From Flammeovirgaceae bacterium (GTDB lineage: Bacteria; Bacteroidota; Bacteroidia; Cytophagales; Cyclobacteriaceae), in the NCBI GenBank assembly GCA_015180985.1, contig CP054185.1, positions 2,293,225-2,357,224 of the forward strand: a DNA stretch of 64,000 nt, written 5' to 3'. Numbering within the stretch: position 1 is the first letter of the stretch; each line of letters starts with the position of its first letter. The notes under the pieces are model-generated. The model did not search any database and was not told the DNA's origin. It was given only the letters and a program-made list of their open reading frames with translations. Position numbers and translations under genes: made by a program. Shown here piece by piece: positions 1-64,000 of this stretch.

Positions 1-1362
1 TTTTCAGTTACACAGGCAACCTGTAACAATAACGATGGTGCGATAACACTGGTTGGTGCACCATCCGGTGGTACAGGCGCTCCATACACCTACCTGCTAA
101 ACGGAATCCCTACGGTGCCATCAGGAGGAATTTTTGGGGGTTTGAGTGCGGGGTCGTATACCCTGAGTGTTGTTGATAACTCCGGGTGCCAGCGCGACTT
201 TCCGGTAACTATTACATTCCCCGGATTCATCAGCACGTCAGCGGTTTCCATCACGCCACCCGATTGTATATCGAACGGAGCTAACGGAAGTATTTCGTTT
301 ACCATTTTTGATATCGGCACGTTTGAATTTGCCATAACAACCGATCCGCTTTATGTTCCGGTGGCCAGCGACTACCTGCCGACAGGCGGACCGTTTGTGG
401 TTATTCCAAACCTTCCCAACGGTACGTACTTTGTATGGCTGCGGTCGGCCGGTTCACAATGTCCTACCCGGTTAGGCCCGATTGATGTAGTGGGTGTATT
501 TACAGTAAGCTTTACCAGCCTGGCAACGGACGAAATCTGTTTTGGCGATGGCGGTACTATTGTGCTGAACAATATAACCGGTGCCTCGGGGCTTGACTAT
601 ACCTATGAATTGGTTTCAGGCGGAGTACCAACCGTTAGTCCGATTACGTTCCTGGAGTCGCTGGGGCCTTATACCATCTCGGGATTAGCTCCGGGTAACT
701 ACCAAATCCGCTTGTCGCAAGACCAAACGGTATTAAATGGTTGTGTGGCAACCACAGCATTCCAGTCGTTTACAGTTGTCGGACCGGCTGCGTCACTTGG
801 ATTTCAGGCTACTGAGAATATTAAGGAATCATTTCCTGATCAGCCAACCGGATCGATGCTGGTAGTTATCCAGGAAAGCATGGAAGAACCTTATCAGCTG
901 AAAGTTGAACTCACCGGCCCGCTGGTGGGTGGGCAGTTCTTCCTTCGCGATTTTCAGAATATGACACGCAATACCGCCAACCTGCGGATTCAGGAACAAT
1001 TTATTGCCTTGTTTGCCGGAACCTATACACTTACGGTACGCGATGGACTCGGCTGTGAACGTTCCATTGACGTGGATATACCGGTTGATACCGATATATT
1101 TATTCCAAACATCTTTACGCCCAATGGCGATGGCGTGAACGATAGCTTTTTTATCCGCAACCTTCCTGAAGGCGCAAAACTTATCATTTCAAATCGCTGG
1201 GGTAAAGAAGTGTTTTCATCCAACAATTACCCCATTGCTTTTGATGATCCGAAATTGTGGAATGCCGAAGGCCAATCTGATGGGGTATATTTCTACCGTC
1301 TCCAGGCCGGTAATCAGGTGTTTACCGGTTGGGTTGAGATCGTACGTGGTATCCGTCCTTAA
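1..1362 (+). CDS. T9SS type B cargo, adhesin-like protein with SprB-type repeats (5' partial)
   Basis: The frame is open from the first base, so the N-terminus lies outside the window; 453 residues are visible. The body holds SprB-like repeats of about 80-100 residues, each with a Cys/Gly start (for example DEICFGDGGTI), a central YTYEL strand and an end such as APGNYQIRL. The last ~90 residues, from about 361, form the gliding motility-associated C-terminal domain: IPNIFTPNGDGVND, ISNRWGKEVF, a W-x-G region and GVYFYRL. This is the CHU_C/type B sorting signal read by the type IX secretion system, so the protein is expected on the cell surface or secreted. It is probably a large adhesin; the ligand cannot be told. 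Its stop overlaps the end of the convergent acyl-CoA reductase gene by 4 nt. Confidence 0.9.
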   Translation, partial: FSVTQATCNNNDGAITLVGAPSGGTGAPYTYLLNGIPTVPSGGIFGGLSAGSYTLSVVDNSGCQRDFPVTITFPGFISTSAVSITPPDCISNGANGSISFTIFDIGTFEFAITTDPLYVPVASDYLPTGGPFVVIPNLPNGTYFVWLRSAGSQCPTRLGPIDVVGVFTVSFTSLATDEICFGDGGTIVLNNITGASGLDYTYELVSGGVPTVSPITFLESLGPYTISGLAPGNYQIRLSQDQTVLNGCVATTAFQSFTVVGPAASLGFQATENIKESFPDQPTGSMLVVIQESMEEPYQLKVELTGPLVGGQFFLRDFQNMTRNTANLRIQEQFIALFAGTYTLTVRDGLGCERSIDVDIPVDTDIFIPNIFTPNGDGVNDSFFIRNLPEGAKLIISNRWGKEVFSSNNYPIAFDDPKLWNAEGQSDGVYFYRLQAGNQVFTGWVEIVRGIRP

Positions 1363-2366
1363 AGATTCTTTAAAAACTGCAACGTATCAACGTTATCGGC
1401 ATATTCCCATACTTCAGGTAGCTGGGCCTTACCAAACGGTACAGCTGCGGGAGTGTTCATGCCTACTACGCACTGAATTTTATTCCGGTGTTTCTCCAAA
1501 AGTTCATTTAGTTGTGGTAGCGTACGGTAGGGCTGGTAGTAAACTGTGGCGATTGGTGAAACAATACCCTCATTATCAAACAATAATACAAAACCAGTAT
1601 CGAGGAAGGGAGTTTTGTTAACCAGCGCGATTGATTTCTGGTAATCGTAATTGTTGGCGTATTTATGATGGTTTATAACTTCACGATAGGGTTCCCAACA
1701 CTGAAGCAACCGTGCAAGATCAAATGACTCAGGCACTAAAAGTTTAGAAACGTTCCGGCAGCCCAGTCCGAAGTAGCTGAATACATCCTTACCGAGTGCT
1801 ATGAGTTCTTCGTTGGTTTCATTGCCGGTGAGTATGGCCACAGAAGTACGGTTTTTACGGATGATGTACGGATACTTTTTAAAATAGTATTCGAAATACC
1901 GGGCGGAGTTATCGCTACCGGTGGCAATAACGGCATCAATTTTTTTTAGTGGTTCGCTTGTTAAAAGTATGCGCTGGCCGAACTGCGGCTCAATTTCGAT
2001 TAACTGGCGGGTAACATACTGCATCAGGACAACGTCTTTTGAACTCAGCTTTGCAGTGATTGAGTGCCCGCTTATGAGTACACATAAAAAGTCGTGAAAG
2101 CCCACCAGGGGAATGTTGCCCGCCATAACAACACCAATATTTTTTGGGATAGTATGATCAAAATCATACTGCATAACCCACTTGGTCAGTTTATCTTTCT
2201 GTAGGAAGTATGTAATTCCCTGCACGGAGAGAGCAACGTTATCCGGAGTGAACCACGGGTTTTCCGCCTGGGCATCGCTGCCGAGCGAGGCCAGTTTTTC
2301 CGGGGAGAGTTGCCGGAGTTCATTACCGAGGCTGGCAAAGGCAGTTATCCGTTGAAGGAGATCCAT
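1359..2366 (-). CDS. acyl-CoA reductase, LuxC family
   Basis: 335 aa, the LuxC/acyl-CoA reductase fold (PF05893 type), related to aldehyde dehydrogenases. The expected active-site cysteine is Cys203 in GLGCRNVSK. The glycine-rich stretch near residues 80-100 (VVMAGNIPLVGFHD) fits the nucleotide-binding half. The family reduces activated fatty acids to aldehydes with NADPH. Without luxA, luxB or luxE nearby a bioluminescence role is unlikely; a role in lipid or aldehyde metabolism is inferred. It is transcribed divergently from the ferredoxin at 2454, and shared regulation is plausible. Confidence 0.88.
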   Translation of the reverse strand: MDLLQRITAFASLGNELRQLSPEKLASLGSDAQAENPWFTPDNVALSVQGITYFLQKDKLTKWVMQYDFDHTIPKNIGVVMAGNIPLVGFHDFLCVLISGHSITAKLSSKDVVLMQYVTRQLIEIEPQFGQRILLTSEPLKKIDAVIATGSDNSARYFEYYFKKYPYIIRKNRTSVAILTGNETNEELIALGKDVFSYFGLGCRNVSKLLVPESFDLARLLQCWEPYREVINHHKYANNYDYQKSIALVNKTPFLDTGFVLLFDNEGIVSPIATVYYQPYRTLPQLNELLEKHRNKIQCVVGMNTPAAVPFGKAQLPEVWEYADNVDTLQFLKNL

Positions 2367-2453
2367 TTAAAACTTTTGAAGTGGTGTGGTTGTTTAAGAA
2401 CAGGTTTAAACTTTTAATTTTGAACAATTTTAGAACGCGAAAATAACCAAGTC

Positions 2454-2813
2454 ATGGCAATTAAAATTACCGATGAATGCATTAACTGCGGAGCCTGTGA
2501 GCCGGAATGTCCAAACACGGCCATCTACGAAGGTGGCCGCGAATGGAACTGGGCTGGGGGCACCAAATTGGAGACCGTAGAGATTGACGGCAATACAATT
2601 GATGCCAAGACCATGCAGAAACCGGTTTCGGATGAATTTTATTACATCGTTTCGGGTAAGTGTACCGAGTGTACCGGGTTTCATGAAGAGCCCCAATGCG
2701 CAGCCGTGTGCCCGGTTGATTGTTGCGTGCCCGACCCCGATCACGTAGAGTCAAAAGAAGTGCTCATGGCCCGCAAAATATGGCTGCACCAGGAGGGTGT
2801 TGTGCAGAATTAA
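2454..2813 (+). CDS. 4Fe-4S dicluster ferredoxin
   Basis: 119 aa. The first cluster motif is C9-x2-C12-x2-C15-x3-C19-P. The second set is C70, C73, C82 and C86, with the longer C-x2-C-x8-C-x3-C-P spacing known from YfhL-type ferredoxins, plus a Cys-Cys pair at 90-91. Two [4Fe-4S] clusters are therefore expected in a soluble cytoplasmic electron carrier. It starts at ATG 2454, 87 bp from the divergent acyl-CoA reductase gene. Supplying electrons to that enzyme is only a guess, because LuxC enzymes normally use NADPH. Confidence 0.95.
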
Positions 2814-2820
2814 TGATTGG

Positions 2821-3723
2821 TTATTTCATCCGCGCTCGCTTGATGAGGTAAGTTTGGAGAATTGTATTGATATCCATTCGGACATCGGCCGGTACAAAGT
2901 CAATCTTATATTGATTGCACCGCATTTTTAAGTCGTTGTAAAATTTTGCAGCCTCTTTATTATAGTGTTCGCGTACATCGGCCGGGTTTAGCTTTACCCG
3001 TTGCCCTCCTTCAAGGTCAATAAATTCAGTTGGCCTGTCTTCAAATTCAAACCGGAGTTCAGAACCATGATCCATAACATGAAAAACAATCACTTCGTGC
3101 TTGTTATGTTTAAGATGCTGGAGGGCTTTAAACAATTCTTCCGGGTTTTCCGAATCAAACATATCACTAAAGATGACTACCAGCGATCGCCTGTGAATTT
3201 TTTCGGCAACCTCGTGCAAAACCGTGGCAACGGCTGAGTGTACAGGCGGCTGGGGCTCTCTTAACAGGTTCTCAAGTGTAATAAGCAGCTTTTCGCGGTG
3301 GGTAGGGGTTGATTTAACCGGTGTAAGTGCACGGATTGAATCGGAGAAAAGGCACAGGCCTACTGCATCGCGTTGCCGGTTAAGCAGGGTGATAAGCGCT
3401 GCGGAAACAATACTACTGAACCGTATTTTGGCAAGGTTTTCGGTCGGATAAAACATGGATGGCGAGGTATCGATGGCTATCAGGCACCGCATGTTAGTTT
3501 CCTCTTCGTAGCGCTTGGTAAAAAGCCGGTCGGTGCGGGCATAAACCTTCCAGTCAATATGACGGGTACTTTCACCATCGTTGTACAGGCGGTGCTCAGC
3601 AAATTCTACCGAAAAGCCATGATAGGGTGACTTATGAAGTCCGGTAATAAAGCCTTCCACCAACTGGCGGGCTAACAGTTCCAGGCTGGTCGGCTGGTGT
3701 ATATCATCCAGGTTTAGCCTCAT
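2821..3723 (-). CDS. DUF58 domain protein with von Willebrand A-like fold
   Basis: 300 aa. The DUF58 signature is clear: RHIDWKVYARTD at about 55-66, then a MIDAS-like metal site AIDTSPSM at 83-90 in a vWA-type Rossmann fold. No signal peptide or membrane span is seen, so it is probably cytoplasmic. Family members usually sit beside a MoxR AAA+ ATPase and BatA/BatB-type membrane vWA proteins and are thought to help assemble envelope complexes. Here the moxR partner is not adjacent, so it must lie elsewhere or be absent. Its end faces the ferredoxin gene tail to tail, 7 nt apart. Confidence 0.9.
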   Translation of the reverse strand: MRLNLDDIHQPTSLELLARQLVEGFITGLHKSPYHGFSVEFAEHRLYNDGESTRHIDWKVYARTDRLFTKRYEEETNMRCLIAIDTSPSMFYPTENLAKIRFSSIVSAALITLLNRQRDAVGLCLFSDSIRALTPVKSTPTHREKLLITLENLLREPQPPVHSAVATVLHEVAEKIHRRSLVVIFSDMFDSENPEELFKALQHLKHNKHEVIVFHVMDHGSELRFEFEDRPTEFIDLEGGQRVKLNPADVREHYNKEAAKFYNDLKMRCNQYKIDFVPADVRMDINTILQTYLIKRARMK

Positions 3724-3850
3724 AACACAAATAGTATGGCGTTTTTATACAGGTATAGATACCTAAAAATCCTGATCAGTTTGCAATAATTGCCCAAAAT
3801 ACTATCTTAACACGAGCATTACCTAACCCTAACCCTAAACCAGAAGGATT

Positions 3851-4207
3851 GTGGAAGAGCATAAATCGAACGGAAACGGCAGAGATGAGATTTTCTCTAC
3901 CAAAGTAAAAGCCGGCAAGCGCACCTATTTTTTCGATGTAAAATCCACCCGGTCAAATGATTTTTACCTGACGATCACCGAAAGTAAAAAGCGTTTTAAG
4001 GAAGATGGTTTTACCTACGAGAAGCACAAAATCTTTCTTTACAAAGAAGATTTTAACAAGTTTATGGAGGCGCTTACCAACACGGTAAACCATGTTAAAA
4101 ATGAGTTGATGCCCGGTGTTGATTTCAGCCAGTTTGATCAGGTGCATCCGGAAGAAGTAGCGGCCGGAGTGTCTAAAGCGACCGATGATGAATTGAAATG
4201 GGATTAA
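3851..4207 (+). CDS. DUF3276 family PUR-like DNA/RNA-binding protein
   Basis: 118 aa beginning at a GTG codon with an AGAAGGA ribosome site 3-9 nt upstream. The conserved core holds a beta strand series (TYFFDVKSTRSNDFYLTITE), then KRFKEDG and KHKIFLYKEDFNKF. This matches the Bacteroidota and Borrelia PUR domain proteins (DUF3276), small dimeric nucleic acid-binding proteins related to eukaryotic Pur-alpha. The acidic tail after residue ~95 is typical. It is a single-gene unit followed by a strong terminator at 4231. Confidence 0.93.
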   Translation: MEEHKSNGNGRDEIFSTKVKAGKRTYFFDVKSTRSNDFYLTITESKKRFKEDGFTYEKHKIFLYKEDFNKFMEALTNTVNHVKNELMPGVDFSQFDQVHPEEVAAGVSKATDDELKWD

Positions 4208-4230
4208 CAGCCTGACCGGTTCAACAAGCT

Positions 4231-4260
4231 AATCCCGGAGTTATACTCTGGGATTTTTTG
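4231..4260 (+). terminator. Rho-independent terminator after the DUF3276 gene
   Basis: A 10-bp stem (4231-4240 with 4246-4255, one G-T pair) encloses a 5-nt loop and runs into six T residues. It lies 24 nt after the DUF3276 stop codon. Confidence 0.85.
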
Positions 4261-4313
4261 TTGCCTCATGCTTTCGGCTATCTTTGCGCCCTTAAAAAAG
4301 TCAGTATCCCGGT

Positions 4314-5411
4314 ATGGCCTTGCAATGTGGTATTGTGGGCTTGCCAAACGTTGGCAAGTCAACCCTCTTTAATGCACTCTCGAACAACAAAGCTGAAGCA
4401 GCGAACTTTCCGTTTTGTACCATTGAGCCAAACATTGGCATCATCAGTGTTCCTGACGACCGTTTAAAAATCCTTGAAGAACTGGTTAAACCGCAACGGG
4501 TTGTACCCACCACCATTGAATTCGTAGATATTGCCGGCCTCGTAAAAGGCGCCAGTAAGGGCGAAGGACTGGGCAATCAGTTTCTGGCTAATATCCGCGA
4601 GGTTGACGCCATTGTACATGTGGTTCGCTGTTTTGAAAACGACAACATTGTGCATGTTGACGGCCGGGTAGACCCGGTAGCCGATAAGGAGATCATTGAT
4701 ACCGAGTTGCAATTGAAGGATTTGGAAACGGTGGAAAAGAAGATAAACCGTGTTGAGAAAATTGCGAAGAGCGGTGATGCCAAAGCGAAGAAGGAGTTTA
4801 CAATCCTGCAACAGTACAAGGACGCCCTGCTATCAGGTAAAAATGCCCGTTCGGTTAAAATTTCAGATGAAGACAAGATAGCGGTTGCCGACCTTCAATT
4901 GCTAACTGCCAAACCGGTTATTTATGCTGCCAATGTAGATGAGTCTTCCGTATTAACCGGCAATACCCATGTGGAACGCCTGAAGGAACTGGTGAAAGAT
5001 GAGGAGGCCGAAGTGGTGGTAATTTGTGCTGCTATTGAAGCTCAGATAGCCGAGTTAGACAATGAGGCCGACCGGCAGGTTTTTCTTAAAGAATACGGTT
5101 TGCGGGAGTCGGGCCTGACCCGGCTAATCAGGGCATCATACCACCTGCTGGACCTTATAACCTATTTTACAGCAGGCGAGAAGGAGGTACGAGCATGGAC
5201 TATTAAAAGAGGCTGGAAAGCCCCCCAGGCAGCCGGGGTCATACATACCGATTTTGAAAAAGGCTTTATTAAAGCAGAAGTGATTAAACTATCTGATTAT
5301 CAGAAATATAAGACCGAACAAGCATGTAAAGAAGCAGGTAAAATGGCCATTGAGGGTAAGGATTATGTGGTTCAGGATGGCGACATCATGCATTTTCGGT
5401 TTAATGTGTAA
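4314..5411 (+). CDS. ychF: redox-regulated ATPase YchF (Obg family)
   Basis: 365 aa, the normal family length. The P-loop is GLPNVGKST at residues 8-16. The G3-like [14 protein letters not shown] is present, and the NxxE-type G4 that makes YchF bind ATP rather than GTP appears as YAANVDES. A coiled-coil insertion lies near residues 125-170, and a C-terminal TGS domain ([13 protein letters not shown], then [10 protein letters not shown]) is complete. YchF/OLA1 proteins bind ribosomes and act in translation and stress control. Confidence 0.98.
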
Positions 5412-5421
5412 AATTTCTTAC

Positions 5422-5449
5422 ATGGCGTTTCAGCCATCCTGATTTTTTT
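5422..5449 (+). terminator. possible terminator after ychF
   Basis: A short ATGGC/GCCAT stem with a 6-nt loop is followed, after 4 nt, by seven T residues, just past the ychF stop. The stem is weak. A second candidate hairpin, GGGGTT at 5486 with AACCCC at 5511, ends in a T-rich run just before the cas6-like gene. Confidence 0.4.
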
Positions 5450-5535
5450 GTTAGCTTTATAATCCGCTCATTATCAGTATTAAGCGGGGTTTGCAGTTGA
5501 AGTATTTTTTAACCCCTTTTTAATTTTTTAAAGGT

Positions 5536-6339
5536 GTGAGAACCAGGATTATTTTTTCGCTTAAAAACCGGGGCGCTTATGTGCCCTTCCACCATCAGTA
5601 CCTGCTGGCGCAGTTTATTAAAGGGTTACTAATGTTTGGTCCGGAAAAGTCCTTTCAGTCGTTTACCCACTTTAACTTTTCAGGGCTCAAAGGGCAAACG
5701 AAAATCAGCCGGAAAGGGCTGCATTTTTACTCGGCCAAAGTAACGCTGGTCTTCTCCTGTCCCGACCAGGCTTTCCGTAACTATTTTCTTTCACAGGTAT
5801 TCGGCCAGAAGGACATCATGATTGGAAGCTTGCATTTGGTACCTGATTCTGTTGAAGATGAACCGCCCGTACACATTGGTGACGAATCAAAATTTTTGTG
5901 CATTTCGCCTATTGTTCCGTTACAGGCAGGTTTTAATGATGAGCAGAGTAAGAAGTTTATCAACCCTGAGAGTGATGAATTTTCGGATTTACTTTATGAT
6001 GCTACCCTAAAGCGTATGGAAGAGACCGGGCAGTTTACGGCTGAACAACTGGCTTCTTTTTATAAGTTCCAGGTTGTTCCTGATGCCGACTACTTACAGC
6101 GTATTCAGGAAGCACATAAAAAATTTGCGCGCATTTACCCATTATACGATAACGATGTGAAGTTTGAGGTACGGGGCTACACCTTTCCGTTTACCTTGTA
6201 TGCAGCCCGCGAGGTGCAGCAGTTTGTGTATGAGCACGGCCTGGGTTATTTCTGCCACAAAGGCTTTGGCATGCTGGATGTTGCCCATAACGACCCTGCC
6301 CAGCGCACCACCCGGCAGGATGTGGTGTATGCGCGGTAA
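5536..6339 (+). CDS. cas6: Cas6 family endoribonuclease, solitary
   Basis: 267 aa from a GTG start preceded by AAAGG; no ATG fits the N-terminus better. The N-terminus (FSLKNRG...HHQYLLAQFIKGLL) and FTHFNFSGLKG near 43-53 match the first ferredoxin-like domain of Cas6. The decisive feature is the C-terminal glycine-rich motif HGLGYFCHKGFGML at 234-247, the RNA-binding G-loop of the superfamily. Cas6 cuts CRISPR precursor RNA within its repeats. No other cas gene or repeat array is visible in this window, so either the system is elsewhere in the genome or this is a stand-alone copy. The catalytic residue is not certain; His19, His20 and His45 are candidates. It ends 1 nt from the convergent plug gene. 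Confidence 0.85.
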   Translation: MRTRIIFSLKNRGAYVPFHHQYLLAQFIKGLLMFGPEKSFQSFTHFNFSGLKGQTKISRKGLHFYSAKVTLVFSCPDQAFRNYFLSQVFGQKDIMIGSLHLVPDSVEDEPPVHIGDESKFLCISPIVPLQAGFNDEQSKKFINPESDEFSDLLYDATLKRMEETGQFTAEQLASFYKFQVVPDADYLQRIQEAHKKFARIYPLYDNDVKFEVRGYTFPFTLYAAREVQQFVYEHGLGYFCHKGFGMLDVAHNDPAQRTTRQDVVYAR

Positions 6340-6340
6340 G

Positions 6341-7615
6341 CTAGCGCCTGTTTTCTCCCAGCACAAAATATCCAAGTAGTAAATCGGCCTGAGGCTGAAA
6401 GGCCCTGTAATACACAAAAATTTCATACAGGTTCTCAGTTTCGTAATGCGTCCCTTCGAAATAATAGGGGGGCAGTGTTTTGGATTTCACCGCGTATTGG
6501 TAATCGTACCAGCCCTGTCGGAGCAGGTAGTTTGCGTTATAAGCCCGCTGAGCAGTATCGTAGTGCATTTTAGTTGAGTCATCAAGTTGCCAGTCGGTAA
6601 ATGCCCCGATAACATAAACCTCACCACTAACCGGTTCACTTAGCAGGGTGAAAGTAACGTTTACGTAATTGGCGGCATTTCTATTACGGAAGTCGAGGTT
6701 TTCGAGGATGTAACTTCCATTGTTGTCAGGATGCTGAGAGTAGACATCACCAGCCCGGCTTTGATCAGGCGCGATGTACGCATTTGGTGGTTTTGTTGTG
6801 CGGTCGACCCGGGCCACATTCCGACCGGGGTACAACAAGGATCGCAAATCGAAAAACCGGAATTCATTCCCTCCTCTGAAGAAATGTTCGCCACTGAAGA
6901 ACCGATATTCAAGTTCGCTCTGGTTCTCCCGCAAAAAACTCGGTTTTATCTGTTCGCTCAGGTTATCCCACCGCTGGTTTTGCCTCACGGTAACATTAAT
7001 GGTTTCCATCGGGTTAATTATGTGTACATTTTTGTAATTGATTTTGAAATTGATTTGCTGGTTGCGTTCAGCCAAAGTACCAGGCCCAATCAGGCTGCCT
7101 TCACGTAAAAAGGTAAACTGCGGATCGAACACCATAAACCGCCTGGTTAAAATAATATCACTCCGGTCTGACCCCCGGTACACTACCGCCACATAATTAC
7201 CCGGTAGTTTCACGGGTGGTATCCGTGTATGGTAATGAACGTAAGGGATTTGCGTATCCAGTGAAAACTCAAAATCGGTAATCGGATACTCGTTATACTC
7301 AGGCATGTAGTCCAAATCGAGCAAGGCAGACTTTGTCCAGTTATAATTGCAATGAACAATGCGCAGGTAGTAATTATCGCGCTGGTCTTTAAGGTCATCA
7401 AATTCCAACACCAGATTCCAGTTTCCCATCCGGGTAACGGCCGGGTTTAATTCAGGCCGGGTGGCAAAGCCCTCCAGGTTATACAGCCTTACTGTTTTGA
7501 TTTCAGGTTCATAGGCTTTGTCAGATAATTCAAGAGTTTTTTCCGGAACATCAGTACCTGAAGGTTGAACTGCAACACAGGCTGTAGCCAATAATAAAAA
7601 GAATAGAAAACGCAT
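6341..7615 (-). CDS. type IX secretion system plug protein (DUF5103 family)
   Basis: 424 aa with an N-terminal export signal (FFLLLATACVAV); the Cys may be lipidated but the box is imperfect. The mature N-terminus carries the DUF5103 pattern: IKTVRLY, the pair NWNLVLEFDDL and NYYLRIVHCNYNW, and DFEFSLDTQIPYVHY. This family (PF17116) contains the plug protein that seals the periplasmic side of the SprA translocon of T9SS. The C-terminal third has an E-set-like section with FTDWQLDDSTKM. Its presence fits the T9SS cargo at 1-1362 and 20218. Residue-level identity with the known plug protein would need a search. Confidence 0.85.
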   Translation of the reverse strand: MRFLFFLLLATACVAVQPSGTDVPEKTLELSDKAYEPEIKTVRLYNLEGFATRPELNPAVTRMGNWNLVLEFDDLKDQRDNYYLRIVHCNYNWTKSALLDLDYMPEYNEYPITDFEFSLDTQIPYVHYHTRIPPVKLPGNYVAVVYRGSDRSDIILTRRFMVFDPQFTFLREGSLIGPGTLAERNQQINFKINYKNVHIINPMETINVTVRQNQRWDNLSEQIKPSFLRENQSELEYRFFSGEHFFRGGNEFRFFDLRSLLYPGRNVARVDRTTKPPNAYIAPDQSRAGDVYSQHPDNNGSYILENLDFRNRNAANYVNVTFTLLSEPVSGEVYVIGAFTDWQLDDSTKMHYDTAQRAYNANYLLRQGWYDYQYAVKSKTLPPYYFEGTHYETENLYEIFVYYRAFQPQADLLLGYFVLGENRR

Positions 7616-7750
7616 TGCATAAAAATAACAGCCCGGAACGCAATTTTCCGGCCCTAATCCAATTAAATCTTTACCGGTTACTTCATTAATGTTGCAGTAA
7701 ATTTATTTACCGGGTGCTTCCAACCGGTTGAAGCACGCGTGTGTCTAATT

Positions 7751-8329
7751 ATGCAAAACGGCCGAACAATCCGGATGCTCAGTGAAAGCGAGCTTGTTGA
7801 AGGGTGTCGCAACGGGGATAGAGCCTGCCAGAAGGCTTTATACGACCGTTTTTGTAAAAAAATGATGGTGGTTTGCCTTCGTTATTCCAAATCCACCATG
7901 GAAGCGGAGGACATACTTCAGGAGGGTTTCGTGCGGGTGTTTCAGGGGTTAAAGGGTTTTAGGCATGCTGCTAAACTTGAAACGTGGATGACGAGAATTA
8001 TGGTGAACACGGCCCTCAACCACCATCGTAAAAAACTTTACCTCTACCCGATGGTAGACGTTCAGGAATTGGATTTACCTCAACAAGAAATAAGTCTGTC
8101 CGGACTGCAGTTTGCACAGCTAATTGACCTGATACAATCGCTGCCGCAGGGCTGCCAGGTGGTGTTTAACCTCTTTGCAATTGAGGGATACAGCCACAAA
8201 GAAATTGCTGAAATGCTTGGGATTTCGGAAGGCACATCGAAGAGCCAGTATGCCCGGGCCCGGATGTTGCTGATAAATAAATTAAATAGCGAAGGAATGT
8301 ATAAACCATATGGCGAAGCGCAGGTTTGA
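7751..8329 (+). CDS. ECF RNA polymerase sigma factor
   Basis: 192 aa from ATG 7751; an in-frame GTG at 7739 would add four residues. Region 2 runs from ALYDRFCKKM through MEAEDILQEGFVRVF to LETWMTRIMVNTALNH. Region 4 is LPQGCQVVFNLFAIEGYSHKEIAEMLGISEGTSKSQ in two halves, with the helix-turn-helix in HKEIAEMLGISEGTSKSQ. It is the first gene of an operon: the next gene starts 20 nt before its stop and encodes a membrane-anchored protein of the kind that usually restrains such a sigma factor. Divergent from the plug protein gene. Confidence 0.95.
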   Translation: MQNGRTIRMLSESELVEGCRNGDRACQKALYDRFCKKMMVVCLRYSKSTMEAEDILQEGFVRVFQGLKGFRHAAKLETWMTRIMVNTALNHHRKKLYLYPMVDVQELDLPQQEISLSGLQFAQLIDLIQSLPQGCQVVFNLFAIEGYSHKEIAEMLGISEGTSKSQYARARMLLINKLNSEGMYKPYGEAQV

Positions 8330-9599
8330 AGAAGAATGGAAGTCGGCCTTCGAGGGTGCTGAGGCTACCCCAACGGAATCGGTGTGGCAAGGGATTGAGT
8401 TGGAGTTGGAACGGGCTTCAGGTGCAAAGGCTCGCAGGCAACTTGTTGCTTATCGTTGGTTGGCTGCGGCTTCAGTTACTGTTGCTTTGGGTATAAGTGC
8501 TTTGTATTTTCTTACCACTGACCAGCCACCTGGCCCTGCATTGACAACGAAGGAAGGTGCTGTACAAATCATCGAAGATCAAACCAAGGAGACTTCGGTC
8601 GCAGATCAACAAACTGATAGGGACCTCCGGCACAAAAAGCAGGTAAATGAGCAGCCTGGCAGGATTGCCAAAAGAAGGGAAAAAGTTTCCTTTTCAGATA
8701 ACTCTGTATATTCAGATAACCCGTCATTACCCGGTATAGCAATGGGTGATACCGGCATTTCTGATAGTTGGGCTGAAAGAAAATTGCCGGTGCTATATTC
8801 CTTTAAGAATACGAAATTGACGTTTCAACAGCCTGAAGCGGTTGCTGATCCGGGCATGGTGCTCCTGGCAAAACTGGCTGATGAAGAGAAAGCACTGAAT
8901 AAGAAAGAAGATAAAGGCCATAAGGATGAGCAGTTGTGGACCTCCATCGGAGTTGGTGCCGGCACGTTTAACCCTAACGCCAGTGCAGCAGCAACATCCA
9001 GTAGTTTTAATGCAACCGGTAATTCATCGGCCGGGATGAGTTACTCATTTGGTGCAGGGGTAGGCGGGCGGTTAAGTAACCGTTTTGTGCTGCAGGGCGG
9101 TATTGCATATTTAAGTCAGAGTGCATCCTATACTTCCAGTTCGTTCAGCCTGGAAGCTGCTACCGCAGTTGCTTCGCTGGATGATTACATTGACAGGCAG
9201 TCGAACCTGGTGGCTACCAGCCCGTATGAAGTTGTCAGCAACCTTCAGTTTGTTTCGGTGCCGGTACAAGCCGGTTATCTTATACTTGACGGTGATTTTG
9301 CTGTTCAGTTAAACGGTGGTATCGCTACCGATTTCTTTATTCAGAACACACTCACTCCGGATAATGATAACGTGGCTAAGGTAACGCAGAAGGCCGGGGA
9401 CGAGTCTCCTTACCGCTCGGTTAATTTTAGCGGCCTTGTTGGCACGGAACTGAGTTACCGCGTAGGCAGGCATTATCGTATTGCTTTAAACCCCGGCATC
9501 CGCTATGCATTTAATTCGATATATAAACCGGATATCAGCCGCGAAATTACCCCGGTAACTTACGATGTGTCGGTGCGGTTCCGGTATATTTTTAATTGA
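8310..9599 (+). CDS. membrane-anchored putative anti-sigma protein with C-terminal beta-barrel-like domain
   Basis: 429 aa. The N-terminus is short, charged and cytoplasmic (RRFEEEWKSAFEGAE, with VWQGIELELERA). One transmembrane helix follows at about 47-68. A long hydrophilic low-complexity linker (~70-200) is followed by a C-terminal ~220 residues with repeated beta strands, FGAGVGGRLSNRF, LQFVSVPVQAGYLIL and LVGTELSYRVGRHYRIALNPGIRY, that resemble an 8-stranded PorT/OmpA-like barrel and end in an aromatic residue pattern (VRFRYIFN). An inner-membrane helix joined to an outer-membrane-type barrel is odd and may mean one protein spanning the periplasm. Translational coupling to the sigma gene supports an anti-sigma role (inference). 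Confidence 0.8.
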   Translation: MAKRRFEEEWKSAFEGAEATPTESVWQGIELELERASGAKARRQLVAYRWLAAASVTVALGISALYFLTTDQPPGPALTTKEGAVQIIEDQTKETSVADQQTDRDLRHKKQVNEQPGRIAKRREKVSFSDNSVYSDNPSLPGIAMGDTGISDSWAERKLPVLYSFKNTKLTFQQPEAVADPGMVLLAKLADEEKALNKKEDKGHKDEQLWTSIGVGAGTFNPNASAAATSSSFNATGNSSAGMSYSFGAGVGGRLSNRFVLQGGIAYLSQSASYTSSSFSLEAATAVASLDDYIDRQSNLVATSPYEVVSNLQFVSVPVQAGYLILDGDFAVQLNGGIATDFFIQNTLTPDNDNVAKVTQKAGDESPYRSVNFSGLVGTELSYRVGRHYRIALNPGIRYAFNSIYKPDISREITPVTYDVSVRFRYIFN

Positions 9600-9718
9600 T
9601 GAATTTTTTAAACGGTTGGCTTATGACATCAATTTCAGACAAACTTATTTCGCGTGTAATTGCCCTTATTATTCTGGTAACCTTACTGGCGTTGAGTTTG
9701 GTGTTCGAGGGATGGTGA
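9599..9718 (+). CDS. 39-aa single-pass membrane peptide coupled to the ECF sigma operon
   Basis: The start codon overlaps the stop of the preceding gene as TGATG (the A of TGA is the A of ATG), a common coupling signal. The peptide is 39 aa: a polar start (MNFLNGWLMTSISDKLISR), then about 17 hydrophobic residues (VIALIILVTLLALSLVF) and the end EGW. An alternative in-frame ATG at 9623 would give 31 aa. It ends 1 nt before the tail of the convergent ABC-F gene. The overlap, hydrophobic helix and exact fit into the gap support a real gene; a chance open frame cannot be ruled out. If real, it could help tether or release the sigma or anti-sigma pair (speculation). Confidence 0.5.
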   Translation: MNFLNGWLMTSISDKLISRVIALIILVTLLALSLVFEGW

Positions 9719-9719
9719 T

Positions 9720-11621
9720 TCAGCTTGCTTCAATTTTATTGAAAAGTTCTTCCCACTCTTTGTTTAACTGCGCCAGTGTTTTTTCAGCCTTCTCAAATTG
9801 CTGCTGAACTTCGTTAAGCCTGTTAAAATTACCATACACCTCGGGCCGGGTTAGTTCGTTTTCCAGTTCCGATTTCTCTTTTGTAGCAGTTTCAATTTTT
9901 TCTTCTATCTGGCGCAACTGCCTGGTAAGTTCCTTCCGGGCATTACCCTCAGCAGGTTTATCTGCCGGCTTTTCTTTTTTTACTACAACTTCTTTTTTTG
10001 TAGTAGGAAACTGCACGTCTTCCGATTGGCGTTTTTTGTTCCAGTAATCATACTCTTCGTAAGAGCCCGGGTATTCTTTAATCTGCCTGTCTTCGATGTA
10101 CCATATTTTATTGGCTACCTGGCTGATGAAATGCCGGTTGTGCGACACCACTACAAACGTACCGGCATATTGCTGCAACGCCTGGATGAGAATGTTTTCG
10201 GAAATAAAATCGAGGTGGTTGGTGGGTTCGTCCAGCAACAGAAAGTTGGCTTCCGATATTAACGTTTTAGCCAATGCCACCCGCGACTTTTCACCACCCG
10301 ACAGCACTTTTATTTTTTTGAACTGATCTTCATCGGAAAACAAAAAACAGCCGAGCACATTGCGTAATTGCTGCTCAGTTTTTCCCGAACCCGCCTGTTT
10401 TAATTCTTCCAGAACCTCATTGTCAACATGCAGCGCCTCTAACTGGTGCTGGGCATAAAAGCCCTGGATGACGTTGTACCCGATGGTGCGTTCACCTTCA
10501 ATGGATTCGGTGCCTGCCAGAATTCGCAGCAAAGTTGATTTACCTCTTCCGTTGGCACCAATGAGTGCAATTTTGTCTCCGCGTTCAATGCTTGCTGACG
10601 TGTTTTTTAGGATTTCGAGTTCACCGTATGATTTTGAGATAGTATTTAATGTTACGATAAACCTGCCTGGCTGCTGGTTAAAAGTAAACCTGAAGTTTAC
10701 GGCCGCCACATCGCTCTCCACTTCTTCAACCAGGTCCATCCGTGCAATAGCCTTCTCTTTCGATTTTACCTGTCGCGCTTTGCTCGCCTTGGCTTTGAAC
10801 CGTTCGATAAACCGCTCGGCCTGCCTGATTTTGGCCTGCTGATTTTCGAATGCGTTTTGCTGTATTTCTTCACGAAGTTCTTTTTCCTTCAGGTAAAAAC
10901 TGTAGTTGCCTTCGTAGGTAATTAATTGCTGGCGGGTTACTTCAACGGTTTTCGTTATTACATTATCCAGAAAACGCCTGTCGTGCGAAACAATGATTAC
11001 GGCACCTTCATAGTTTCTTAAATACTCCTCAACCCATTCAATGGAGGGCAGGTCGAGGTGGTTGGTGGGTTCATCCAGCATAAGCAGCGAGGGTTTTTCC
11101 AGCAGCAGCTTGGCCAGCATCACACGCATGCGCCATCCGCCCGAAAATTCTTTGAGCGGACGATGAAGGTCTTTGGTTGCAAAGCCGATTCCTTCAAGTA
11201 CTTCCTCAGCTTTTGATTGAAGGGAATAACCGCCCAGGTGGTCGTACTTCTCCTGGATTTTGGCCAGCTTCTCCACCAAATCATCGCTGTATTCGGTTTC
11301 CAGTTTGTGGATAATGGTTTCGATTTGCCGTTCCATATCCACCACTTCTTTAAAAGCCTCCATGGCTACCGTTAAAATGGTGTCTTCGGTTTGGTAGGAG
11401 AGCAGGTCCTGGTTCAGAAACCCGATGGTGCAGTCGTTGCTTTTGCTGATGGTGCCGCTGTCGGCCCGAAGATCGCCATTGATCAGTTTCAGCAGGGTTG
11501 ATTTTCCACGGCCGTTCAACCCGATAAGGCCGATTTTATCATTCGGCCGGATAAACATGTCGGCTTCTTCGTACAGGGCACGCCCGCCAATGAAATACGA
11601 AAGGTTGGTAATGGAAATCAT
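9720..11621 (-). CDS. ABC-F family ATPase (Uup/EttA-like)
   Basis: 633 aa from ATG 11621 (MISITNLSYF); the frame continues upstream but through a dispersed repeat, so the longer start is unlikely. Two ABC domains are seen: Walker A GLNGRGKST and GANGRGKST, signatures EFSGGWRMRV and VLSGGEKSRV, and two copies of LDEPTNHLDL/F. The linker between them contains a Lys/Arg-rich helical pair. A C-terminal coiled coil of about 80 residues (KELTRQLRQIEEKIETATKE and on) resembles the Uup tail. No membrane helices are present; these proteins act on the ribosome in translation or antibiotic protection. Confidence 0.95.
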   Translation of the reverse strand: MISITNLSYFIGGRALYEEADMFIRPNDKIGLIGLNGRGKSTLLKLINGDLRADSGTISKSNDCTIGFLNQDLLSYQTEDTILTVAMEAFKEVVDMERQIETIIHKLETEYSDDLVEKLAKIQEKYDHLGGYSLQSKAEEVLEGIGFATKDLHRPLKEFSGGWRMRVMLAKLLLEKPSLLMLDEPTNHLDLPSIEWVEEYLRNYEGAVIIVSHDRRFLDNVITKTVEVTRQQLITYEGNYSFYLKEKELREEIQQNAFENQQAKIRQAERFIERFKAKASKARQVKSKEKAIARMDLVEEVESDVAAVNFRFTFNQQPGRFIVTLNTISKSYGELEILKNTSASIERGDKIALIGANGRGKSTLLRILAGTESIEGERTIGYNVIQGFYAQHQLEALHVDNEVLEELKQAGSGKTEQQLRNVLGCFLFSDEDQFKKIKVLSGGEKSRVALAKTLISEANFLLLDEPTNHLDFISENILIQALQQYAGTFVVVSHNRHFISQVANKIWYIEDRQIKEYPGSYEEYDYWNKKRQSEDVQFPTTKKEVVVKKEKPADKPAEGNARKELTRQLRQIEEKIETATKEKSELENELTRPEVYGNFNRLNEVQQQFEKAEKTLAQLNKEWEELFNKIEAS

Positions 11622-11700
11622 GGCCGCAAAGATAGAATTTGAAGATGAATTCTGTTGTTCCTGTTTGTAAAGCCTGATTGTTGGGTATTTCTTGTCTCTT

Positions 11701-11732
11701 ACCAGAGGCCCTTCGCTTTGCTCAGGACGACA
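11701..11732. repeat. dispersed CCTGAGC-AAAGCGAAGG repeat copy
   Basis: On the minus strand this reads GTCGTCCTGAGCAAAGCGAA followed by GGGCCTCTGGT. I recognise very similar short elements in intergenic DNA of many Bacteroidota and other phyla. Only one copy is in this window, so repetition cannot be shown here. It explains the spurious upstream extension of the ABC-F reading frame. Confidence 0.55.
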
Positions 11733-11890
11733 ATTTTTGATTTGTTTATGCTGAGTGCCGCTGCAGGTGGGATGAAGCATCTTTTAAATTCGGGGCAACA
11801 CCCCTTCCATCACGGTAAAAATTTGTTGCTTACGGAAATAAGGTTTCAGTTGCCTTCCAAATCCCTTACATTCGCTTAAAACCAGTACCG

Positions 11891-13066
11891 ATGAAAATAG
11901 TTAAAACGTTGCTTCCAACCGCCTTGCTGCTAAGTTGTGTGTTACAGTGTAACAACAAGCCGAAAGAGGAACCGATATTACCTGTTGCGAATGACGGGAG
12001 CGTGCCGGCATTAACTGAAGCCTCGAAAGATCTTCCGCTGGATAAGGTCAGGATGCCGGCCGGATTTAAAATTGAAGTATATGCCGAGGTGGATAATGCC
12101 CGTTCGATGGTGATGAGCCCCTCAGGCACCTTGTTTGTCGGTAACCGCAATGGCGATAAAGTGTATGCCGTTAAAGATACCGATGGCGATAACAAAGCCG
12201 ATAAAAAATGGGTGATTACATCGGGCAAAAATATGCCCAATGGGGTGGCCTTTAAAGATGGCGACCTGTATGTTGCCGAGGTAAGCCGTATTTTAAAGTT
12301 TCCGGCTATTGAATCACGGCTTAACAATCCTCCGCAGCCGGTTATCATCAATGATAAGTATCCCGACAAAACCCATCACGGTTGGAAGTATATAGCGTTT
12401 GGTCCTGATGGGAAACTCTATGTACCCGTTGGCGCACCATGCAACATCTGCGAGTCGGATGAGATCTTTGCTACCATCACCCGCATTAATCCGGATGGAA
12501 GTGGCCGTGAAATTTTTGCGCGGGGTGTACGCAACACCGTTGGGTTTACCTGGCATCCTGAAACCAATGAAATGTGGTTTACCGATAACGGCCGCGACAT
12601 GATGGGCGATGATCTGCCTCCCTGTGAACTGAATTATGCGCCCAGGGCTGGTATGAATTTCGGTTACCCGTATTGCCATGGCGGTACGATTAAAGACCCG
12701 GAATTCGGCAATAAAAAACCCTGCAGCGACTTTGTTGCACCCGCTCAGAACCTGGGACCACACACTGCGCCACTGGGTTTAAAGTTTTATACAGGCAACA
12801 TGTTCCCCGCGCAATACAAAAATCAACTCTTTATTGCCGAGCACGGTTCCTGGAACCGCTCGAAAAAAATCGGGTACCGGGTAAGCCTGGTAAAAGTTCA
12901 GAACAATACCAAGGCGGTGAGCTACGAAACCTTTGCCGATGGCTGGATGGACGATGCTACTCAAAAGGTATGGGGCCGGCCGGTTGATGTGTTGGTGCTT
13001 ACTGACGGCTCCATGCTCGTTTCGGATGACTATGCCAACGTGATTTACAGGATTTCTTATAAGTAG
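11891..13066 (+). CDS. sorbosone/glucose dehydrogenase-like PQQ beta-propeller lipoprotein
   Basis: 391 aa. A signal peptide with lipobox-type cysteines (LLLSC at 16, VLQC at 20) predicts a lipoprotein. The body is a six-bladed propeller of the soluble glucose/sorbosone dehydrogenase family: GFKIEVYAEVDNARSM, GTLFVGNRNGDKVYAV, MPNGVAFKDGDLYVAE, then KTHHGWKYIAFGPDGKLYV, RGVRNTVGFTWHPE and WFTDNGRD. The family oxidises sugars or related substrates with PQQ, but the substrate here is unknown. Monocistronic, with an ATG and weak ribosome site. Confidence 0.88.
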   Translation: MKIVKTLLPTALLLSCVLQCNNKPKEEPILPVANDGSVPALTEASKDLPLDKVRMPAGFKIEVYAEVDNARSMVMSPSGTLFVGNRNGDKVYAVKDTDGDNKADKKWVITSGKNMPNGVAFKDGDLYVAEVSRILKFPAIESRLNNPPQPVIINDKYPDKTHHGWKYIAFGPDGKLYVPVGAPCNICESDEIFATITRINPDGSGREIFARGVRNTVGFTWHPETNEMWFTDNGRDMMGDDLPPCELNYAPRAGMNFGYPYCHGGTIKDPEFGNKKPCSDFVAPAQNLGPHTAPLGLKFYTGNMFPAQYKNQLFIAEHGSWNRSKKIGYRVSLVKVQNNTKAVSYETFADGWMDDATQKVWGRPVDVLVLTDGSMLVSDDYANVIYRISYK

Positions 13067-13081
13067 ATAGTTTCAAAATCA

Positions 13082-13127
13082 ACACCCCCTCCTCTTTCCC
13101 CCCTTGAGGGGGGACTAAGGTGGGTGT
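13082..13127. repeat. REP-like nested inverted repeat
   Basis: An inner hairpin of six C (13098-13103), a TTGA loop and six G (13108-13113) is enclosed by an outer ACACCC (13082-13087) and GGGTGT (13122-13127). The pattern resembles the C-rich/G-rich intergenic repeats common in Bacteroidota genomes. It covers the GTG codon at 13120, which therefore is not the lgt start. Confidence 0.6.
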
Positions 13128-13140
13128 AAATTATATCAGC

Positions 13141-13911
13141 ATGCACCCCATTCTTATCGATTTCGGAAGTTTTAAAATCTACACCTACGGGTTTATGATT
13201 GCGGTGGGTGTGGTGTTTGGTGTTGCCTACCTGGTAATACAGGGAAAGAAAGAAGTTAAGCTAACGTTCGACCAGGCCAACAACCTGTTCCTGATAATTT
13301 TTGCGGCCGCGTTTATTGGCGGTAAAGTTTTTTTGTTTTTTGAAGATCCATCGCGCTATGCGCACAACCTGAAGCAGTTGTTTACAGGCAGCGGGTTTGT
13401 GTTTTACGGTTCTTTTCTGTTTGCCGTGCCGGCCATGCTGTGGTTTTTTAAGCGAAACAAATTGCCTGTTCACCAGATGCTCGACATTATGGCTGTTGTT
13501 ACCTGCCTGGTGCACATGTTCGGCAGGGTGGGTTGCTTTATGGCCGGTTGCTGCTACGGCAAACCCACTACCGCTTTTTTTGGCGTTACATTCACCAATC
13601 TGGCCTGCCAGGCCCGGCCGCTGAATACACTGCTGTACCCCACTCAACTGATGGAGGCTGGTTTTATTTTCCTGGTTATGCTCGCGTTACTGTGGGTACG
13701 GGGGCAGAAACAATTTCACGGGCAATTGTTTCTGCTGTACCTGATGTTGTATGCCGCGGGCCGTTTTGTACTGGAGTATTTCCGTGGCGATGGCTCACGC
13801 GGTTTTGTTATAGAAAACTACCTGTCGAACTCCCAGCTGATAGCCCTGGCACTGTTTGGTGCGGCTGCATGGCTTTATGTGCGGTGGAGGAGATACCATC
13901 CTGCCCGATAA
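13141..13911 (+). CDS. lgt: prolipoprotein diacylglyceryl transferase-like membrane protein
   Basis: 256 aa from ATG 13141 (MHPILIDFGSFKIYTYGFMI). The N-terminus with the H-P-I...I-Y-T-Y-G pattern and the signature HMFGRVGCFMAGCCYG at about 125-140 (with the conserved Gly-Arg of Lgt) identify the family. Seven hydrophobic segments fit the known topology. Lgt moves diacylglycerol from phosphatidylglycerol to the lipobox cysteine of prelipoproteins. The variant signature with GCCYG and the short length place it in the shorter Lgt-like branch; a genome may hold a second Lgt, so the exact role is less certain than the family. Confidence 0.88.
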   Translation: MHPILIDFGSFKIYTYGFMIAVGVVFGVAYLVIQGKKEVKLTFDQANNLFLIIFAAAFIGGKVFLFFEDPSRYAHNLKQLFTGSGFVFYGSFLFAVPAMLWFFKRNKLPVHQMLDIMAVVTCLVHMFGRVGCFMAGCCYGKPTTAFFGVTFTNLACQARPLNTLLYPTQLMEAGFIFLVMLALLWVRGQKQFHGQLFLLYLMLYAAGRFVLEYFRGDGSRGFVIENYLSNSQLIALALFGAAAWLYVRWRRYHPAR

Positions 13912-14130
13912 GGCGAGGCTTCTAAATCATGTAAGGTTTAGGCTGGAATTGTCAAAAAACTCTTCTCTCTCTGCTCTCTCTCTCTTAGTAAATTCTGTTT
14001 TTATTGAACTATTGAGATCATGATGACTAACTTTCGTTGTTTTACTATGTAATATCCCAAATGAAAATGAACAGGCTGATTGCGGGGTGTCCGTTAAATT
14101 TGGTTTAAATCAAACACATCTTAAATAATT

Positions 14131-14748
14131 ATGAGATACCTTACTATAACTATTCTGACCTTCATCTGTATTCAATCCTTTGGGCAATTTAATAAGGGTG
14201 ACAAGGCGTTAGGCGGTACGTTAACCTCTTATTTTCAAAGTTCACCGGAAGATCAGGGGGGTATTGTTGCAGATAATTCATTTGGGCTTACTCCAAGTTT
14301 TGGAGTATTGGTTTCTGAAAATCTGGAAGTAGGCGGACAAATCGGATGGTCTTCTAATTATTTAAAGTCTATTTCCGGGTCAATAGTTAATGAAAGCCGG
14401 TCTAATTACTTCTCGATTGGGATTTACACGCAAAAGTATTTCAAGCTTTCTGAAAGGTTTTTGTTCTCAGTCGGTGGAAATGTTGGATTGGATTTAGGAA
14501 AAATGAAACTTAAAGTCACGGATGCTGGTGACCCAATTTCGGAAAGTGAAATGAAGCAAACTGCTATTAGTATTGGTGTTGGCCCGGGTTTCTTGTTTCT
14601 TCCTTCTGAAAATTGGGCAATACGTGCCGGTTTTGGTAATATCGGTTACCGTTTTTCAAAACAGGAAGAAGCCAAACGGAACAGATTTACGGTCAGCTAC
14701 GGCACGATTGGTCTGGGGCTAGTCTATTATTTCCGGCAGGGGAAGTAA
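14131..14748 (+). CDS. small outer-membrane beta-barrel protein
   Basis: 205 aa with a clear signal peptide (ITILTFICIQSFGQ). The mature part alternates polar and aromatic residues in repeated strands, for example FGLTPSFGVLVSENLEVGGQIGW and YFSIGIYTQKYFKLSERFLFSVGGN, ending with YGTIGLGLVYYF. This is typical of an OmpA/PorT-like 8-stranded barrel in Bacteroidota. Specific function unknown. It ends 6 nt from the convergent gene at 14755. A TAAATTTG element at 14095 matches the -7 consensus but no TTG sits at the right distance. Confidence 0.75.
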   Translation: MRYLTITILTFICIQSFGQFNKGDKALGGTLTSYFQSSPEDQGGIVADNSFGLTPSFGVLVSENLEVGGQIGWSSNYLKSISGSIVNESRSNYFSIGIYTQKYFKLSERFLFSVGGNVGLDLGKMKLKVTDAGDPISESEMKQTAISIGVGPGFLFLPSENWAIRAGFGNIGYRFSKQEEAKRNRFTVSYGTIGLGLVYYFRQGK

Positions 14749-14754
14749 GGCACA

Positions 14755-15276
14755 CTAAAAATCATCCGCTATATCGTCAATCTTTTTCTTCTTATCGTCC
14801 TTCATCATCTTATGGACTACGTACGAAGTGTACAGCAGTTCCAGTTCGGTTTTTGAAGCCGGCCTAAACGTCAGGCTCAGGTTTTTGCCGGTCCATTTGT
14901 AGGTGTCGTTGCGCACATCGTACACGGGTTTGCCCAAGGCAGTTTCCATGCCCTTCATCAGGCGGGTGTCCTTTTCGGTTATCACCAGGATTTCGTAGAT
15001 GTGGTTTTTGTATGTCTTTACTTCCAGTCGGTTTACTTTTACCTCGCCAATGGTCAGGTAGGAGGGATCGGTTACCTCGTACAGCTTGGCCGGGTGGTTG
15101 CCTTTTTCGGTAATGTCCTTCTTGAATTTTGCGCCCCTCACTGAATCAATCGGGTAGGTCATTTTAATATCCTTAAACCCGTTGCGCCTGTCCAGTTCGG
15201 TCAGATCGTTTTGGGAATAAGCCGTTGTAACGGCAAGCAGTAAAACGCACGGGGCAGAAAATAAAGTGGCTTTCAT
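14755..15276 (-). CDS. exported protein of unknown function
   Basis: 173 aa with signal peptide (LFSAPCVLLLAVTTAYSQ). The mature protein is basic and hydrophilic with a likely alpha/beta fold (YLTIGEVKVNRLEVKTYKNH, then IYEILVITEKDTRLMKGMET) and a Lys-rich tail (MMKDDKKKKIDDIADDF). I do not recognise the family. Its ATG overlaps the stop of the DUF2911 gene (ATGA), so the two are co-translated. Confidence 0.75.
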   Translation of the reverse strand: MKATLFSAPCVLLLAVTTAYSQNDLTELDRRNGFKDIKMTYPIDSVRGAKFKKDITEKGNHPAKLYEVTDPSYLTIGEVKVNRLEVKTYKNHIYEILVITEKDTRLMKGMETALGKPVYDVRNDTYKWTGKNLSLTFRPASKTELELLYTSYVVHKMMKDDKKKKIDDIADDF

Positions 15277-15824
15277 AGTTTCGGTTCAATGAATTGAATC
15301 GGTATAACAACTTTCACATCATCCCACAGCAGCAAAAGGTCGGCCACGTTATTGCGCTGGTCGAACTGCATGGTAAAGGCTTCCCATGTAACATCAGTTT
15401 GCTGAGTTGGCACCTGAAATCGAAAAGCATCCGCTTTCGGGTTGTAATTATAAGCGCCCCAAAGCCCAACATCTTTATTGAAAATGATAGTCCACTTGTC
15501 CTTCTCAGGGATGGTAAATAACGTGTAGTTGCCTGCCGGAAGGAGTGTGCCGTTTACGATGATGTCGCGGGTGGTAGTTATTTCAGTAGCTTCGTTGGCC
15601 CCGGTGCGCCACACTTCGCCATAAGGCACCAAGTGGCCGAATATTTCGCGGCCGCGCTTGTGGGGCTGCGAGTAGGTAATGCGCACGTAGGTGTCTTTAT
15701 AGCGCATGGTGATGAGCGCCAGCGGACTGATTCGGGGTTTAACGGCATCCTGCGAATAAAGGGAACCTGAAGTGAGGGTGAGCAGTAAAAAAAATAGGCG
15801 TTTTGCCTGTGTCATGTTCGTCAT
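15273..15824 (-). CDS. DUF2911 domain exported protein
   Basis: 183 aa (or 180 from the second Met), signal peptide ending near YSQ. The DUF2911 core is plain: ITYSQPHKRGREIFG, LVPYGEVWRTGANEATEI, VNGTLLPAGNYTLFTIP and WTIIFNKD-GLWGAYNY. The family is widespread in Bacteroidota, predicted periplasmic, with no settled function. First gene of a two-gene operon with the 173-aa protein. Divergent from the dCMP deaminase gene. Confidence 0.92.
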   Translation of the reverse strand: MTNMTQAKRLFFLLLTLTSGSLYSQDAVKPRISPLALITMRYKDTYVRITYSQPHKRGREIFGHLVPYGEVWRTGANEATEITTTRDIIVNGTLLPAGNYTLFTIPEKDKWTIIFNKDVGLWGAYNYNPKADAFRFQVPTQQTDVTWEAFTMQFDQRNNVADLLLLWDDVKVVIPIQFIEPKL

Positions 15825-15865
15825 TATCTTGGGCGAAGATAAACGGTTCGGATGGATTATCGGTA

Positions 15866-16354
15866 ATGAAACAAATTCGCCCTGCCTTTGATGATATTTT
15901 TATGGAGCTGGCCGTTAACCTGGCCAAGCGGTCGCACTGCATTAAACGGCACGTGGGGGCGGTGCTTACCAAGGACACCCGTATTATTTCCATCGGCTAT
16001 AACGGGCCGCCTTCAGGTACGCATAACTGCGATGAAGAGTGGCCGGAGGTGGGCTGTCCCCGCGATTCGAAGGGCGGATGTTCGCTGGCCATTCATGCCG
16101 AACAGAATGCGATACTCTACGCGGTTAAGAACAAAACATCGGTAGAAGGTTCAACCCTGTATGTAACGCTTTCGCCCTGCCTGGCCTGCGCCAGGATTAT
16201 TTATTCCATGGGCATTACACGGGTTATTTACCTTAAATCGTATGCCGAGCACAAAGGCCTGCCTGAAGATGAAGGTGTTGAATTTTTAAAACGCTTTGGC
16301 GTACGCACCGAAAAATATGCAGGCGAACTGGCCAATGTTACCCATATGATTTGA
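15866..16354 (+). CDS. dCMP deaminase family protein
   Basis: 162 aa from ATG 15866; an upstream in-frame ATG at 15803 would overlap the divergent gene and lacks homology-like sequence. Zinc-binding and catalytic residues are visible: HAEQNAI (His ligand and Glu proton donor) and SPCLACARI (two Cys ligands). The insertion GPPSGTHNCDEEWPEVGC with further Cys/His residues is typical of the ComEB/dCMP deaminase branch. It converts dCMP to dUMP, which feeds thymidylate synthase (thyA at 39085). Confidence 0.94.
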   Translation: MKQIRPAFDDIFMELAVNLAKRSHCIKRHVGAVLTKDTRIISIGYNGPPSGTHNCDEEWPEVGCPRDSKGGCSLAIHAEQNAILYAVKNKTSVEGSTLYVTLSPCLACARIIYSMGITRVIYLKSYAEHKGLPEDEGVEFLKRFGVRTEKYAGELANVTHMI

Positions 16355-16378
16355 GTAACAACAGGCAAACCTGAAGGC

Positions 16379-16696
16379 TTATTTGCTTTTAAGCGCTTTT
16401 TCCAGGTCGGCAATCAGTTTGGAGGAAACAGACTTTTTGTTTTTCTCGGCCGCGGCTTTGAGAACAGGCAGTGCTTTGTGGCCCATCTCGTAAAGTCCTA
16501 CCGGGTTTTTGTCGTACCGGTAGCTGCCAAGGCACCATTGAATGTCGGCCTGCAGGCCGGCTTCAATATTCAGTGTCTGCAGTTTGCTCAGCACCTGTTC
16601 ACTTACTTTTTCTATAGCGAGCTGCTTAGCGGCTTTTGGTTGAGCCGGCTTAGTGCTTTTACTGGTATCAGATTTTTTGGAAACAGTCTTAGCCAT
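16379..16696 (-). CDS. small conserved-looking protein with basic N-terminus
   Basis: 105 aa from ATG 16696 (MAKTVSKKSD); an earlier Met at 16729 is less likely. The first 35 residues are Lys/Ser/Pro-rich and probably disordered. The rest looks helical (LAIEKVSEQVLSKLQTLNIE, then a WCLGSYRYDKNPVGLYEMG segment). No catalytic motif is seen and I cannot name a family. Tail to tail with the dCMP deaminase gene. Confidence 0.7.
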   Translation of the reverse strand: MAKTVSKKSDTSKSTKPAQPKAAKQLAIEKVSEQVLSKLQTLNIEAGLQADIQWCLGSYRYDKNPVGLYEMGHKALPVLKAAAEKNKKSVSSKLIADLEKALKSK

Positions 16697-16823
16697 AAAG
16701 ATTGGGAATTCAGTTAGTTGATGTTGCAAAATTAGATGGCTTACCGGTGTTAAGACAAGCCGGGGAGCGTATTAATTTATGCAACCGAATGAATTAAGGG
16801 TGTTTGACGGAACGAACTGAACT

Positions 16824-16861
16824 AAAAAACGAAAGGGAAGCGATTCTGAACCGCTTCCCTT
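16824..16861 (-). terminator. Rho-independent terminator for the lysine-rich minigene
   Basis: A perfect 10-bp stem (16833-16842 with 16852-16861) with a 9-nt loop. On the minus strand it is followed closely by six T residues (A run at 16824-16829). It sits 27 nt past the stop of the minigene at 16888-16938. Confidence 0.75.
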
Positions 16862-16887
16862 CGCAAAGTCGTTAGGTTGTTACCTAA

Positions 16888-16938
16888 TTACTTCTTCTTC
16901 TTGGCAGCTTTCTTTGCCTTTTTCGCTTTCTTTGCCAT
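16888..16938 (-). CDS. 16-residue lysine/alanine-rich peptide
   Basis: An ATG frame of 17 codons encodes MAKKAKKAKKAAKKKK followed by TAA: eleven Lys, four Ala and one Met. It lies in a 380-bp gap between the 105-aa protein and murB. It is flanked by a terminator downstream and a candidate promoter upstream on the same strand (TTG at 17000-16998, 18 nt, TAACTTTT at 16979-16972). The composition resembles histone H1-like tails or nucleic acid-binding extensions. Such a short frame would be skipped by gene finders. The alternative is an RNA whose sequence happens to be A/G-rich. Confidence 0.5.
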   Translation of the reverse strand: MAKKAKKAKKAAKKKK

Positions 16939-16971
16939 AGCGTTTTTGTTTTTTTAGGTTAAAAAGATGTG

Positions 16972-17000
16972 AAAAGTTATAACAAAAAATTAATTCGCAA
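16972..17000 (-). promoter_or_regulatory. candidate Bacteroidota promoter for the lysine-rich minigene
   Basis: Minus strand reading: TTG, an 18-nt spacer, then TAACTTTT, seven of eight positions agreeing with the TAnnTTTG -7 element allowing the last base. The expected transcript start is about 25 nt before the minigene ATG. The region is very AT-rich, so chance matches are easy. Confidence 0.35.
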
Positions 17001-17077
17001 AAATTTTTAAAGAAAAATTTTCAGTTGATAAAAATTTTGCAGGTAAAAGTTATCCACATTCGCATCGATAACTTCAA

Positions 17078-18100
17078 TCAAATGATGTTCACCTCTGCCT
17101 GAAGTTCGATTCCAAATTTTGCTTTTACGGATGATTGAATTTCACTGGCAAGCTGTAGAACTTCTGCTCCTTTTGCACCGCCAAAGTTTACCAGTACCAG
17201 CGCTTGTTGTGCATGAACACCAACGTTTCCCTGTCGTTTACCTTTCCATCCGCATTGTTCAATGAGCCAGGCTGCAGGTATTTTAACTCTCTGATTTTCA
17301 GTTTTATACCCCGGTACGTTTGGATAACTTTTTTTAAGTTCAACGTAGGTTGATTCGTGCACTTCAGGATTCTTGAAAAAGCTTCCGGCATTACCGAGTT
17401 GCTTCGGATCAGGAAGTTTGGATGAACGTATACTTATCACAGCATCACTTACCGAACGAATGGTTGGGTGTGTAATCTGAAGTTGTTTAAGTGTGTCTTG
17501 TAGGGCACCGTAGTCGGTGCGCAGCACATGGTTTTTCTTTGTCAACCTTAAAGTAATGCTTGAAATAAAAAATTTTCCTTTCAGCTCCTGTTTAAAGATA
17601 CTATCGCGATAACCGAACCGGCATTCCTGCTTGGTGAAGGAACGGTGTTGGCCTGTTTCAACCTCAATCCCATCTACCCGATCCAGTACATCTTTCAGTT
17701 CAACACCATATGCACCGATATTCTGGATGGGCGCTGCACCTACTGTACCCGGTATCAGCGACAGGTTTTCAATACCGCCAAAGTTGTTATCCACACAAAA
17801 CATTACCAGGTTATGCCAGTTTTCGCCTGCTGCCGCAGTAATCAACACATGGTTTTCGGTTTCATGCTCTGTGCGTATGCCTTGCAGGGCAACATGAATT
17901 ACCAGTCCGCTAAATGGTTTTGTAAATAATAGGTTGCTTCCACCGCCAAGCAGTAACACAGGGTTATTCTGGTAAACCGGTTGAATCAGCAGTTGCCTGA
18001 GGTCATCTTCAGCAGTCAGGATAACAAAATACCGGGCCGGTTCGCTAATGCCAAATGTGTTGTATGGCTGTAAATCAACTTCTTCCCGGATTTGGATCAT
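17078..18100 (-). CDS. murB: UDP-N-acetylmuramate dehydrogenase
   Basis: 340 aa, matching the E. coli-type (type I) MurB length. FAD-binding motifs: NTFGI near 14, LLLGGGSNLLF at 48-58, and IPGTVGAAPIQNIGAYGVE around 115-133. The catalytic serine loop appears as LGNAGSFFKNP near 236-246, and the C-terminal QCGWKG and VGVHAQQALVLVN are present. It reduces enolpyruvyl-UDP-GlcNAc to UDP-MurNAc in peptidoglycan synthesis in the cytoplasm. Single gene. Confidence 0.97.
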   Translation of the reverse strand: MIQIREEVDLQPYNTFGISEPARYFVILTAEDDLRQLLIQPVYQNNPVLLLGGGSNLLFTKPFSGLVIHVALQGIRTEHETENHVLITAAAGENWHNLVMFCVDNNFGGIENLSLIPGTVGAAPIQNIGAYGVELKDVLDRVDGIEVETGQHRSFTKQECRFGYRDSIFKQELKGKFFISSITLRLTKKNHVLRTDYGALQDTLKQLQITHPTIRSVSDAVISIRSSKLPDPKQLGNAGSFFKNPEVHESTYVELKKSYPNVPGYKTENQRVKIPAAWLIEQCGWKGKRQGNVGVHAQQALVLVNFGGAKGAEVLQLASEIQSSVKAKFGIELQAEVNII

Positions 18101-18145
18101 GCAGCAGGGTTCTCTGCAAAAATGTAAAATATTTTGCTTAACCTG

Positions 18146-19339
18146 TTATAACCGGATGTCGCTTTGCGGAATCTTAACCAGGCAAAAGCGGCCGAATCTT
18201 CCGCCAACGAAGGTGGTGGCACAGATAATCAGATCGCCTTCGGTGGTCTGTTTAATGGCGGCTACTTCCAGCGGGTTGGAATACCCGACATACCGGCTCC
18301 CCAGGAAAGTTCCGCTCATCTCATCATAAAAATAAAGACCCACCTGGTTTGATTTGGTATTGGCCGCAAAAACCAGAACATTTTGACTGTTATGGGTGGC
18401 CCGGATAACCTTTACTGTGGCATTCGGGGTAAGTTCAGGCAATGTAAATCCGCCCAGATCGGTGCTTGACGATGTACCGGATGTGTTCAGACTAACTTTG
18501 GGCAGCAGAAAATTGTCGCCAAAATTAAAACGCGCGGCCGCAAACGTATTGCCCGAAACGGGTACGGCTGCGCTAAAGCCTCCGTCATCCTGCTGGCCCT
18601 GCACAACACCGTTGGGTACATCCTGGCTGATGTTGGTGAATACCAGCGAAAAGGTGTAGTTGTAAAAGCCGTTGAAGAAATACAAACTACCCGCTTTGCC
18701 GGTTTGAAACGGAAATTGGCGGCCCGTACGCAAATAATGGTTGATGATGGGCTCTTCAACCCCTTCGCCTGCGCCTATTGTATAGCCTTTGGATGAGCTT
18801 ACCGTGCCGGTTGAGGTGATGATGGAAATGACACTCTCCAGGTTAACCGGGTTATAACTCAGGGCAATAATGTTGGTACCATCCAGCGAAGCGGCTGCCG
18901 GGTAGGTGAGTATTGTACTAACCGGAGTGGCAGTAAAATTTTCACCGTTGCCATCTACCCGGGCTACATGGGTTTGAAGCGTAAGCGGATCCATGCACAG
19001 GAAGTAGTAATCCGCTCCGATTTTCATCAGGTCGCCTACCGGGTTTACAAAGCTTTCGTCAATTTCCTCATCACCAACAAAGTTTCCGAACTTATCGGCT
19101 TTAAGCAGGTAAATGCCGGTAAAGGTTGTGGTTGCAAGCCTTCGCCCGCCAAGTATAAGGTAACCACCATCGGAGGTTTGCTGTATATCAATCGGAAAGT
19201 ACGAGGCGCTGAACTGGTAGTTATCGTAAATTTTGGTAAAGGCTTTTTCATCAAACGATGGGTTGGTTTCTTCCAGGCAAGCCTGCAGCAGCATCATCGA
19301 AATAAAAAGGAATGTCTTTATCCGTATCATGTAAATCAT
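18146..19339 (-). CDS. lipoprotein with beta-propeller-like repeats, function unknown
   Basis: 397 aa. Signal peptide with lipobox LLQAC (Cys21) predicts an outer-membrane or periplasmic lipoprotein. The body has repeats such as IQQTSDGGYLILGGRR and IKQTTEGDLIICATT, which resemble blades seen in secreted propeller proteins of Bacteroidota. No catalytic motif. The ATG at 19339 overlaps the stop of the PorT-like gene (ATGA), making it the last gene of the DUF1800-DUF1501-PorT-lipoprotein operon; a start nine nt later is also possible. Confidence 0.78.
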   Translation of the reverse strand: MIYMIRIKTFLFISMMLLQACLEETNPSFDEKAFTKIYDNYQFSASYFPIDIQQTSDGGYLILGGRRLATTTFTGIYLLKADKFGNFVGDEEIDESFVNPVGDLMKIGADYYFLCMDPLTLQTHVARVDGNGENFTATPVSTILTYPAAASLDGTNIIALSYNPVNLESVISIITSTGTVSSSKGYTIGAGEGVEEPIINHYLRTGRQFPFQTGKAGSLYFFNGFYNYTFSLVFTNISQDVPNGVVQGQQDDGGFSAAVPVSGNTFAAARFNFGDNFLLPKVSLNTSGTSSSTDLGGFTLPELTPNATVKVIRATHNSQNVLVFAANTKSNQVGLYFYDEMSGTFLGSRYVGYSNPLEVAAIKQTTEGDLIICATTFVGGRFGRFCLVKIPQSDIRL

Positions 19340-20214
19340 CTCAGGTTAATGGAACTGTAGCCTTTAGTAAGAAACCGCAACGGAAACAAGGTGCCGAGGG
19401 TAACAATAAATGAATTGATTTTAATGTCATCCATCGCATCGCCAACACCGGCAAGCTGGGCGTTGCCGTACCGGTTCTCGGTTGAATTGGCCAGGCTCAT
19501 CCCTTTGCGGTATTGCAGGTCGAGGTTAACCCGGATGTTGCCAACATGGTAGTTAACGCCTGCGCCACCAACCAGCGCCCATTGGTAATCGGCAAAAAGT
19601 TGGTTTGCGCCAACAATAATGGGTTCGTTTGTAAATTCGTTTTGCCCGCCCGAGGCATAATCAATGCCCGAAATAGTAACCGATTTGGTGGCATCAATCA
19701 GCACGGTGTAAACAGCGCCTACTTGCACATAGGGCCGCAGGCGTGTGCTTGTAATATCATACCGGAACAGCAGCGGGAAGTCGGCATAGTCGATTTGCTG
19801 TTTCTGATCATAGGTGAGTTCAAGCCGGTTTTCCGGAACTCCTGCATCTTCCCACAGGTACTGGGTACTGTACGAAAAAATAGCGTTGCGGTAAGCCGGC
19901 TGAAAACTTACTGAGAAACCCTTGTAGTAAAAACTTACTTCAAGACCGGCCGCAACGCCCGGATGGCCGAAATTATCGTATACTTTGGCCGAAGGGGTGT
20001 AGTTTACCGGGCTTAAGGCCGAGTAGGCTGTTACAACATCAGCACCGGAAAAATTAATACCGGCTTTAAAACCAAGCCACCATTGCTTTTCGAGAAATTT
20101 AGCATCTTGCGAGTTGCCGGCATTGTATGAGCCGGGGGCCTTTCTGCGTTGCTGGGCATGCAATAAGTGTGTTGCAATTAGCAGACAGGGTATAAGCAGA
20201 TAGAGTTTATTCAT
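19336..20214 (-). CDS. PorT-like outer-membrane beta-barrel protein
   Basis: 292 aa with a signal peptide (LYLLIPCLLIATHLLHAQ). The mature part reads as an 8-10 strand barrel: WWLGFKAGINFSGADV, GVAAGLEVSFYYKGFSVSFQPAY, YADFPLLFRYDITSTRLRPYVQ and ALVGGAGVNYHVGNIRVNLDLQYRK in pieces. The FPLLFRY-type strand is a PorT/outer membrane beta-barrel family hallmark. It sits 3 nt after the DUF1501 gene and is coupled to the lipoprotein gene, so the group probably works at the cell surface. Confidence 0.82.
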   Translation of the reverse strand: MNKLYLLIPCLLIATHLLHAQQRRKAPGSYNAGNSQDAKFLEKQWWLGFKAGINFSGADVVTAYSALSPVNYTPSAKVYDNFGHPGVAAGLEVSFYYKGFSVSFQPAYRNAIFSYSTQYLWEDAGVPENRLELTYDQKQQIDYADFPLLFRYDITSTRLRPYVQVGAVYTVLIDATKSVTISGIDYASGGQNEFTNEPIIVGANQLFADYQWALVGGAGVNYHVGNIRVNLDLQYRKGMSLANSTENRYGNAQLAGVGDAMDDIKINSFIVTLGTLFPLRFLTKGYSSINLR

Positions 20215-20217
20215 GTG

Positions 20218-21927
20218 CTAACGAATTATAACCAGTTTTTTTGAGGCTTCGAAGGAGGCTGTCTTCATCCTGAAAATATACATTCCGGGCGAAAGGTACG
20301 ATACATCGTGGGGAACACGGTGTTCGCCCGGCTCGTACACCTGGTTGGTTATCTGGTTAATGCGATTGCCGCGCTGGTCAAACAAATCAATAGCTACAGT
20401 ACCTGTTGCATTAATTTTGAATGAAAATGTAGTTGAAGTGCGGGCCGGATTGGGGTAACATTCGTTTAAGGCAAAGCGTGTGGCAATAAAGTTCTCTGTT
20501 CCGGTAACTACATCAAGTGCCAGTACAAGCGGTTGGAAAAACGTGCCGGGTTCATCGGGGTTTTCGCCATCAATAAAGTTACCGAAAAAGATGTCGTTGG
20601 TGATTTTGGTTTTATCCACCAGCATCCAGTCTTTAAGCAGGTTGGCATATACCTGCCGGTAGTCGTATTGCATTTCTACATTGTCTTTGGTCATGTCGGG
20701 AACTACTCCGTTTACTCCGGGCTTTACATGCTTGCCAAAAATCAGGATAGGCCCCCCGGTTCCGTGATCGGTACCGTAACTTCCGTTGGAGTGCACGCGC
20801 CTGCCGAACTCAGAGGTGGTAACGGTAAGCACACGCTCTTCCAGGCCACGGGCTTTCAGGTCGTCCTGGAAGGCTTTCATTGCTGTGGCGATATGATACA
20901 TCAATGCAGCATGTGCGCCCATGGTGGGGTCGTAACTTTCCACTTGCTCTGCATGGGTATCAAACCCGCCTATCTTCACCATAAACACCTTGGTTTTACA
21001 GCCTCCGGCCAGCAGGCGGGCCACCAGTTTTAGTTGTGCGCTGAGCGGGTTGCGCTTGCTGCCACGCGGTGCATTGAAGGGATAGATTTCCGGATAGGTA
21101 ACCGTTGTGCTTCCTCCGGCCAGGTACACCTGGTACAGGCGCTGGGCGTAGTCATCGGTTTTTTTCTCCAGACCGAGTATCCAGTTCATCTCGTGCCAAT
21201 AAGGCGAGTTCTGGACGGAAAGCGGTGGTCTGCCTCGCGGATCAATATCAATGTCCTGAAAACCCTCCAAATCTTCTACCAGTTGGGCAAAGCCTGCCGG
21301 ATCGCTTAAGGATATGGAGGTTGGAATGTTTCCCTGCTGATGAAAGATAAGCGACACATCGTTACCCATTTCAATGCCCAGCGGGTCGGGCATATCGGGG
21401 TTTGGAAAATCTTCGGGGTAGCTTCCTAAGTCGGCATACTCCTGCTGCAGGTAGCGGCCCACCCATCCGGATGGATAGTAGTCATCAAACCCACCCCCCA
21501 TAAACCAGATATCCCGACCGCGGAAGTGCGAACCATTATTGTTCTTGTATGAAACCCCCTGCACAAAGGCCATTCGACCGTTGTCGTACATGCCTTTAAT
21601 TGCTTGCATGTCAGGATGCAGACCGACCTGCTGATTAGCAGGCAGTGTGCTGTCGAGCAGGATGGCTTTGCGCAAACTGTTTTGTTTGGGTATGGCAATG
21701 TTGGCCCTGCGGCTGTAGTACAAGTCGTATTGGTCAATAGGTATTAAGGTATTCAGGCCGTCATTCCCTCCGTGCAGTTGCAAAATAATCAGCACCCGGT
21801 CGTTATCGCTTTGCTGGGCCAGCATCGAAAGCGGATTCCAGGCCATGGCTTTCATGGGTATGCCGCTGATGGTGAAGGGCAGGCCTGCGGCTACCGGAAT
21901 TTTCTTTAAAAAATCTCTGCGTCTCAT
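20218..21927 (-). CDS. DUF1501 protein with Tat signal and T9SS type A sorting domain
   Basis: 569 aa. The N-terminus RRRDFLKKIPVAAGLPF is a twin-arginine export signal. The DUF1501 body, related to the alkaline phosphatase/sulfatase fold, holds VLIILQLHGGNDGLNT, FVQGVSYKNNNGSHF, KIGGFDTHAEQ and TVTTSEFGRRVHSNGSYGTDHGTGGP in parts, with His and Asp residues fit for metal binding. The last ~85 residues (NECYPNPARTSTTFSF to SFEASKKLVIIR) are a Por-secretion type A tail, so the product is exported by Tat and then T9SS. It follows the DUF1800 gene by 3 nt, a pairing seen widely; the substrate is unknown. Confidence 0.93.
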   Translation of the reverse strand: MRRRDFLKKIPVAAGLPFTISGIPMKAMAWNPLSMLAQQSDNDRVLIILQLHGGNDGLNTLIPIDQYDLYYSRRANIAIPKQNSLRKAILLDSTLPANQQVGLHPDMQAIKGMYDNGRMAFVQGVSYKNNNGSHFRGRDIWFMGGGFDDYYPSGWVGRYLQQEYADLGSYPEDFPNPDMPDPLGIEMGNDVSLIFHQQGNIPTSISLSDPAGFAQLVEDLEGFQDIDIDPRGRPPLSVQNSPYWHEMNWILGLEKKTDDYAQRLYQVYLAGGSTTVTYPEIYPFNAPRGSKRNPLSAQLKLVARLLAGGCKTKVFMVKIGGFDTHAEQVESYDPTMGAHAALMYHIATAMKAFQDDLKARGLEERVLTVTTSEFGRRVHSNGSYGTDHGTGGPILIFGKHVKPGVNGVVPDMTKDNVEMQYDYRQVYANLLKDWMLVDKTKITNDIFFGNFIDGENPDEPGTFFQPLVLALDVVTGTENFIATRFALNECYPNPARTSTTFSFKINATGTVAIDLFDQRGNRINQITNQVYEPGEHRVPHDVSYLSPGMYIFRMKTASFEASKKLVIIR

Positions 21928-21930
21928 AGG

Positions 21931-23706
21931 CTACTGGAGTTGGTATTCGGGCGATTGCAACATGGCGTTGAATAAGTTTTCGAGTTGACTGGTCATGGTG
22001 CCGATGCCAACCTCATTGGTCCACCGGTTTGTCCAGGCTGCTTCCGGATCGGGATCGATATCCGACAGGAAGGTTACCAGAAAATAATTCAGTCGTTCAG
22101 CCGTAATGGTGGCTGTGTCATCGTTGGTTGCGTCAAATGTCAGGTTATCGGTTACAGGCAACAGGTATTTGGCCAGTTCTATAACCAGGTTGCGGGCATT
22201 AGCTGCCAGGGCATTGTTAATGTTGTTGCGCACAAACGAATACACATTCACTTTAAGCATGCCGGGTTCGGTAGCGGTTATCAGGCTTCGGATGTAAGAA
22301 TAGCGATTAGCCAGGTAGTTTACGGTTATCCAACTTCGGTGGTAAATAGGAAATTGGTGATAGGCATCGTAACCGGCCACATCAAAAGGCTGGTAAAAAA
22401 TCATCCCCTGGTTGTCCATCCGGTTGTTAATCTCACCGGTGATTTCATAGAATCCCTGGGGATCAGTGGCCATGTCGGGGACAGCAATTTGGAAGAACCG
22501 CAATGAACCGGTAACCAAATCGAGTGGCGATTTGATAATGCCCCCGAACTTATCATCGGCCACACCGGCAGCGGCTTCGTAGAAGTGCTGGCTGCGCAAC
22601 AGGTTTTCAATTACCGGCTGCAACTTGTAGTTGTTGGCCCTGAACGTATCGGCCATTACCGAAATGATGTTGGTGTTGATGGTATCGGTAATTTCGTGGT
22701 ACACAAAGAAGCGATACACTTTTCGGCAAATGTGGCGTGCCGTTTCTTCCTGTGCATAGATCATTTCAATGAGTTGACTGATCTCATCCAGCGCACTCTC
22801 CAGAGTGGGTTGGGAGCCGTTCAGCAATAACGGATTAGGTTGAATGATATAGGGCTGACCGGTGTTGATGTCAATAAACCGATCAGAGAATTGTTTAATG
22901 CCGTTATCATGACTGGAGGCATTGGTTGCGGAACCGCGAACCCGGCCACGCGGTAAGAGGGTATCCGGATCAATAGTTGAAAATGAATTATCAAAATCAA
23001 ATCCGGAGAGGACGCGTGCAGCCTGCTGCACATCCTGTTCTTTAAAGTAAATGTAGTCGCCTGCTCCGGTAGGTGGGGGCAAACTGTTTTCGAGCCCCCT
23101 GCCGATGGAGTAAAGTTCCAGCAACTCACGGGCGTAGTTTTCGTTGGGGCTTCCGTTTACATTCAGGTTGCCATCGAGCAACCGAAGCATGGCATTATCT
23201 ACACTAATCTTTTTTGTTAGTTCTTTAAAATTCAGTTTATCAGCAGGAACTACCGGGCTTACCAGGGCATCCAAAGCATATAACCGGAACAGTTCGGTTT
23301 GATAATACAGGGCGCGGCTGCTGTTTATTTTTTCGGCAATGGCGGTGAAGTGTGTGTGAAGAAAGAACACCAGTTTTTCGCGGGCCGAGTAGGGCAGGGA
23401 GGAGGCAGCCGGAACATCCGCGCTCATCATTTGCCCGATGAACCACCGTTTGAACAACTCCAGGTATTCAAATTCCATCTTATTCGGGTCGGTAACACCG
23501 GTAATCACCCAGGCTTCATTCGTATCGGGGTCAACCGGTGGTGGTGTAGCCGGCAGGGGTTGGCGATAGAGTTGCTGTATGGCCTGCCCCGGGTTTAACG
23601 CGGCAAATGCATCAACCTGCGCTTTGGTGGCGCCAAAGGTTGCTCTTCTGAGTAAATGGGCGGCCCGCTTGGTGCCCAGCGTTCCAAAAAATTCCGGTAG
23701 CGGCAT
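21931..23706 (-). CDS. DUF1800 family protein
   Basis: 591 aa. Family landmarks are AAHLLRRATFGATKAQVDAF near the N-terminus, REKLVFFLHTHFTA, NYARELLELYSIG and VQQAARVLSGF, plus a C-terminal WITVNYLANRYSY region. No signal peptide is evident at this start, unlike its DUF1501 partner, so it may stay in the cytoplasm or be carried along. First gene of the four-gene operon. DUF1800-DUF1501 pairs are common in Bacteroidota, Planctomycetes and Proteobacteria, but their joint job is not established. Confidence 0.93.
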   Translation of the reverse strand: MPLPEFFGTLGTKRAAHLLRRATFGATKAQVDAFAALNPGQAIQQLYRQPLPATPPPVDPDTNEAWVITGVTDPNKMEFEYLELFKRWFIGQMMSADVPAASSLPYSAREKLVFFLHTHFTAIAEKINSSRALYYQTELFRLYALDALVSPVVPADKLNFKELTKKISVDNAMLRLLDGNLNVNGSPNENYARELLELYSIGRGLENSLPPPTGAGDYIYFKEQDVQQAARVLSGFDFDNSFSTIDPDTLLPRGRVRGSATNASSHDNGIKQFSDRFIDINTGQPYIIQPNPLLLNGSQPTLESALDEISQLIEMIYAQEETARHICRKVYRFFVYHEITDTINTNIISVMADTFRANNYKLQPVIENLLRSQHFYEAAAGVADDKFGGIIKSPLDLVTGSLRFFQIAVPDMATDPQGFYEITGEINNRMDNQGMIFYQPFDVAGYDAYHQFPIYHRSWITVNYLANRYSYIRSLITATEPGMLKVNVYSFVRNNINNALAANARNLVIELAKYLLPVTDNLTFDATNDDTATITAERLNYFLVTFLSDIDPDPEAAWTNRWTNEVGIGTMTSQLENLFNAMLQSPEYQLQ

Positions 23707-23852
23707 ACTTATGTTCTATTCAATGGCATTTTATTCCGAAAAAATCCAAATCTTTTCCAATTTACAGATGAAGTGCATTTTTACCCGACTATTGTAGAAA
23801 ATATCCTTCAACCGCGTGTTACCGGTATTTTGTTTAATCTTTACGCTCAACA

Positions 23853-24704
23853 ATGAAACTCATTGAATGTCCGCGCGATGCCATGCAGGGCCTTGAGGGT
23901 TTTATACCCACGGCACAAAAGGTGAGGTACATCAATACATTACTGGAAGTGGGTTTTGATACGATTGATTTCGGCAGTTTCGTATCATCAAAGGCCATTC
24001 CGCAGATGCGCGATACTGCTGAGGTGCTGGCTCAGCTAAACTGGCAACAAAGCCGTTCAAAACTACTTGCCATCGTGGCCAATAAACGTGGTGCTGAAGA
24101 AGCCTCGCTGCACGAGGGCATCACGTATCTGGGTTTTCCGCTCTCCATCTCTGAAACCTTTCAGCAGCGCAATACCAATAAGTCCATAGCCGAAGCGCTG
24201 AACGCTGTGGCTGAAATACAGGAGTTGTGCGCACAGCGAAATAAGCAGCAGGTGGTATATATCAGCATGGGCTTTGGCAACCCGTATGGCGATCCTTACG
24301 ATGCCGGTGTTGTTGCCCAATTTGTCGATATACTTTACACCCTGGGAATTGGTATTGTATCGCTTGCCGATACCATTGGCGCGGCTAACCCTGAAAATAT
24401 TACACACTTGTTTGGTAACCTTACACGGACTTATCCAAATCTTGAGATAGGCGTTCACCTGCATTCCAATCCGGCTACAGCACACGAGAAGATTGAAGCT
24501 GCCTGGAAGGCCGGTTGCAGGCGGTTTGACGGGGCTATTAAAGGTTATGGCGGGTGCCCGATGGCGAACGATGAACTGGTGGGCAACCTTGCTACCGAAA
24601 CCATTATTGCTTTTCTCGACTCGGTTGGGGCCACACCCTATTTAAACCGAAAAGCCCTGGCCGAAGCCTTGCGTATTTCCTCTGAAATTTTCCCAAACCA
24701 TTGA
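23853..24704 (+). CDS. hydroxymethylglutaryl-CoA lyase
   Basis: 283 aa, a TIM barrel of the HMGL-like family. Seen: ECPRDAMQGLEGFIP at the N-terminus (Arg and Asp of the metal and catalytic site), FDTIDFGSFVSSKAIPQM, SLADTIGAANPENI, GVHLHSNPATAHEK with the metal-binding His pair, and the signature loop GYGGCPMA carrying the catalytic Cys. It splits HMG-CoA into acetyl-CoA and acetoacetate, the last step of leucine breakdown. Divergent from the DUF1800 operon. Typical bacterial length. Confidence 0.95.
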   Translation: MKLIECPRDAMQGLEGFIPTAQKVRYINTLLEVGFDTIDFGSFVSSKAIPQMRDTAEVLAQLNWQQSRSKLLAIVANKRGAEEASLHEGITYLGFPLSISETFQQRNTNKSIAEALNAVAEIQELCAQRNKQQVVYISMGFGNPYGDPYDAGVVAQFVDILYTLGIGIVSLADTIGAANPENITHLFGNLTRTYPNLEIGVHLHSNPATAHEKIEAAWKAGCRRFDGAIKGYGGCPMANDELVGNLATETIIAFLDSVGATPYLNRKALAEALRISSEIFPNH

Positions 24705-24773
24705 AAATATTACGTTTGGCTGCTTCCGTCTGAACAATGCTATAAGTTTGCATTGAGTAATAATAATGTGGCG

Positions 24774-25394
24774 ATGAAGAATGTGGTATTGGCAGTTTTA
24801 ATAGCAACAGGTACCCTTACCTGGGCTCAAACAGCAAAGGAATTCACCAACCGCGGCAGGGAACTGTATGAGAAGGGTGAATACGTTGAGTCGCTGCTTA
24901 ACCTGAACAAAGCCATTGAAATTGACCCAAACTACGCTGCCGCCTACTACCTGCGTGGTAACATTAAAGATAAATTTGATGATCGCCACGGGTCGATGAA
25001 AGACTACAATTTAGCGGTAGAGAAAAACCCCAAATTTGCCGAGGCCTTTTTTGCAAGGGGTAATGTTAAGATGAAGTTGCAGGACTACTACGGGGCCATT
25101 GATGACTACACGGCCGCCATAACGATTAACGAAAATTACATTGAGGCTTATTACAACCGCGGCAAAGCCAAGCAATTTTTACAGGCGTATCAGGATGCCA
25201 TTACCGATTGCACCAAGATTATCCAGATAAACCCCAAAAACAAAGACGCGTATTTTATGCGCGGTATTCTGCGCATTGAGTTTGGCGACATGAAAAACGG
25301 CTGCCTGGATTTAAGTAAAGCAGGCGAATTGGGCGACCTGAATGCCTACGAGTTGATTAAAGAAAAATGTAACCAGAAAAGCCCGCACGAATAG
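24774..25394 (+). CDS. exported tetratricopeptide repeat protein
   Basis: 206 aa from ATG 24774 (MKNVVLAVLIATGTLTWAQ), with a clean signal peptide; an in-frame TTG 21 nt upstream is less likely. Five TPR units follow, marked by Asn/Pro turns: NKAIEIDPNYAAAYYLRGN, NLAVEKNPKFAEAFFARGN, AAITINENYIEAYYNRGK and KIIQINPKNKDAYFMRG. A protein-protein interaction scaffold in the periplasm is likely. It ends directly against the convergent dprA gene. Confidence 0.88.
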   Translation: MKNVVLAVLIATGTLTWAQTAKEFTNRGRELYEKGEYVESLLNLNKAIEIDPNYAAAYYLRGNIKDKFDDRHGSMKDYNLAVEKNPKFAEAFFARGNVKMKLQDYYGAIDDYTAAITINENYIEAYYNRGKAKQFLQAYQDAITDCTKIIQINPKNKDAYFMRGILRIEFGDMKNGCLDLSKAGELGDLNAYELIKEKCNQKSPHE

Positions 25395-26501
25395 TTATTT
25401 CGTGATAAGCTGATATTGTTTTCCGGGTAGCGACTTTACCAGTCCTTTAAATTCAAGGTTCAGTAAAACCGATGCCAGTTGGCTTACCGGCAGGTTTGCT
25501 TTCCAACTCAACTCGTCAATTGAATCCGGGCTTTTCTTTAGTAATTGTTCAACCACAGTGCGTTCATTTTCTTCTAACTCCTCAAGCGAGGGGCCAGCCT
25601 TTTTCTTTTTTACAGGCAGCGCTGTACTCCAGTTCATGATGTACTCAATATCTTTAACCGAAGTAAGCAGGTGTGCACGGTTGGTTTTAATCAGGTTGTT
25701 GCACCCTTCGGAATAGGTAACGCCCACACTACCCGGATAGGCAAATACATCGCGGTTATAGCTGTTGGCAATTTCAGCCGTAATTAATGCACCCCCTTTC
25801 GCAGCGGCCTCCACCACCACCAGCGCATCGCACAGGCCTGCAATAATGCGGTTTCGTTGCGGAAAGTTGTGTGCATCGGGTTTGGTACCAAATGGATTTT
25901 CGGTAATCAACCCCCCGGCAACCAGCATTTTTCTGGCGATTTCTTTATGCGCGGCCGGGTAAATAATATCCATACCGCTGCCCACTACAGCTGCGGTAGG
26001 CAACCCGCAGTTTAGAGCCGATTTATGGGCGTGGATGTCAATACCGTAAGCCAGACCACTCAGAATTAAAGCCTGGTGAGGCACCAGCGATGAAACCAAT
26101 TCTTCTACCCGTTCCTTTCCATACATGGTAGCCTGGCGTGTACCTACAATAGCCACAATTTTATCGGCTTCTAAATTCAGGCTTCCTTTGGTGTAAATAA
26201 CCGAGGGCGCATCGGGTACCTGCTTTAGCCGTGAGGGGTATTCTTTATCAGTGTAAAACAGAATGGTTACCTGCTCTTTTTCTGCTCTTCGTAATTCCTT
26301 CTCGGCCCGGTCGAACGGCTTTCCATTTTGAACAGCCTCAACAGTTTTTGGTCCGATGCCGGGTATCCTCAAAAGTTTTCCTTTTGGAAGCTGGAATACT
26401 TTTTCGGCCGAACCGGTATAGCTTACAAGCTGGCGGATGAGGTGATCGCCAACACCGGGAACAAAATGCAAAGCCAGCAGGGATAGTCGTTCCTGATTCA
26501 T
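25395..26501 (-). CDS. dprA: DNA processing protein DprA
   Basis: 368 aa. Domains in order: helix-hairpin-helix start (LLRIPGIGPKTVEAVQ), the Rossmann-like DprA core with VAIVGTRQATMYGKE, LSGLAYGIDIHAHKSAL, VVGSGMDIIYPAAH, HNFPQRNRIIAGL and EAAAKGGALITAEIA, and a C-terminal winged helix (DELSWKANLPVSQLASVLLN). DprA loads RecA onto incoming single-stranded DNA in natural transformation and is widely conserved. Single gene, 35 nt after the MerR regulator. Confidence 0.97.
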   Translation of the reverse strand: MNQERLSLLALHFVPGVGDHLIRQLVSYTGSAEKVFQLPKGKLLRIPGIGPKTVEAVQNGKPFDRAEKELRRAEKEQVTILFYTDKEYPSRLKQVPDAPSVIYTKGSLNLEADKIVAIVGTRQATMYGKERVEELVSSLVPHQALILSGLAYGIDIHAHKSALNCGLPTAAVVGSGMDIIYPAAHKEIARKMLVAGGLITENPFGTKPDAHNFPQRNRIIAGLCDALVVVEAAAKGGALITAEIANSYNRDVFAYPGSVGVTYSEGCNNLIKTNRAHLLTSVKDIEYIMNWSTALPVKKKKAGPSLEELEENERTVVEQLLKKSPDSIDELSWKANLPVSQLASVLLNLEFKGLVKSLPGKQYQLITK

Positions 26502-26536
26502 GAAATTATAATAGGGCGAAATCGGGACCGGTTAGG

Positions 26537-26878
26537 TTATTGGGGGAGCCGGTCGCGCACTTCGACCAAGAATTTCCGCACGGTTTTAAGTGAATCGATC
26601 AATTCAAGTTTGTCTTTTACGTCAAACTCGTTGTTGCGGAGCATCTCTTTGGCGCCCTGCAGGGTAAACCCTTTTTCCTTCACCAGGTGGTAAATGGTGC
26701 GTACGCTGTCAATATCTTCTTTGGTGAACTGGCGGTTGCCTTTACGGTTCTTTTTTGGTTTGATGATATCGAACTCTGATTCCCAGAAACGAATCAGTGA
26801 GGGTGCAACATTGAAGATTTCGGCTACTTCTCCGATGGAGTAGTAGAGTTTTTCGATTTCTTTTTCTTTGTACGCCAT
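26537..26878 (-). CDS. MerR family transcriptional regulator
   Basis: 113 aa from ATG 26878 (MAYKEKEIEKLYYSIGEVAE), 1 nt after the CapA-like gene stop. Earlier in-frame starts run inside the upstream gene. The winged HTH is YYSIGEVAEIFNVAPSLIRF plus WESEFDIIKPKKNRKGNRQF, followed by the helix DIDSVRTIYHLVKEKGFTLQ. There are no effector-binding Cys residues, and the C-terminus is a short dimerising helix. This short MerR type is common in Bacteroidota; its target is unknown. Confidence 0.93.
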   Translation of the reverse strand: MAYKEKEIEKLYYSIGEVAEIFNVAPSLIRFWESEFDIIKPKKNRKGNRQFTKEDIDSVRTIYHLVKEKGFTLQGAKEMLRNNEFDVKDKLELIDSLKTVRKFLVEVRDRLPQ

Positions 26879-26879
26879 C

Positions 26880-27920
26880 TTATTGAGCAAGGTAAGTAAT
26901 AAATCCATTTTCGTCAAAGTGCAACGGCACTTCGGGGAAATCTTTTTTTGTGAGCGCAATTATTTTAGCCAGTGCGCGCCCTTCCGGGTCCGGCTTTACC
27001 CGGTCGCGGGCCACCTGGTAGGTTGAAGTGATGTGTCCTTTCAGAAATCGTCCGGATTTATCGGTAAAAACTTTAATAATGGGTGCGATGCCATTAATAC
27101 CCGATACATTGATGCCACCGTAAGTGCAAAAATTGCCCAGGCTGTAGGCAATAAACCGGTCTTTATACACTTCAACAGCACGGGTAACGTGTGGGCCGTG
27201 CCCGAAAACCACATCGGCACCCGCATCAATCACCGCATGCGCAAAGGCCCACACATTACCACGGTCTTCTCCATGAAAAATTTCGGTTTGGCGGGTAACG
27301 TGCTGATGTTGGGGACCTTCGGCACCACCATGAAAGGATACAATAACAATATCCACCAGCGAGTCAAGGTGAGCTACAAGGGCCTTTGCCCCGGGTACAT
27401 CATTTAAGGGTACACAATTACTGTTTGGGGCGAAAGCAACAAAGCCGAACCGGGTGCCGTTTTTCCCGAAAGTGACAAATTTTTGTTGTAACTGCCCGGC
27501 ATGGCGGATGCCGGCCTCTTCCAGTGTTTTCATGCTGCTTTTGCGGCCGGCTTCACCAAAATCACCGGCATGGTTGTTGGCCAGGCTCATTACATTAAAG
27601 CCGGCATTCACCAGGTTTTGCACATAGCGGGTGGGGCTTTTAAATACATAACATACTTTCGGGTCGCGGCAGCTTTTTGGTGTGCCGCCTTCGTCAAGCA
27701 ATACACCTTCCAGATTGCCTATGGTAACATCTGCATCGCGCAAAATCGATTCAACTTCTTTCATCAGGTACTTGCCGTTGTCGGGTGGTAACACCGGTTC
27801 CGGGTATGATGAACCCATCATAATATCGCCAACACCAATGATGGTGACTGGCTTGGCCGTCTGGCCGGAGGCCATATACAGTAGAATAAAGTTTAGAACG
27901 AGTAAAGCCTGTACGCGCAT
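26880..27920 (-). CDS. CapA family (PGA_cap) metallophosphatase-like protein
   Basis: 346 aa with an N-terminal signal peptide (ALLVLNFILLYMASGQ). CapA family landmarks: ITIIGVGDIMMGSS-like start (VTIIGVGDIMMGSS), DVTIGNLEGVLL, NAGFNVMSLANNHAGDFGE, VSFHGGAEG and VVFGHGPHVTRAVEVY, which are the metal-ligand motifs of calcineurin-like esterases. Named after poly-gamma-glutamate capsule synthesis, but no pgsB or pgsC partner is here, so a capsule role cannot be claimed. It is followed at once by the MerR gene. Confidence 0.92.
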   Translation of the reverse strand: MRVQALLVLNFILLYMASGQTAKPVTIIGVGDIMMGSSYPEPVLPPDNGKYLMKEVESILRDADVTIGNLEGVLLDEGGTPKSCRDPKVCYVFKSPTRYVQNLVNAGFNVMSLANNHAGDFGEAGRKSSMKTLEEAGIRHAGQLQQKFVTFGKNGTRFGFVAFAPNSNCVPLNDVPGAKALVAHLDSLVDIVIVSFHGGAEGPQHQHVTRQTEIFHGEDRGNVWAFAHAVIDAGADVVFGHGPHVTRAVEVYKDRFIAYSLGNFCTYGGINVSGINGIAPIIKVFTDKSGRFLKGHITSTYQVARDRVKPDPEGRALAKIIALTKKDFPEVPLHFDENGFITYLAQ

Positions 27921-27966
27921 AGAAAATTTAGTGTAAAGAAAATGAAATTACCGGAAGTGATATAAG

Positions 27967-28932
27967 TTAATCGAGCGATGATTCGGATTTGCCGGCTGTC
28001 TGAATCAGTTTGCGGTATTCCTGGTTGCTCAGGTCGCGTTGGAAGAACTGAATAGGGTTTACGGCCTGGCGTTTATAATACACTTCATAGTGCAGGTGAG
28101 GGGATACGGAGATGCCGGTATTGCCTACATAGCCAATCAGTTCACCGCGTTTTACAAATTGACCCGGCCGTACATTAAACTTGTACAGGTGTGCGTACCG
28201 GGTTTCATAGTCGAAACCGTGGTCTATAAAAATCACGTTTCCGTACGAACCTGAGAAGTAGGCCATGGATACTCGGCCATCGCCAGTAGCATATACCGGT
28301 GCGCCTTTGGGTGCAGTAAAATCCAGACCCTTATGGTCCATTAAAACCTTAAAAATGGGGTGCATGCGTAACCCAAAGGTGGTGTGCAACCGGGTTAGCT
28401 CAAGGTTATCAATCGGCTGAATGGCCGGGCGTGATTCCCACATCATGTTTTTAACATCAGCCGTTTCATTAAGCTGATCAAACGATTGTCGTTCAACCTC
28501 GGCCTGATGCTTTAAGCGATCCAGCACTTTATAGCTTTCTAAAATCACCGGGTATTTTGTTACTTCCTCTGAATATTTTTTTTCGGCACCGCCAGAACCA
28601 GCCAGGCGTTGACTTGAAGAAAGTGCTGGCAAATCGAGAATTACCCGGTAGTTGTGATCATCCTGTTCAGCCAGGTTGGCTAATGTTTTCTGTCGTTTGG
28701 TAATCTCGCTTTTCAGTAGCGTCCATTGTGCCAATAGGCTGTATTTTCTGCTTTGCTGCAATTGCTCTTCAATCGGACGGAACCGATTAATGTACCAGGT
28801 AAACGAAAGACCTGCAATGATGAGAGAAAGTGTAAAGAAGATAACCGACTTTTTAAGTAACCGTTTGCCTGTAAGGTAAACCGGTTCATACTGGCAGGTG
28901 TGCGGATTATATTTAAAGTGCACGTTTGCCAT
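27967..28932 (-). CDS. M23 family metallopeptidase (second of tandem pair)
   Basis: 321 aa. A cytoplasmic tag KYNPHTCQYEPVYL is followed by one membrane helix (~29-47), a coiled coil (~50-170) and a LytM domain. Zinc ligands appear intact: HKGLD for the H-x3-D and HLHYE for the H-x-H. Likely a peptidoglycan endopeptidase anchored in the inner membrane. Its ATG overlaps the stop of the first copy by 1 nt (TAATG). Both copies share the N-terminal motif and end in SLD, so they are paralogues by duplication. Confidence 0.94.
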   Translation of the reverse strand: MANVHFKYNPHTCQYEPVYLTGKRLLKKSVIFFTLSLIIAGLSFTWYINRFRPIEEQLQQSRKYSLLAQWTLLKSEITKRQKTLANLAEQDDHNYRVILDLPALSSSQRLAGSGGAEKKYSEEVTKYPVILESYKVLDRLKHQAEVERQSFDQLNETADVKNMMWESRPAIQPIDNLELTRLHTTFGLRMHPIFKVLMDHKGLDFTAPKGAPVYATGDGRVSMAYFSGSYGNVIFIDHGFDYETRYAHLYKFNVRPGQFVKRGELIGYVGNTGISVSPHLHYEVYYKRQAVNPIQFFQRDLSNQEYRKLIQTAGKSESSLD

Positions 28933-29891
28933 TAGTCGAGCGATTGATTCTTTTTTTCGGCCTGTTGGGTTAATTGGGCGTATGCAGCGCTGGTCAGGCC
29001 ATCCATCATAAAAAACAAGGGGTTAACCTGCTCGCCATCGCGCAACACCTCATAGTGCAGGTGTGGTGCTGCGGCCCCTCCACTTGTTCCAATAGTGCCT
29101 ATAATGGTTCCTTTTTGAATAAACTGGCCCGCGTTAACGGTTATATCGTGCAGGTGCGCATAGCGTGTAATTATTCCGTTACCGTGATCAACTTCTACAT
29201 AGTTTCCATACCCGGCTTCTAAATTGTTCTTGCCGGTATCCATTACCTTGCCAGAGCCGGTAACATAAACCGGGATTCCTTTTGGTGCGACAATGTCAAT
29301 TCCCTGATGCGGGTATAACCCCTTATGGAAGGGGTGGATTCGCATGCCAAAACCCGATGTGATTTTAAGATGTGTTTTTGAAACAGGTTGCCCTGAAGGC
29401 CAACCTGCAATTGTATTTTTATCAGCGGTTGTCAGATTAAGGTTACGTATATACCGGTAATTGTGTTCAGCTGCCTTATGTAACGATAATGAAACCCTAT
29501 CCTTCAAAGACTTCAGCAAGGCCTTCGCCTCTTTCATACCGGTGGGAAACTCGATAACAGTTTTATTGGTTGAGTTGGTAACAGCACGATCATTGAATAG
29601 TTTTTTTTCAACAATTTTTTCTGTGGCGGTAATACCTGCCAAAACAGCATCCAGTGATTTTAATTCTGAACTCAGCAGGGTAAAATGCTTTTGCAAGGCC
29701 TTGTTTTCGGCACGCAACCCTAGTGTAGTCTCCGTTGTGAAATAACGGGCTTGTACGTATACCATCAAAGCGAATAACCCCGCACTTAGCAGAAGTGTCA
29801 TGAAACTGTACAGGAGAACTTGCGCGACCGAAATTTTAACAGGCTCGTACCGGCAGGTAGCAGGGTTGTATCTGTATGTGGTGTTGGCCAT
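28932..29891 (-). CDS. M23 family metallopeptidase (first of tandem pair)
   Basis: 319 aa with the tag RYNPATCRYEPVKI, one membrane helix (~22-46), a helical linker and a LytM domain. Active-site motifs are complete: SGFGMRIHPF, HQGIDIVAPKG, VDHGNGIITRYAHL and APHLHYEVL. It leads the two-gene unit and is divergent from alaS. The conserved Cys in the N-terminal tag faces the cytoplasm and could bind a partner (inference). Confidence 0.94.
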   Translation of the reverse strand: MANTTYRYNPATCRYEPVKISVAQVLLYSFMTLLLSAGLFALMVYVQARYFTTETTLGLRAENKALQKHFTLLSSELKSLDAVLAGITATEKIVEKKLFNDRAVTNSTNKTVIEFPTGMKEAKALLKSLKDRVSLSLHKAAEHNYRYIRNLNLTTADKNTIAGWPSGQPVSKTHLKITSGFGMRIHPFHKGLYPHQGIDIVAPKGIPVYVTGSGKVMDTGKNNLEAGYGNYVEVDHGNGIITRYAHLHDITVNAGQFIQKGTIIGTIGTSGGAAAPHLHYEVLRDGEQVNPLFFMMDGLTSAAYAQLTQQAEKKNQSLD

Positions 29892-30021
29892 TACCTTAAA
29901 AATGCAAGCGAAGTCAACCCAATCCCACTATTCTGCTTAATTTTGTCGCTTGGTTTATAAGCGTTTTAATTAACGCGGGCTAAGATACTAAAAATCAGCA
30001 GAGTTAAAAGTTACAGAAGTG

Positions 30022-32637
30022 ATGGATTCGGGCGAGATACGGCAGAAATTCCTCGATTTTTTCAAAGGTAAAGGTCATTTGATTGTGCCTTCAGCGCCCC
30101 TGGTGCTGAAAAATGATCCCACCCTGTTGTTTACCAACTCGGGCATGGTGCAGTTCAAAGATTATTTTCTGGGGCACGGCACACCAAAAAGTGTTCGCAT
30201 TGCCGATACCCAAAAATGCCTCCGCGTAAGCGGTAAACATAACGATCTGGAGGAGGTTGGTATTGACACCTACCACCATACCATGTTCGAAATGCTCGGC
30301 AACTGGTCGTTTGGCGATTACTTTAAGAAGGAAGCGATTGAATGGGGATGGGAACTGCTTACGGATGTTTACAAGCTGCCGAAAGACCGGCTGTATGCAA
30401 CAGTTTTTGGTGGCGATAAAGGCGACAACCTTCCGGCCGATGAAGAGGCGCTGATGTACTGGAAAAAAATACTGCCCGAAGAACGCATCCTTTACGGGAA
30501 GAAGAAAGATAATTTTTGGGAGATGGGCGATACGGGTCCTTGCGGCCCCTGCTCTGAAATTCACATCGACCTTCGTTCGGAGGAGGAGATAAAAAAGATA
30601 CCCGGAAGAGAACTTGTTAATGCCGACCATCCGCAGGTGATCGAAATCTGGAATCTCGTGTTCATGGAGTTTAACCGAAAAGCCGATGGGTCGCTCGAAA
30701 AACTGCCGGCACAACATGTTGATACCGGTATGGGCTTTGAGCGCCTGTGCATGGCCATCCAGGGCAAAACATCTACCTACGATACTACCGTATTTATGCC
30801 CCTGATGGATTTTATTTCAGCCGCTTGTGGTATACAGTACGGGTCGGCTGAAAAAACTGACATTGCTATCCGCGTACTGGCCGATCACATCCGGGCCGTG
30901 GCCTTTGCCATTGCCGATGGTCAGTTGCCTTCCAACACAGGGGCCGGCTATGTCATCAGGCGCATTTTGCGCAGGGCCGTCCGGTATGGATTTACTTTTC
31001 TCAATTTTAAGGAACCCTTCCTCTACAAGCTGGTACCGGTTTTAAGTCACCAACTTAAGGATGTGTTTCCTGAACTTGAATCGCAGAAAGATTACGTGGG
31101 TAAAGTAATTTTTGAAGAAGAGCACGCATTTTTAAAGACATTGGACAAAGGGTTGAAGCGTTTTGAGGGGCTCGCTTCTGAATTTGCCGCAAGGGGAGTT
31201 CCGGGCGCAATTGCCTTTGAGTTGTACGATACCTATGGCTTTCCCTTCGATCTCACCTCATTAATTGCGCGCGAGCGGGGCTTTAAAGTTGATGAGCCAG
31301 GCTTTCAGGCCGAAATGGAAAAACAAAAGGCCCGCTCTAAATCCGATGCGGTAAAAGAGGCGGGCGACTGGGTACTGGTGGGCGAGGATGCCGTAACCGA
31401 GTTTATCGGTTACGAGACCCTGCAGGCGCAGGTGCGTATCATCAAATACCGACAGCTTAAACAAAAAGGAAAAGAAGTATTTCAACTGGTGTTTGATAAA
31501 ACCCCGTTCTATGCCGAGAGTGGCGGTCAGGTGGGCGATACCGGTTACATCCAATCAAAAGGCGAAAAGATTTCGATTGTTGATACTAAAAAGGAGAACG
31601 AGTTGATTGTCCATTTCACCGAAAAACTTCCTGCTGATCTTACTCAGCCGTTTACTGCTGTGGTAGCAGCCGGCAAGCGCAGGCTTACCATGAACAATCA
31701 CAGTGTTACACACCTGCTGCATGCGGCCCTGCGCCAGGTGCTGGGGAAGCATGTGGAACAGAAGGGCTCTCTTGTTAACGATAAAATCACCCGGTTCGAT
31801 TTTTCGCACTTTGCCGCCATGACCCCTGAAGAAATCAGCAGGGTGGAAGACCTGGTAAATCAGAAAATCCGTGAAAACATTCTTTTGGATGAAAAACGGA
31901 ATGTACCTATTGAAAAAGCAAAAGAAATGGGCGCAATGGCCCTGTTTGGCGAAAAGTATGGTGATTTTGTTCGTGTTATAACGTTCGACCCTGCGTTTTC
32001 GGTCGAGCTTTGCGGAGGGACTCACGTGCCGGCTACGGGCCACATCGGACTGTTTAAAATTATTTCCGAAAGCTCTGTAGCAGCCGGGGTACGCAGAATT
32101 GAGGCAGTAACAGCTGAAGAAGCAGAGAAACTGGTTCGCCACGAATTGCAGTTACTTGAGCAGATACGCGGGCTTTTGAAAAACCCGAAAGATGTCGTTG
32201 CCGCAACCAGGGCCCTGCTGGAAGAACGCCATCAGTTTGAGAAAAAACTGGAACAGGTTTATCAGCAACAGGCTAACCGCCTAAAGGATGAACTGGCTAA
32301 AAAAGTGATTAAGAAAAACGGATCAAGCCTTATTATCGAGAAGGTTAGCCTTCCGAATGCCGATGTGCTGAAGAATATCGCCTATGCACTCCGCAACCAG
32401 TTTGATGACTTATTATTAGTGCTGGCTGCAGAAGTGGAAAGCAAACCGCAGGTGGCTGTTATGATTGGTGAAAAACTGGCTAAAACCAATACCTACCATG
32501 CCGGTAACCTGGTTAAAGAGCTGGCCAAGGAAATTGATGGTGGGGGCGGGGGGCAGCCTTTTTTTGCTACGGCCGGGGGTAAAAATCTCCAGGGGCTTGA
32601 TGCTGTGCTCGTAAAGGCTAGGCAACTTATACAGTAA
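30022..32637 (+). CDS. alaS: alanyl-tRNA synthetase
   Basis: 871 aa from ATG 30022; a GTG directly before it is in frame. All parts are present: the aminoacylation domain (EIRQKFLDFFKGKGH, LVLKNDPTLLFTNSGMVQFK, GPCGPCSEIH, AQHVDTGMGFERL), the editing domain with HSVTHLLHAALR, VELCGGTHVPATG, and the C-terminal DHHA1 domain ending in GGGGGQPFFATAGGK. First gene of an operon with gatB (10 nt) and the thioredoxin-like gene. Confidence 0.99.
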   Translation: MDSGEIRQKFLDFFKGKGHLIVPSAPLVLKNDPTLLFTNSGMVQFKDYFLGHGTPKSVRIADTQKCLRVSGKHNDLEEVGIDTYHHTMFEMLGNWSFGDYFKKEAIEWGWELLTDVYKLPKDRLYATVFGGDKGDNLPADEEALMYWKKILPEERILYGKKKDNFWEMGDTGPCGPCSEIHIDLRSEEEIKKIPGRELVNADHPQVIEIWNLVFMEFNRKADGSLEKLPAQHVDTGMGFERLCMAIQGKTSTYDTTVFMPLMDFISAACGIQYGSAEKTDIAIRVLADHIRAVAFAIADGQLPSNTGAGYVIRRILRRAVRYGFTFLNFKEPFLYKLVPVLSHQLKDVFPELESQKDYVGKVIFEEEHAFLKTLDKGLKRFEGLASEFAARGVPGAIAFELYDTYGFPFDLTSLIARERGFKVDEPGFQAEMEKQKARSKSDAVKEAGDWVLVGEDAVTEFIGYETLQAQVRIIKYRQLKQKGKEVFQLVFDKTPFYAESGGQVGDTGYIQSKGEKISIVDTKKENELIVHFTEKLPADLTQPFTAVVAAGKRRLTMNNHSVTHLLHAALRQVLGKHVEQKGSLVNDKITRFDFSHFAAMTPEEISRVEDLVNQKIRENILLDEKRNVPIEKAKEMGAMALFGEKYGDFVRVITFDPAFSVELCGGTHVPATGHIGLFKIISESSVAAGVRRIEAVTAEEAEKLVRHELQLLEQIRGLLKNPKDVVAATRALLEERHQFEKKLEQVYQQQANRLKDELAKKVIKKNGSSLIIEKVSLPNADVLKNIAYALRNQFDDLLLVLAAEVESKPQVAVMIGEKLAKTNTYHAGNLVKELAKEIDGGGGGQPFFATAGGKNLQGLDAVLVKARQLIQ

Positions 32638-32647
32638 TCTTTTTCCG

Positions 32648-34093
32648 GTGACCGCCCTTACCTATAAGCCCGTAATTGGTCTGGAAGTTCACGTGCAGTT
32701 GTCAGCAAAAAGCAAACTTTTTGCTGACGATTCAGCGGCTTACGGACTTCCCCCGAACACCAGTATCAGCGTTATCACATTGGCGCATCCGGGAACGCTG
32801 CCTAAACTAAATCGTGTTGCCGTTGACTATGCAGTTAAGCTGGGCCTGGCCTGTGGGTGTGAAATAGCCCGGGAATTTTATTTTGATCGCAAAAACTATT
32901 TTTACCCCGACCTCCCGAAGGGTTATCAGATTACCCAACACCGGACTCCGGTTTGTAAAGGAGGTGCAGTGCCTGTCCGAATGCCCGATGGAACCATTCG
33001 AAGCATCCTACTCAACCGAATCCATTTGGAGGAAGATGCCGGCAAGTCCATTCATGATAGTGAGCGCACCGAAACCTTACTCGACTTTAACAGGGCAGGG
33101 GTTGCCTTGCTTGAACTGGTAACCGAACCGGTTATTCACTCAGCTGAAGAGGCTGGTGCCTTTTTAAGCGAAATACGCAAACTGGTTCGCTACCTTGAAA
33201 TCAGCGATGGTAACATGGAGGAAGGCTCCCTGCGTTGCGATGCCAATGTATCGGTAATGCCGGAAGGATCGACACAATTGGGAAAGAAAGTGGAGATAAA
33301 AAACCTCAACTCCATCCGGTTTGTTCAGCAAGCCATTTCGGCTGAAATCAAGAGACAGACAACCCTGCTGGAGGCTCGCATGAAAATCAAATCGGAGACA
33401 CGACTGTATGATCCGGCTTCCGGAAAAACGTTTCCCATGCGAACCAAAGAAGAGTTAAACGATTACCGCTACTTTCCCGAACCTGATTTGAGCCCCGTAA
33501 TGCTAAGTAATCACTGGGTTCAATCCGTGAAAAGTTCCTTGCCTGAGCTACCCTGGCAACGCGTTGAGAAATTTATGGCACATTACGGGTTGCCCTTATA
33601 CGATGCTTTGGTTTTAACGGAGACAAGGGAGTTGGCCGATTATTTTGAAACGGTTTGTCGGCAAACTTCAAATTTTAAAGCAGTTTCCAACTGGATAATG
33701 GGGCCGATTAAATCACACCGTAATGACAATCCGGGCACGGGGTTTCCTCTTTCCGCTAGCCTGCTGGCTGAACTTATTGGCCTGGTTGAAACTAATCAGG
33801 TGAGTTTTTCTGTTGCTTCTCAGAAAATTTTTCCTGAGTTGATTAAGAATCCTTCAAAAACAGCGCAGCAAGTGGCACAGCAATTGAATGTTATGCAGGA
33901 GACTAATGCCGAAGTGATTTTGCAGGTTATTTTAGGTGTCCTGAATGATTACTCTCAAAAGGTAAATGAGTATAAAAAAGGAAAGAAAGGAATTATGGCT
34001 ATGTTTATGGGCGAAGTAATGAAACGGACCCAGGGCAAAGCCGACCCAAAACTGGCTACTGAATTATTACGTAAACAACTTGAAAATCAATGA
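32648..34093 (+). CDS. gatB: Asp-tRNA(Asn)/Glu-tRNA(Gln) amidotransferase subunit B
   Basis: 481 aa from a GTG start (TALTYKPVIGLEVHVQL). The GatB core has HPGTLPKLN, GLACGCEIAREFYFDRKNYFYPD in parts, LPKGYQITQ, LEEDAGKSIHD and RCDANVSV. The C-terminal YqeY-like tail (NDYSQKVNEYKKGKKGIMAMF) binds tRNA. It activates mischarged Glu-tRNA(Gln) or Asp-tRNA(Asn) for amidation; gatA and gatC must be elsewhere. Its end overlaps the next gene by 4 nt. Confidence 0.98.
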   Translation: MTALTYKPVIGLEVHVQLSAKSKLFADDSAAYGLPPNTSISVITLAHPGTLPKLNRVAVDYAVKLGLACGCEIAREFYFDRKNYFYPDLPKGYQITQHRTPVCKGGAVPVRMPDGTIRSILLNRIHLEEDAGKSIHDSERTETLLDFNRAGVALLELVTEPVIHSAEEAGAFLSEIRKLVRYLEISDGNMEEGSLRCDANVSVMPEGSTQLGKKVEIKNLNSIRFVQQAISAEIKRQTTLLEARMKIKSETRLYDPASGKTFPMRTKEELNDYRYFPEPDLSPVMLSNHWVQSVKSSLPELPWQRVEKFMAHYGLPLYDALVLTETRELADYFETVCRQTSNFKAVSNWIMGPIKSHRNDNPGTGFPLSASLLAELIGLVETNQVSFSVASQKIFPELIKNPSKTAQQVAQQLNVMQETNAEVILQVILGVLNDYSQKVNEYKKGKKGIMAMFMGEVMKRTQGKADPKLATELLRKQLENQ

Positions 34094-35226
34094 AACTGCG
34101 AATCAACTATTTTTTATTCCTTGTTCTTATCGGGTGCTCAACCAACGGGCAGCAGGCTAAAAACGATGGGAGTTGGACTGTCACCATCAGCGGCCGGGTG
34201 GGGCACCCGCAGCAGGGCACCATTACCATTACCGAACTAAAACGAACCGGCACGGGTTGGCAGGATACCATTAAGCTTAAGTCCAATTACTCCTTCACTA
34301 AGCAAATTCGGCTGAAGGAGCCCGGTTACTACAAACTTAATTTCTACAACCGCCAGGTTATTGATTTGATTGTGCATAAGAATAACCTCGAGGTGAATGT
34401 TGACGGCCACGATCCGTCAGGCTTTTATGAAGTGAAGGGCTCGCCCGAAATTGAACTGATTCAGAAAGTACAAACACTGGTAAGAGGGGTTGACTCTACA
34501 CCGGAAGCCCAGAAACTGATTGCCGATTTCAATAAGGCACAGGCTGCAAACAACCAGCAAGCTATCCTGGATATTCAAAAGCAATACATGGTATTGGCGC
34601 GCAATGCCACCGATAAGGCAGCGCTCGAAATCAAAAATGCTCCCTTATCATTAGGCGCCATCAACCTGATGGAAGGCAACCTGTTCGATAAGGACCAGTA
34701 TTTTGATCTGTATGTTTCGGTGGCCGACCGTGTGCAGAAAGAATGGCCCAACTACGAGCACGGCAAAGCTTATGTTGATATGGTGAATAAAATGAAAACA
34801 CTGGCAATCGGCTCGGTAGCGCCTGAAATTTCGCTGCCCAACCCCGAAGGGAAAATTGTTCCGTTATCGTCATTACGCGGCCAGTATGTACTGGTTGATT
34901 TCTGGGCCAAGTGGTGCGGGCCGTGCCGGCAGGAAAACCCCAACGTAGTGCGGGCGTATAACAAGTATAAAAGCAAGGGCTTAACGGTTTACGGTGTATC
35001 GCTTGATCGATCAAAAGAAGACTGGCTGCAGGCCATCCAGCAGGACGGTTTAACGTGGACGCACGTATCCGATTTAAAATTCTGGCAGTCGGAGGCGGCC
35101 AAAACGTATAACATTAATGCGATACCGTTTTCATTGCTGCTCGATCCCAATGGGGTGATTATCGCTAAAAACCTGCGGGGTCCGGCATTGGATCAGAAGC
35201 TGGAAGAGATTTTTAACGGGAAGTAG
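34090..35226 (+). CDS. TlpA-like thioredoxin lipoprotein with DUF4369 domain
   Basis: 378 aa. Lipobox LVLIGC (Cys16) makes it a lipoprotein. Residues ~28-120 form a DUF4369 beta domain (VTISGRVGHPQQGTITITEL), then a helical linker, then a thioredoxin fold with active site W275-C276-G-P-C279 and a cis-Pro near AIPFSLLLDP. It is probably a periplasmic thiol reductase. The ATG overlaps the gatB stop (ATGA), so the membrane redox protein is co-expressed with translation genes, perhaps only by position. Confidence 0.93.
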   Translation: MKLRINYFLFLVLIGCSTNGQQAKNDGSWTVTISGRVGHPQQGTITITELKRTGTGWQDTIKLKSNYSFTKQIRLKEPGYYKLNFYNRQVIDLIVHKNNLEVNVDGHDPSGFYEVKGSPEIELIQKVQTLVRGVDSTPEAQKLIADFNKAQAANNQQAILDIQKQYMVLARNATDKAALEIKNAPLSLGAINLMEGNLFDKDQYFDLYVSVADRVQKEWPNYEHGKAYVDMVNKMKTLAIGSVAPEISLPNPEGKIVPLSSLRGQYVLVDFWAKWCGPCRQENPNVVRAYNKYKSKGLTVYGVSLDRSKEDWLQAIQQDGLTWTHVSDLKFWQSEAAKTYNINAIPFSLLLDPNGVIIAKNLRGPALDQKLEEIFNGK

Positions 35227-35337
35227 CAATTGATTAATCAACCACTACAACCCAGTGATTTAAATCCGGTTGGCGAAAAGAATATGGGGCTTTTGGAGGC
35301 ATGAGGTTCCAACCTGAAACCGGGTCCTGCTTCCGTG

Positions 35338-36819
35338 TTATCGATTGTTATCCGAGCGGAATATAATGGGCATCACAAACTTGGATCGCACCGGCACGCC
35401 TCGTTGTTTTGCAGGGTTCCACCTAAGGTTAGTGGCTTTAATAGATCTTACCGCCTCTTCATCGCAGTCCGGGCTTATGCCTCTTAATAGCCGGTAGTTG
35501 CTTAATGTGCCGTCACGCTCAACAATGAATTCAACGAATACTTTACCTTCGATGCCCTTTTGTTTTGCTTCGGCCGGATAGGTAAGTTCCTTTAAAATGG
35601 CTTCGTAAAAGCCCGTAATCCCGATTAGTGGTGAAGCCGGTTCTTCCGCTACCAGAAAAACCTCATCCTCTGATTTGGTAGCCTCAGCCAGGCTGGTTAT
35701 CGTGCCTCCTGTACGAACGATCAATCCAACCCGTTCACTTTGCAACGAACCATCTTGTGCGTAATTTTTTTCGTAATGACTAAACATGATATCCTCTTTA
35801 TTGAGGCTTTTTATTTTTTCCGCGTTAATTGATTCCGCCTCCACGTACATCAGTTTAATACCCGGATTTTCTCTTATAATCCGGTTAACGTGAGCTTTCA
35901 GATGATCCGGAAAATCACCTGCGATAGTTGTTGTTTCAGCCACCTGCTCAACTTCTTCCAATAGTTGTTCGCGGCACGAAACAATGGTGAACAGGCCGGT
36001 GGTGAACAGGAAGACGAGAGCTATTTTCCACGTGTGGATACTTTTTTTGATAGTTCTAATCATAGCAATTCGTTTAAGGGTTAATGCATTATTAAAATAA
36101 TTGCCAACGGAATAACCGGCTGATTGTAAAGCCGCTCGGGCTAATAAATTACAATAGGTGTCGGCTTCACGGTTTTTCACGGTTCCTTCATCAGCTTCAA
36201 ACTCGTGTACCAGCCTCAGTTCCTTTTTGTACAATGGCAATACCGGGTTAAACCAAAATACTGCATGAATTATTTCAGCCAGCAGAATATCCAGCGAATG
36301 AAGTTTTTGGCCATGAATGGCTTCGTGTTTTAATATGCTGTGTCTGTCCGGTTCAGATAGCGGACAGGCCGTACTAATGAAAATCTTATTAAAAAATGAA
36401 AATGCAATGAAACGCGGGTCATGCACTTCAATAACGTTACCCGGTTTTATTTTATAGGCCAGTACTAAAAGTCTGATGATCCGATAGCTTAAGCGAATCA
36501 AGAAAAAACCTGTAACAAACAAATAACCGGCTGTAAAAAGTGTAGAGTAACTGAAGGTGGGGGCGGTACTCGAAATGACTGATGGAATTTTTTCTGTATC
36601 AATATTCAGCGGAATGGCTTCACCCAGGCTGGGTACAACCTTAAGCTCAGGAAGTTTAATGAGTGGAAAAACCAGCGAAAGCAGCATGCTGCTGAGCAGA
36701 TAATACCTCCGGTAAGCAAATTGAGTTTCGTTGTTCAGCCATATTTTATAAACCACAAAAAACAGCAACAGTCCGATGTTTGTTTCAATCAGGTAGTTTA
36801 GCAGAGTGTTCATAAGCAA
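35338..36819 (-). CDS. BlaR1-type M56 metallopeptidase sensor with TonB C-terminal domain
   Basis: 493 aa. Membrane helices are near 5-27, 38-52, 92-124 and 262-284. The zinc motif H165-E-A-I-H169 sits in the cytoplasmic loop, and a downstream EFEADE supplies the third ligand. Instead of a beta-lactam-binding sensor, the outer part ends in a TonB-type domain (~410-490: YPAEAKQKGIEGKVFVEFIV, SIKATNLRWNPAKQ). This layout is common in Bacteroidota. The protein should relay an envelope signal by cleaving the BlaI-type repressor encoded just upstream. No beta-lactamase gene is next to it. Confidence 0.93.
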   Translation of the reverse strand: MLMNTLLNYLIETNIGLLLFFVVYKIWLNNETQFAYRRYYLLSSMLLSLVFPLIKLPELKVVPSLGEAIPLNIDTEKIPSVISSTAPTFSYSTLFTAGYLFVTGFFLIRLSYRIIRLLVLAYKIKPGNVIEVHDPRFIAFSFFNKIFISTACPLSEPDRHSILKHEAIHGQKLHSLDILLAEIIHAVFWFNPVLPLYKKELRLVHEFEADEGTVKNREADTYCNLLARAALQSAGYSVGNYFNNALTLKRIAMIRTIKKSIHTWKIALVFLFTTGLFTIVSCREQLLEEVEQVAETTTIAGDFPDHLKAHVNRIIRENPGIKLMYVEAESINAEKIKSLNKEDIMFSHYEKNYAQDGSLQSERVGLIVRTGGTITSLAEATKSEDEVFLVAEEPASPLIGITGFYEAILKELTYPAEAKQKGIEGKVFVEFIVERDGTLSNYRLLRGISPDCDEEAVRSIKATNLRWNPAKQRGVPVRSKFVMPIIFRSDNNR

Positions 36820-37176
36820 CTATTTTTTGTTTAGTTCTTTTACTAATTCAGAAAGTTCTTTTTCACTGAGTTTGTTTTCCTTTACAAAAAAGGATAGTAA
36901 GTGTTGAAAGGAGCCATCAAAATATCCTTCCAGCACTTCCTTTAAATAAAACTTTTTATACTGCTCTTTGCTGATAAGCGGGAAGTACTCATGTGTTTTT
37001 CCGTATGCCTTATGCCCGACAAACCCCTTTGCTTCCAGAATACGGATGATGGTTGATACGGTGTTGTAGGCTGGCTTCGGTTTGGGCAGGTAGTCTAAAA
37101 CATCCTTAACGAATGCTTTTTCAAGTTTCCACAGCACCTGCATGATCTGATCTTCGGCTTTGGTAAGTTCTCTCAT
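36820..37176 (-). CDS. BlaI/MecI family transcriptional repressor
   Basis: 118 aa. The winged helix is plain: LTKAEDQIMQVLWKLEKAFV, DVLDYLPKPKPAYNTVSTII, RILEAKGFVGHKAYGKTHEY. A helical dimer domain with a protease-sensitive region follows. It is immediately followed by the blaR1-like gene with no gap, so repressor and protease are made together. A perfect palindrome lies inside its own promoter, which suggests autorepression. Confidence 0.95.
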   Translation of the reverse strand: MRELTKAEDQIMQVLWKLEKAFVKDVLDYLPKPKPAYNTVSTIIRILEAKGFVGHKAYGKTHEYFPLISKEQYKKFYLKEVLEGYFDGSFQHLLSFFVKENKLSEKELSELVKELNKK

Positions 37177-37202
37177 AGGCTTTACTACTATGTATTTAGG
37201 TA

Positions 37203-37231
37203 TAAAACTAATATATTAGTTGATAAATCAA
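37203..37231 (-). promoter_or_regulatory. candidate promoter of the blaI-blaR1 operon
   Basis: On the minus strand: TTG (37231-37229), an 18-nt spacer, then TAGTTTTA (37210-37203), close to the TAnnTTTG -7 element. The expected start of transcription lies about 25 nt before the blaI ATG. Confidence 0.5.
37206..37221. promoter_or_regulatory. 16-bp perfect palindrome, candidate BlaI operator
   Basis: AACTAATATATTAGTT is identical to its own reverse complement and covers the spacer and -7 element of the blaI promoter. BlaI/MecI repressors bind palindromes in their own promoters, so repressor binding here would block RNA polymerase. A related half-site-like TACTACTATGTATTTAGGTA lies at 37183-37202. 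Confidence 0.55.
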
Positions 37232-37292
37232 AACTTATGCTAAAAATTTTTTTACCGACAAATTCCGCAAAAAAAACAGAGTATAGCTTAGA

Positions 37293-37964
37293 TTACTGCG
37301 CCTGCGTAAAACAATACGCAATAATATTGGCGCCCATGCGCAGGGCCTGCTGGCGCTTTTCTTCCGGGTCGTTGTGTATGCGCCTGTCTTCCCAGCCGTT
37401 TCCCAGGTCGGTTTCGTAGGAGTAAAATACCACCAGCCTTCCCTCATAAATCAGCCCAAACCCTTGCGGAGGTTTGCCATCATGCTCATGTATTTTAGGA
37501 AGGCCATTCGGAAACTTGAATTTCTGGTGATAAATGGGATGGTCGAATGGCAGTTCTTTTAACTCCAGCTCAGGAAATACTTTTTTAAGTTCAATGCGAA
37601 TGTATTTATCCAGTCCGTAATTGTCATCTATGTGCAGAAATCCTCCCCCAATGAGGTAATTGCGCAGGTTGCTTGCATCGCTGTCAGAAAAAACCACGTT
37701 GCCGTGGCCGGTCATAAATACATAGGGGTAAAGAAAAATGTCTTTGCTGCCGGCTTCCACAATATCTTCTTCGGGGGCCAGGTTCATACCGAGTTCGCGG
37801 TTACAGAACTCAATCAGGTTGGGGAGGGCTGTTTTTGCGGCATACCAGTCGCCCCCGCCACTATACTTTAGTTTAGCCAGTTTAACGCGCTGCTGGGCCT
37901 GAGTGGTACCAATTATCAGCATTAGAATAATTACAAAGAAGCCCCGTCTATTCATCAAAAACAC
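37293..37964 (-). CDS. DUF4159 domain exported protein
   Basis: 223 aa with a signal peptide (RRGFFVIILMLIIGTTQAQ). DUF4159 landmarks: KLKYSGGGDWYAAKTALPNL, FLYPYVFMTGHGNVVF, LRNYLIGGGFLHIDDNYGLD and GRLVVFYSYETDLGNGWED. The fold resembles a flavodoxin/glutamine amidotransferase-like domain. These proteins often belong to MoxR/DUF58/BatA clusters, but here DUF58 (2821) is 34 kb away. Function unknown. Single gene. Confidence 0.9.
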   Translation of the reverse strand: MFLMNRRGFFVIILMLIIGTTQAQQRVKLAKLKYSGGGDWYAAKTALPNLIEFCNRELGMNLAPEEDIVEAGSKDIFLYPYVFMTGHGNVVFSDSDASNLRNYLIGGGFLHIDDNYGLDKYIRIELKKVFPELELKELPFDHPIYHQKFKFPNGLPKIHEHDGKPPQGFGLIYEGRLVVFYSYETDLGNGWEDRRIHNDPEEKRQQALRMGANIIAYCFTQAQ

Positions 37965-38062
37965 AGAATTACTACTGCGAGTATATAAATTTTTTATTCC
38001 CCGTTAAACCCAGCGGTTACCTGGTGGTCTAAATGCCGTATTTCTGAAAACTTAAACCAATT

Positions 38063-38965
38063 ATGATACGACTGAATTTCTTTAAACGTGCTGCAGCCAT
38101 AGTGGCTGTAGGTATTTTAGGATTTGCTGTTTCCTGTACAACCGATGAAACTCCTTTGCAGGAAGAGGCCGCTTATGTGGCTGAAGATGTTATTTCGGAC
38201 TTTGCCTTTGAAGATGCCGATGATTTGGCCGGGTTGGCATTAATGGCTGATGATGCACCTGGCGGTGGCCGTGTTTCGGATGAACCGCGGGTAATTACCA
38301 TTAACGACCCGCGTTGCAATTGCGAGAATCTTACCGTTACAATTACACTTACCCCTAATTCCACCCCCGAACATCCGGTTGGAAGTATTGTTATTGATTT
38401 TGGCGAAGGATGTACTGACCCGCTCGGTAATGTGCGCAAAGGAAAAATTATCGTGAACTTTAATGGAAGGCGTTTCTTACCGGGTTCTACAATAATTACA
38501 ACCTTTGAAGGCTACTCAATTAACGACATTGTATTGGGTGGTGTGCGTACATTAACAAATGTTAGCGAAAGCACCGAGGATGCACCTGAGTTTGAAGTAG
38601 AACTGGAAGATGGTTCTGCAACCTGGCCTGACGGCACGGTGGCAACCCGCGAACATTGCTTCGTACGCAGGTGGGTTCGGGCAGCTAATCCTTTGAATGA
38701 TCAACTTATTGTGCGCCAGTGTGACGATGCTGACTTTGCAGCTTCGGGTACCAACCGCAGGGGTCGTGCCTATACCATGACCATTGTTGAAGAACTCGTT
38801 TATAAGAGAGGCTGCCCGATTGCCGTTTCCGGAGTTAAAGAATTTACCGATGTGGCTTCCGGCAAAGTAATCACGATTGACTATGGCGATGGCGATTGCG
38901 ACCGGATAATTACCATCTCGGTTGATGGCCAGTCGAGAAGTTTTGAAGTAAGACGCAGAGGGTAG
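38063..38965 (+). CDS. lipoprotein of unknown function
   Basis: 300 aa. Signal peptide and Cys25 (GILGFAVSC) predict a lipoprotein. An acidic segment (~30-75) precedes a beta-rich body with paired cysteines ([47 protein letters not shown]) that may form disulfides. The repeated [VI]xIDFG/YGxGxCD elements ([24 protein letters not shown]) suggest two related halves. No named family is recognised. Two terminator-like hairpins follow in tandem. Confidence 0.75.
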
Positions 38966-38973
38966 TTAGGGTT

Positions 38974-39014
38974 GTCCGTGCCGTGCCTGTGCCTACAGGT
39001 GCGGGCGGACTTTT
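38974..39014 (+). terminator. first of two tandem terminator-like hairpins
   Basis: GTCCG (38974-38978) pairs with CGGAC (39006-39010) and an inner CCTGT pairs with ACAGG, followed by TTTT. It starts 9 nt after the lipoprotein stop. Confidence 0.5.
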
Positions 39015-39019
39015 AGTGT

Positions 39020-39060
39020 GTCCTGGTCCCGGTTTAGCCGGGGTCAGGACTTTTTATTTT
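39020..39060 (+). terminator. second tandem terminator after the 38063 lipoprotein gene
   Basis: A 13-bp stem with two internal weak pairs (39020-39032 with 39038-39050) and a short loop is followed by TTTTTATTTT. It ends 24 nt before the thyA start, so thyA needs its own promoter or read-through. Confidence 0.75.
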
Positions 39061-39084
39061 ATTTGCAGGCATAATCCCACACCG

Positions 39085-39879
39085 ATGAAGCAGTACCTCG
39101 ATCTGATGCGCGATATTCTTGATAACGGTACTAAAAAAACAGATCGGACCGGTACAGGAACCCTTTCGGTGTTTGGGCGCCAGCTCCGGTTTAACCTGCA
39201 GGAGGGATTTCCCCTTGTTACCACAAAGAAACTTCATATTCGTTCGATAATTATTGAGTTGCTGTGGTTTCTTCGGGGAGACACCAACATCAAATACCTG
39301 CATGAACATAATGTAACCATCTGGGACGAGTGGGCCGATGCCAACGGGGACCTCGGCCCCGTGTACGGCCACCAATGGCGCAGCTGGCCTGCTCCGGGCG
39401 GGGGAACCATTGACCAGATTAGCAAGGTACTTGAGCAGCTCAAAGCAAAACCGGATTCGCGAAGGCATATTGTTACCGCCTGGAACCCGGCCGAAGTCGA
39501 TAAAATGGCCTTGCCTCCCTGCCATGCCCTTTTTCAGTTTTATGTAGCCGATGGAAAACTCTCATGCCAGTTGTACCAGCGCTCGGCCGATTACTTTTTA
39601 GGTGTTCCCTTTAATATCGCCAGCTATGCCTTACTTACCCATATGGTTGCCCAGCAATGCGATTTACAGCCCGGTGAATTTGTTTGGACAGGGGGAGACG
39701 TTCACCTGTATACCAACCACCTTGAACAGGCGCAGCTTCAGCTTTCCAGAGAACCGTATCCCTTGCCCCAACTGGTCATCAGGCGCAAGCCATCAACTAT
39801 TTTTGATTACCGGTACGAAGACTTCGAGATAGGTAACTATCAGGCGCATCCTTCTATAAAGGCACCCATTGCTGTATAG
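39085..39879 (+). CDS. thyA: thymidylate synthase
   Basis: 264 aa from ATG 39085, exactly the E. coli ThyA length; the longer upstream frame runs through the terminator and is rejected. Motifs: [14 protein letters not shown], the folate/dUMP-binding [10 protein letters not shown], the catalytic [32 protein letters not shown] in two parts and [10 protein letters not shown]. It methylates dUMP to dTMP using methylene-tetrahydrofolate, in line with the dCMP deaminase at 15866. Confidence 0.99.
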
Positions 39880-39950
39880 TTTCAAACTATAATTGTGTTA
39901 GGTGTAACGAACGCATCCTTTAAGCGACAAATGCCGTATTCAAACCAGCC

Positions 39951-40628
39951 ATGCACGAGAAAAGCAGTGTTTTTGATATGATAGGCCCGATAATGATCGG
40001 CCCGTCAAGTTCGCACACTGCCGGGGTAGTGCGCATTGCCCGTACAGCCCTCAAACTCCTGGGCGATATTCCGGAGGAGGCCGAAATCATTTTTTACAAT
40101 TCGTTTGCCCGGACGTACGAGGGGCACGGCAGCGACCGGGCCATTATTGCCGGCCTGCTTGACATGAAAACCGATGATAAGCGTATTAAGGAATCGCTGG
40201 AACTGGCTAAAGCAAAAGGGCTTAAGTACACGTTTAAATCCATCGGCAATGCCTCCACATTTCATCCAAACACCATCCGGCTCACTATAAAAAAAGGTGA
40301 CCGGGAAATTGAAGTGCTGGGCGAAAGTAAGGGTGGTGGTATAATTAATATTGCTGAAGTTGATGGCTTTAAAGCCGACTTCAGTGCAAGCCTGCACACG
40401 CTTGTAATTTTTGCCGATGATGTTAAAGGCAGCATTGCCTTCATTGCCGGTATACTGGCTAACGATGATTGCAACATCGCCACGATGTCGGTATCGCGCA
40501 AGGGTAAGCACGATGAGGCCTGCCTGGTTATAGAAATGGATTCGGGTATCAAACCTGTAACATTAGAGTACCTGCGGAGTCTAACCTGGGTTAAGGAAGT
40601 TATCTACATACCGGATATTGATCGTTGA
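39951..40628 (+). CDS. sdaAB: L-serine dehydratase, beta subunit type
   Basis: 225 aa. The beta domain is marked by SVFDMIGPIMIGPSSSHTAG and RTYEGHGSDRAI; residues ~145-225 form an ACT domain (TLVIFADDVKGSIAFIAGIL). The 4Fe-4S cysteine subunit (alpha) is not next to it, so the partner must be elsewhere. The two-subunit enzyme turns serine into pyruvate and ammonia. The ATG of the following TolC gene lies 10 nt after its stop. Confidence 0.94.
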   Translation: MHEKSSVFDMIGPIMIGPSSSHTAGVVRIARTALKLLGDIPEEAEIIFYNSFARTYEGHGSDRAIIAGLLDMKTDDKRIKESLELAKAKGLKYTFKSIGNASTFHPNTIRLTIKKGDREIEVLGESKGGGIINIAEVDGFKADFSASLHTLVIFADDVKGSIAFIAGILANDDCNIATMSVSRKGKHDEACLVIEMDSGIKPVTLEYLRSLTWVKEVIYIPDIDR

Positions 40629-40638
40629 AATCAGTTAT

Positions 40639-42057
40639 ATGAAAAGGATTGTTTTTTTATTGAGCATAGTTACATCCTTCGCGTTCGGGCAGGAGGTAAA
40701 AAAAACCTGGACACTGCGTGAGTTAATTGATTACGCCATTGCCAACAACCTGGCAGTTAAACGAAGCAATTATAACGTGCGAACCGGTGAAATAAACCTG
40801 CTGCAATCAAAAATGGCCATGCTGCCCAATTTGAATGCCAACGGGAATTACGGTATCAACTGGGGTCGTACCATCGACCCGACTACCAACATTTTTACTG
40901 AGAACGAAGTGCGTAACTCCAACCTGAGCGCCAGCAGCAGTTGGTTGTTGTGGAACGGATTTCGGTTGTTCTATAATTTAAAGCAAAACGACACAGAACT
41001 GGAAGCCATTAATGAAGACCTGATTAAAGCCCGTAATGACGTAATACTGAATGTAATCACCCTGTATCTGAATGTTGTATTTAATAAGGAGTTGTATAGC
41101 GTGGCGCAACTACAGGTTAAATCAACCCAGGAGCAGTTGGTGCGTACGCGTAAATTAGCCGATGCCGGGTCGGTACCAATTGGTGATGTACTAAATCTTG
41201 AAGCTCAACTAGCCACCAACGAACTGAGTGTGGTGCAACAGGAAAATGCTTTGAACCTTTCATTATTGCAACTAAAGCAGGCATTACAACTACCCGCTTC
41301 CTCATCCATGGATGTTGAGCTTCCTCAGGTTGATATCGGGAATGAAACAAGTTTGACAAAAAGTGCTGACGAGATATATGAAATTGCTACACTGGCTATG
41401 CCCGAAGTAAAGGCTGCTGAACTTCGCAAGAAGGGTGCGATGTATGCGTTTCGGTCGGCCAAAGGCAATCTCTATCCCCGCATTAGCATCAATGGTAATT
41501 ATAACACGGTCTATTCTGATCAACGCCAGCAATTTACACCGGATGGTTCATCAATCGATGTTCCGATTGGTTTTGTGCAGGGTACAGGCGATCTGGTTGT
41601 GCGAAGTACTCCTACCGGAACATTTTACGTTCCAGGCATCGGAGATCAGTTCAGGGATAACCGCGGCCGGAGTGTTGGCCTGAATATTCAAATACCTGTG
41701 TTTAATGGGTTGCAGGCGCGGTCGGCAGTACAGCGGGCAGCTATCAGCCGCGACCTCGCCACTATTTCTGCCATTGAAATACAAAACCAGTTACGTCAAA
41801 CTGTTGAAACAGCGTACAACAATGCAGTTGCTGCACTAAAAACGTATAATTCAACCGAAAAGCAGGTAAAAGCCCGCGATGAAGCTTTCAGAATGACCAC
41901 ACAGCGATATAACCTGGGGGCTGTGAATTTTGTCGATTACCAGATTGCTGAAAACAACTTGTTCCAGGCGCAGTCTGATTTGCTGCGGGCGAAATACGAA
42001 TTTATTTTCAGGAAAAAGGTACTTGATTTTTACCAGGGCCTCCCTTTAGGATTTTAA
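40639..42057 (+). CDS. TolC family outer-membrane efflux protein
   Basis: 472 aa from ATG 40639 with a signal peptide (RIVFLLSIVTSFAFGQ). Two OEP halves are visible: LRELIDYAIANNLAVK with NYGINWGRTIDPTTN, then NGLQARSAVQRAAISRDLAT and a C-terminal long helix pair (AVAALKTYNSTEKQVKARDE). Strands and coiled-coil helices fit the TolC channel-tunnel. It is followed 23 nt later by the periplasmic adaptor gene, forming two of three parts of a tripartite exporter. Confidence 0.93.
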   Translation: MKRIVFLLSIVTSFAFGQEVKKTWTLRELIDYAIANNLAVKRSNYNVRTGEINLLQSKMAMLPNLNANGNYGINWGRTIDPTTNIFTENEVRNSNLSASSSWLLWNGFRLFYNLKQNDTELEAINEDLIKARNDVILNVITLYLNVVFNKELYSVAQLQVKSTQEQLVRTRKLADAGSVPIGDVLNLEAQLATNELSVVQQENALNLSLLQLKQALQLPASSSMDVELPQVDIGNETSLTKSADEIYEIATLAMPEVKAAELRKKGAMYAFRSAKGNLYPRISINGNYNTVYSDQRQQFTPDGSSIDVPIGFVQGTGDLVVRSTPTGTFYVPGIGDQFRDNRGRSVGLNIQIPVFNGLQARSAVQRAAISRDLATISAIEIQNQLRQTVETAYNNAVAALKTYNSTEKQVKARDEAFRMTTQRYNLGAVNFVDYQIAENNLFQAQSDLLRAKYEFIFRKKVLDFYQGLPLGF

Positions 42058-42080
42058 AATACTGACCTAACATTTTATCC

Positions 42081-43451
42081 ATGGCTAAACAAAAGAAAAA
42101 GTCGAATAAGTTATTATATGTTTTAATAGGCACGGTGGTCATTCTCCTGCTGTTTATCATCATCGGCCGCTCGGCCGGTTGGATTGGTAAGCCCAAAGAT
42201 TTGGAAGTTGAACTGGCAAAAGCGGGCCGTACCACTATTGTTGAAAAGGTAAGTGCATCGGGCACGGTACAACCGGTTACCGAAGTGAAACTTGCACCGG
42301 AGGTGTCGGGCGAGATTCGCGAGTTGCTCGTTGAAGATGGCGATTCGGTAAGCCGGGGTAAACTGCTTGTAAAAATACGCCCCGACACATGGCTTTCACA
42401 ACTGGAACGTGCCGAGGCTTCATTGAATCAGCAGCGCGCTAATCTGGTCTCGGCTGAAGCTTCGTTGGCCAGGGCTGAAGCTACCTATACCCGTGCCGAG
42501 CAGGAGTTTGAACGACAAAAAAAATTGTGGAACGAAAAGGTCATCTCCGAAGCGGAGTGGCAACTGGCCCAGCAAAACTTTAAAGTAGCTGAAAATGACC
42601 TGAAATCGGCCAGGCAATCGGTTCAGGCTGCCAAATACATTGTTCGAAGCGGTGAGGCAACCGTAAATGAAGCGCGCGAAAATGTACGCCTGACCAGTGT
42701 GGTAGCTCCTATGGACGGGTACGTGTCTAAACTAAATGTGAAGAAAGGTGAGCGCGTAGTGGGTACAGCCCAGATGCAGGGCACTGAAATGATGCGTATT
42801 GCCGACCTGAGCAAAATGGAGGTTCGTGTAAACGTAAATGAAAATGATATCGTGCGTGTGCATATAGGCGACACCACTATTATTGATGTTGATGCTTATA
42901 CCAATTCCGGTAAACGCTTTAAGGGCATTGTTACACACATTGCCAATACAGCAAAGGACAAAGTCTCGGCCGATGCCATTACCGAGTTTGAGGTACGCAT
43001 CCTGATATTAAATTCTTCGTACAGCGATCTGGTTGCAGAAGGAAAGAAATACCCCTTCCGCCCGGGTATGACCGCCAGCGTTGAAATACTGACCAACCGA
43101 AAGGAAAATGTGTTGTCTGTTCCGCTTTCGGCCGTAACTACCCGCAGCGATGAGAAAAAATTGCAAGCTGCACAAGAGGGAACTGCCCAACCGGCCGGAC
43201 AAGCCAAGCCCGCTCCTAAAAAGGAAGAAAAGGTAGTTGTGTTTGTTAACGATAAAGGCGTGGCCAAAATGGTGGAAGTAAAAACCGGTATGAGCGATTA
43301 TGATAATATTGAAATTCTTTCGGGCGTAACCGATAGCACCGAAGTGGTTACCGGGCCTTTTCTGGTAGTTTCCAAGCGGTTAAAAGACGGAGATAAGATC
43401 CGGAAAGCCGAACCAAAAAAAGAGAAGAAGCCGGAAGCTAAAACTGAATAA
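42081..43451 (+). CDS. HlyD/MacA-type periplasmic adaptor subunit
   Basis: 456 aa. One N-terminal helix (LLYVLIGTVVILLLFIIIG) anchors it in the inner membrane. The lipoyl halves (KVSASGTVQPVTEVKLAPEV, VVAPMDGYVSKLNVKKGERV) flank a coiled coil at about 100-205 rich in Ala/Glu/Arg, followed by a beta-barrel domain (KMEVRVNVNENDIVRVHIGD). The tail after ~355 is Lys/Pro/Ala-rich. MacA/HlyD proteins bridge an inner-membrane pump and TolC. No ABC or RND pump gene follows here, which is unusual for a macA-like locus. Confidence 0.93.
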   Translation: MAKQKKKSNKLLYVLIGTVVILLLFIIIGRSAGWIGKPKDLEVELAKAGRTTIVEKVSASGTVQPVTEVKLAPEVSGEIRELLVEDGDSVSRGKLLVKIRPDTWLSQLERAEASLNQQRANLVSAEASLARAEATYTRAEQEFERQKKLWNEKVISEAEWQLAQQNFKVAENDLKSARQSVQAAKYIVRSGEATVNEARENVRLTSVVAPMDGYVSKLNVKKGERVVGTAQMQGTEMMRIADLSKMEVRVNVNENDIVRVHIGDTTIIDVDAYTNSGKRFKGIVTHIANTAKDKVSADAITEFEVRILILNSSYSDLVAEGKKYPFRPGMTASVEILTNRKENVLSVPLSAVTTRSDEKKLQAAQEGTAQPAGQAKPAPKKEEKVVVFVNDKGVAKMVEVKTGMSDYDNIEILSGVTDSTEVVTGPFLVVSKRLKDGDKIRKAEPKKEKKPEAKTE

Positions 43452-43465
43452 TTAATTGAAGGTTT

Positions 43466-43515
43466 AAGGTTTAAAGTTAAGATCATTTAAATTCGGGTGT
43501 TTAACTTTAAACCTT
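43466..43515. repeat. 15-bp perfect inverted repeat, dispersed-type element
   Basis: AAGGTTTAAAGTTAA (43466-43480) and TTAACTTTAAACCTT (43501-43515) are exact reverse complements with a 20-nt spacer. Similar AAGGTTTAAAG/CTTTAAACCTT elements occur between genes in many Bacteroidota. There is no T tract, so it is not a typical terminator. Confidence 0.6.
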
Positions 43516-43527
43516 GCACCTTGAACT

Positions 43528-44067
43528 ATGATACTGCATCCCTGGCACGAGGTTTATACCGGCAAAAATCCACCGCATGAAGTAAATGCCATCATTGAAA
43601 TTCCGCGTGGTTCGCGGGCTAAGTACGAAGTGGATAAAGCAAGCGGTTTAATTAAGCTTGACAGGGTAATTTATGCTTCCATGTATTACCCTCTGAATTA
43701 CGGGTTCATTCCGCAAACACTTGGCGATGACCTAGATCCGCTGGACATCGTAGTGCTTACCCAGGTGGCAGTAGTACCCTTATGCCTTATTCCTGCAAAA
43801 GTTATCGGGGTGATGCATATGATTGACAGGGGAGAGGCGGATGAAAAGATAATTGCCGTGGCTGAACAGGATGCCAGCGTAAGCCATATCAATGATGTTT
43901 CGGAGTTACCCGATTATTTTCGGGTGGAGCTCAAACACTTTTTCGAGAATTATAAAACCCTTGAAAACAAAAAAGTGGAAGTACCTGAGTTTGGCAGCAG
44001 AGACAAAGCTTTGCCGGTTATTGAAAAGAGTATAGCCTATTACAACGCTACATACAGAAATAAATAA
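43528..44067 (+). CDS. ppa: inorganic pyrophosphatase (family I)
   Basis: 179 aa. Family I landmarks: EIPRGSRAKYEVDK, YPLNYGFIPQTLGDDLDPLD in which the D-x-D-P-x-D metal site is complete, and VIGVMHMIDRGEADEKIIAV. It hydrolyses pyrophosphate in the cytoplasm and drives biosynthesis. Ends directly at the tail of the convergent glycosyltransferase gene. Confidence 0.98.
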   Translation: MILHPWHEVYTGKNPPHEVNAIIEIPRGSRAKYEVDKASGLIKLDRVIYASMYYPLNYGFIPQTLGDDLDPLDIVVLTQVAVVPLCLIPAKVIGVMHMIDRGEADEKIIAVAEQDASVSHINDVSELPDYFRVELKHFFENYKTLENKKVEVPEFGSRDKALPVIEKSIAYYNATYRNK

Positions 44068-45069
44068 TCACTCGTAATACGGCTGGGGGCGGTAGGGTAG
44101 TTGCCCGGTCTTAAAAAAATACTTCTCCAGTACAAGCAATGAAATTATATCTTCGCGCTTTTTGTTTTTGAATTGTGCCACGTATTCGTTGGCATTATGG
44201 ATGATCGTAAGGCACTCTTCCGGATGGTTAATGTAATAGGTTAAACGTTCCTCCAAGTCAGAGTAATCATCTTTAATCTGAATATAATGATGGTTAGGAA
44301 TGAGCGTACCTTCCATAAACCAGGTTTCAAATTTCGGTTTGGGCATTACGGCCAGCGAGTTGGATGACATGACCCACTTCAGGTTACTGGCCACATCGTT
44401 GCCTTCAAGGCAAAGAATAAACTTGTAGTCCAGTTGCTCGTCAATCGTTAGCCGTTCTTTAATCCAATGATCATTTTTCCCCCACCGGTTTGTTTGCCCG
44501 ATGTTGCACAAGGGGTGGCTGAAATACATTTCATAAAATTTAATACGGTGTGGGCGTGTAATTCCGCCTCTTCCTACAAGCATGTTTTTCTTGCTTGCAA
44601 AGGGTTTCTTATCATTGGTGTAAATAAAGTGGCGTACCTTGTTGAGTTTCAGCAGAACTGAATTGACGTTGTCGTCAGTAATTGGCCGGCTTTTTAGCAG
44701 GCTCGGTATTTCCGGCACTTCGCGGATGTCGCCAAAACGGAAGGACGCTTTTAATTGTCCCGTAAAGTAACGGAGGTACTCCTGGGTATCAAAAAAATAA
44801 ACCTTTTGCTTTTTTTTGAGTTTAAGCGCTGTTAATGCAGGTGTGGTTTCGGGCAGCTTTACCGGCACTGTAAGTTTATTATAGTAATTCGTACGAAACC
44901 GGATGTAATCGGTATCAAATTCACTTGCCTGAGCAAGTTTATTCTTTAGGTTTAACCGGAAGAACTGGGGCGGCAGCAACAGCCTGGCAAACCCTGTTGC
45001 GTAATACAGGAATTTATTGTTCTTATGCCTAACGGATAACTTTTTGCGCAGCGATTTCATTTCAGGCAA
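44068..45069 (-). CDS. glycosyltransferase family 90-like (CAP10/LpsA type)
   Basis: 333 aa. The C-terminal half has the GT90 pattern: GRGGITRPHRIKF, the acidic-glycine element KFILCLEGNDVASNLKWVMS, followed by SSNSLAVMPKPKFETWF and HYIQIKDDYSDLEER. GT90 enzymes add xylose or other sugars to lipopolysaccharide or glycoproteins. No signal or membrane helix. The ATG overlaps the end of the FkbM gene by 8 nt. Confidence 0.8.
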   Translation of the reverse strand: MPEMKSLRKKLSVRHKNNKFLYYATGFARLLLPPQFFRLNLKNKLAQASEFDTDYIRFRTNYYNKLTVPVKLPETTPALTALKLKKKQKVYFFDTQEYLRYFTGQLKASFRFGDIREVPEIPSLLKSRPITDDNVNSVLLKLNKVRHFIYTNDKKPFASKKNMLVGRGGITRPHRIKFYEMYFSHPLCNIGQTNRWGKNDHWIKERLTIDEQLDYKFILCLEGNDVASNLKWVMSSNSLAVMPKPKFETWFMEGTLIPNHHYIQIKDDYSDLEERLTYYINHPEECLTIIHNANEYVAQFKNKKREDIISLLVLEKYFFKTGQLPYRPQPYYE

Positions 45070-45757
45070 CGGCCATAATCTCGGTATCGCCCTTAATACC
45101 GTCCTGATTCAGAATATTAAACTGATATGCGTGTGTATTGAGAAATTGAACTACATAATTGTGTGTTTCCGGACTGTGTGTGGCAATCAGTAACTTGGGT
45201 TTGTGTTGTGATATGGTTTGCTCGCATCCTTTTAGTACTTCTATTTCACCGCCCTCCACATCAATTTTAATAAAATCCGGTGGCGGCAGTTTGCCTGAAT
45301 TAACAAGCTGGTCAACCGATACAACTTCGACTGTTAAATTACCGGTCTCCGAAAGATGGCCGGTTGCTGTACCCGTGTTGGCATTAAAGCGTAAGGTTCC
45401 TGCTTGCTCGGCAACGGCCGCTTTTGTTAAGGTAAAATTACTAAAGCCGTTTATGGCCATGTGCCGCAAGTAGAACTTTGCATTGTCGGGACGAGGCTCA
45501 AATGCATATACGTGGCCGGACTCCTGGTTGATGGAGCAGGCAATGGCCGAGAAATAGCCTATATGTGCGCCTATGTCATAGAAAACAGAACCTTTTTTAA
45601 AGTGATCTAAAAAGGCCTGCGTTTTATATTCTTCAAACCTACCGGTAATGAATTTTTTACCGGATGTGGCAATCCACCGTTTACCTTTTAGTGGTCCGGA
45701 TTGAATGGGCAGGGTTATACCGCTCAACAGGTTTTTGATTATGTGTTTGAACTTCAA
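45062..45757 (-). CDS. FkbM family methyltransferase
   Basis: 231 aa. SAM-binding motifs: FYDIGAHIGYFSAIA, VYAFEPRPDNAKFYLRHM, and IDVEGGEIEVLKGCEQTI, the D-V-E-G-x-E box of FkbM enzymes. It probably methylates a sugar in a surface glycan. First gene of a two-gene unit with the GT90-like gene. Confidence 0.92.
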   Translation of the reverse strand: MKFKHIIKNLLSGITLPIQSGPLKGKRWIATSGKKFITGRFEEYKTQAFLDHFKKGSVFYDIGAHIGYFSAIACSINQESGHVYAFEPRPDNAKFYLRHMAINGFSNFTLTKAAVAEQAGTLRFNANTGTATGHLSETGNLTVEVVSVDQLVNSGKLPPPDFIKIDVEGGEIEVLKGCEQTISQHKPKLLIATHSPETHNYVVQFLNTHAYQFNILNQDGIKGDTEIMAVA

Positions 45758-45874
45758 GGCGTATCGGGTTTACTAATCGGCTTGTAAAATAATTCTTTTT
45801 TGCCGACTTCGCATCCGGTTAACAACTTGCAGTCTTTAAGTAAGACCGTATCTTTGTAACCTTACCAGACTGGA

Positions 45875-46630
45875 ATGGCCAAACTGACTGCCCTTATTCC
45901 CACCGGAAATGAAGAACACAATATTATCGAAGTACTCCATAGCGTAAGTTTTGCCGATGAAATACTGGTAGTTGATTCATTCAGCACGGATCGTACCGTT
46001 GAACTGGCAAGGCCCCTTGCCACCCGTATTATTCAGCGTGAATACATCAATTCGGCTTCGCAAAAAAACTGGGCCATACCACAGGCCGCCCACGAGTGGA
46101 TACTGATTGTAGATGCTGATGAGCGGGTAACACCCGAACTTCGGGAAGAAATACAATCCCTGTTAAAACAGGATAATCATCCTTACGTAGCCTATGATAT
46201 TTACCTGAACGAACATTTTATGGGTCAGCGCATGCATTACAGCAGCCTTCAGGGCAACAAGGCTACCCGGTTTTTTATGCGTGACAAGTGCCGGTACGAA
46301 GAAAAGCATGTGCATGCGGATATTATTGCCGATGGCCCCATTGGCGTGTTAAAGGGAAAACTCAACCACAACACCTACCGCGATTTTGACGCCTTTATCA
46401 ATAAACTTAACCGGTATGCGTGGTGGCAGGCCCGTGATTATGAAAAGCGGGTAGGGAAAATCACTCCTTTGCATGTGGTGATTAAGCCATTCTTTCGGTT
46501 TATGAAACACTACGTTATCCGCCTGGGCTTTTTGGATGGATTTGCCGGATTTGCGTATGCCTATGTGCAATCGTATGCGGTGATGACACGCTATTTGAAA
46601 TTATGGCTCCTTCGAAGGGGCCTTAAATAA
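45875..46630 (+). CDS. glycosyltransferase family 2, WaaE/KdtX-like
   Basis: 251 aa. The GT2 fold is visible from the first residues: TALIPTGNEEHNIIEVLHSV, FADEILVVDSFSTDRT, SASQKNWAIPQAAHEWILIV then DADERVTPEL carrying the D-x-D metal site. The C-terminal part resembles the lipooligosaccharide beta-1,4-glucosyltransferase branch (RYEEKHVHADII). It likely builds the core of a lipopolysaccharide. Divergent from the FkbM-GT90 unit. Confidence 0.92.
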   Translation: MAKLTALIPTGNEEHNIIEVLHSVSFADEILVVDSFSTDRTVELARPLATRIIQREYINSASQKNWAIPQAAHEWILIVDADERVTPELREEIQSLLKQDNHPYVAYDIYLNEHFMGQRMHYSSLQGNKATRFFMRDKCRYEEKHVHADIIADGPIGVLKGKLNHNTYRDFDAFINKLNRYAWWQARDYEKRVGKITPLHVVIKPFFRFMKHYVIRLGFLDGFAGFAYAYVQSYAVMTRYLKLWLLRRGLK

Positions 46631-46637
46631 TAAATGG

Positions 46638-47339
46638 ATGACAGTAATAAGAAAACCCTCTGCGCTTAATCAATTCTACAGAGACATTAAGGAGAAGTTC
46701 AATCAAAAAGTGCTCAGGCGCTTTAAGCTCCCCTGGATGAAATCAAAAGAATTGGATATTATTCTTGAAGTGATTTCGAAATTACAACCAAAGGTATGCT
46801 TTGAGTGGGGCAGCGGCTTCAGCACAGTTTATTTTCCCGAAGTTTTTCCATTTATCGAGAAGTGGTATTCGGTTGAGCATAACCCGGAATGGTTTAAAGT
46901 TATTTCTGAAAAAATAAATGATCCACGGGTAGATTTAGTGCATATAAAACGCGATCAGGAAGCAGATCCTAACGGAACCGGACATAATGATGGTAGTTAT
47001 GCTGACTTTAAAAGTTACGTGGAGTATCCGCTCACTCTGAATACACTGTTTGATTTTATTTTTATTGACGGCCGTGCACGGAAAGCCTGCCTGCAGAAAG
47101 CGTATGACCTCATTACCGATAAGGGCATTGTAATAGTTCATGATGCCAACCGCGATTATTATGTGAGGGATATGCCGCCCTTTACCCATGTGTTGCGTCT
47201 AACGGACTACCGAAAGAAACGAGGCGGTATTTTGCTGGCTTCTAAAAGCAGGCCGATGGGTGAAGTGCTGGATATTAAAGCTCATCAGGCCGCCTGGAAA
47301 ATTCATGACATTATTGCAAAAATATTAGTGATGCGCTAA
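46638..47339 (+). CDS. class I SAM-dependent methyltransferase-like protein
   Basis: 233 aa, 7 nt after the GT2 gene. The Rossmann fold motifs are VCFEWGSGFSTVYFPE (motif I), WYSVEHNPEWFKVI (motif II acidic end) and FDFIFIDGRARKAC followed by GIVIVHDANRDYY. This pattern fits Methyltransf_24-type enzymes. Its location suggests modification of the same glycan as its neighbours; substrate unknown. Stop overlaps the convergent CPBP gene by 4 nt. Confidence 0.85.
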   Translation: MTVIRKPSALNQFYRDIKEKFNQKVLRRFKLPWMKSKELDIILEVISKLQPKVCFEWGSGFSTVYFPEVFPFIEKWYSVEHNPEWFKVISEKINDPRVDLVHIKRDQEADPNGTGHNDGSYADFKSYVEYPLTLNTLFDFIFIDGRARKACLQKAYDLITDKGIVIVHDANRDYYVRDMPPFTHVLRLTDYRKKRGGILLASKSRPMGEVLDIKAHQAAWKIHDIIAKILVMR

Positions 47340-48271
47340 GGCGCGCGAAACAACCCCTGCAGGTAAGCGGCCAGTTCCATGAGCCAGGCTATGCCCACAT
47401 GCACAATCACACCGCCCCAGATGCTGCGTGTTTGGTACGCAATCGCACCCAATATAAATCCGCCAAAAATCGAGCTTACCGCTTCGCCCATCGGTTTGCC
47501 AAAGTGAAGGAAACAATACAGCGAAGCCATGCTAAGCACACTGTTCCGCCCCAGTACCTGCATCATACCCATTACCAGGAACCCGCGGTAGAAAAACTCA
47601 ATCGATACGAAATTTATTCCGTAGGTCAGTTCATAGATTACCGCCACAACCCATTCATCCACACCGAAATAAAGGTGTGCTGATGTGCTTTCGTATCGCG
47701 GGTATTGTTGCTGAAAATCAGGTAAAAAAGATGCAGCCGTAATAAGCGGCAGCATCATCAGCAGCATAACGAAGTACGGTTTAAAATCGAATTGATTGGC
47801 GTTCAGTCCGTAGCGATAACCCTTGTCACGATCGGATTTCCAATAGAACAAGAGCAGCGGAAAAATAAGAATTAAAACGCCTGCCATGTTTTTACCAATC
47901 TTATACATGTAGTATAGCGTTTGCCGATTGGCTAGTTGATTGATGAGATTATCGAAATAAGGCAAACTACGGTAAATACTCAGCAGCAATAGCGCCAGTA
48001 AACTCCGAAACCAGAAGCTACGCGAATGAAAAACACGGGCTTTTCGGATACCCGCATAGAGCGCTACCGGTACATAGTAGGCTATGCAATGCCACAAAAA
48101 GTAGAAAAGAATGCGCTGTTGTTCGGGGCGCGTGTCCAGGTAGCTGTCTTCAAAATCAAAGCGGTAGTTCAGGTATATGCTAACTGCCAGAAAAAGAAAT
48201 GTGAGCGTGTATACGGTTACATTAAAATCTTCTTTAAGATGTTGAGTTACGTAATTCCAGACTTTACGCAT
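47336..48271 (-). CDS. CPBP family intramembrane protease-like protein
   Basis: 311 aa with about eight hydrophobic segments. The C-terminal third holds the Abi/CPBP motifs: IEFFYRGFLVMGM near 225 (E-x3-R, the first Glu of the usual EE pair is Ile here), SLYCFLHFGKPMGE with a His, and a final HVGIAWLMELAA. Related to CAAX prenyl protease 2 and bacteriocin immunity proteins. The missing Glu may weaken catalysis, though some family members vary here. Function unknown. Confidence 0.82.
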   Translation of the reverse strand: MRKVWNYVTQHLKEDFNVTVYTLTFLFLAVSIYLNYRFDFEDSYLDTRPEQQRILFYFLWHCIAYYVPVALYAGIRKARVFHSRSFWFRSLLALLLLSIYRSLPYFDNLINQLANRQTLYYMYKIGKNMAGVLILIFPLLLFYWKSDRDKGYRYGLNANQFDFKPYFVMLLMMLPLITAASFLPDFQQQYPRYESTSAHLYFGVDEWVVAVIYELTYGINFVSIEFFYRGFLVMGMMQVLGRNSVLSMASLYCFLHFGKPMGEAVSSIFGGFILGAIAYQTRSIWGGVIVHVGIAWLMELAAYLQGLFRAP

Positions 48272-48841
48272 CTACCAGTTTTTTAAGGCTGCATACACTT
48301 TATGAATAGGGAGGCCCATCACATTAAAGTACGAGCCGTTAATTTTCTCAATGGCTATCATGCCAATAAAATCCTGTGCGCCATACGCGCCTGCTTTATC
48401 GTATGGTTTATGGGTATCTACATAGTAGGCTATCTCTTCTGGTGTAAGTTTTTTAAAGGTTACTTCGGTGGTATCATCAAAACTTATTTCTTTTTCGGCT
48501 GATAAAATGCATACACCGGTCATTACGAAGTGGGTTTTTCCGGAAAGCTGAGAAAGCATGTGTATGGCCTCGTTCCGGTCGGCCGGCTTGTTGATAATTT
48601 TTCCGTTAAGAATAACCACCGTATCGGCCGTAACAAACACCTGGTCGCCATGAATTATGGTACGAAAGTATTCGGCTTTTTTTTGTGCAAGGTATCGGGC
48701 TACCTGCTCTGCCGGCAAGTCAACCGGAAAGGATTCATCCACACCGGGTTTTTCAACTGTAAAGGTAAACCCGGCCTCTTTCATCAGGTAGTGCCTGCGA
48801 GGGGAGCTAGAAGCGAGAATAAGGTGGTGTTTGAAATTCAT
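48272..48841 (-). CDS. maf: Maf family nucleoside triphosphate pyrophosphatase
   Basis: 189 aa. Maf landmarks: LILASSSPRRHYLMKEAGF, VFVTADTVVILNGKIINKPA, VMTGVCIL, and AYGAQDFIGMIAIEKINGSY. It hydrolyses non-canonical nucleotides such as dTTP/UTP analogues, and has been linked to septum formation. The first 35 nt overlap the 3' end of the DUF1015 gene in another frame. Confidence 0.96.
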   Translation of the reverse strand: MNFKHHLILASSSPRRHYLMKEAGFTFTVEKPGVDESFPVDLPAEQVARYLAQKKAEYFRTIIHGDQVFVTADTVVILNGKIINKPADRNEAIHMLSQLSGKTHFVMTGVCILSAEKEISFDDTTEVTFKKLTPEEIAYYVDTHKPYDKAGAYGAQDFIGMIAIEKINGSYFNVMGLPIHKVYAALKNW

Positions 48842-50102
48842 CCTGCTTTATTGAACTGAACAAAAAACCGCATATTACCTTCGGATAGAAATAGGTGGAT
48901 TTCTGTGGCATGGTAGCCCCGCTATGGCATACGGTTTTCACATCCTCAATAGAAACCTCGTTAGTAATTATAGCCAGTTGGGCTTCACCTGTAATTACTT
49001 TTTTTAAGCAGTCGGAAAAACTACGGTCAAACAGAATGTGTTCTGATTTCCGTTGCTCCTTACCGGGAATGCCCAGGGCTTTTTCAATGATGAAGTAGTG
49101 CATCACGGTGAGGTCCAGTTTTTTAACAACCTCCGGAAAGTGCCAACTCATGGTATTGAGTGCTTCTGGTTTAAGGCGGACTTTGTAGGTATTTTCTTTA
49201 AACATCAACCCGAAAGCCCAGGGTTTACCGGCAATAATTTCATTAACGGTGTCGGCATCCTCAAGGGGTTTAATAATAAAATTAGGTTCAAGCTTTTTTA
49301 ATATGGCCTGCTCGTTAAAATCGGTCAGGCCGCGGATGAGCCGGTGCGTGGGCAATATTTTCAAGTCATCAGCTTCGGTGTTTGTCAGGTACATCAGGTG
49401 AAAATTGTAACCTTCGTTGCCGGTATGGGCGGGATTGTTATTGATCATTTTTTTCCGAAATTCCAATGATGCTTCATACCGGTGATGGCCATCGGCCAGG
49501 ATAATGGTCTTAGTCTTTATCGCATCAATGAACCGCTGAATCACTTCGGCATTGTGAATAACGGCCAGCACATCCCGAACGCCCTGGTAATCTTCAGTTT
49601 CGTAAAGCGGATTTTGAATGGCCTCATCCATATAAGGCTCCAGTTCATGGTTGAGATCGGTGTAAAGTCCGTGTGTGGGGCTTACCTGCAGCAGGGTTTT
49701 TTCCAAAAGTTCAATCCGGTCGTTTACGGCTTTCGGTATGGTATTTTCATGGCGTAGAATTACCCCTTCGTTCCAGTCGTACGCACGGATGTGGCAGATG
49801 AATCCCTTCCGGCAAAATTCTTTGTGTGTGCCAGGCAGTGTAAAGTATTGGTAGTACACATAAATACCGGGCAGCTTATCCTGCTCCAACACGTGGGTTA
49901 ACTTCCATTGTTCAAGTAAGGAAGAGGCCTCATCGGCACTGCCCTGTGGTACCGACAGGTAAATGCTGTTGTATGGGTGTTGGTACAATGCCTTGCGCTG
50001 CTTATCGGATACGACATCAAACAGTGGGGAGGTTAGTTCATCAAGTTGTTGCGCAAGGTTGCGGTTATAGCGCCAGGCCCTGAGCGGTAGAATATCGGCC
50101 AT
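48807..50102 (-). CDS. DUF1015 family protein
   Basis: 431 aa. The family motif ADGHHRYEASLEFRKKM near 195-212 is present, together with YQHPYNSIYLSVPQG, KGFICHIRAYDW and ILPTHRLIRGL. DUF1015 proteins are widespread and often lie near serine-pathway genes; function is unproved. It overlaps maf by 35 nt and follows the biotin carboxylase gene by 1 nt, so it is part of the same operon. Confidence 0.93.
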   Translation of the reverse strand: MADILPLRAWRYNRNLAQQLDELTSPLFDVVSDKQRKALYQHPYNSIYLSVPQGSADEASSLLEQWKLTHVLEQDKLPGIYVYYQYFTLPGTHKEFCRKGFICHIRAYDWNEGVILRHENTIPKAVNDRIELLEKTLLQVSPTHGLYTDLNHELEPYMDEAIQNPLYETEDYQGVRDVLAVIHNAEVIQRFIDAIKTKTIILADGHHRYEASLEFRKKMINNNPAHTGNEGYNFHLMYLTNTEADDLKILPTHRLIRGLTDFNEQAILKKLEPNFIIKPLEDADTVNEIIAGKPWAFGLMFKENTYKVRLKPEALNTMSWHFPEVVKKLDLTVMHYFIIEKALGIPGKEQRKSEHILFDRSFSDCLKKVITGEAQLAIITNEVSIEDVKTVCHSGATMPQKSTYFYPKVICGFLFSSIKQDEFQTPPYSRF

Positions 50103-50103
50103 A

Positions 50104-51594
50104 TTAATGCGTTCGGTTCTTTTTCCATTTACCGGAAGAGCCGGTGGCAGGTTCCATTTGGTTGGTATTTTCCGGTTTTAATAAATAGGTTGTCAGCGCA
50201 GCAGCCAGTTTTTCTTCTTCAGCCCCGGGAGGAAGGTTTAATGCTTCAGGACTGAAGTAGTTCTCGACAAATTTGGTATCGAATTGGCCCGACCGGAAAG
50301 CCTCATGGTTGAGCACATACCGGCAAAACCCCAGCGTGGTTTCGATGCCGGTAATCTCGTATTCGTCAATAGCCCTGATGGTTTTTGCAATGGCCATGTC
50401 GCGGGTTTCGGCATGGCAAATCATTTTGGCAATCATCGGGTCATAATAAAACGGGATGCTCATGCCTTGCTCGAAGCCGTCATCAATGCGGATGCCGTTA
50501 CCATCGGGCCGCTTATACGTTTTCAAAATACCAATATCGGGGAGGAAATTGTTAGCAGGGTCTTCGGCATATACGCGTATTTCGATGGCATGGCCGCGCA
50601 TACTAAGCTGCTGCTGTGTAAAGGGCAACTTTTCTCCTTCGGCAATCCGAATTTGCAACTTTACTAAATCAATGCCTGTAATCATCTCCGTTACGGGATG
50701 TTCCACCTGCAGGCGGGTATTCATTTCCAAAAAGTAGAAGTTCAGTTTTTCGTCAAGTATAAATTCAACCGTACCTGCACCGTAGTAATTGGCTGCGCGT
50801 GCCACGTTGCAGGCGGCTTCGCCCATGGCTTTTCGAAGCGCTGGCGTAAGCACCGATGAGGGAGCTTCTTCAATTACCTTCTGATGCCTTCGCTGAATGG
50901 AACACTCGCGTTCGAAAAGGTGAACCACGTTTCCATGCTTGTCGCCAAAAATCTGGAATTCAATATGGCGGGGTTGGGTAACATATTTTTCAATGAATAC
51001 CGAACCGTCTCCGAAGGCAGAGGTTGCTTCGCTAACAGCCCGCTCCATTTGTTCAATAAATTCCGCATCGTTGTGCACGATGCGCATCCCTTTACCGCCA
51101 CCGCCCGCGCTGGCCTTGATTAGAACCGGATAGCCGATCTGGGCAGCCAGCTTTTTTGCAGCCGGTATATCCGTAATCGGTTCGCTGGTACCGGGTACAA
51201 GGGGAACATTAAACTTTGCAACAGCCGCTTTGGCAGCAAGTTTACTTCCCATTAAAGCAATGGAGTGGGCGGATGGCCCGATAAAAATCAATCCGGCCTT
51301 TTCAACCTGTTCGGCAAAATCTTCATTCTCCGACAGAAAACCGTACCCCGGATGAATGGCATCGGCACCGGTGCTGCACGCTGCTTCGATAATGGTGCCG
51401 ATTTTAAGGTAGGATTCCGAAGAAGGAGGAGGACCAATGCATACAGCCTCATCGGCAAACCGAACGTGCAAGGCATTCCGATCTGCCTCGCTGTATACAG
51501 CCACAGTTTTAATACCCATTTCGCGTGCACTGCGCATAACCCGCAAGGCAATTTCACCGCGGTTGGCCACTAAAACTTTGTTGATTTTTTTCAT
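50104..51594 (-). CDS. accC: biotin carboxylase subunit (acetyl- or acyl-CoA carboxylase)
   Basis: 496 aa from ATG 51594 (KKINKVLVANRGEIALRVMR); the upstream frame has no likeness to the family. ATP-grasp motifs: IKASAGGGGKGMRIV, ATSAFGDGSVFIEKYV, RQIEFQIFGD-like RHIEFQIFGDKHGNV, RECSIQRRHQKVIEEAPS, FLEMNTRLQVEHPVTE and IRVYAEDP. The ~45-residue C-terminal extension is longer than E. coli AccC. It may belong to acetyl-CoA or propionyl-CoA carboxylase; no biotin carrier gene is adjacent, so this is left open. Divergent from the oxoamine synthase gene. Confidence 0.95.
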   Translation of the reverse strand: MKKINKVLVANRGEIALRVMRSAREMGIKTVAVYSEADRNALHVRFADEAVCIGPPPSSESYLKIGTIIEAACSTGADAIHPGYGFLSENEDFAEQVEKAGLIFIGPSAHSIALMGSKLAAKAAVAKFNVPLVPGTSEPITDIPAAKKLAAQIGYPVLIKASAGGGGKGMRIVHNDAEFIEQMERAVSEATSAFGDGSVFIEKYVTQPRHIEFQIFGDKHGNVVHLFERECSIQRRHQKVIEEAPSSVLTPALRKAMGEAACNVARAANYYGAGTVEFILDEKLNFYFLEMNTRLQVEHPVTEMITGIDLVKLQIRIAEGEKLPFTQQQLSMRGHAIEIRVYAEDPANNFLPDIGILKTYKRPDGNGIRIDDGFEQGMSIPFYYDPMIAKMICHAETRDMAIAKTIRAIDEYEITGIETTLGFCRYVLNHEAFRSGQFDTKFVENYFSPEALNLPPGAEEEKLAAALTTYLLKPENTNQMEPATGSSGKWKKNRTH

Positions 51595-51733
51595 CCTTAA
51601 TACCGAAAGTTGCAATGCTAATGAATTAAAACGGTTGCGCCAACGGGCAGGGAGTTCATAATGGGTTAGGTCGTTTCTTGGAAGTAGGCTTTTTTCGCTA
51701 TTTTTGCCGCAATTTTTAATCCCCATTATCCCC

Positions 51734-52990
51734 ATGATTGACTTATTTGACAAGCTGAAGATGGAGGCCGGCCCGTTGGCCAAATATTCCCATTTACCTG
51801 ATGATTATTTCTTTTTCCCTAAGCTGGAGGGCGACATTGGCCCGCACATGAATTTTATGGGCAAGCCGGTGCTTAACTGGAGCCTGAATAACTATCTGGG
51901 ATTAGCCAATCACCCGGAAGTTCGCAGGGTTGACGCTGAAGCTGCTGCCCGGTTTGGTCTTGGCCACCCAATGGGTGCCCGCATGATGTCGGGCAACTCG
52001 GTGCACCACATTGAACTGGAGAAACAACTTGCCGATTTTATTAAAAAGGAAGATGTGATGCTGCTCAATTACGGTTATCAGGGTGTGGTATCTATTATTG
52101 ATGCTTTGGTTGATCGGAAAGATGTAATTGTTTACGATGCCGAATCGCATGCCTGTATTATTGATGGCGTGCGGTTGCACATGGGCAAGCGTTTTGTTTA
52201 CGCCCATAACGATATGGATAGCCTGGAGAAGCAACTGCAACGTGCAACCAAGCTGGCCAACGAAACAGGTGGAGGTATTCTGGTTATTACTGAAGGCGTA
52301 TTTGGTATGTCGGGCCGTCAAGGCGACTTAAAAGGCGTGGTGGCACTCAAGAATAAATACAATTTCCGGTTGTTTGTGGATGATGCACACGGTTTTGGTA
52401 CTATGGGAACTACCGGTGCCGGTACCGGTGAGGAGCAGGGCGTACAGGATCAGATTGACTTGTATTTTTCGACCTTCGCCAAATCCATGGCCAGCATTGG
52501 TGCATTTGTTGGCGGTGATAAGCGGATTATCAAATACCTCAGGTACTCGCTTCGCTCGCAGATTTATGCCAAAAGCTTGCCCATGCCCTTAGTTATTGGT
52601 GCTATTAAGCGGCTGGAGTTGTTGCGTACAAAACCCGAACTGAAGGACAATTTATGGAAGATTGTACGGGCCATGCAGGATGGCCTGAAGGCCCGGGGCT
52701 TTAATATTGGGTTAACCTCATCACCTGTAACACCCGTCCTGTTTAAGGGTGGTGTTGGTGAAGCAGCCAATATGGCCATGGACCTGCGGGAGAACTTCCA
52801 TATTTTCTGCTCGGTAGTTATCTATCCTGTTGTTCCTAAGGATGTTATCATGTTCCGGATAATCCCCACTGCGGTACATACCTTGGAGGATGTAAACCGT
52901 ACACTGGAAGCCTTTTCGGCCTTAAAAAGCAAGCTTGACAGCGGTTTTTACCGTAACGAAGAACTGGTAGCTGTTACCAAGGCGCTATAA
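51734..52990 (+). CDS. alpha-oxoamine synthase (PLP-dependent acyltransferase)
   Basis: 418 aa from ATG 51734 (MIDLFDKLKMEAGPLAKY). Motifs: NWSLNNYLGLANHPEV, FGLGHPMGARMMSGNSVHH, LFVDDAHGFGTMGTTGAG with the D-x-A-H of the PLP pocket, and STFAKSMASIGAFVGG carrying the Schiff-base lysine. The family joins an acyl-CoA or acyl-ACP to serine, glycine, alanine or cysteate. In Bacteroidota the candidates are serine palmitoyltransferase (sphingolipids) and cysteate acyltransferase (sulfonolipids); the sequence alone does not decide. No bio gene is near, which argues against biotin synthesis. Confidence 0.93.
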   Translation: MIDLFDKLKMEAGPLAKYSHLPDDYFFFPKLEGDIGPHMNFMGKPVLNWSLNNYLGLANHPEVRRVDAEAAARFGLGHPMGARMMSGNSVHHIELEKQLADFIKKEDVMLLNYGYQGVVSIIDALVDRKDVIVYDAESHACIIDGVRLHMGKRFVYAHNDMDSLEKQLQRATKLANETGGGILVITEGVFGMSGRQGDLKGVVALKNKYNFRLFVDDAHGFGTMGTTGAGTGEEQGVQDQIDLYFSTFAKSMASIGAFVGGDKRIIKYLRYSLRSQIYAKSLPMPLVIGAIKRLELLRTKPELKDNLWKIVRAMQDGLKARGFNIGLTSSPVTPVLFKGGVGEAANMAMDLRENFHIFCSVVIYPVVPKDVIMFRIIPTAVHTLEDVNRTLEAFSALKSKLDSGFYRNEELVAVTKAL

Positions 52991-53008
52991 AAAAAATGCC
53001 CTTTTGAG

Positions 53009-53037
53009 TTGATTTTTTAGGTTTTTAGTTAAATTGG
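53009..53037 (+). promoter_or_regulatory. candidate promoter of the histone H1-like gene
   Basis: TTG (53009-53011), an 18-nt spacer, then TAAATTGG (53030-53037), one base off the TAnnTTTG -7 consensus. The start codon follows 39 nt later. Confidence 0.35.
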
Positions 53038-53075
53038 CATACGAAAATTCAATTAACCATTTAAATATCAGGACA

Positions 53076-53252
53076 ATGCAAAAATTTCAAGAACTCAAAA
53101 ACCTCATTGCTTCACTGGAAAACGATGCTGATAAGTTCTACAACAAAGGCAACAGTGCGGCCGGAACCCGTTTACGGAAGGGTATGCAGGAGTTAAAAAA
53201 CATGGCTCAGCAGATTCGCGGAGAGGTTCAGGAGCTCAAGAATAAGGCATAA
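53076..53252 (+). CDS. histone H1-like protein (Hc1 family)
   Basis: 58 aa from ATG 53076 (MQKFQELKNLIASLENDADK), preceded by CAGGA. The protein is one helix pair with FYNKGNSAAGTRLRKGMQEL and a short C-terminus KNMAQQIRGEVQELKNKA. This is the Bacteroidota short form of the chlamydial Hc1/histone H1-like family, thought to bind DNA and help compact the nucleoid. It lacks the long Lys/Ala tail of eukaryotic H1. Terminator follows directly. Confidence 0.92.
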   Translation: MQKFQELKNLIASLENDADKFYNKGNSAAGTRLRKGMQELKNMAQQIRGEVQELKNKA

Positions 53253-53280
53253 GTTTTTTAAACCTAAACCTTGTATTGTG

Positions 53281-53317
53281 AAAAGGATAACTTTTTGGTT
53301 ATCCTTTTCTGTTTTTT
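53281..53317 (+). terminator. terminator of the histone H1-like gene, overlapping the dapA end
   Basis: An 11-bp perfect stem (53281-53291 with 53298-53308), 6-nt loop, then CTGTTTTTT. The right arm and T tract lie in the last codons of the convergent dapA gene. Confidence 0.85.
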
Positions 53318-54183
53318 AAGGTTTTCAGGATTGCTTTGATCTTCTTTTGAAGACCTTCGGATGCAGGCACCAATGGCAGTCGTACAAAATTTTTACAGAT
53401 GCCCATTTCCTGCAATACCTGTTTAATGCCTACCGGGTTTCCTTCTTCATACATCGGGCTGTTAATTTCAAGCAGATTGAAAAGAGCCTTTTGGGCGCTT
53501 GCATAATCACCTTTAAAGGCGCTTTCTTTCATTTGCCTGAAGGTAACCGGAAAGGCATTGGCTAACACTGAAATAACACCTCTGGCCCCGATGCTGTACA
53601 AGGGCACGGTAAGCAGGTCATCGCCCGATATCAACAAAAAACCACGGGGCATGTTTTTGCTAATCTTCATGCACTGCTCCAGGTTGCCTGAGGCTTCTTT
53701 GATGCCAATGATGTTCGGGTGTTTTGCCAGTTGCAGGGTGGTTTCTGCACTCAGGTTTGAAGCAGTACGCCCGGGAACATTATACAGAATAACAGGTACC
53801 GGGCATGCATCTGCAACGGTTGTAAAATGCTCCACAATACCTTGTTGCGAGGGCTTGTTGTAATACGGACTAACCGAAAGCACAGCATCAACGCCTTTGA
53901 AATCGGTTGAACGGATAGCTTCTAAAACGGATTGTGTGTTGTTGCCGCCAATGCCGTAAACAATGGGTAAGCGTGCCGGGTTGTTATCTTTTACAAACTG
54001 AAGTATCTTCTTCCTTTCTTCCGTTGTAACCGTTACCGATTCACCGGTGGTGCCCATTACCACATAGTAGTCAATACCGGATGATGTATGATTTAACAGT
54101 TTTTTTAACGCGGTAAAATCAATGGCATTTTTTTTATCGAACGGGGTAATCAGGGCTACTCCGGTTCCTTCCAGTTTTTTCAT
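53299..54183 (-). CDS. dapA: 4-hydroxy-tetrahydrodipicolinate synthase
   Basis: 294 aa, the usual length. TIM-barrel motifs: GTGVALITPFDKKNAIDF, YYVVMGTTGESVTVTTEE, VLSVSPYYNKPSQQGI, VILYNVPGRTASNLS and NIIGIKEASGN with the Schiff-base Lys (in IKEASG). It condenses pyruvate with aspartate semialdehyde in lysine and diaminopimelate synthesis. Last gene of the ligA-DUF6913-dapA unit, 3 nt after the middle gene. Confidence 0.98.
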   Translation of the reverse strand: MKKLEGTGVALITPFDKKNAIDFTALKKLLNHTSSGIDYYVVMGTTGESVTVTTEERKKILQFVKDNNPARLPIVYGIGGNNTQSVLEAIRSTDFKGVDAVLSVSPYYNKPSQQGIVEHFTTVADACPVPVILYNVPGRTASNLSAETTLQLAKHPNIIGIKEASGNLEQCMKISKNMPRGFLLISGDDLLTVPLYSIGARGVISVLANAFPVTFRQMKESAFKGDYASAQKALFNLLEINSPMYEEGNPVGIKQVLQEMGICKNFVRLPLVPASEGLQKKIKAILKTLKNRKG

Positions 54184-54186
54184 GAT

Positions 54187-56747
<2,561 letters not shown>

Positions 56748-56758
56748 TTAATTCAAAC

Positions 56759-58618
56759 TTACCGAGTGGGGTTGGAATACGCTTTTAAATCTTTTGCGAA
56801 CTCAACCTTGTTATTTTTCCGGTCGATGTCGGCCATGCGCATTGACGGGTCAATTTCGATGGAAGCGATTTCAGACGAAGGTTTACCAATAGCCAGTGTA
56901 TAGGTAGGATTGACCCATGGCCAGGCTTCCAGGTCAACCCGTTTCACTGATTTATCTTCGGCCGGTTTATTGCCGATGGTTTCATTAATGGGTAAGTAAA
57001 ATAGTTCTTTTGCACCATCGCGATAAGTAATTAGTAAGTCAACAGGCATAGGTAACTCACCAATGCGGTCGATGGTTATGTATGTTGTTTTATCGCGCTC
57101 ATAGATACTTTTTACGCCATAATCGATTCGTTTAGTTGTATTAACCCAATAACTCATAAACCAGCGCAACTGCATGCCCGAGGTTTTTTCCATTACACGG
57201 ATAAAATCATTGGGTTCAGGATGCCGGAATTTCCAGGCGTTGTAGTAGTTGCGCATGCCCTTGTAAAAATTTTCTGAACCGATAATGTACCTGATTTGAT
57301 TTAACAACATACTGCCCATGTTGTATGCAGCAGTTCCGTATGCCCGGTTGGTGGTGTAGTGATCGGAGTGCTGGCTTATCGGTTCCTGCAATCCGCTGCG
57401 CACCAGGTTAAAGTAGCCTGCGTACGTTGACGCATGTGGATTTTCTGTGTTTGAATTGGTGATGAAGGCAAGCGACTCATCGGTGGCAAAGGTAGTAAAG
57501 CCTTCGTCCATCCACGGATACAGCGATTCGTTGGAGGCCAGCACGGCCTGGTACCAGCTGTGACAGATTTCGTGTATGGTGGTTCCGGCAAGGCCGTTAA
57601 AGTTCCCTTCGCCAAGAACAAGTGTACACATGGGATATTCCATACCGCCATCGCCTCCCTGTATTACCGAATATACTTCGTAGGGATATTTTCCAAACGT
57701 GCGGTTCATAAACTGGAAATGTTTTACAACATAGTCTTCCAGTTTTTTCCAGTTGTCGGCAGTTTTTTCATTTTTCTGAAACAGGAAATGCACTTCCGGG
57801 CCGTCAGGCACCTGAACGATTGTATGCGTATAGTCCGGGTCGGCAGCCCAGGCAAAATCAATAACATTTTTAGCTACGAAGTGCCAGGTAAGTTCACCGG
57901 ATGGGCGGGTTACTTTGGTATTTGGTTTTTCGTAACCATGCCCTACCTTATCGGCATTCTGAAGTCTGCCGGTGCCGCCAACTACAAAGGTTGGATCAAT
58001 GGTAATCTTCACATCGAAGTCTCCCCATACGCCATGAAATTCTCTGGCAACGTATTGATACGCATGCCAGCCCTGGTGATCATATTCGGCAAGTTTGGGG
58101 TACCACTGGGTCATCGAGTAGGCAATGCCTTCGCGGTTGTTACGCCCGGTGCGCCTGATTTGCACGGGCACCTGCGACTCAAATTTCATATCAAAGGTTG
58201 TTTTTGATTTGGGCAGCAGCGGTTTTGCCAGTTCAACTTCCAGAATTGTTCCCAATACCTTGTATGCAATGTCTTTGCCATCCTGTTTTAAACTTGCAAT
58301 ATGCTGGTAGCCGATTTCATCGTCTTTTAATTTAGATATCCGGTCGGTAACACGTCCATCCGGGTCGGCAATGTTACGCGAGCGTACATCCATCATGCTG
58401 CCGGGTTGGAAAGCATTGAAGTACAAATGGTAGTAAACCTTTCGCAGCGTATCGGGCGAGTTGTTGGTGTAAATCAGTTTTTGAGTGCCGTAAACTTTAT
58501 GCGTTTTCACATCCAGCCGCACATCCATGGTGTATTCCACCCGTTGCTGCCAGCGGTAATCCTGGGCGAGTGTAGCAACAGTAAGGTGAAGTAAGGGCAG
58601 GAGGGTAATTAAGCGCAT
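56759..58618 (-). CDS. M1 family metallopeptidase (exported aminopeptidase-like)
   Basis: 619 aa from ATG 58618 with a signal peptide (LITLLPLLHLTVATLAQ); the longer frame runs into the neighbouring gene. Active site: H349-E-I-C-H353 with the third ligand Glu372 in WMDEGFTTF. The usual GAMEN substrate loop is GGMEYP (324-329), so exopeptidase specificity may differ. N-terminal beta domain (EYTMDVRLDVKTHKVYG) and helical end are present. It lies 43 nt after the barrel gene at 58662 and may share its operon. Confidence 0.94.
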   Translation of the reverse strand: MRLITLLPLLHLTVATLAQDYRWQQRVEYTMDVRLDVKTHKVYGTQKLIYTNNSPDTLRKVYYHLYFNAFQPGSMMDVRSRNIADPDGRVTDRISKLKDDEIGYQHIASLKQDGKDIAYKVLGTILEVELAKPLLPKSKTTFDMKFESQVPVQIRRTGRNNREGIAYSMTQWYPKLAEYDHQGWHAYQYVAREFHGVWGDFDVKITIDPTFVVGGTGRLQNADKVGHGYEKPNTKVTRPSGELTWHFVAKNVIDFAWAADPDYTHTIVQVPDGPEVHFLFQKNEKTADNWKKLEDYVVKHFQFMNRTFGKYPYEVYSVIQGGDGGMEYPMCTLVLGEGNFNGLAGTTIHEICHSWYQAVLASNESLYPWMDEGFTTFATDESLAFITNSNTENPHASTYAGYFNLVRSGLQEPISQHSDHYTTNRAYGTAAYNMGSMLLNQIRYIIGSENFYKGMRNYYNAWKFRHPEPNDFIRVMEKTSGMQLRWFMSYWVNTTKRIDYGVKSIYERDKTTYITIDRIGELPMPVDLLITYRDGAKELFYLPINETIGNKPAEDKSVKRVDLEAWPWVNPTYTLAIGKPSSEIASIEIDPSMRMADIDRKNNKVEFAKDLKAYSNPTR

Positions 58619-58661
58619 GGTTCGGTAGGTTAGGGAAGCAAAATATCCAAACCGGTTGATT

Positions 58662-59606
58662 TTACAAAGCCGGTTTTTTACGCCTGGGTGTAAGCAGGTA
58701 CATGATGCTGGCGCTGATGAAGCCGCTCTCGGAAAGTGTAAGTGTTTCGCCCGGCAATGCTTTTGGAATGTTGTACGTATAGCTTGCCGAAAAAGTCCAG
58801 TTTTTGTAGTGGGCGTAGAGCGGAGCCGTAAATGCATAATTCATGATACCAAATTCATTACGGGATTTTACAGTATACCATGGTAATCCGTTTTGAATTT
58901 TTATCCAGGCGATAATCCATTCGGCACGGGTTTGTGGCAGGATAATTTCTGTAATGGTTGCGTTTCCAAGCAAAACGAATACCCCGGGTGTGAAAGCAAT
59001 CTTATCAACACCTATAAAATTTTTCTTTTCAAGTTTACCGCTTACCGAAGGGAGTAACCGGTGCACCTGCTGGTCGCCAAAAAAGTAGGAGTAATCAAAC
59101 CTGATGGTCGCATACTTAAAATCAAGAAATGGGGTTACGGTGACTGCATTTTCGAAAGGGGTAAAATCTTCATCAAACCGGTAAAAGTACCGGTCGTAGC
59201 TGGCGATGACTGAGAATGATTTTGAAAATGTATGCATATAGCCAGCCGACAGAATGGTTAAGTAGTATTTTGGTTCAAAATCTTTACTCCAGAAAAAGGA
59301 GGCATCGGCATACAAGCCGGTTTTGTGGTAATAGGATATACCGGGTGACAAGCCAAACTGGTCAATACCCAATGTGCGGCCGGCAGCCAGTACGTTACTG
59401 TTGTACATTAACCGGAAACCTAGTTGTGAAGCCGGTTTTTCTTCCGGCAAGGAAAGCAGGCTATCAATCAGTTTAAAAATGGATAACGAATCGTTGAGGG
59501 TCAGCAACGAATCAGGTTTAATAAATAACGAATCAGCGTCCTGAGCATTAGCTACCCATGACGCTGACAGAGCTATTGCAATAAGCCAACCTTTATGGTG
59601 CCGCAT
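58662..59606 (-). CDS. predicted outer-membrane beta-barrel protein
   Basis: 314 aa with a signal peptide (GWLIAIALSASWVANAQ). From residue ~60 the chain alternates aromatic strands: LGFRLMYNSNVLAAGRTLG, FGLSPGISYYHKTGLYADASF, YYLTILSAGYMHTF, TVTPFLDFKYATIRFDYSYF and WTFSASYTYNIPKALPG in parts. It resembles a 10-12 strand barrel, and no enzyme motif is seen. It is 6 nt after the Spy-like gene and is the last strong member of the second ECF sigma operon. Confidence 0.8.
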   Translation of the reverse strand: MRHHKGWLIAIALSASWVANAQDADSLFIKPDSLLTLNDSLSIFKLIDSLLSLPEEKPASQLGFRLMYNSNVLAAGRTLGIDQFGLSPGISYYHKTGLYADASFFWSKDFEPKYYLTILSAGYMHTFSKSFSVIASYDRYFYRFDEDFTPFENAVTVTPFLDFKYATIRFDYSYFFGDQQVHRLLPSVSGKLEKKNFIGVDKIAFTPGVFVLLGNATITEIILPQTRAEWIIAWIKIQNGLPWYTVKSRNEFGIMNYAFTAPLYAHYKNWTFSASYTYNIPKALPGETLTLSESGFISASIMYLLTPRRKKPAL

Positions 59607-59612
59607 TCATGC

Positions 59613-60119
59613 TTAATTGTTTCGTTGCCGGAGGCGCTGTTCGTTTCGTTCCTGAAATTGCTGCCTTCGCTGTTCCTGTAATTGCCGTTGCTGTATCTGC
59701 CGGATGACCATGTTTCTGAAATCCTGCTCGGCCTGCCGCAGGGCTATCAGTTTTTGAGCTGAAATGGTGTTAAGTATGCGACCAGAATATTCCTTTTCCA
59801 GGTCAAGTTCGCGTTGTTTAATCTGGAAACTTAAATCAAGTAGCTGCCGCTCATTCTCTTCTTTTGTTCGTTTTGGATCAGGGGTCCGTTTAGCCTGTTC
59901 AAGTTCCTGGCGAAGGGCCAGCCGTTTTGTGGCAAACTCGTGGTATACCGGCCAGAACTTTTCAGCTTCGGCAGGTGTGAGGCCGAGGCGTTCGGTAATA
60001 AAGGCAATGCGGGCGGCTTTTATCTTTTCCTGCGCCTTTTGATCTTTAACCTGCTCTTCCTGCGCCAATAAGGGAACCGCCAGCAGGAACAGGGTCAGCA
60101 TGTTTACAATTTTTTTCAT
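59613..60119 (-). CDS. periplasmic Spy/CpxP-like helical protein
   Basis: 168 aa with a signal peptide (IVNMLTLFLLAVPLLAQ). The mature protein is almost all charged helix: AARIAFITERLGLTPAEAEK with an LTPAEA box like the LTxxQ motif, WPVYHEFATKRLALRQELEQ, and a Gln/Arg-rich C-terminus. It resembles periplasmic chaperone-type proteins encoded beside ECF sigma factors in Bacteroidota. 6 nt after the membrane protein gene; probably senses or buffers envelope stress (inference). Confidence 0.85.
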   Translation of the reverse strand: MKKIVNMLTLFLLAVPLLAQEEQVKDQKAQEKIKAARIAFITERLGLTPAEAEKFWPVYHEFATKRLALRQELEQAKRTPDPKRTKEENERQLLDLSFQIKQRELDLEKEYSGRILNTISAQKLIALRQAEQDFRNMVIRQIQQRQLQEQRRQQFQERNEQRLRQRNN

Positions 60120-60125
60120 AGCACA

Positions 60126-60533
60126 CTATAAATTATCCAGTTCAGTTTCTAAATCATCAAGAACTTCTGCCGGGAGTAACATAAAGGCCTCGGCTTCAAT
60201 AGCCTCAACCACCGCGTCATCATAGGTGGCATTTTCCAACAACTCGTCCAGGCTCATATCACTTTGTTCAAGGTAGGTGGCCAGTTCTTCGGTACTCACT
60301 GAAGCAAGTAAACCCTCTGCATCCAGGGGTTGGGCAGGTTTTAGGAAGATCAAAGCGGCCACCAGTAATACCACAACCGGTAAAGCGTATTGTAATGCAT
60401 ACCGCAGGTAAGGCCGGGCCTCCTGGGGCCTGTTCTCGGTTATGCGGGCCTGAATAACTCCGGGAAGCTTGTGGAAATACCCATCGGGTACTTCAAAAAT
60501 GGCTTTTTTGGGTATTTCTTCAAGCTTTTTCAT
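60126..60533 (-). CDS. single-pass membrane protein, putative anti-sigma partner
   Basis: 135 aa. Cytoplasmic part ~45 residues (KAIFEVPDGYFHKLPGVIQA), one transmembrane helix at about 47-66 (YALPVVVLLVAALIFL), then an acidic periplasmic tail of 70 residues (SVSTEELATYLEQSDMSLDE). No canonical zinc anti-sigma motif is seen. Gene order sigma, membrane protein, Spy-like protein suggests it controls the sigma factor, as in similar Bacteroidota operons (inference). Confidence 0.8.
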   Translation of the reverse strand: MKKLEEIPKKAIFEVPDGYFHKLPGVIQARITENRPQEARPYLRYALQYALPVVVLLVAALIFLKPAQPLDAEGLLASVSTEELATYLEQSDMSLDELLENATYDDAVVEAIEAEAFMLLPAEVLDDLETELDNL

Positions 60534-60570
60534 GATGGTGTATTGACAGTTTTTATGGTAACAGGTTTAA

Positions 60571-61107
60571 TCATTCCTCCAGAAATTCTTCAATTTTCTT
60601 TACGGCATGGTGGTAGCTTGCCTTCAGGGCGCCTACGCTGGTGTTGGTAATCTCTGCTATCTGTTCATAGGAAAGATCGTCATAGTATTTCATATTAAAA
60701 ACAAGCCGCTGTTTTTCGGGTAGTTTGATGATGGCCTTTTGAAGTTTTTTCTGAATATCGTCTCCGCTGATGTGAGGTGCCTGGTCTACTTTTGAAACCA
60801 GTTCGCTCTTAACATCGCCAATGGGCAGGAAGAAACGTCTTTTTTTCTTTTGCAGAAAACTCAGGCATTCATTGGTGGCAATCCGGTAAATCCAGGTAAA
60901 GAGTTGCGCGTCTTCGCGGAAGGTATCGATATGCCGATGTATTTTAATGAACACTTCCTGGGTCAGATCATCGGCATCATCATGGTCGATAACCATTTTC
61001 CGTATATGATAGTACACCCGTTGCTGGTAGGTGCGAACCAGCATGTTGAAGCCGTAATCCCGGGTTTCCGGATTGCGGATTTTGGAGAGTAACTCCTTAT
61101 CTTCCAC
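60571..61107 (-). CDS. ECF RNA polymerase sigma factor
   Basis: 178 aa. Region 2: RVYYHIRKMVIDHDDADDLT, QEVFIKIHRHIDTFRED, FTWIYRIATNECLSFLQKKK. Region 4: LPEKQRLVFNMKYYDDLSYE, QIAEITNTSVGALKASYHHA. Heads an operon with the membrane protein (37 nt), Spy-like protein and beta-barrel protein, so it likely responds to envelope state. Distinct from the sigma factor at 7751. Confidence 0.97.
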   Translation of the reverse strand: MEDKELLSKIRNPETRDYGFNMLVRTYQQRVYYHIRKMVIDHDDADDLTQEVFIKIHRHIDTFREDAQLFTWIYRIATNECLSFLQKKKRRFFLPIGDVKSELVSKVDQAPHISGDDIQKKLQKAIIKLPEKQRLVFNMKYYDDLSYEQIAEITNTSVGALKASYHHAVKKIEEFLEE

Positions 61108-61174
61108 GGGGGTGTCAGGGTAAAAAGCGCAAATTAGACAAATCCTTGGTCAGGAAGTTTAATTAACTACTTCA

Positions 61175-62254
61175 TTAAGGTTCAAAATTTTGCAGCAGGT
61201 CAACCAAAAGTTCAACCTGCTCTTTTGAATGGGCCGGAAAATTAGCGAACCGCAGTTGCATAGCGTGATAAGAACCATATCCTTCGCCCGGTTGAATGCC
61301 TTTTTGCATAAGGTATTCAGTTAGTGATTTGGTGTAAGTACCGCAATCGGCTACTACTACTGTTTTGGATCGCCATTCCGTTTTACGGACAAAAGGCTTA
61401 ATAAAGCGGTTTGCTTCCAGCGCCTGGTATAGAATAGCAGCTTTGTATTCTGTTTCATTTCGGATGGCTTTGATACCCCTGCGGAGCATGTCTTCAACAA
61501 CCATTGCCAACAGGTATATACCCAACACGTTTGGCGTTTCAGGAGTTTGATTTTTTCTGGCATAGCTTACCAGTGAAGGCAGGTTATGGTAAGTTCCTAT
61601 CAGAGCACCTTTTGATTTTATTTGCTCTGCTCGCTCAAGGCACCTGGTATTTACAATCCATACACCCAGGCCGGCCGGCAAACCAAAACCTTTTTGAACG
61701 GAAAAGAACAGGGAATCAATTTTTGTAAAATCGAATTCAGGGTAGGGCAGGGATGATACGGCATCGACTGCAATCAGGGCTTGCGGATTTGTTTCACGGA
61801 AGCCGTTAATGAATGCCATTGGAAGTGATACGCCAGTACTGGTTTCGTTGTGGGTAAGCGCAATGAGTTCGGCTGAATCATGGGTCTGCTGTGTAGTAAA
61901 GCCCTCGTCATCCGATGCAGTTATAGCCTCCGCTTTTTTACCAAGCTGACCTGCTGTTTCGAAGAAACGTTTACCAAAGGCCCCGTTTACATAATGTGCT
62001 GATTGTTCAGCAACCAGGTTTTGAATGCATCGTTCCCATATCTCAGTAGCAGAAGCGGTAAATACAATATGAAAATGCTCAGGGATGCCCAGCAAACTCC
62101 GAAGCCCGGCTGTTGCGCGGATAAAAATTTCCTCGAATGTTTTACTCCGGTGAGAGAGCGAAGGAATACCATCGCGAAAAGCTTTTCGGATATGATCTTC
62201 TACGGTAAAGTAAAGCTGGGATGGCCCGGGCGTGAAAATTATTTTTTGCTTCAT
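61175..62254 (-). CDS. serC: class V aminotransferase, probable phosphoserine aminotransferase
   Basis: 359 aa from ATG 62254. PLP fold: TPGPSQLYFTVEDHIRKAF, HIVFTASATEIWERCIQN, ALTHNETSTGVSLPM, VDAVSSLPYPEFDFTKIDSL in pieces, and SVQKGFGLPAGLGVW carrying the Schiff-base Lys. The sequence is nearer to the SerC/alanine-glyoxylate transaminase class. Its position downstream of the serB-serA fusion favours phosphohydroxypyruvate as substrate; an alanine-glyoxylate enzyme is the alternative. A TAAGTTTG -7 element (62266-62273, minus) with TTG 16 nt away sits just before the ATG, implying a very short leader. Confidence 0.8.
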   Translation of the reverse strand: MKQKIIFTPGPSQLYFTVEDHIRKAFRDGIPSLSHRSKTFEEIFIRATAGLRSLLGIPEHFHIVFTASATEIWERCIQNLVAEQSAHYVNGAFGKRFFETAGQLGKKAEAITASDDEGFTTQQTHDSAELIALTHNETSTGVSLPMAFINGFRETNPQALIAVDAVSSLPYPEFDFTKIDSLFFSVQKGFGLPAGLGVWIVNTRCLERAEQIKSKGALIGTYHNLPSLVSYARKNQTPETPNVLGIYLLAMVVEDMLRRGIKAIRNETEYKAAILYQALEANRFIKPFVRKTEWRSKTVVVADCGTYTKSLTEYLMQKGIQPGEGYGSYHAMQLRFANFPAHSKEQVELLVDLLQNFEP

Positions 62255-62312
62255 AAAAATCGGGCCAAACTTAACATGACTTGCTTAATCAAAAAATAAT
62301 TGAAACACAATC

Positions 62313-62343
62313 TTGAACAGCTTTACTCTTTTGTATACGTTTG
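62313..62343 (+). promoter_or_regulatory. consensus Bacteroidota promoter of the candidate ncRNA
   Basis: TTG at 62313-62315, a 20-nt spacer, and TACGTTTG at 62336-62343, which matches TAnnTTTG at every fixed position. Transcription would start near 62350 on the plus strand and no protein frame follows. Confidence 0.65.
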
Positions 62344-62349
62344 GATTGA

Positions 62350-62563
62350 ATTCCCACTCGGATTTGGGACACGTTTGCTGAACCTAACAATTAAAAACAA
62401 TACCGAGTGAAGCATTCATCCAAAACCAGGCCTCATCCTGGCGGTTTCCGTCAGGACCTCGTTCTCCGGAGCAGGATAACAGTGGAAGGTTGCGGGTGCA
62501 GTGCAGCTCAAAACCTGTCTTTTATGGGGTTCAGAAACACCTCACCAAATCCGGTGGGTTTTT
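62350..62563 (+). ncRNA. candidate structured RNA of ~210 nt, 6S-like layout
   Basis: The 313-bp gap between the serA fusion and serC has no protein frame. The 5' arm CCCACTCGGATTTGG (62353-62367) pairs with CCAAATCCGGTGGG (62545-62558) in a 14-bp helix with one bulged T. Inside it, CTGAACCT (62378-62385) pairs with GGGTTCAG (62527-62534). Then comes a large AU-rich bubble (left 62386-62404, right 62510-62526) and an upper stem: GCA/TGC and CATCC/GGGTG, AACC/GGTT, and ATCCTGGC/GCAGGAT plus TCCG/CGGA toward the apex. The 3' side of the closing helix runs into TTTTTATATTT. Promoter and terminator are on the same strand. Closing stem, central bubble and terminal stem, at ~210 nt, resemble 6S RNA, but no sequence family is recognised; a local TCCTGGCGG/CCGTCAGGA hairpin and a CACTCGG/CCGAGTG pairing are alternatives. 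Confidence 0.6.
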
Positions 62564-62569
62564 ATATTT
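62541..62569 (+). terminator. terminator at the 3' end of the candidate ncRNA
   Basis: CTCACC (62541-62546) and GGTGGG (62553-62558) form a 6-bp stem with a 6-nt loop, followed by TTTTTATATTT. The same right arm also closes the long 5'-3' helix of the RNA. It meets the serA fusion gene stop at 62568. Confidence 0.65.
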
Positions 62570-64000
62570 AATAGAGCACCCTGAATTTAATCGTATGCTC
62601 AATGCCGCGTAATTCTTTAATCACCTCGGGGTCGTACTCCTTGTCAATGTCGGTAATTACGTAACCAATCAGTTCATTGGTTTTCAGGTACTGTCCTACA
62701 ATGTTAATGTTATGGTTGGCCAGCACCTGATTTATCCTGGCCAGTATGCCGGGCACATTATCATGAATGTGGATAAGGCGATGGGCATTCTCCAGTGTAG
62801 GTAATGTTAAGTTCGGGAAATTCACACTGTTTGATGTGCTGCCTGTGTTTATATAATCCTGGAATTTACCCGGCACAAAATGCCCGATGTTTTCCTGGGC
62901 TTCGAGTGTGCTGCCGCCAATATGCGGAGTGAGGATAGTATTCGGCAAACCGCGTAATTCAGAGATGAATTCTTCGTTGTTGCTAACCGGTTCGTACGGA
63001 AACACGTCAATGGCGCAACCGGCAAGTTTTCCCGATTCAATAGCTTGTTTTAGTGCGGCAATATCCACTACATGGCCGCGGCTCAGGTTGATGAATATGG
63101 CTCCTTTCTTCATCCATTCAAATTGCTGCGTTCCAAAGTAGTTTGTGTTCGATTCGCGCCCGTCAATATGCAATGACACTACATCGGCTTTCTGAAGCAG
63201 TTCTTTTAATGATTTGCATTTGGTAGCATTGCCCAGTGCCAGTTTTTCTTCAATATCATAATAGAGCACGTTCATGCCCAGCGATTCGGCCAGTACCGAA
63301 AGCTGGGTGCCAATGTTTCCGTAACCTACAATGCCTAATTTCTTTCCGCGTATTTCAAAACTTCCCTGTGCCGATTTATCCCAACTACCGCGATGCATTT
63401 TGTTCGACTTATCTACCAGGTTACGCATCAGTACTATCATTTCGGCAATAGCCAGTTCAACCACCGAGCGTGTGTTGCTGAATGGCGCATTAAATACGGC
63501 AACGCCTTTTTTGGTAGCCTCTTTCAGGTCAATCTGGTTGGTGCCGATGCAGAAAGCGCCAATGGCCATCAGGCGGTTAGCCTGCTCAAGCACCTTTTTT
63601 GTTACCTGCGTTTTTGAGCGGATGCCCAGCACACTCACATTTTTAATCCGTTTGCAAAGTTCCTCCTCCGTTAAGGCGGCCGGATACGTTTCTACATTAA
63701 AACCATCAGCTTTCAGTATCTCTACGGCAACGGGGTGAATGTTTTCGAGGAGCAGTACATTGATCCGGTTTTTCGGATAGGAGATGGCTGTGTTCAGTTT
63801 ATTCAGATAAAGAAATTCATCCAGACTGGGCGTAATGTGATCGGCTTTATCCAGAATACCGTTGCGCTCCACATTTTCAGTAAATGCATAGAATTTATTG
63901 GCCAGTCCGGCCAGTTTTATTTCGTAATCGGTATACCCATCGCCAATTACATACACATCGCCCGGCAGATTGAGGCGCTTGAGTTGTTCAACTTTTCCGT
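62568..64000 (-). CDS. serA: phosphoserine phosphatase-phosphoglycerate dehydrogenase fusion (5' partial)
   Basis: The frame is open to the window edge; 476 residues are visible. The first ~55 are the end of a HAD phosphatase: VYVIGDGYTDYEIKLA (motif IV) and NGILDKADHITPSLDEFLYL. Then a full D-3-phosphoglycerate dehydrogenase: INVLLLENIHPVAVEIL, GAFCIGTNQIDLKEATKKG, the NAD-binding KLGIVGYGNIGTQLS, INLSRGHVVD, DVFPYEPVSNNEE, TPHIGGSTLEAQENIG, and a C-terminal ACT domain (IHDNVPGILARINQVLANHN). One chain would thus carry the first (SerA) and last (SerB) steps of serine synthesis, beside the SerC-like gene. Confidence 0.93.
   Translation of the reverse strand, partial: GKVEQLKRLNLPGDVYVIGDGYTDYEIKLAGLANKFYAFTENVERNGILDKADHITPSLDEFLYLNKLNTAISYPKNRINVLLLENIHPVAVEILKADGFNVETYPAALTEEELCKRIKNVSVLGIRSKTQVTKKVLEQANRLMAIGAFCIGTNQIDLKEATKKGVAVFNAPFSNTRSVVELAIAEMIVLMRNLVDKSNKMHRGSWDKSAQGSFEIRGKKLGIVGYGNIGTQLSVLAESLGMNVLYYDIEEKLALGNATKCKSLKELLQKADVVSLHIDGRESNTNYFGTQQFEWMKKGAIFINLSRGHVVDIAALKQAIESGKLAGCAIDVFPYEPVSNNEEFISELRGLPNTILTPHIGGSTLEAQENIGHFVPGKFQDYINTGSTSNSVNFPNLTLPTLENAHRLIHIHDNVPGILARINQVLANHNINIVGQYLKTNELIGYVITDIDKEYDPEVIKELRGIEHTIKFRVLY

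Follow-up and report, generated by a model that had tools for sequence, protein, structure and literature searches.

A probable divergent 6S RNA gene between serC and serA of a Cytophagales bacterium, related to 6S-Flavo and Bacteroidales-1

The window analyzed here, a stretch of 64,000 nucleotides from a Flammeovirgaceae bacterium (contig CP054185.1, genome positions 2293225-2357224), holds serC (62254-61175) and serA (63956-62568) on the minus strand, separated by a gap of 313 bases. An RNA gene of about 215 nt (about 62349-62565) lies on the plus strand of this gap. Its promoter spans 62313-62343 and consists of TTG, a 20-nt spacer and TACGTTTG, a full match to TAnnTTTG, which a passage of PMC7366714 quotes as the -7 consensus of the Bacteroidota primary sigma factor. 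At the other end, a terminator-like hairpin (62541-62558) precedes a U tract that lies after 62558. From these signals, transcription is predicted to start at about 62349 and to stop within the U tract. An earlier note on this DNA, made from the letters alone, had read a TTG-N20-TACGTTTG promoter, a U-tract end and a gap without a protein frame. All three readings held: the promoter sequence is kept in relatives, the U tract lies where it was placed, and the gap contains short mechanical frames only. The longest plus-strand frame, of 54 codons (62407-62571), was rejected as coding, being open in 3 of 31 relatives when scored over 62407-62558. The features are listed below.

62313-62315, plus strand: -33 promoter element TTG, read directly; TTG also in relatives
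62336-62343, plus strand: -7 promoter element TACGTTTG (consensus TAnnTTTG, from a passage of PMC7366714), read directly and kept in relatives
62349-62565, plus strand: predicted 6S RNA transcript, with putative ends, from promoter, structure, U tract and conservation in relatives
62353-62367, plus strand: 5' strand of closing stem P1, from pairing and both-side changes in 19 relatives
62375-62388, plus strand: predicted template for product RNA (pRNA), copied from about 62387-62388 in the direction of the 5' end and placed by register with E. coli 6S CUGAGCCGAU via RF00013
62378-62384, plus strand: 5' strand of helix P1b, CUGAACC, from pairing and covariation; aligned to CuGAgCC of RF00013 through locus L199
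62385-62404, plus strand: 5' side of the central bubble; UAACA and AUACC invariant or nearly so
62405-62413, plus strand: 5' strand of the apical arm base; GAGU 62405-62408 pairs with GCUC 62506-62509
62428-62435, plus strand: conserved element AGGCCUCA of the apical arm; GGCCUCA identical in all 31 relatives, variants in relatives of other classes
62436-62456, plus strand: apical hairpin H1, variable in sequence; 6 of 6 counted pairs changed on both sides
62457-62475, plus strand: apical hairpin H2; 3 pairs counted, 96.7% of cells paired
62477-62489, plus strand: conserved element UAACAGUGGAAGG of the apical arm; all 31 relatives have UAACAG unchanged, and the Bacteroidales-1 locus L045 shares CAGUGGA
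62503-62509, plus strand: 3' strand of the apical arm base, GCAGCUC, from pairing counts
62510-62527, plus strand: 3' side of the central bubble, AAAACCUGUCUUUUAUGG, from the alignment of relatives
62525-62544, plus strand: alternative hairpin, the predicted release hairpin; UGGGG 62525-62529 with CCUCA 62540-62544, competing with P1b
62528-62534, plus strand: 3' strand of helix P1b, GGUUCAG, from pairing and covariation
62545-62558, plus strand: 3' strand of closing stem P1, from pairing and covariation; overlaps the terminator-like hairpin 62541-62558

The distribution of the RNA was assessed by a nucleotide search (E 1e-6 or better), which gave a match in 32 of 37 genomes of the window bacterium's own family (f1), including all 17 of its genus, and in none of 22 genomes that belong to other families within the order. 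The earlier note had staked its reading on conservation in related genomes, and the matches within f1 bear it out. Two f1 genomes without a nucleotide match still carry the RNA, one (G020) found through the 6S-Flavo model and the other (G023) through model R2, described below. Alignment A1 comprises 31 relatives, 30 of them from the nucleotide search and one from the 6S-Flavo search; the matches in G026 and G032, two genomes of the same family, are left out of the alignments. A sequence-pattern scan returned 57 stretches, among them genomes labelled Cyclobacteriaceae, Flammeovirgaceae, Cytophagales, Chryseolinea, Fulvivirga and Ohtaekwangia, and single genomes labelled Saprospiraceae, Bacteroides and Chitinophaga. 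Across the 31 relatives, the distance from closing stem to U tract is 185-216 nt, which agrees with the size of about 180-230 nt expected of 6S RNAs. In 25 of the 31, a TAnnTTTG site with at most one mismatch precedes the closing stem by 2-22 nt (8.4 expected from mononucleotide shuffles), and the exact motif precedes it in 10 (0.65 expected from the same kind of shuffle); a few relatives have their best site at a greater distance upstream than the window does. A TTG 19-21 nt upstream of a site with at most one mismatch was found in 9 of 31, against 0.54 expected.

The segment 62348-62567 folds at -84 kcal/mol, against a mean of -58.5 for 200 dinucleotide shuffles (z -5.70), none of which folds as stably; the fragment 62385-62527 by itself reached a z of only -2.31, and a 150-nt fragment of one relative only -1.04. 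P1 joins 62353-62367 to 62545-62558 through 14 pairs with U62358 bulged, exactly the closing helix drawn in the earlier note, and the nested second helix proposed there was recovered as P1b, in which CUGAACC (62378-62384) pairs with GGUUCAG (62528-62534). The AU-rich bubble of the same proposal stood in part: a central bubble is present, but it is partly paired in the window's minimum-energy fold. Compensatory change in the closing helix, suggested as a check, was found in the 19 closest relatives, on which P1 was counted as it aligns there: 6 of 14 pairs changed on both sides, with 96.2% of cells paired. For the two helices together (14 + 11 pairs), 96.8% of cells pair in these 19 relatives and 8 of 25 pairs changed on both sides. 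None of 500 shuffles, a control that ignores relatedness, reached the observed values on four of five measures, and the fifth, further pair types, was not above the shuffles (281 of 500). Sliding the partner, which accounts for relatedness but favors a structure derived from the same sequences, reduced pairing to 25-63%. A further 30 pairs, counted in all 31 relatives, formed in 93.0% of cells with 20 changed on both sides; under the same controls, no shuffle of 500 reached any of the five measures and the slid partners paired in 21-53%. The GAGU/GCUC base of the apical arm is paired in 100% of cells in the 31 relatives, one of its pairs having changed from A-U to G-C in four of them. Above it, the f1 RNA has two hairpins, one highly variable, between GGCCUCA and UAACAG, which gives a forked apical arm. 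In partition-function folding of the 31 relatives, the ends pair in all 31 and P1b in 26, and the apical arm forms well in only 17. The whole is a rod with closing stem, central bubble and apical arm, the architecture of 6S RNA. No mimic of the -7 element (TAnnTTTG) is claimed for the 3' side of the bubble, where a candidate site fits no more than 17 of 31 relatives even when any base is allowed in place of the A.

At the Rfam gathering thresholds the whole window gave no match, and hence no 6S-model threshold was passed; at E up to 10 the window gave four weak matches at chance level, none to a 6S model. Such a threshold is a property of the library and no biological trait of the RNA. The earlier note had named such a covariance search as a check, and no clear match to another known RNA emerged from it. 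The note had also seen none of the conserved boxes of RNase P RNA or tmRNA: neither has an Rfam match in the window, and both score over their cut-offs elsewhere in the genome, at 2940550-2940944 and 1636287-1636677, respectively. SRP RNA was likewise rejected, having no Rfam match in the window and scoring over the cut-off at genome positions 2163450-2163549. An all-Rfam scan of 11 f1 loci gave four matches to 6S-Flavo at 31-41 bits (E 0.003 to 0.8), all below threshold and only one with E < 0.01. One of these four loci also matched Bacteroidales-1 below threshold (28 bits), and the window's own locus matched neither family.

A covariance model, R1, was built from the 31 f1 sequences alone over window positions 62380-62533; E-values of R1, and of R2 below, come from a short calibration. 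Searched against 395 genomes of the phylum, R1 gave 29 matches, one per genome, of which 9 fell in f1 and 20 outside. The latter comprise 18 6S-Flavo loci, one Bacteroidales-1 locus, and one locus of another class (L058) without an Rfam match but with similar boxes. Eight of the 6S-Flavo loci and the Bacteroidales-1 locus score above Rfam gathering at the same coordinates as R1, and the other ten 6S-Flavo loci reach 74-84 bits, just under the gathering value of 85. In the reverse direction, 6S-Flavo gave a single match at E <= 1e-3 on 59 relatives (41.4 bits, sub-threshold), in a genome of the same family (G020), where it is flanked by serA and a diverged homologue of serC. Bacteroidales-1 gave a single match on 45 relatives (G022:C21:2165-2337, E 7e-4), which coincides with the homologue from the DNA search (G022:C21:2167-2344); this best f1 homologue under RF01693 scores 34.4 bits against a cut-off of 60. 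Since R1 matches these families outside f1 and both reverse matches fall on homologues of the RNA, we conclude from the model comparisons that the window RNA is homologous to 6S-Flavo and Bacteroidales-1.

The 6S-Flavo RNA (RF01685) shares with the f1 RNA the order of conserved blocks, the strand and the register in 18 loci. Its apical arm is short and lacks the fork; in the f1 RNA, two additional hairpins stand between AGGCCUCA and UAACAGUGGAAG. The window RNA stays below the Rfam threshold. Bacteroidales-1, or 6S-Bacteroidales (RF01693), coincides with the model matches in L045, L129, L130 and L132 at 134-184 bits. Locus L045 shares the elements GGGCCACA and CAGUGGA with the window-type RNA, although the apical hairpins differ and the window has no RF01693 match. 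Rfam labels Bacteroidales-1 '6S-Bacteroidales RNA suggested'. In the literature, a passage of PMC2864571 regards 6S-Flavo as fulfilling the 6S function, PMC7366714 reports the detection of Bacteroides 6S RNA together with RNA-seq evidence of product RNAs, and an excerpt of PMC9723704 includes 6S RNA in its list of RNAs detected in a Flavobacterium. Two side observations concern the Rfam entries: of the 49 phylum-sample genomes with a 6S-Flavo match at E 1e-3 or better, 30 fall below the family's cut-off of 85 bits, and RF01685 and RF01693, both shown without a clan, appear homologous here.

The relation to canonical 6S RNA was examined with a second model, R2, built from the 31 f1 sequences, five more from f1 and the 20 R1 matches; because R2 was partly trained on 6S-Flavo matches, only R1 tests the 6S-Flavo link independently. 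Within the order, R2 matched 58 of 291 genomes: 41 of 42 in f1, with one copy each, and 17 of 249 outside it, the remaining 232 of those 249 giving no match. Within the phylum sample it matched 76 of 395 genomes and gave no match in 319. The window scores 145.7 bits over 62380-62533 (its sequence is part of the model), and the serC-serA gap is the only locus found by R2 in the window bacterium's genome. Outside the class, 12 of the 14 R2 matches were examined and score 29.5-61.5 bits (one of them is in the model), assignments that rest on the model and shared boxes; L115 has one weak second match of 22 bits.

RF00013 itself gave nothing at E <= 1e-3 on 59 relatives, and RF00013, RF01685 and RF01693 gave nothing at E <= 1e-3 on the window bacterium's genome under the stricter filters of a large search. 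In other classes of the phylum, RF00013 matched 42 of 296 genomes, none over its cut-off of 46.4. In the best 3 of these 42 (40.8-42.3 bits), the best match of R2 falls within that of RF00013, with strand and register agreeing; with filters off, R2 scores these loci at 38.2 bits (E 2e-7), 27.3 (6e-5) and 15.8 (0.03, weak). L117 has an R2 match of 39.8 bits inside a weak RF00013 match (25 bits, E 0.17), and L122 and L128 have no RF00013 match. Through L199, CuGAgCCgA of RF00013 aligns with UGAACCGA, which in turn aligns with UGAACCUAA of the window. By this alignment we take P1b to be the equivalent of the 6S helix that adjoins the bubble on the closing side. The window RNA thus resembles 6S/SsrS (RF00013) in architecture, size and, via the intermediates L197-L199, register, which covers the bubble-side helix CuGAgCC/GGuUC and GCC...GGAAG in the apical arm. 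Direct searches found neither the window RNA with RF00013 nor E. coli 6S with R2, whose best match at the E. coli locus, with filters off, reached 5.5 bits and lay mostly upstream of ssrS. Because R2 fails to find E. coli 6S, the link to classical 6S is indirect.

Several loci in this search form observations in their own right. The matches in L117-L128, from other classes (2001 to 2132-2177), are 6S-like RNAs without annotation, and most carry variants of AGGCCUCA, CAGUGGAAG and CCCACYGUGU; Rfam, run on 9 of these 12, gave nothing over threshold and a weak RF00013 match in L117 only. Thirty-five of the 42 sub-cut-off RF00013 matches (27-42 bits) fall in one family of another class, f36 (for example L197 1501-1727), and may be genuine 6S genes that the cut-off excludes.

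Homology to accepted 6S families was found from R1 to RF01685 and RF01693, in the reverse matches and in the R2/RF00013 register, and we regard the window RNA as very probably a divergent 6S RNA gene of a Cytophagales (Cyclobacteriaceae-type) bacterium. The proposal of the earlier note, a 6S-like RNA of Cytophagales, gains support from both the 6S-Flavo/Bacteroidales-1 homology and the RF00013 register through relatives. As a working model, a stand-alone RNA of about 215 nt would be transcribed from its own primary-sigma promoter and fold into a rod that would imitate an open promoter, with closing stem (P1 and P1b), central bubble and apical arm. RNA polymerase carrying the primary sigma factor would bind the rod and thereby be held off real promoters. 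When nucleotides return, the polymerase would use the 5' side of the bubble (predicted template about 62375-62388) to make a short product RNA. This synthesis would unzip P1b, the freed G-rich strand would form the alternative hairpin, and the polymerase would be released.

The template side of this model draws on the register with E. coli. UGAACCUAACA is among the best-kept segments of the RNA in the 19 closest relatives and is in register with E. coli CUGAGCCGAU. The product-RNA start of E. coli 6S, which we take to be U44, was carried over by this register, and the start is therefore placed at about 62387-62388. The product RNAs are predicted to begin opposite this position and to run through GGUUCAGC. 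As described in a passage of PMC8876501, synthesis of the product RNA by polymerase on 6S RNAs runs from the 5' bubble into the neighboring helix, which is thereby unwound; in E. coli, according to the same passage, the freed 3' strand forms a hairpin with the 3' bubble, which makes a major contribution to release. In the window RNA, the alternative hairpin and P1b compete for one G-rich 3' strand. Over the 31 relatives, 85.8% of cells of the alternative hairpin are paired and three of its five pairs changed on both sides. Its covariation score exceeds all 500 shuffles and all slides, and two of the five covariation measures are not above the shuffles. Partition-function folding of the free RNA gave P1b in 26 of 31 relatives and the alternative hairpin in 2. 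With 14 nt of the template blocked, the alternative formed in 26 of 31, against a mean of 12.2 (range 9-16) when the partner segment was also shuffled (20 trials). Unlike the E. coli release hairpin, whose partner lies in the 3' bubble, that of the window RNA has its partner downstream of P1b.

Other readings of the RNA were weighed against this one. That it belongs to a wholly new class of structured RNA unrelated to 6S agrees with the lack of a window match over Rfam thresholds; 19 of the 20 outside-family matches of an independent model are nevertheless 6S-Flavo or Bacteroidales-1 loci, and RF00013 is bridged through intermediates, which leaves this reading with almost no probability. A trans-acting or antisense RNA that regulates by base pairing, or a cis element of serA or serC, could be imagined from the position of the RNA, which lies on the strand opposite both genes and ends against the serA stop codon. 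Within the genus, moreover, all 17 genomes have serC within 1.5 kb of the RNA, and 15 of the 17 have serA within that distance. Among all 31 relatives, serC and/or serA lies within 1.5 kb in 25 but neither does in 6, and neither does at any of the 20 R1 matches outside the family (0/20). Because its neighbors vary among relatives, the RNA is a free-standing gene; its direction, away from serC and facing the 3' end of serA, makes it the leader of neither. What is conserved, besides, is the whole rod with its covariation, and we consider such a base-pairing or cis role very improbable.

An RNA derived from, or shaped like, 6S could also bind the polymerase in another form, for example the core, without templating product RNAs. 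Ms1 of actinobacteria, described in a passage of PMC9130861 as structurally related to 6S yet binding core polymerase, offers a precedent, although it comes from another phylum and is set beside the window RNA by description. Sequence alone cannot tell which form of polymerase is bound, and the -7-like element that sigma would recognize in the bubble is loosely kept (17 of 31). Against this reading stand the preservation of UGAACCUAACA in the 19 closest relatives, its register with E. coli CUGAGCCGAU and the evidence of product RNAs in Bacteroides (an excerpt of PMC7366714); we judge it improbable, and retain a divergent 6S RNA as the preferred reading.

6S RNA is a global regulator of transcription. 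Over Rfam cut-offs, RF00013 and RF01685 each give a 6S RNA in none of 59 relatives and RF01693 in none of 45, a gap that the window RNA gene fills among the relatives searched. Titles and abstract openings on 6S RNA in Bacteroidetes, Bacteroides and Cytophaga, and on 6S-Flavo and Bacteroidales-1, contain no report of a Cytophagales 6S; Wehner 2014, cited in a passage of PMC7366714 as predicting product RNAs in Bacteroidetes, may contain candidates. Through the relatives of the window RNA, two clan-less Rfam families are joined to each other and connected with canonical 6S. Because promoters in Bacteroidota depart from the classical type, the 6S RNA of the phylum can show promoter mimicry following a changed sigma factor. 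A broader proposal, for which we hold the odds to be even, is that 6S-Flavo, Bacteroidales-1, the Cytophagales RNA and the loci of other classes form one phylum-wide 6S family, adapted to the unusual Bacteroidota primary sigma, with a forked apical arm framed by AGGCCUCA/UAACAGUGGAAG that Flavobacteria lost and, unlike in E. coli, a release-hairpin partner downstream of the unwound helix. Most relatives in other classes retain variants of the boxes, which suggests that the apical fork is old and that Flavobacteria lost it.

Two further observations concern the neighboring genes. The serC neighbor in G020 (L031 1795-2946) is a very diverged homologue, with 24% identity to the SerC of the window. 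E. coli ssrS (L032 484-666), like the window RNA, also lies close to serA, which is probably a coincidence, since the neighbors vary in relatives.
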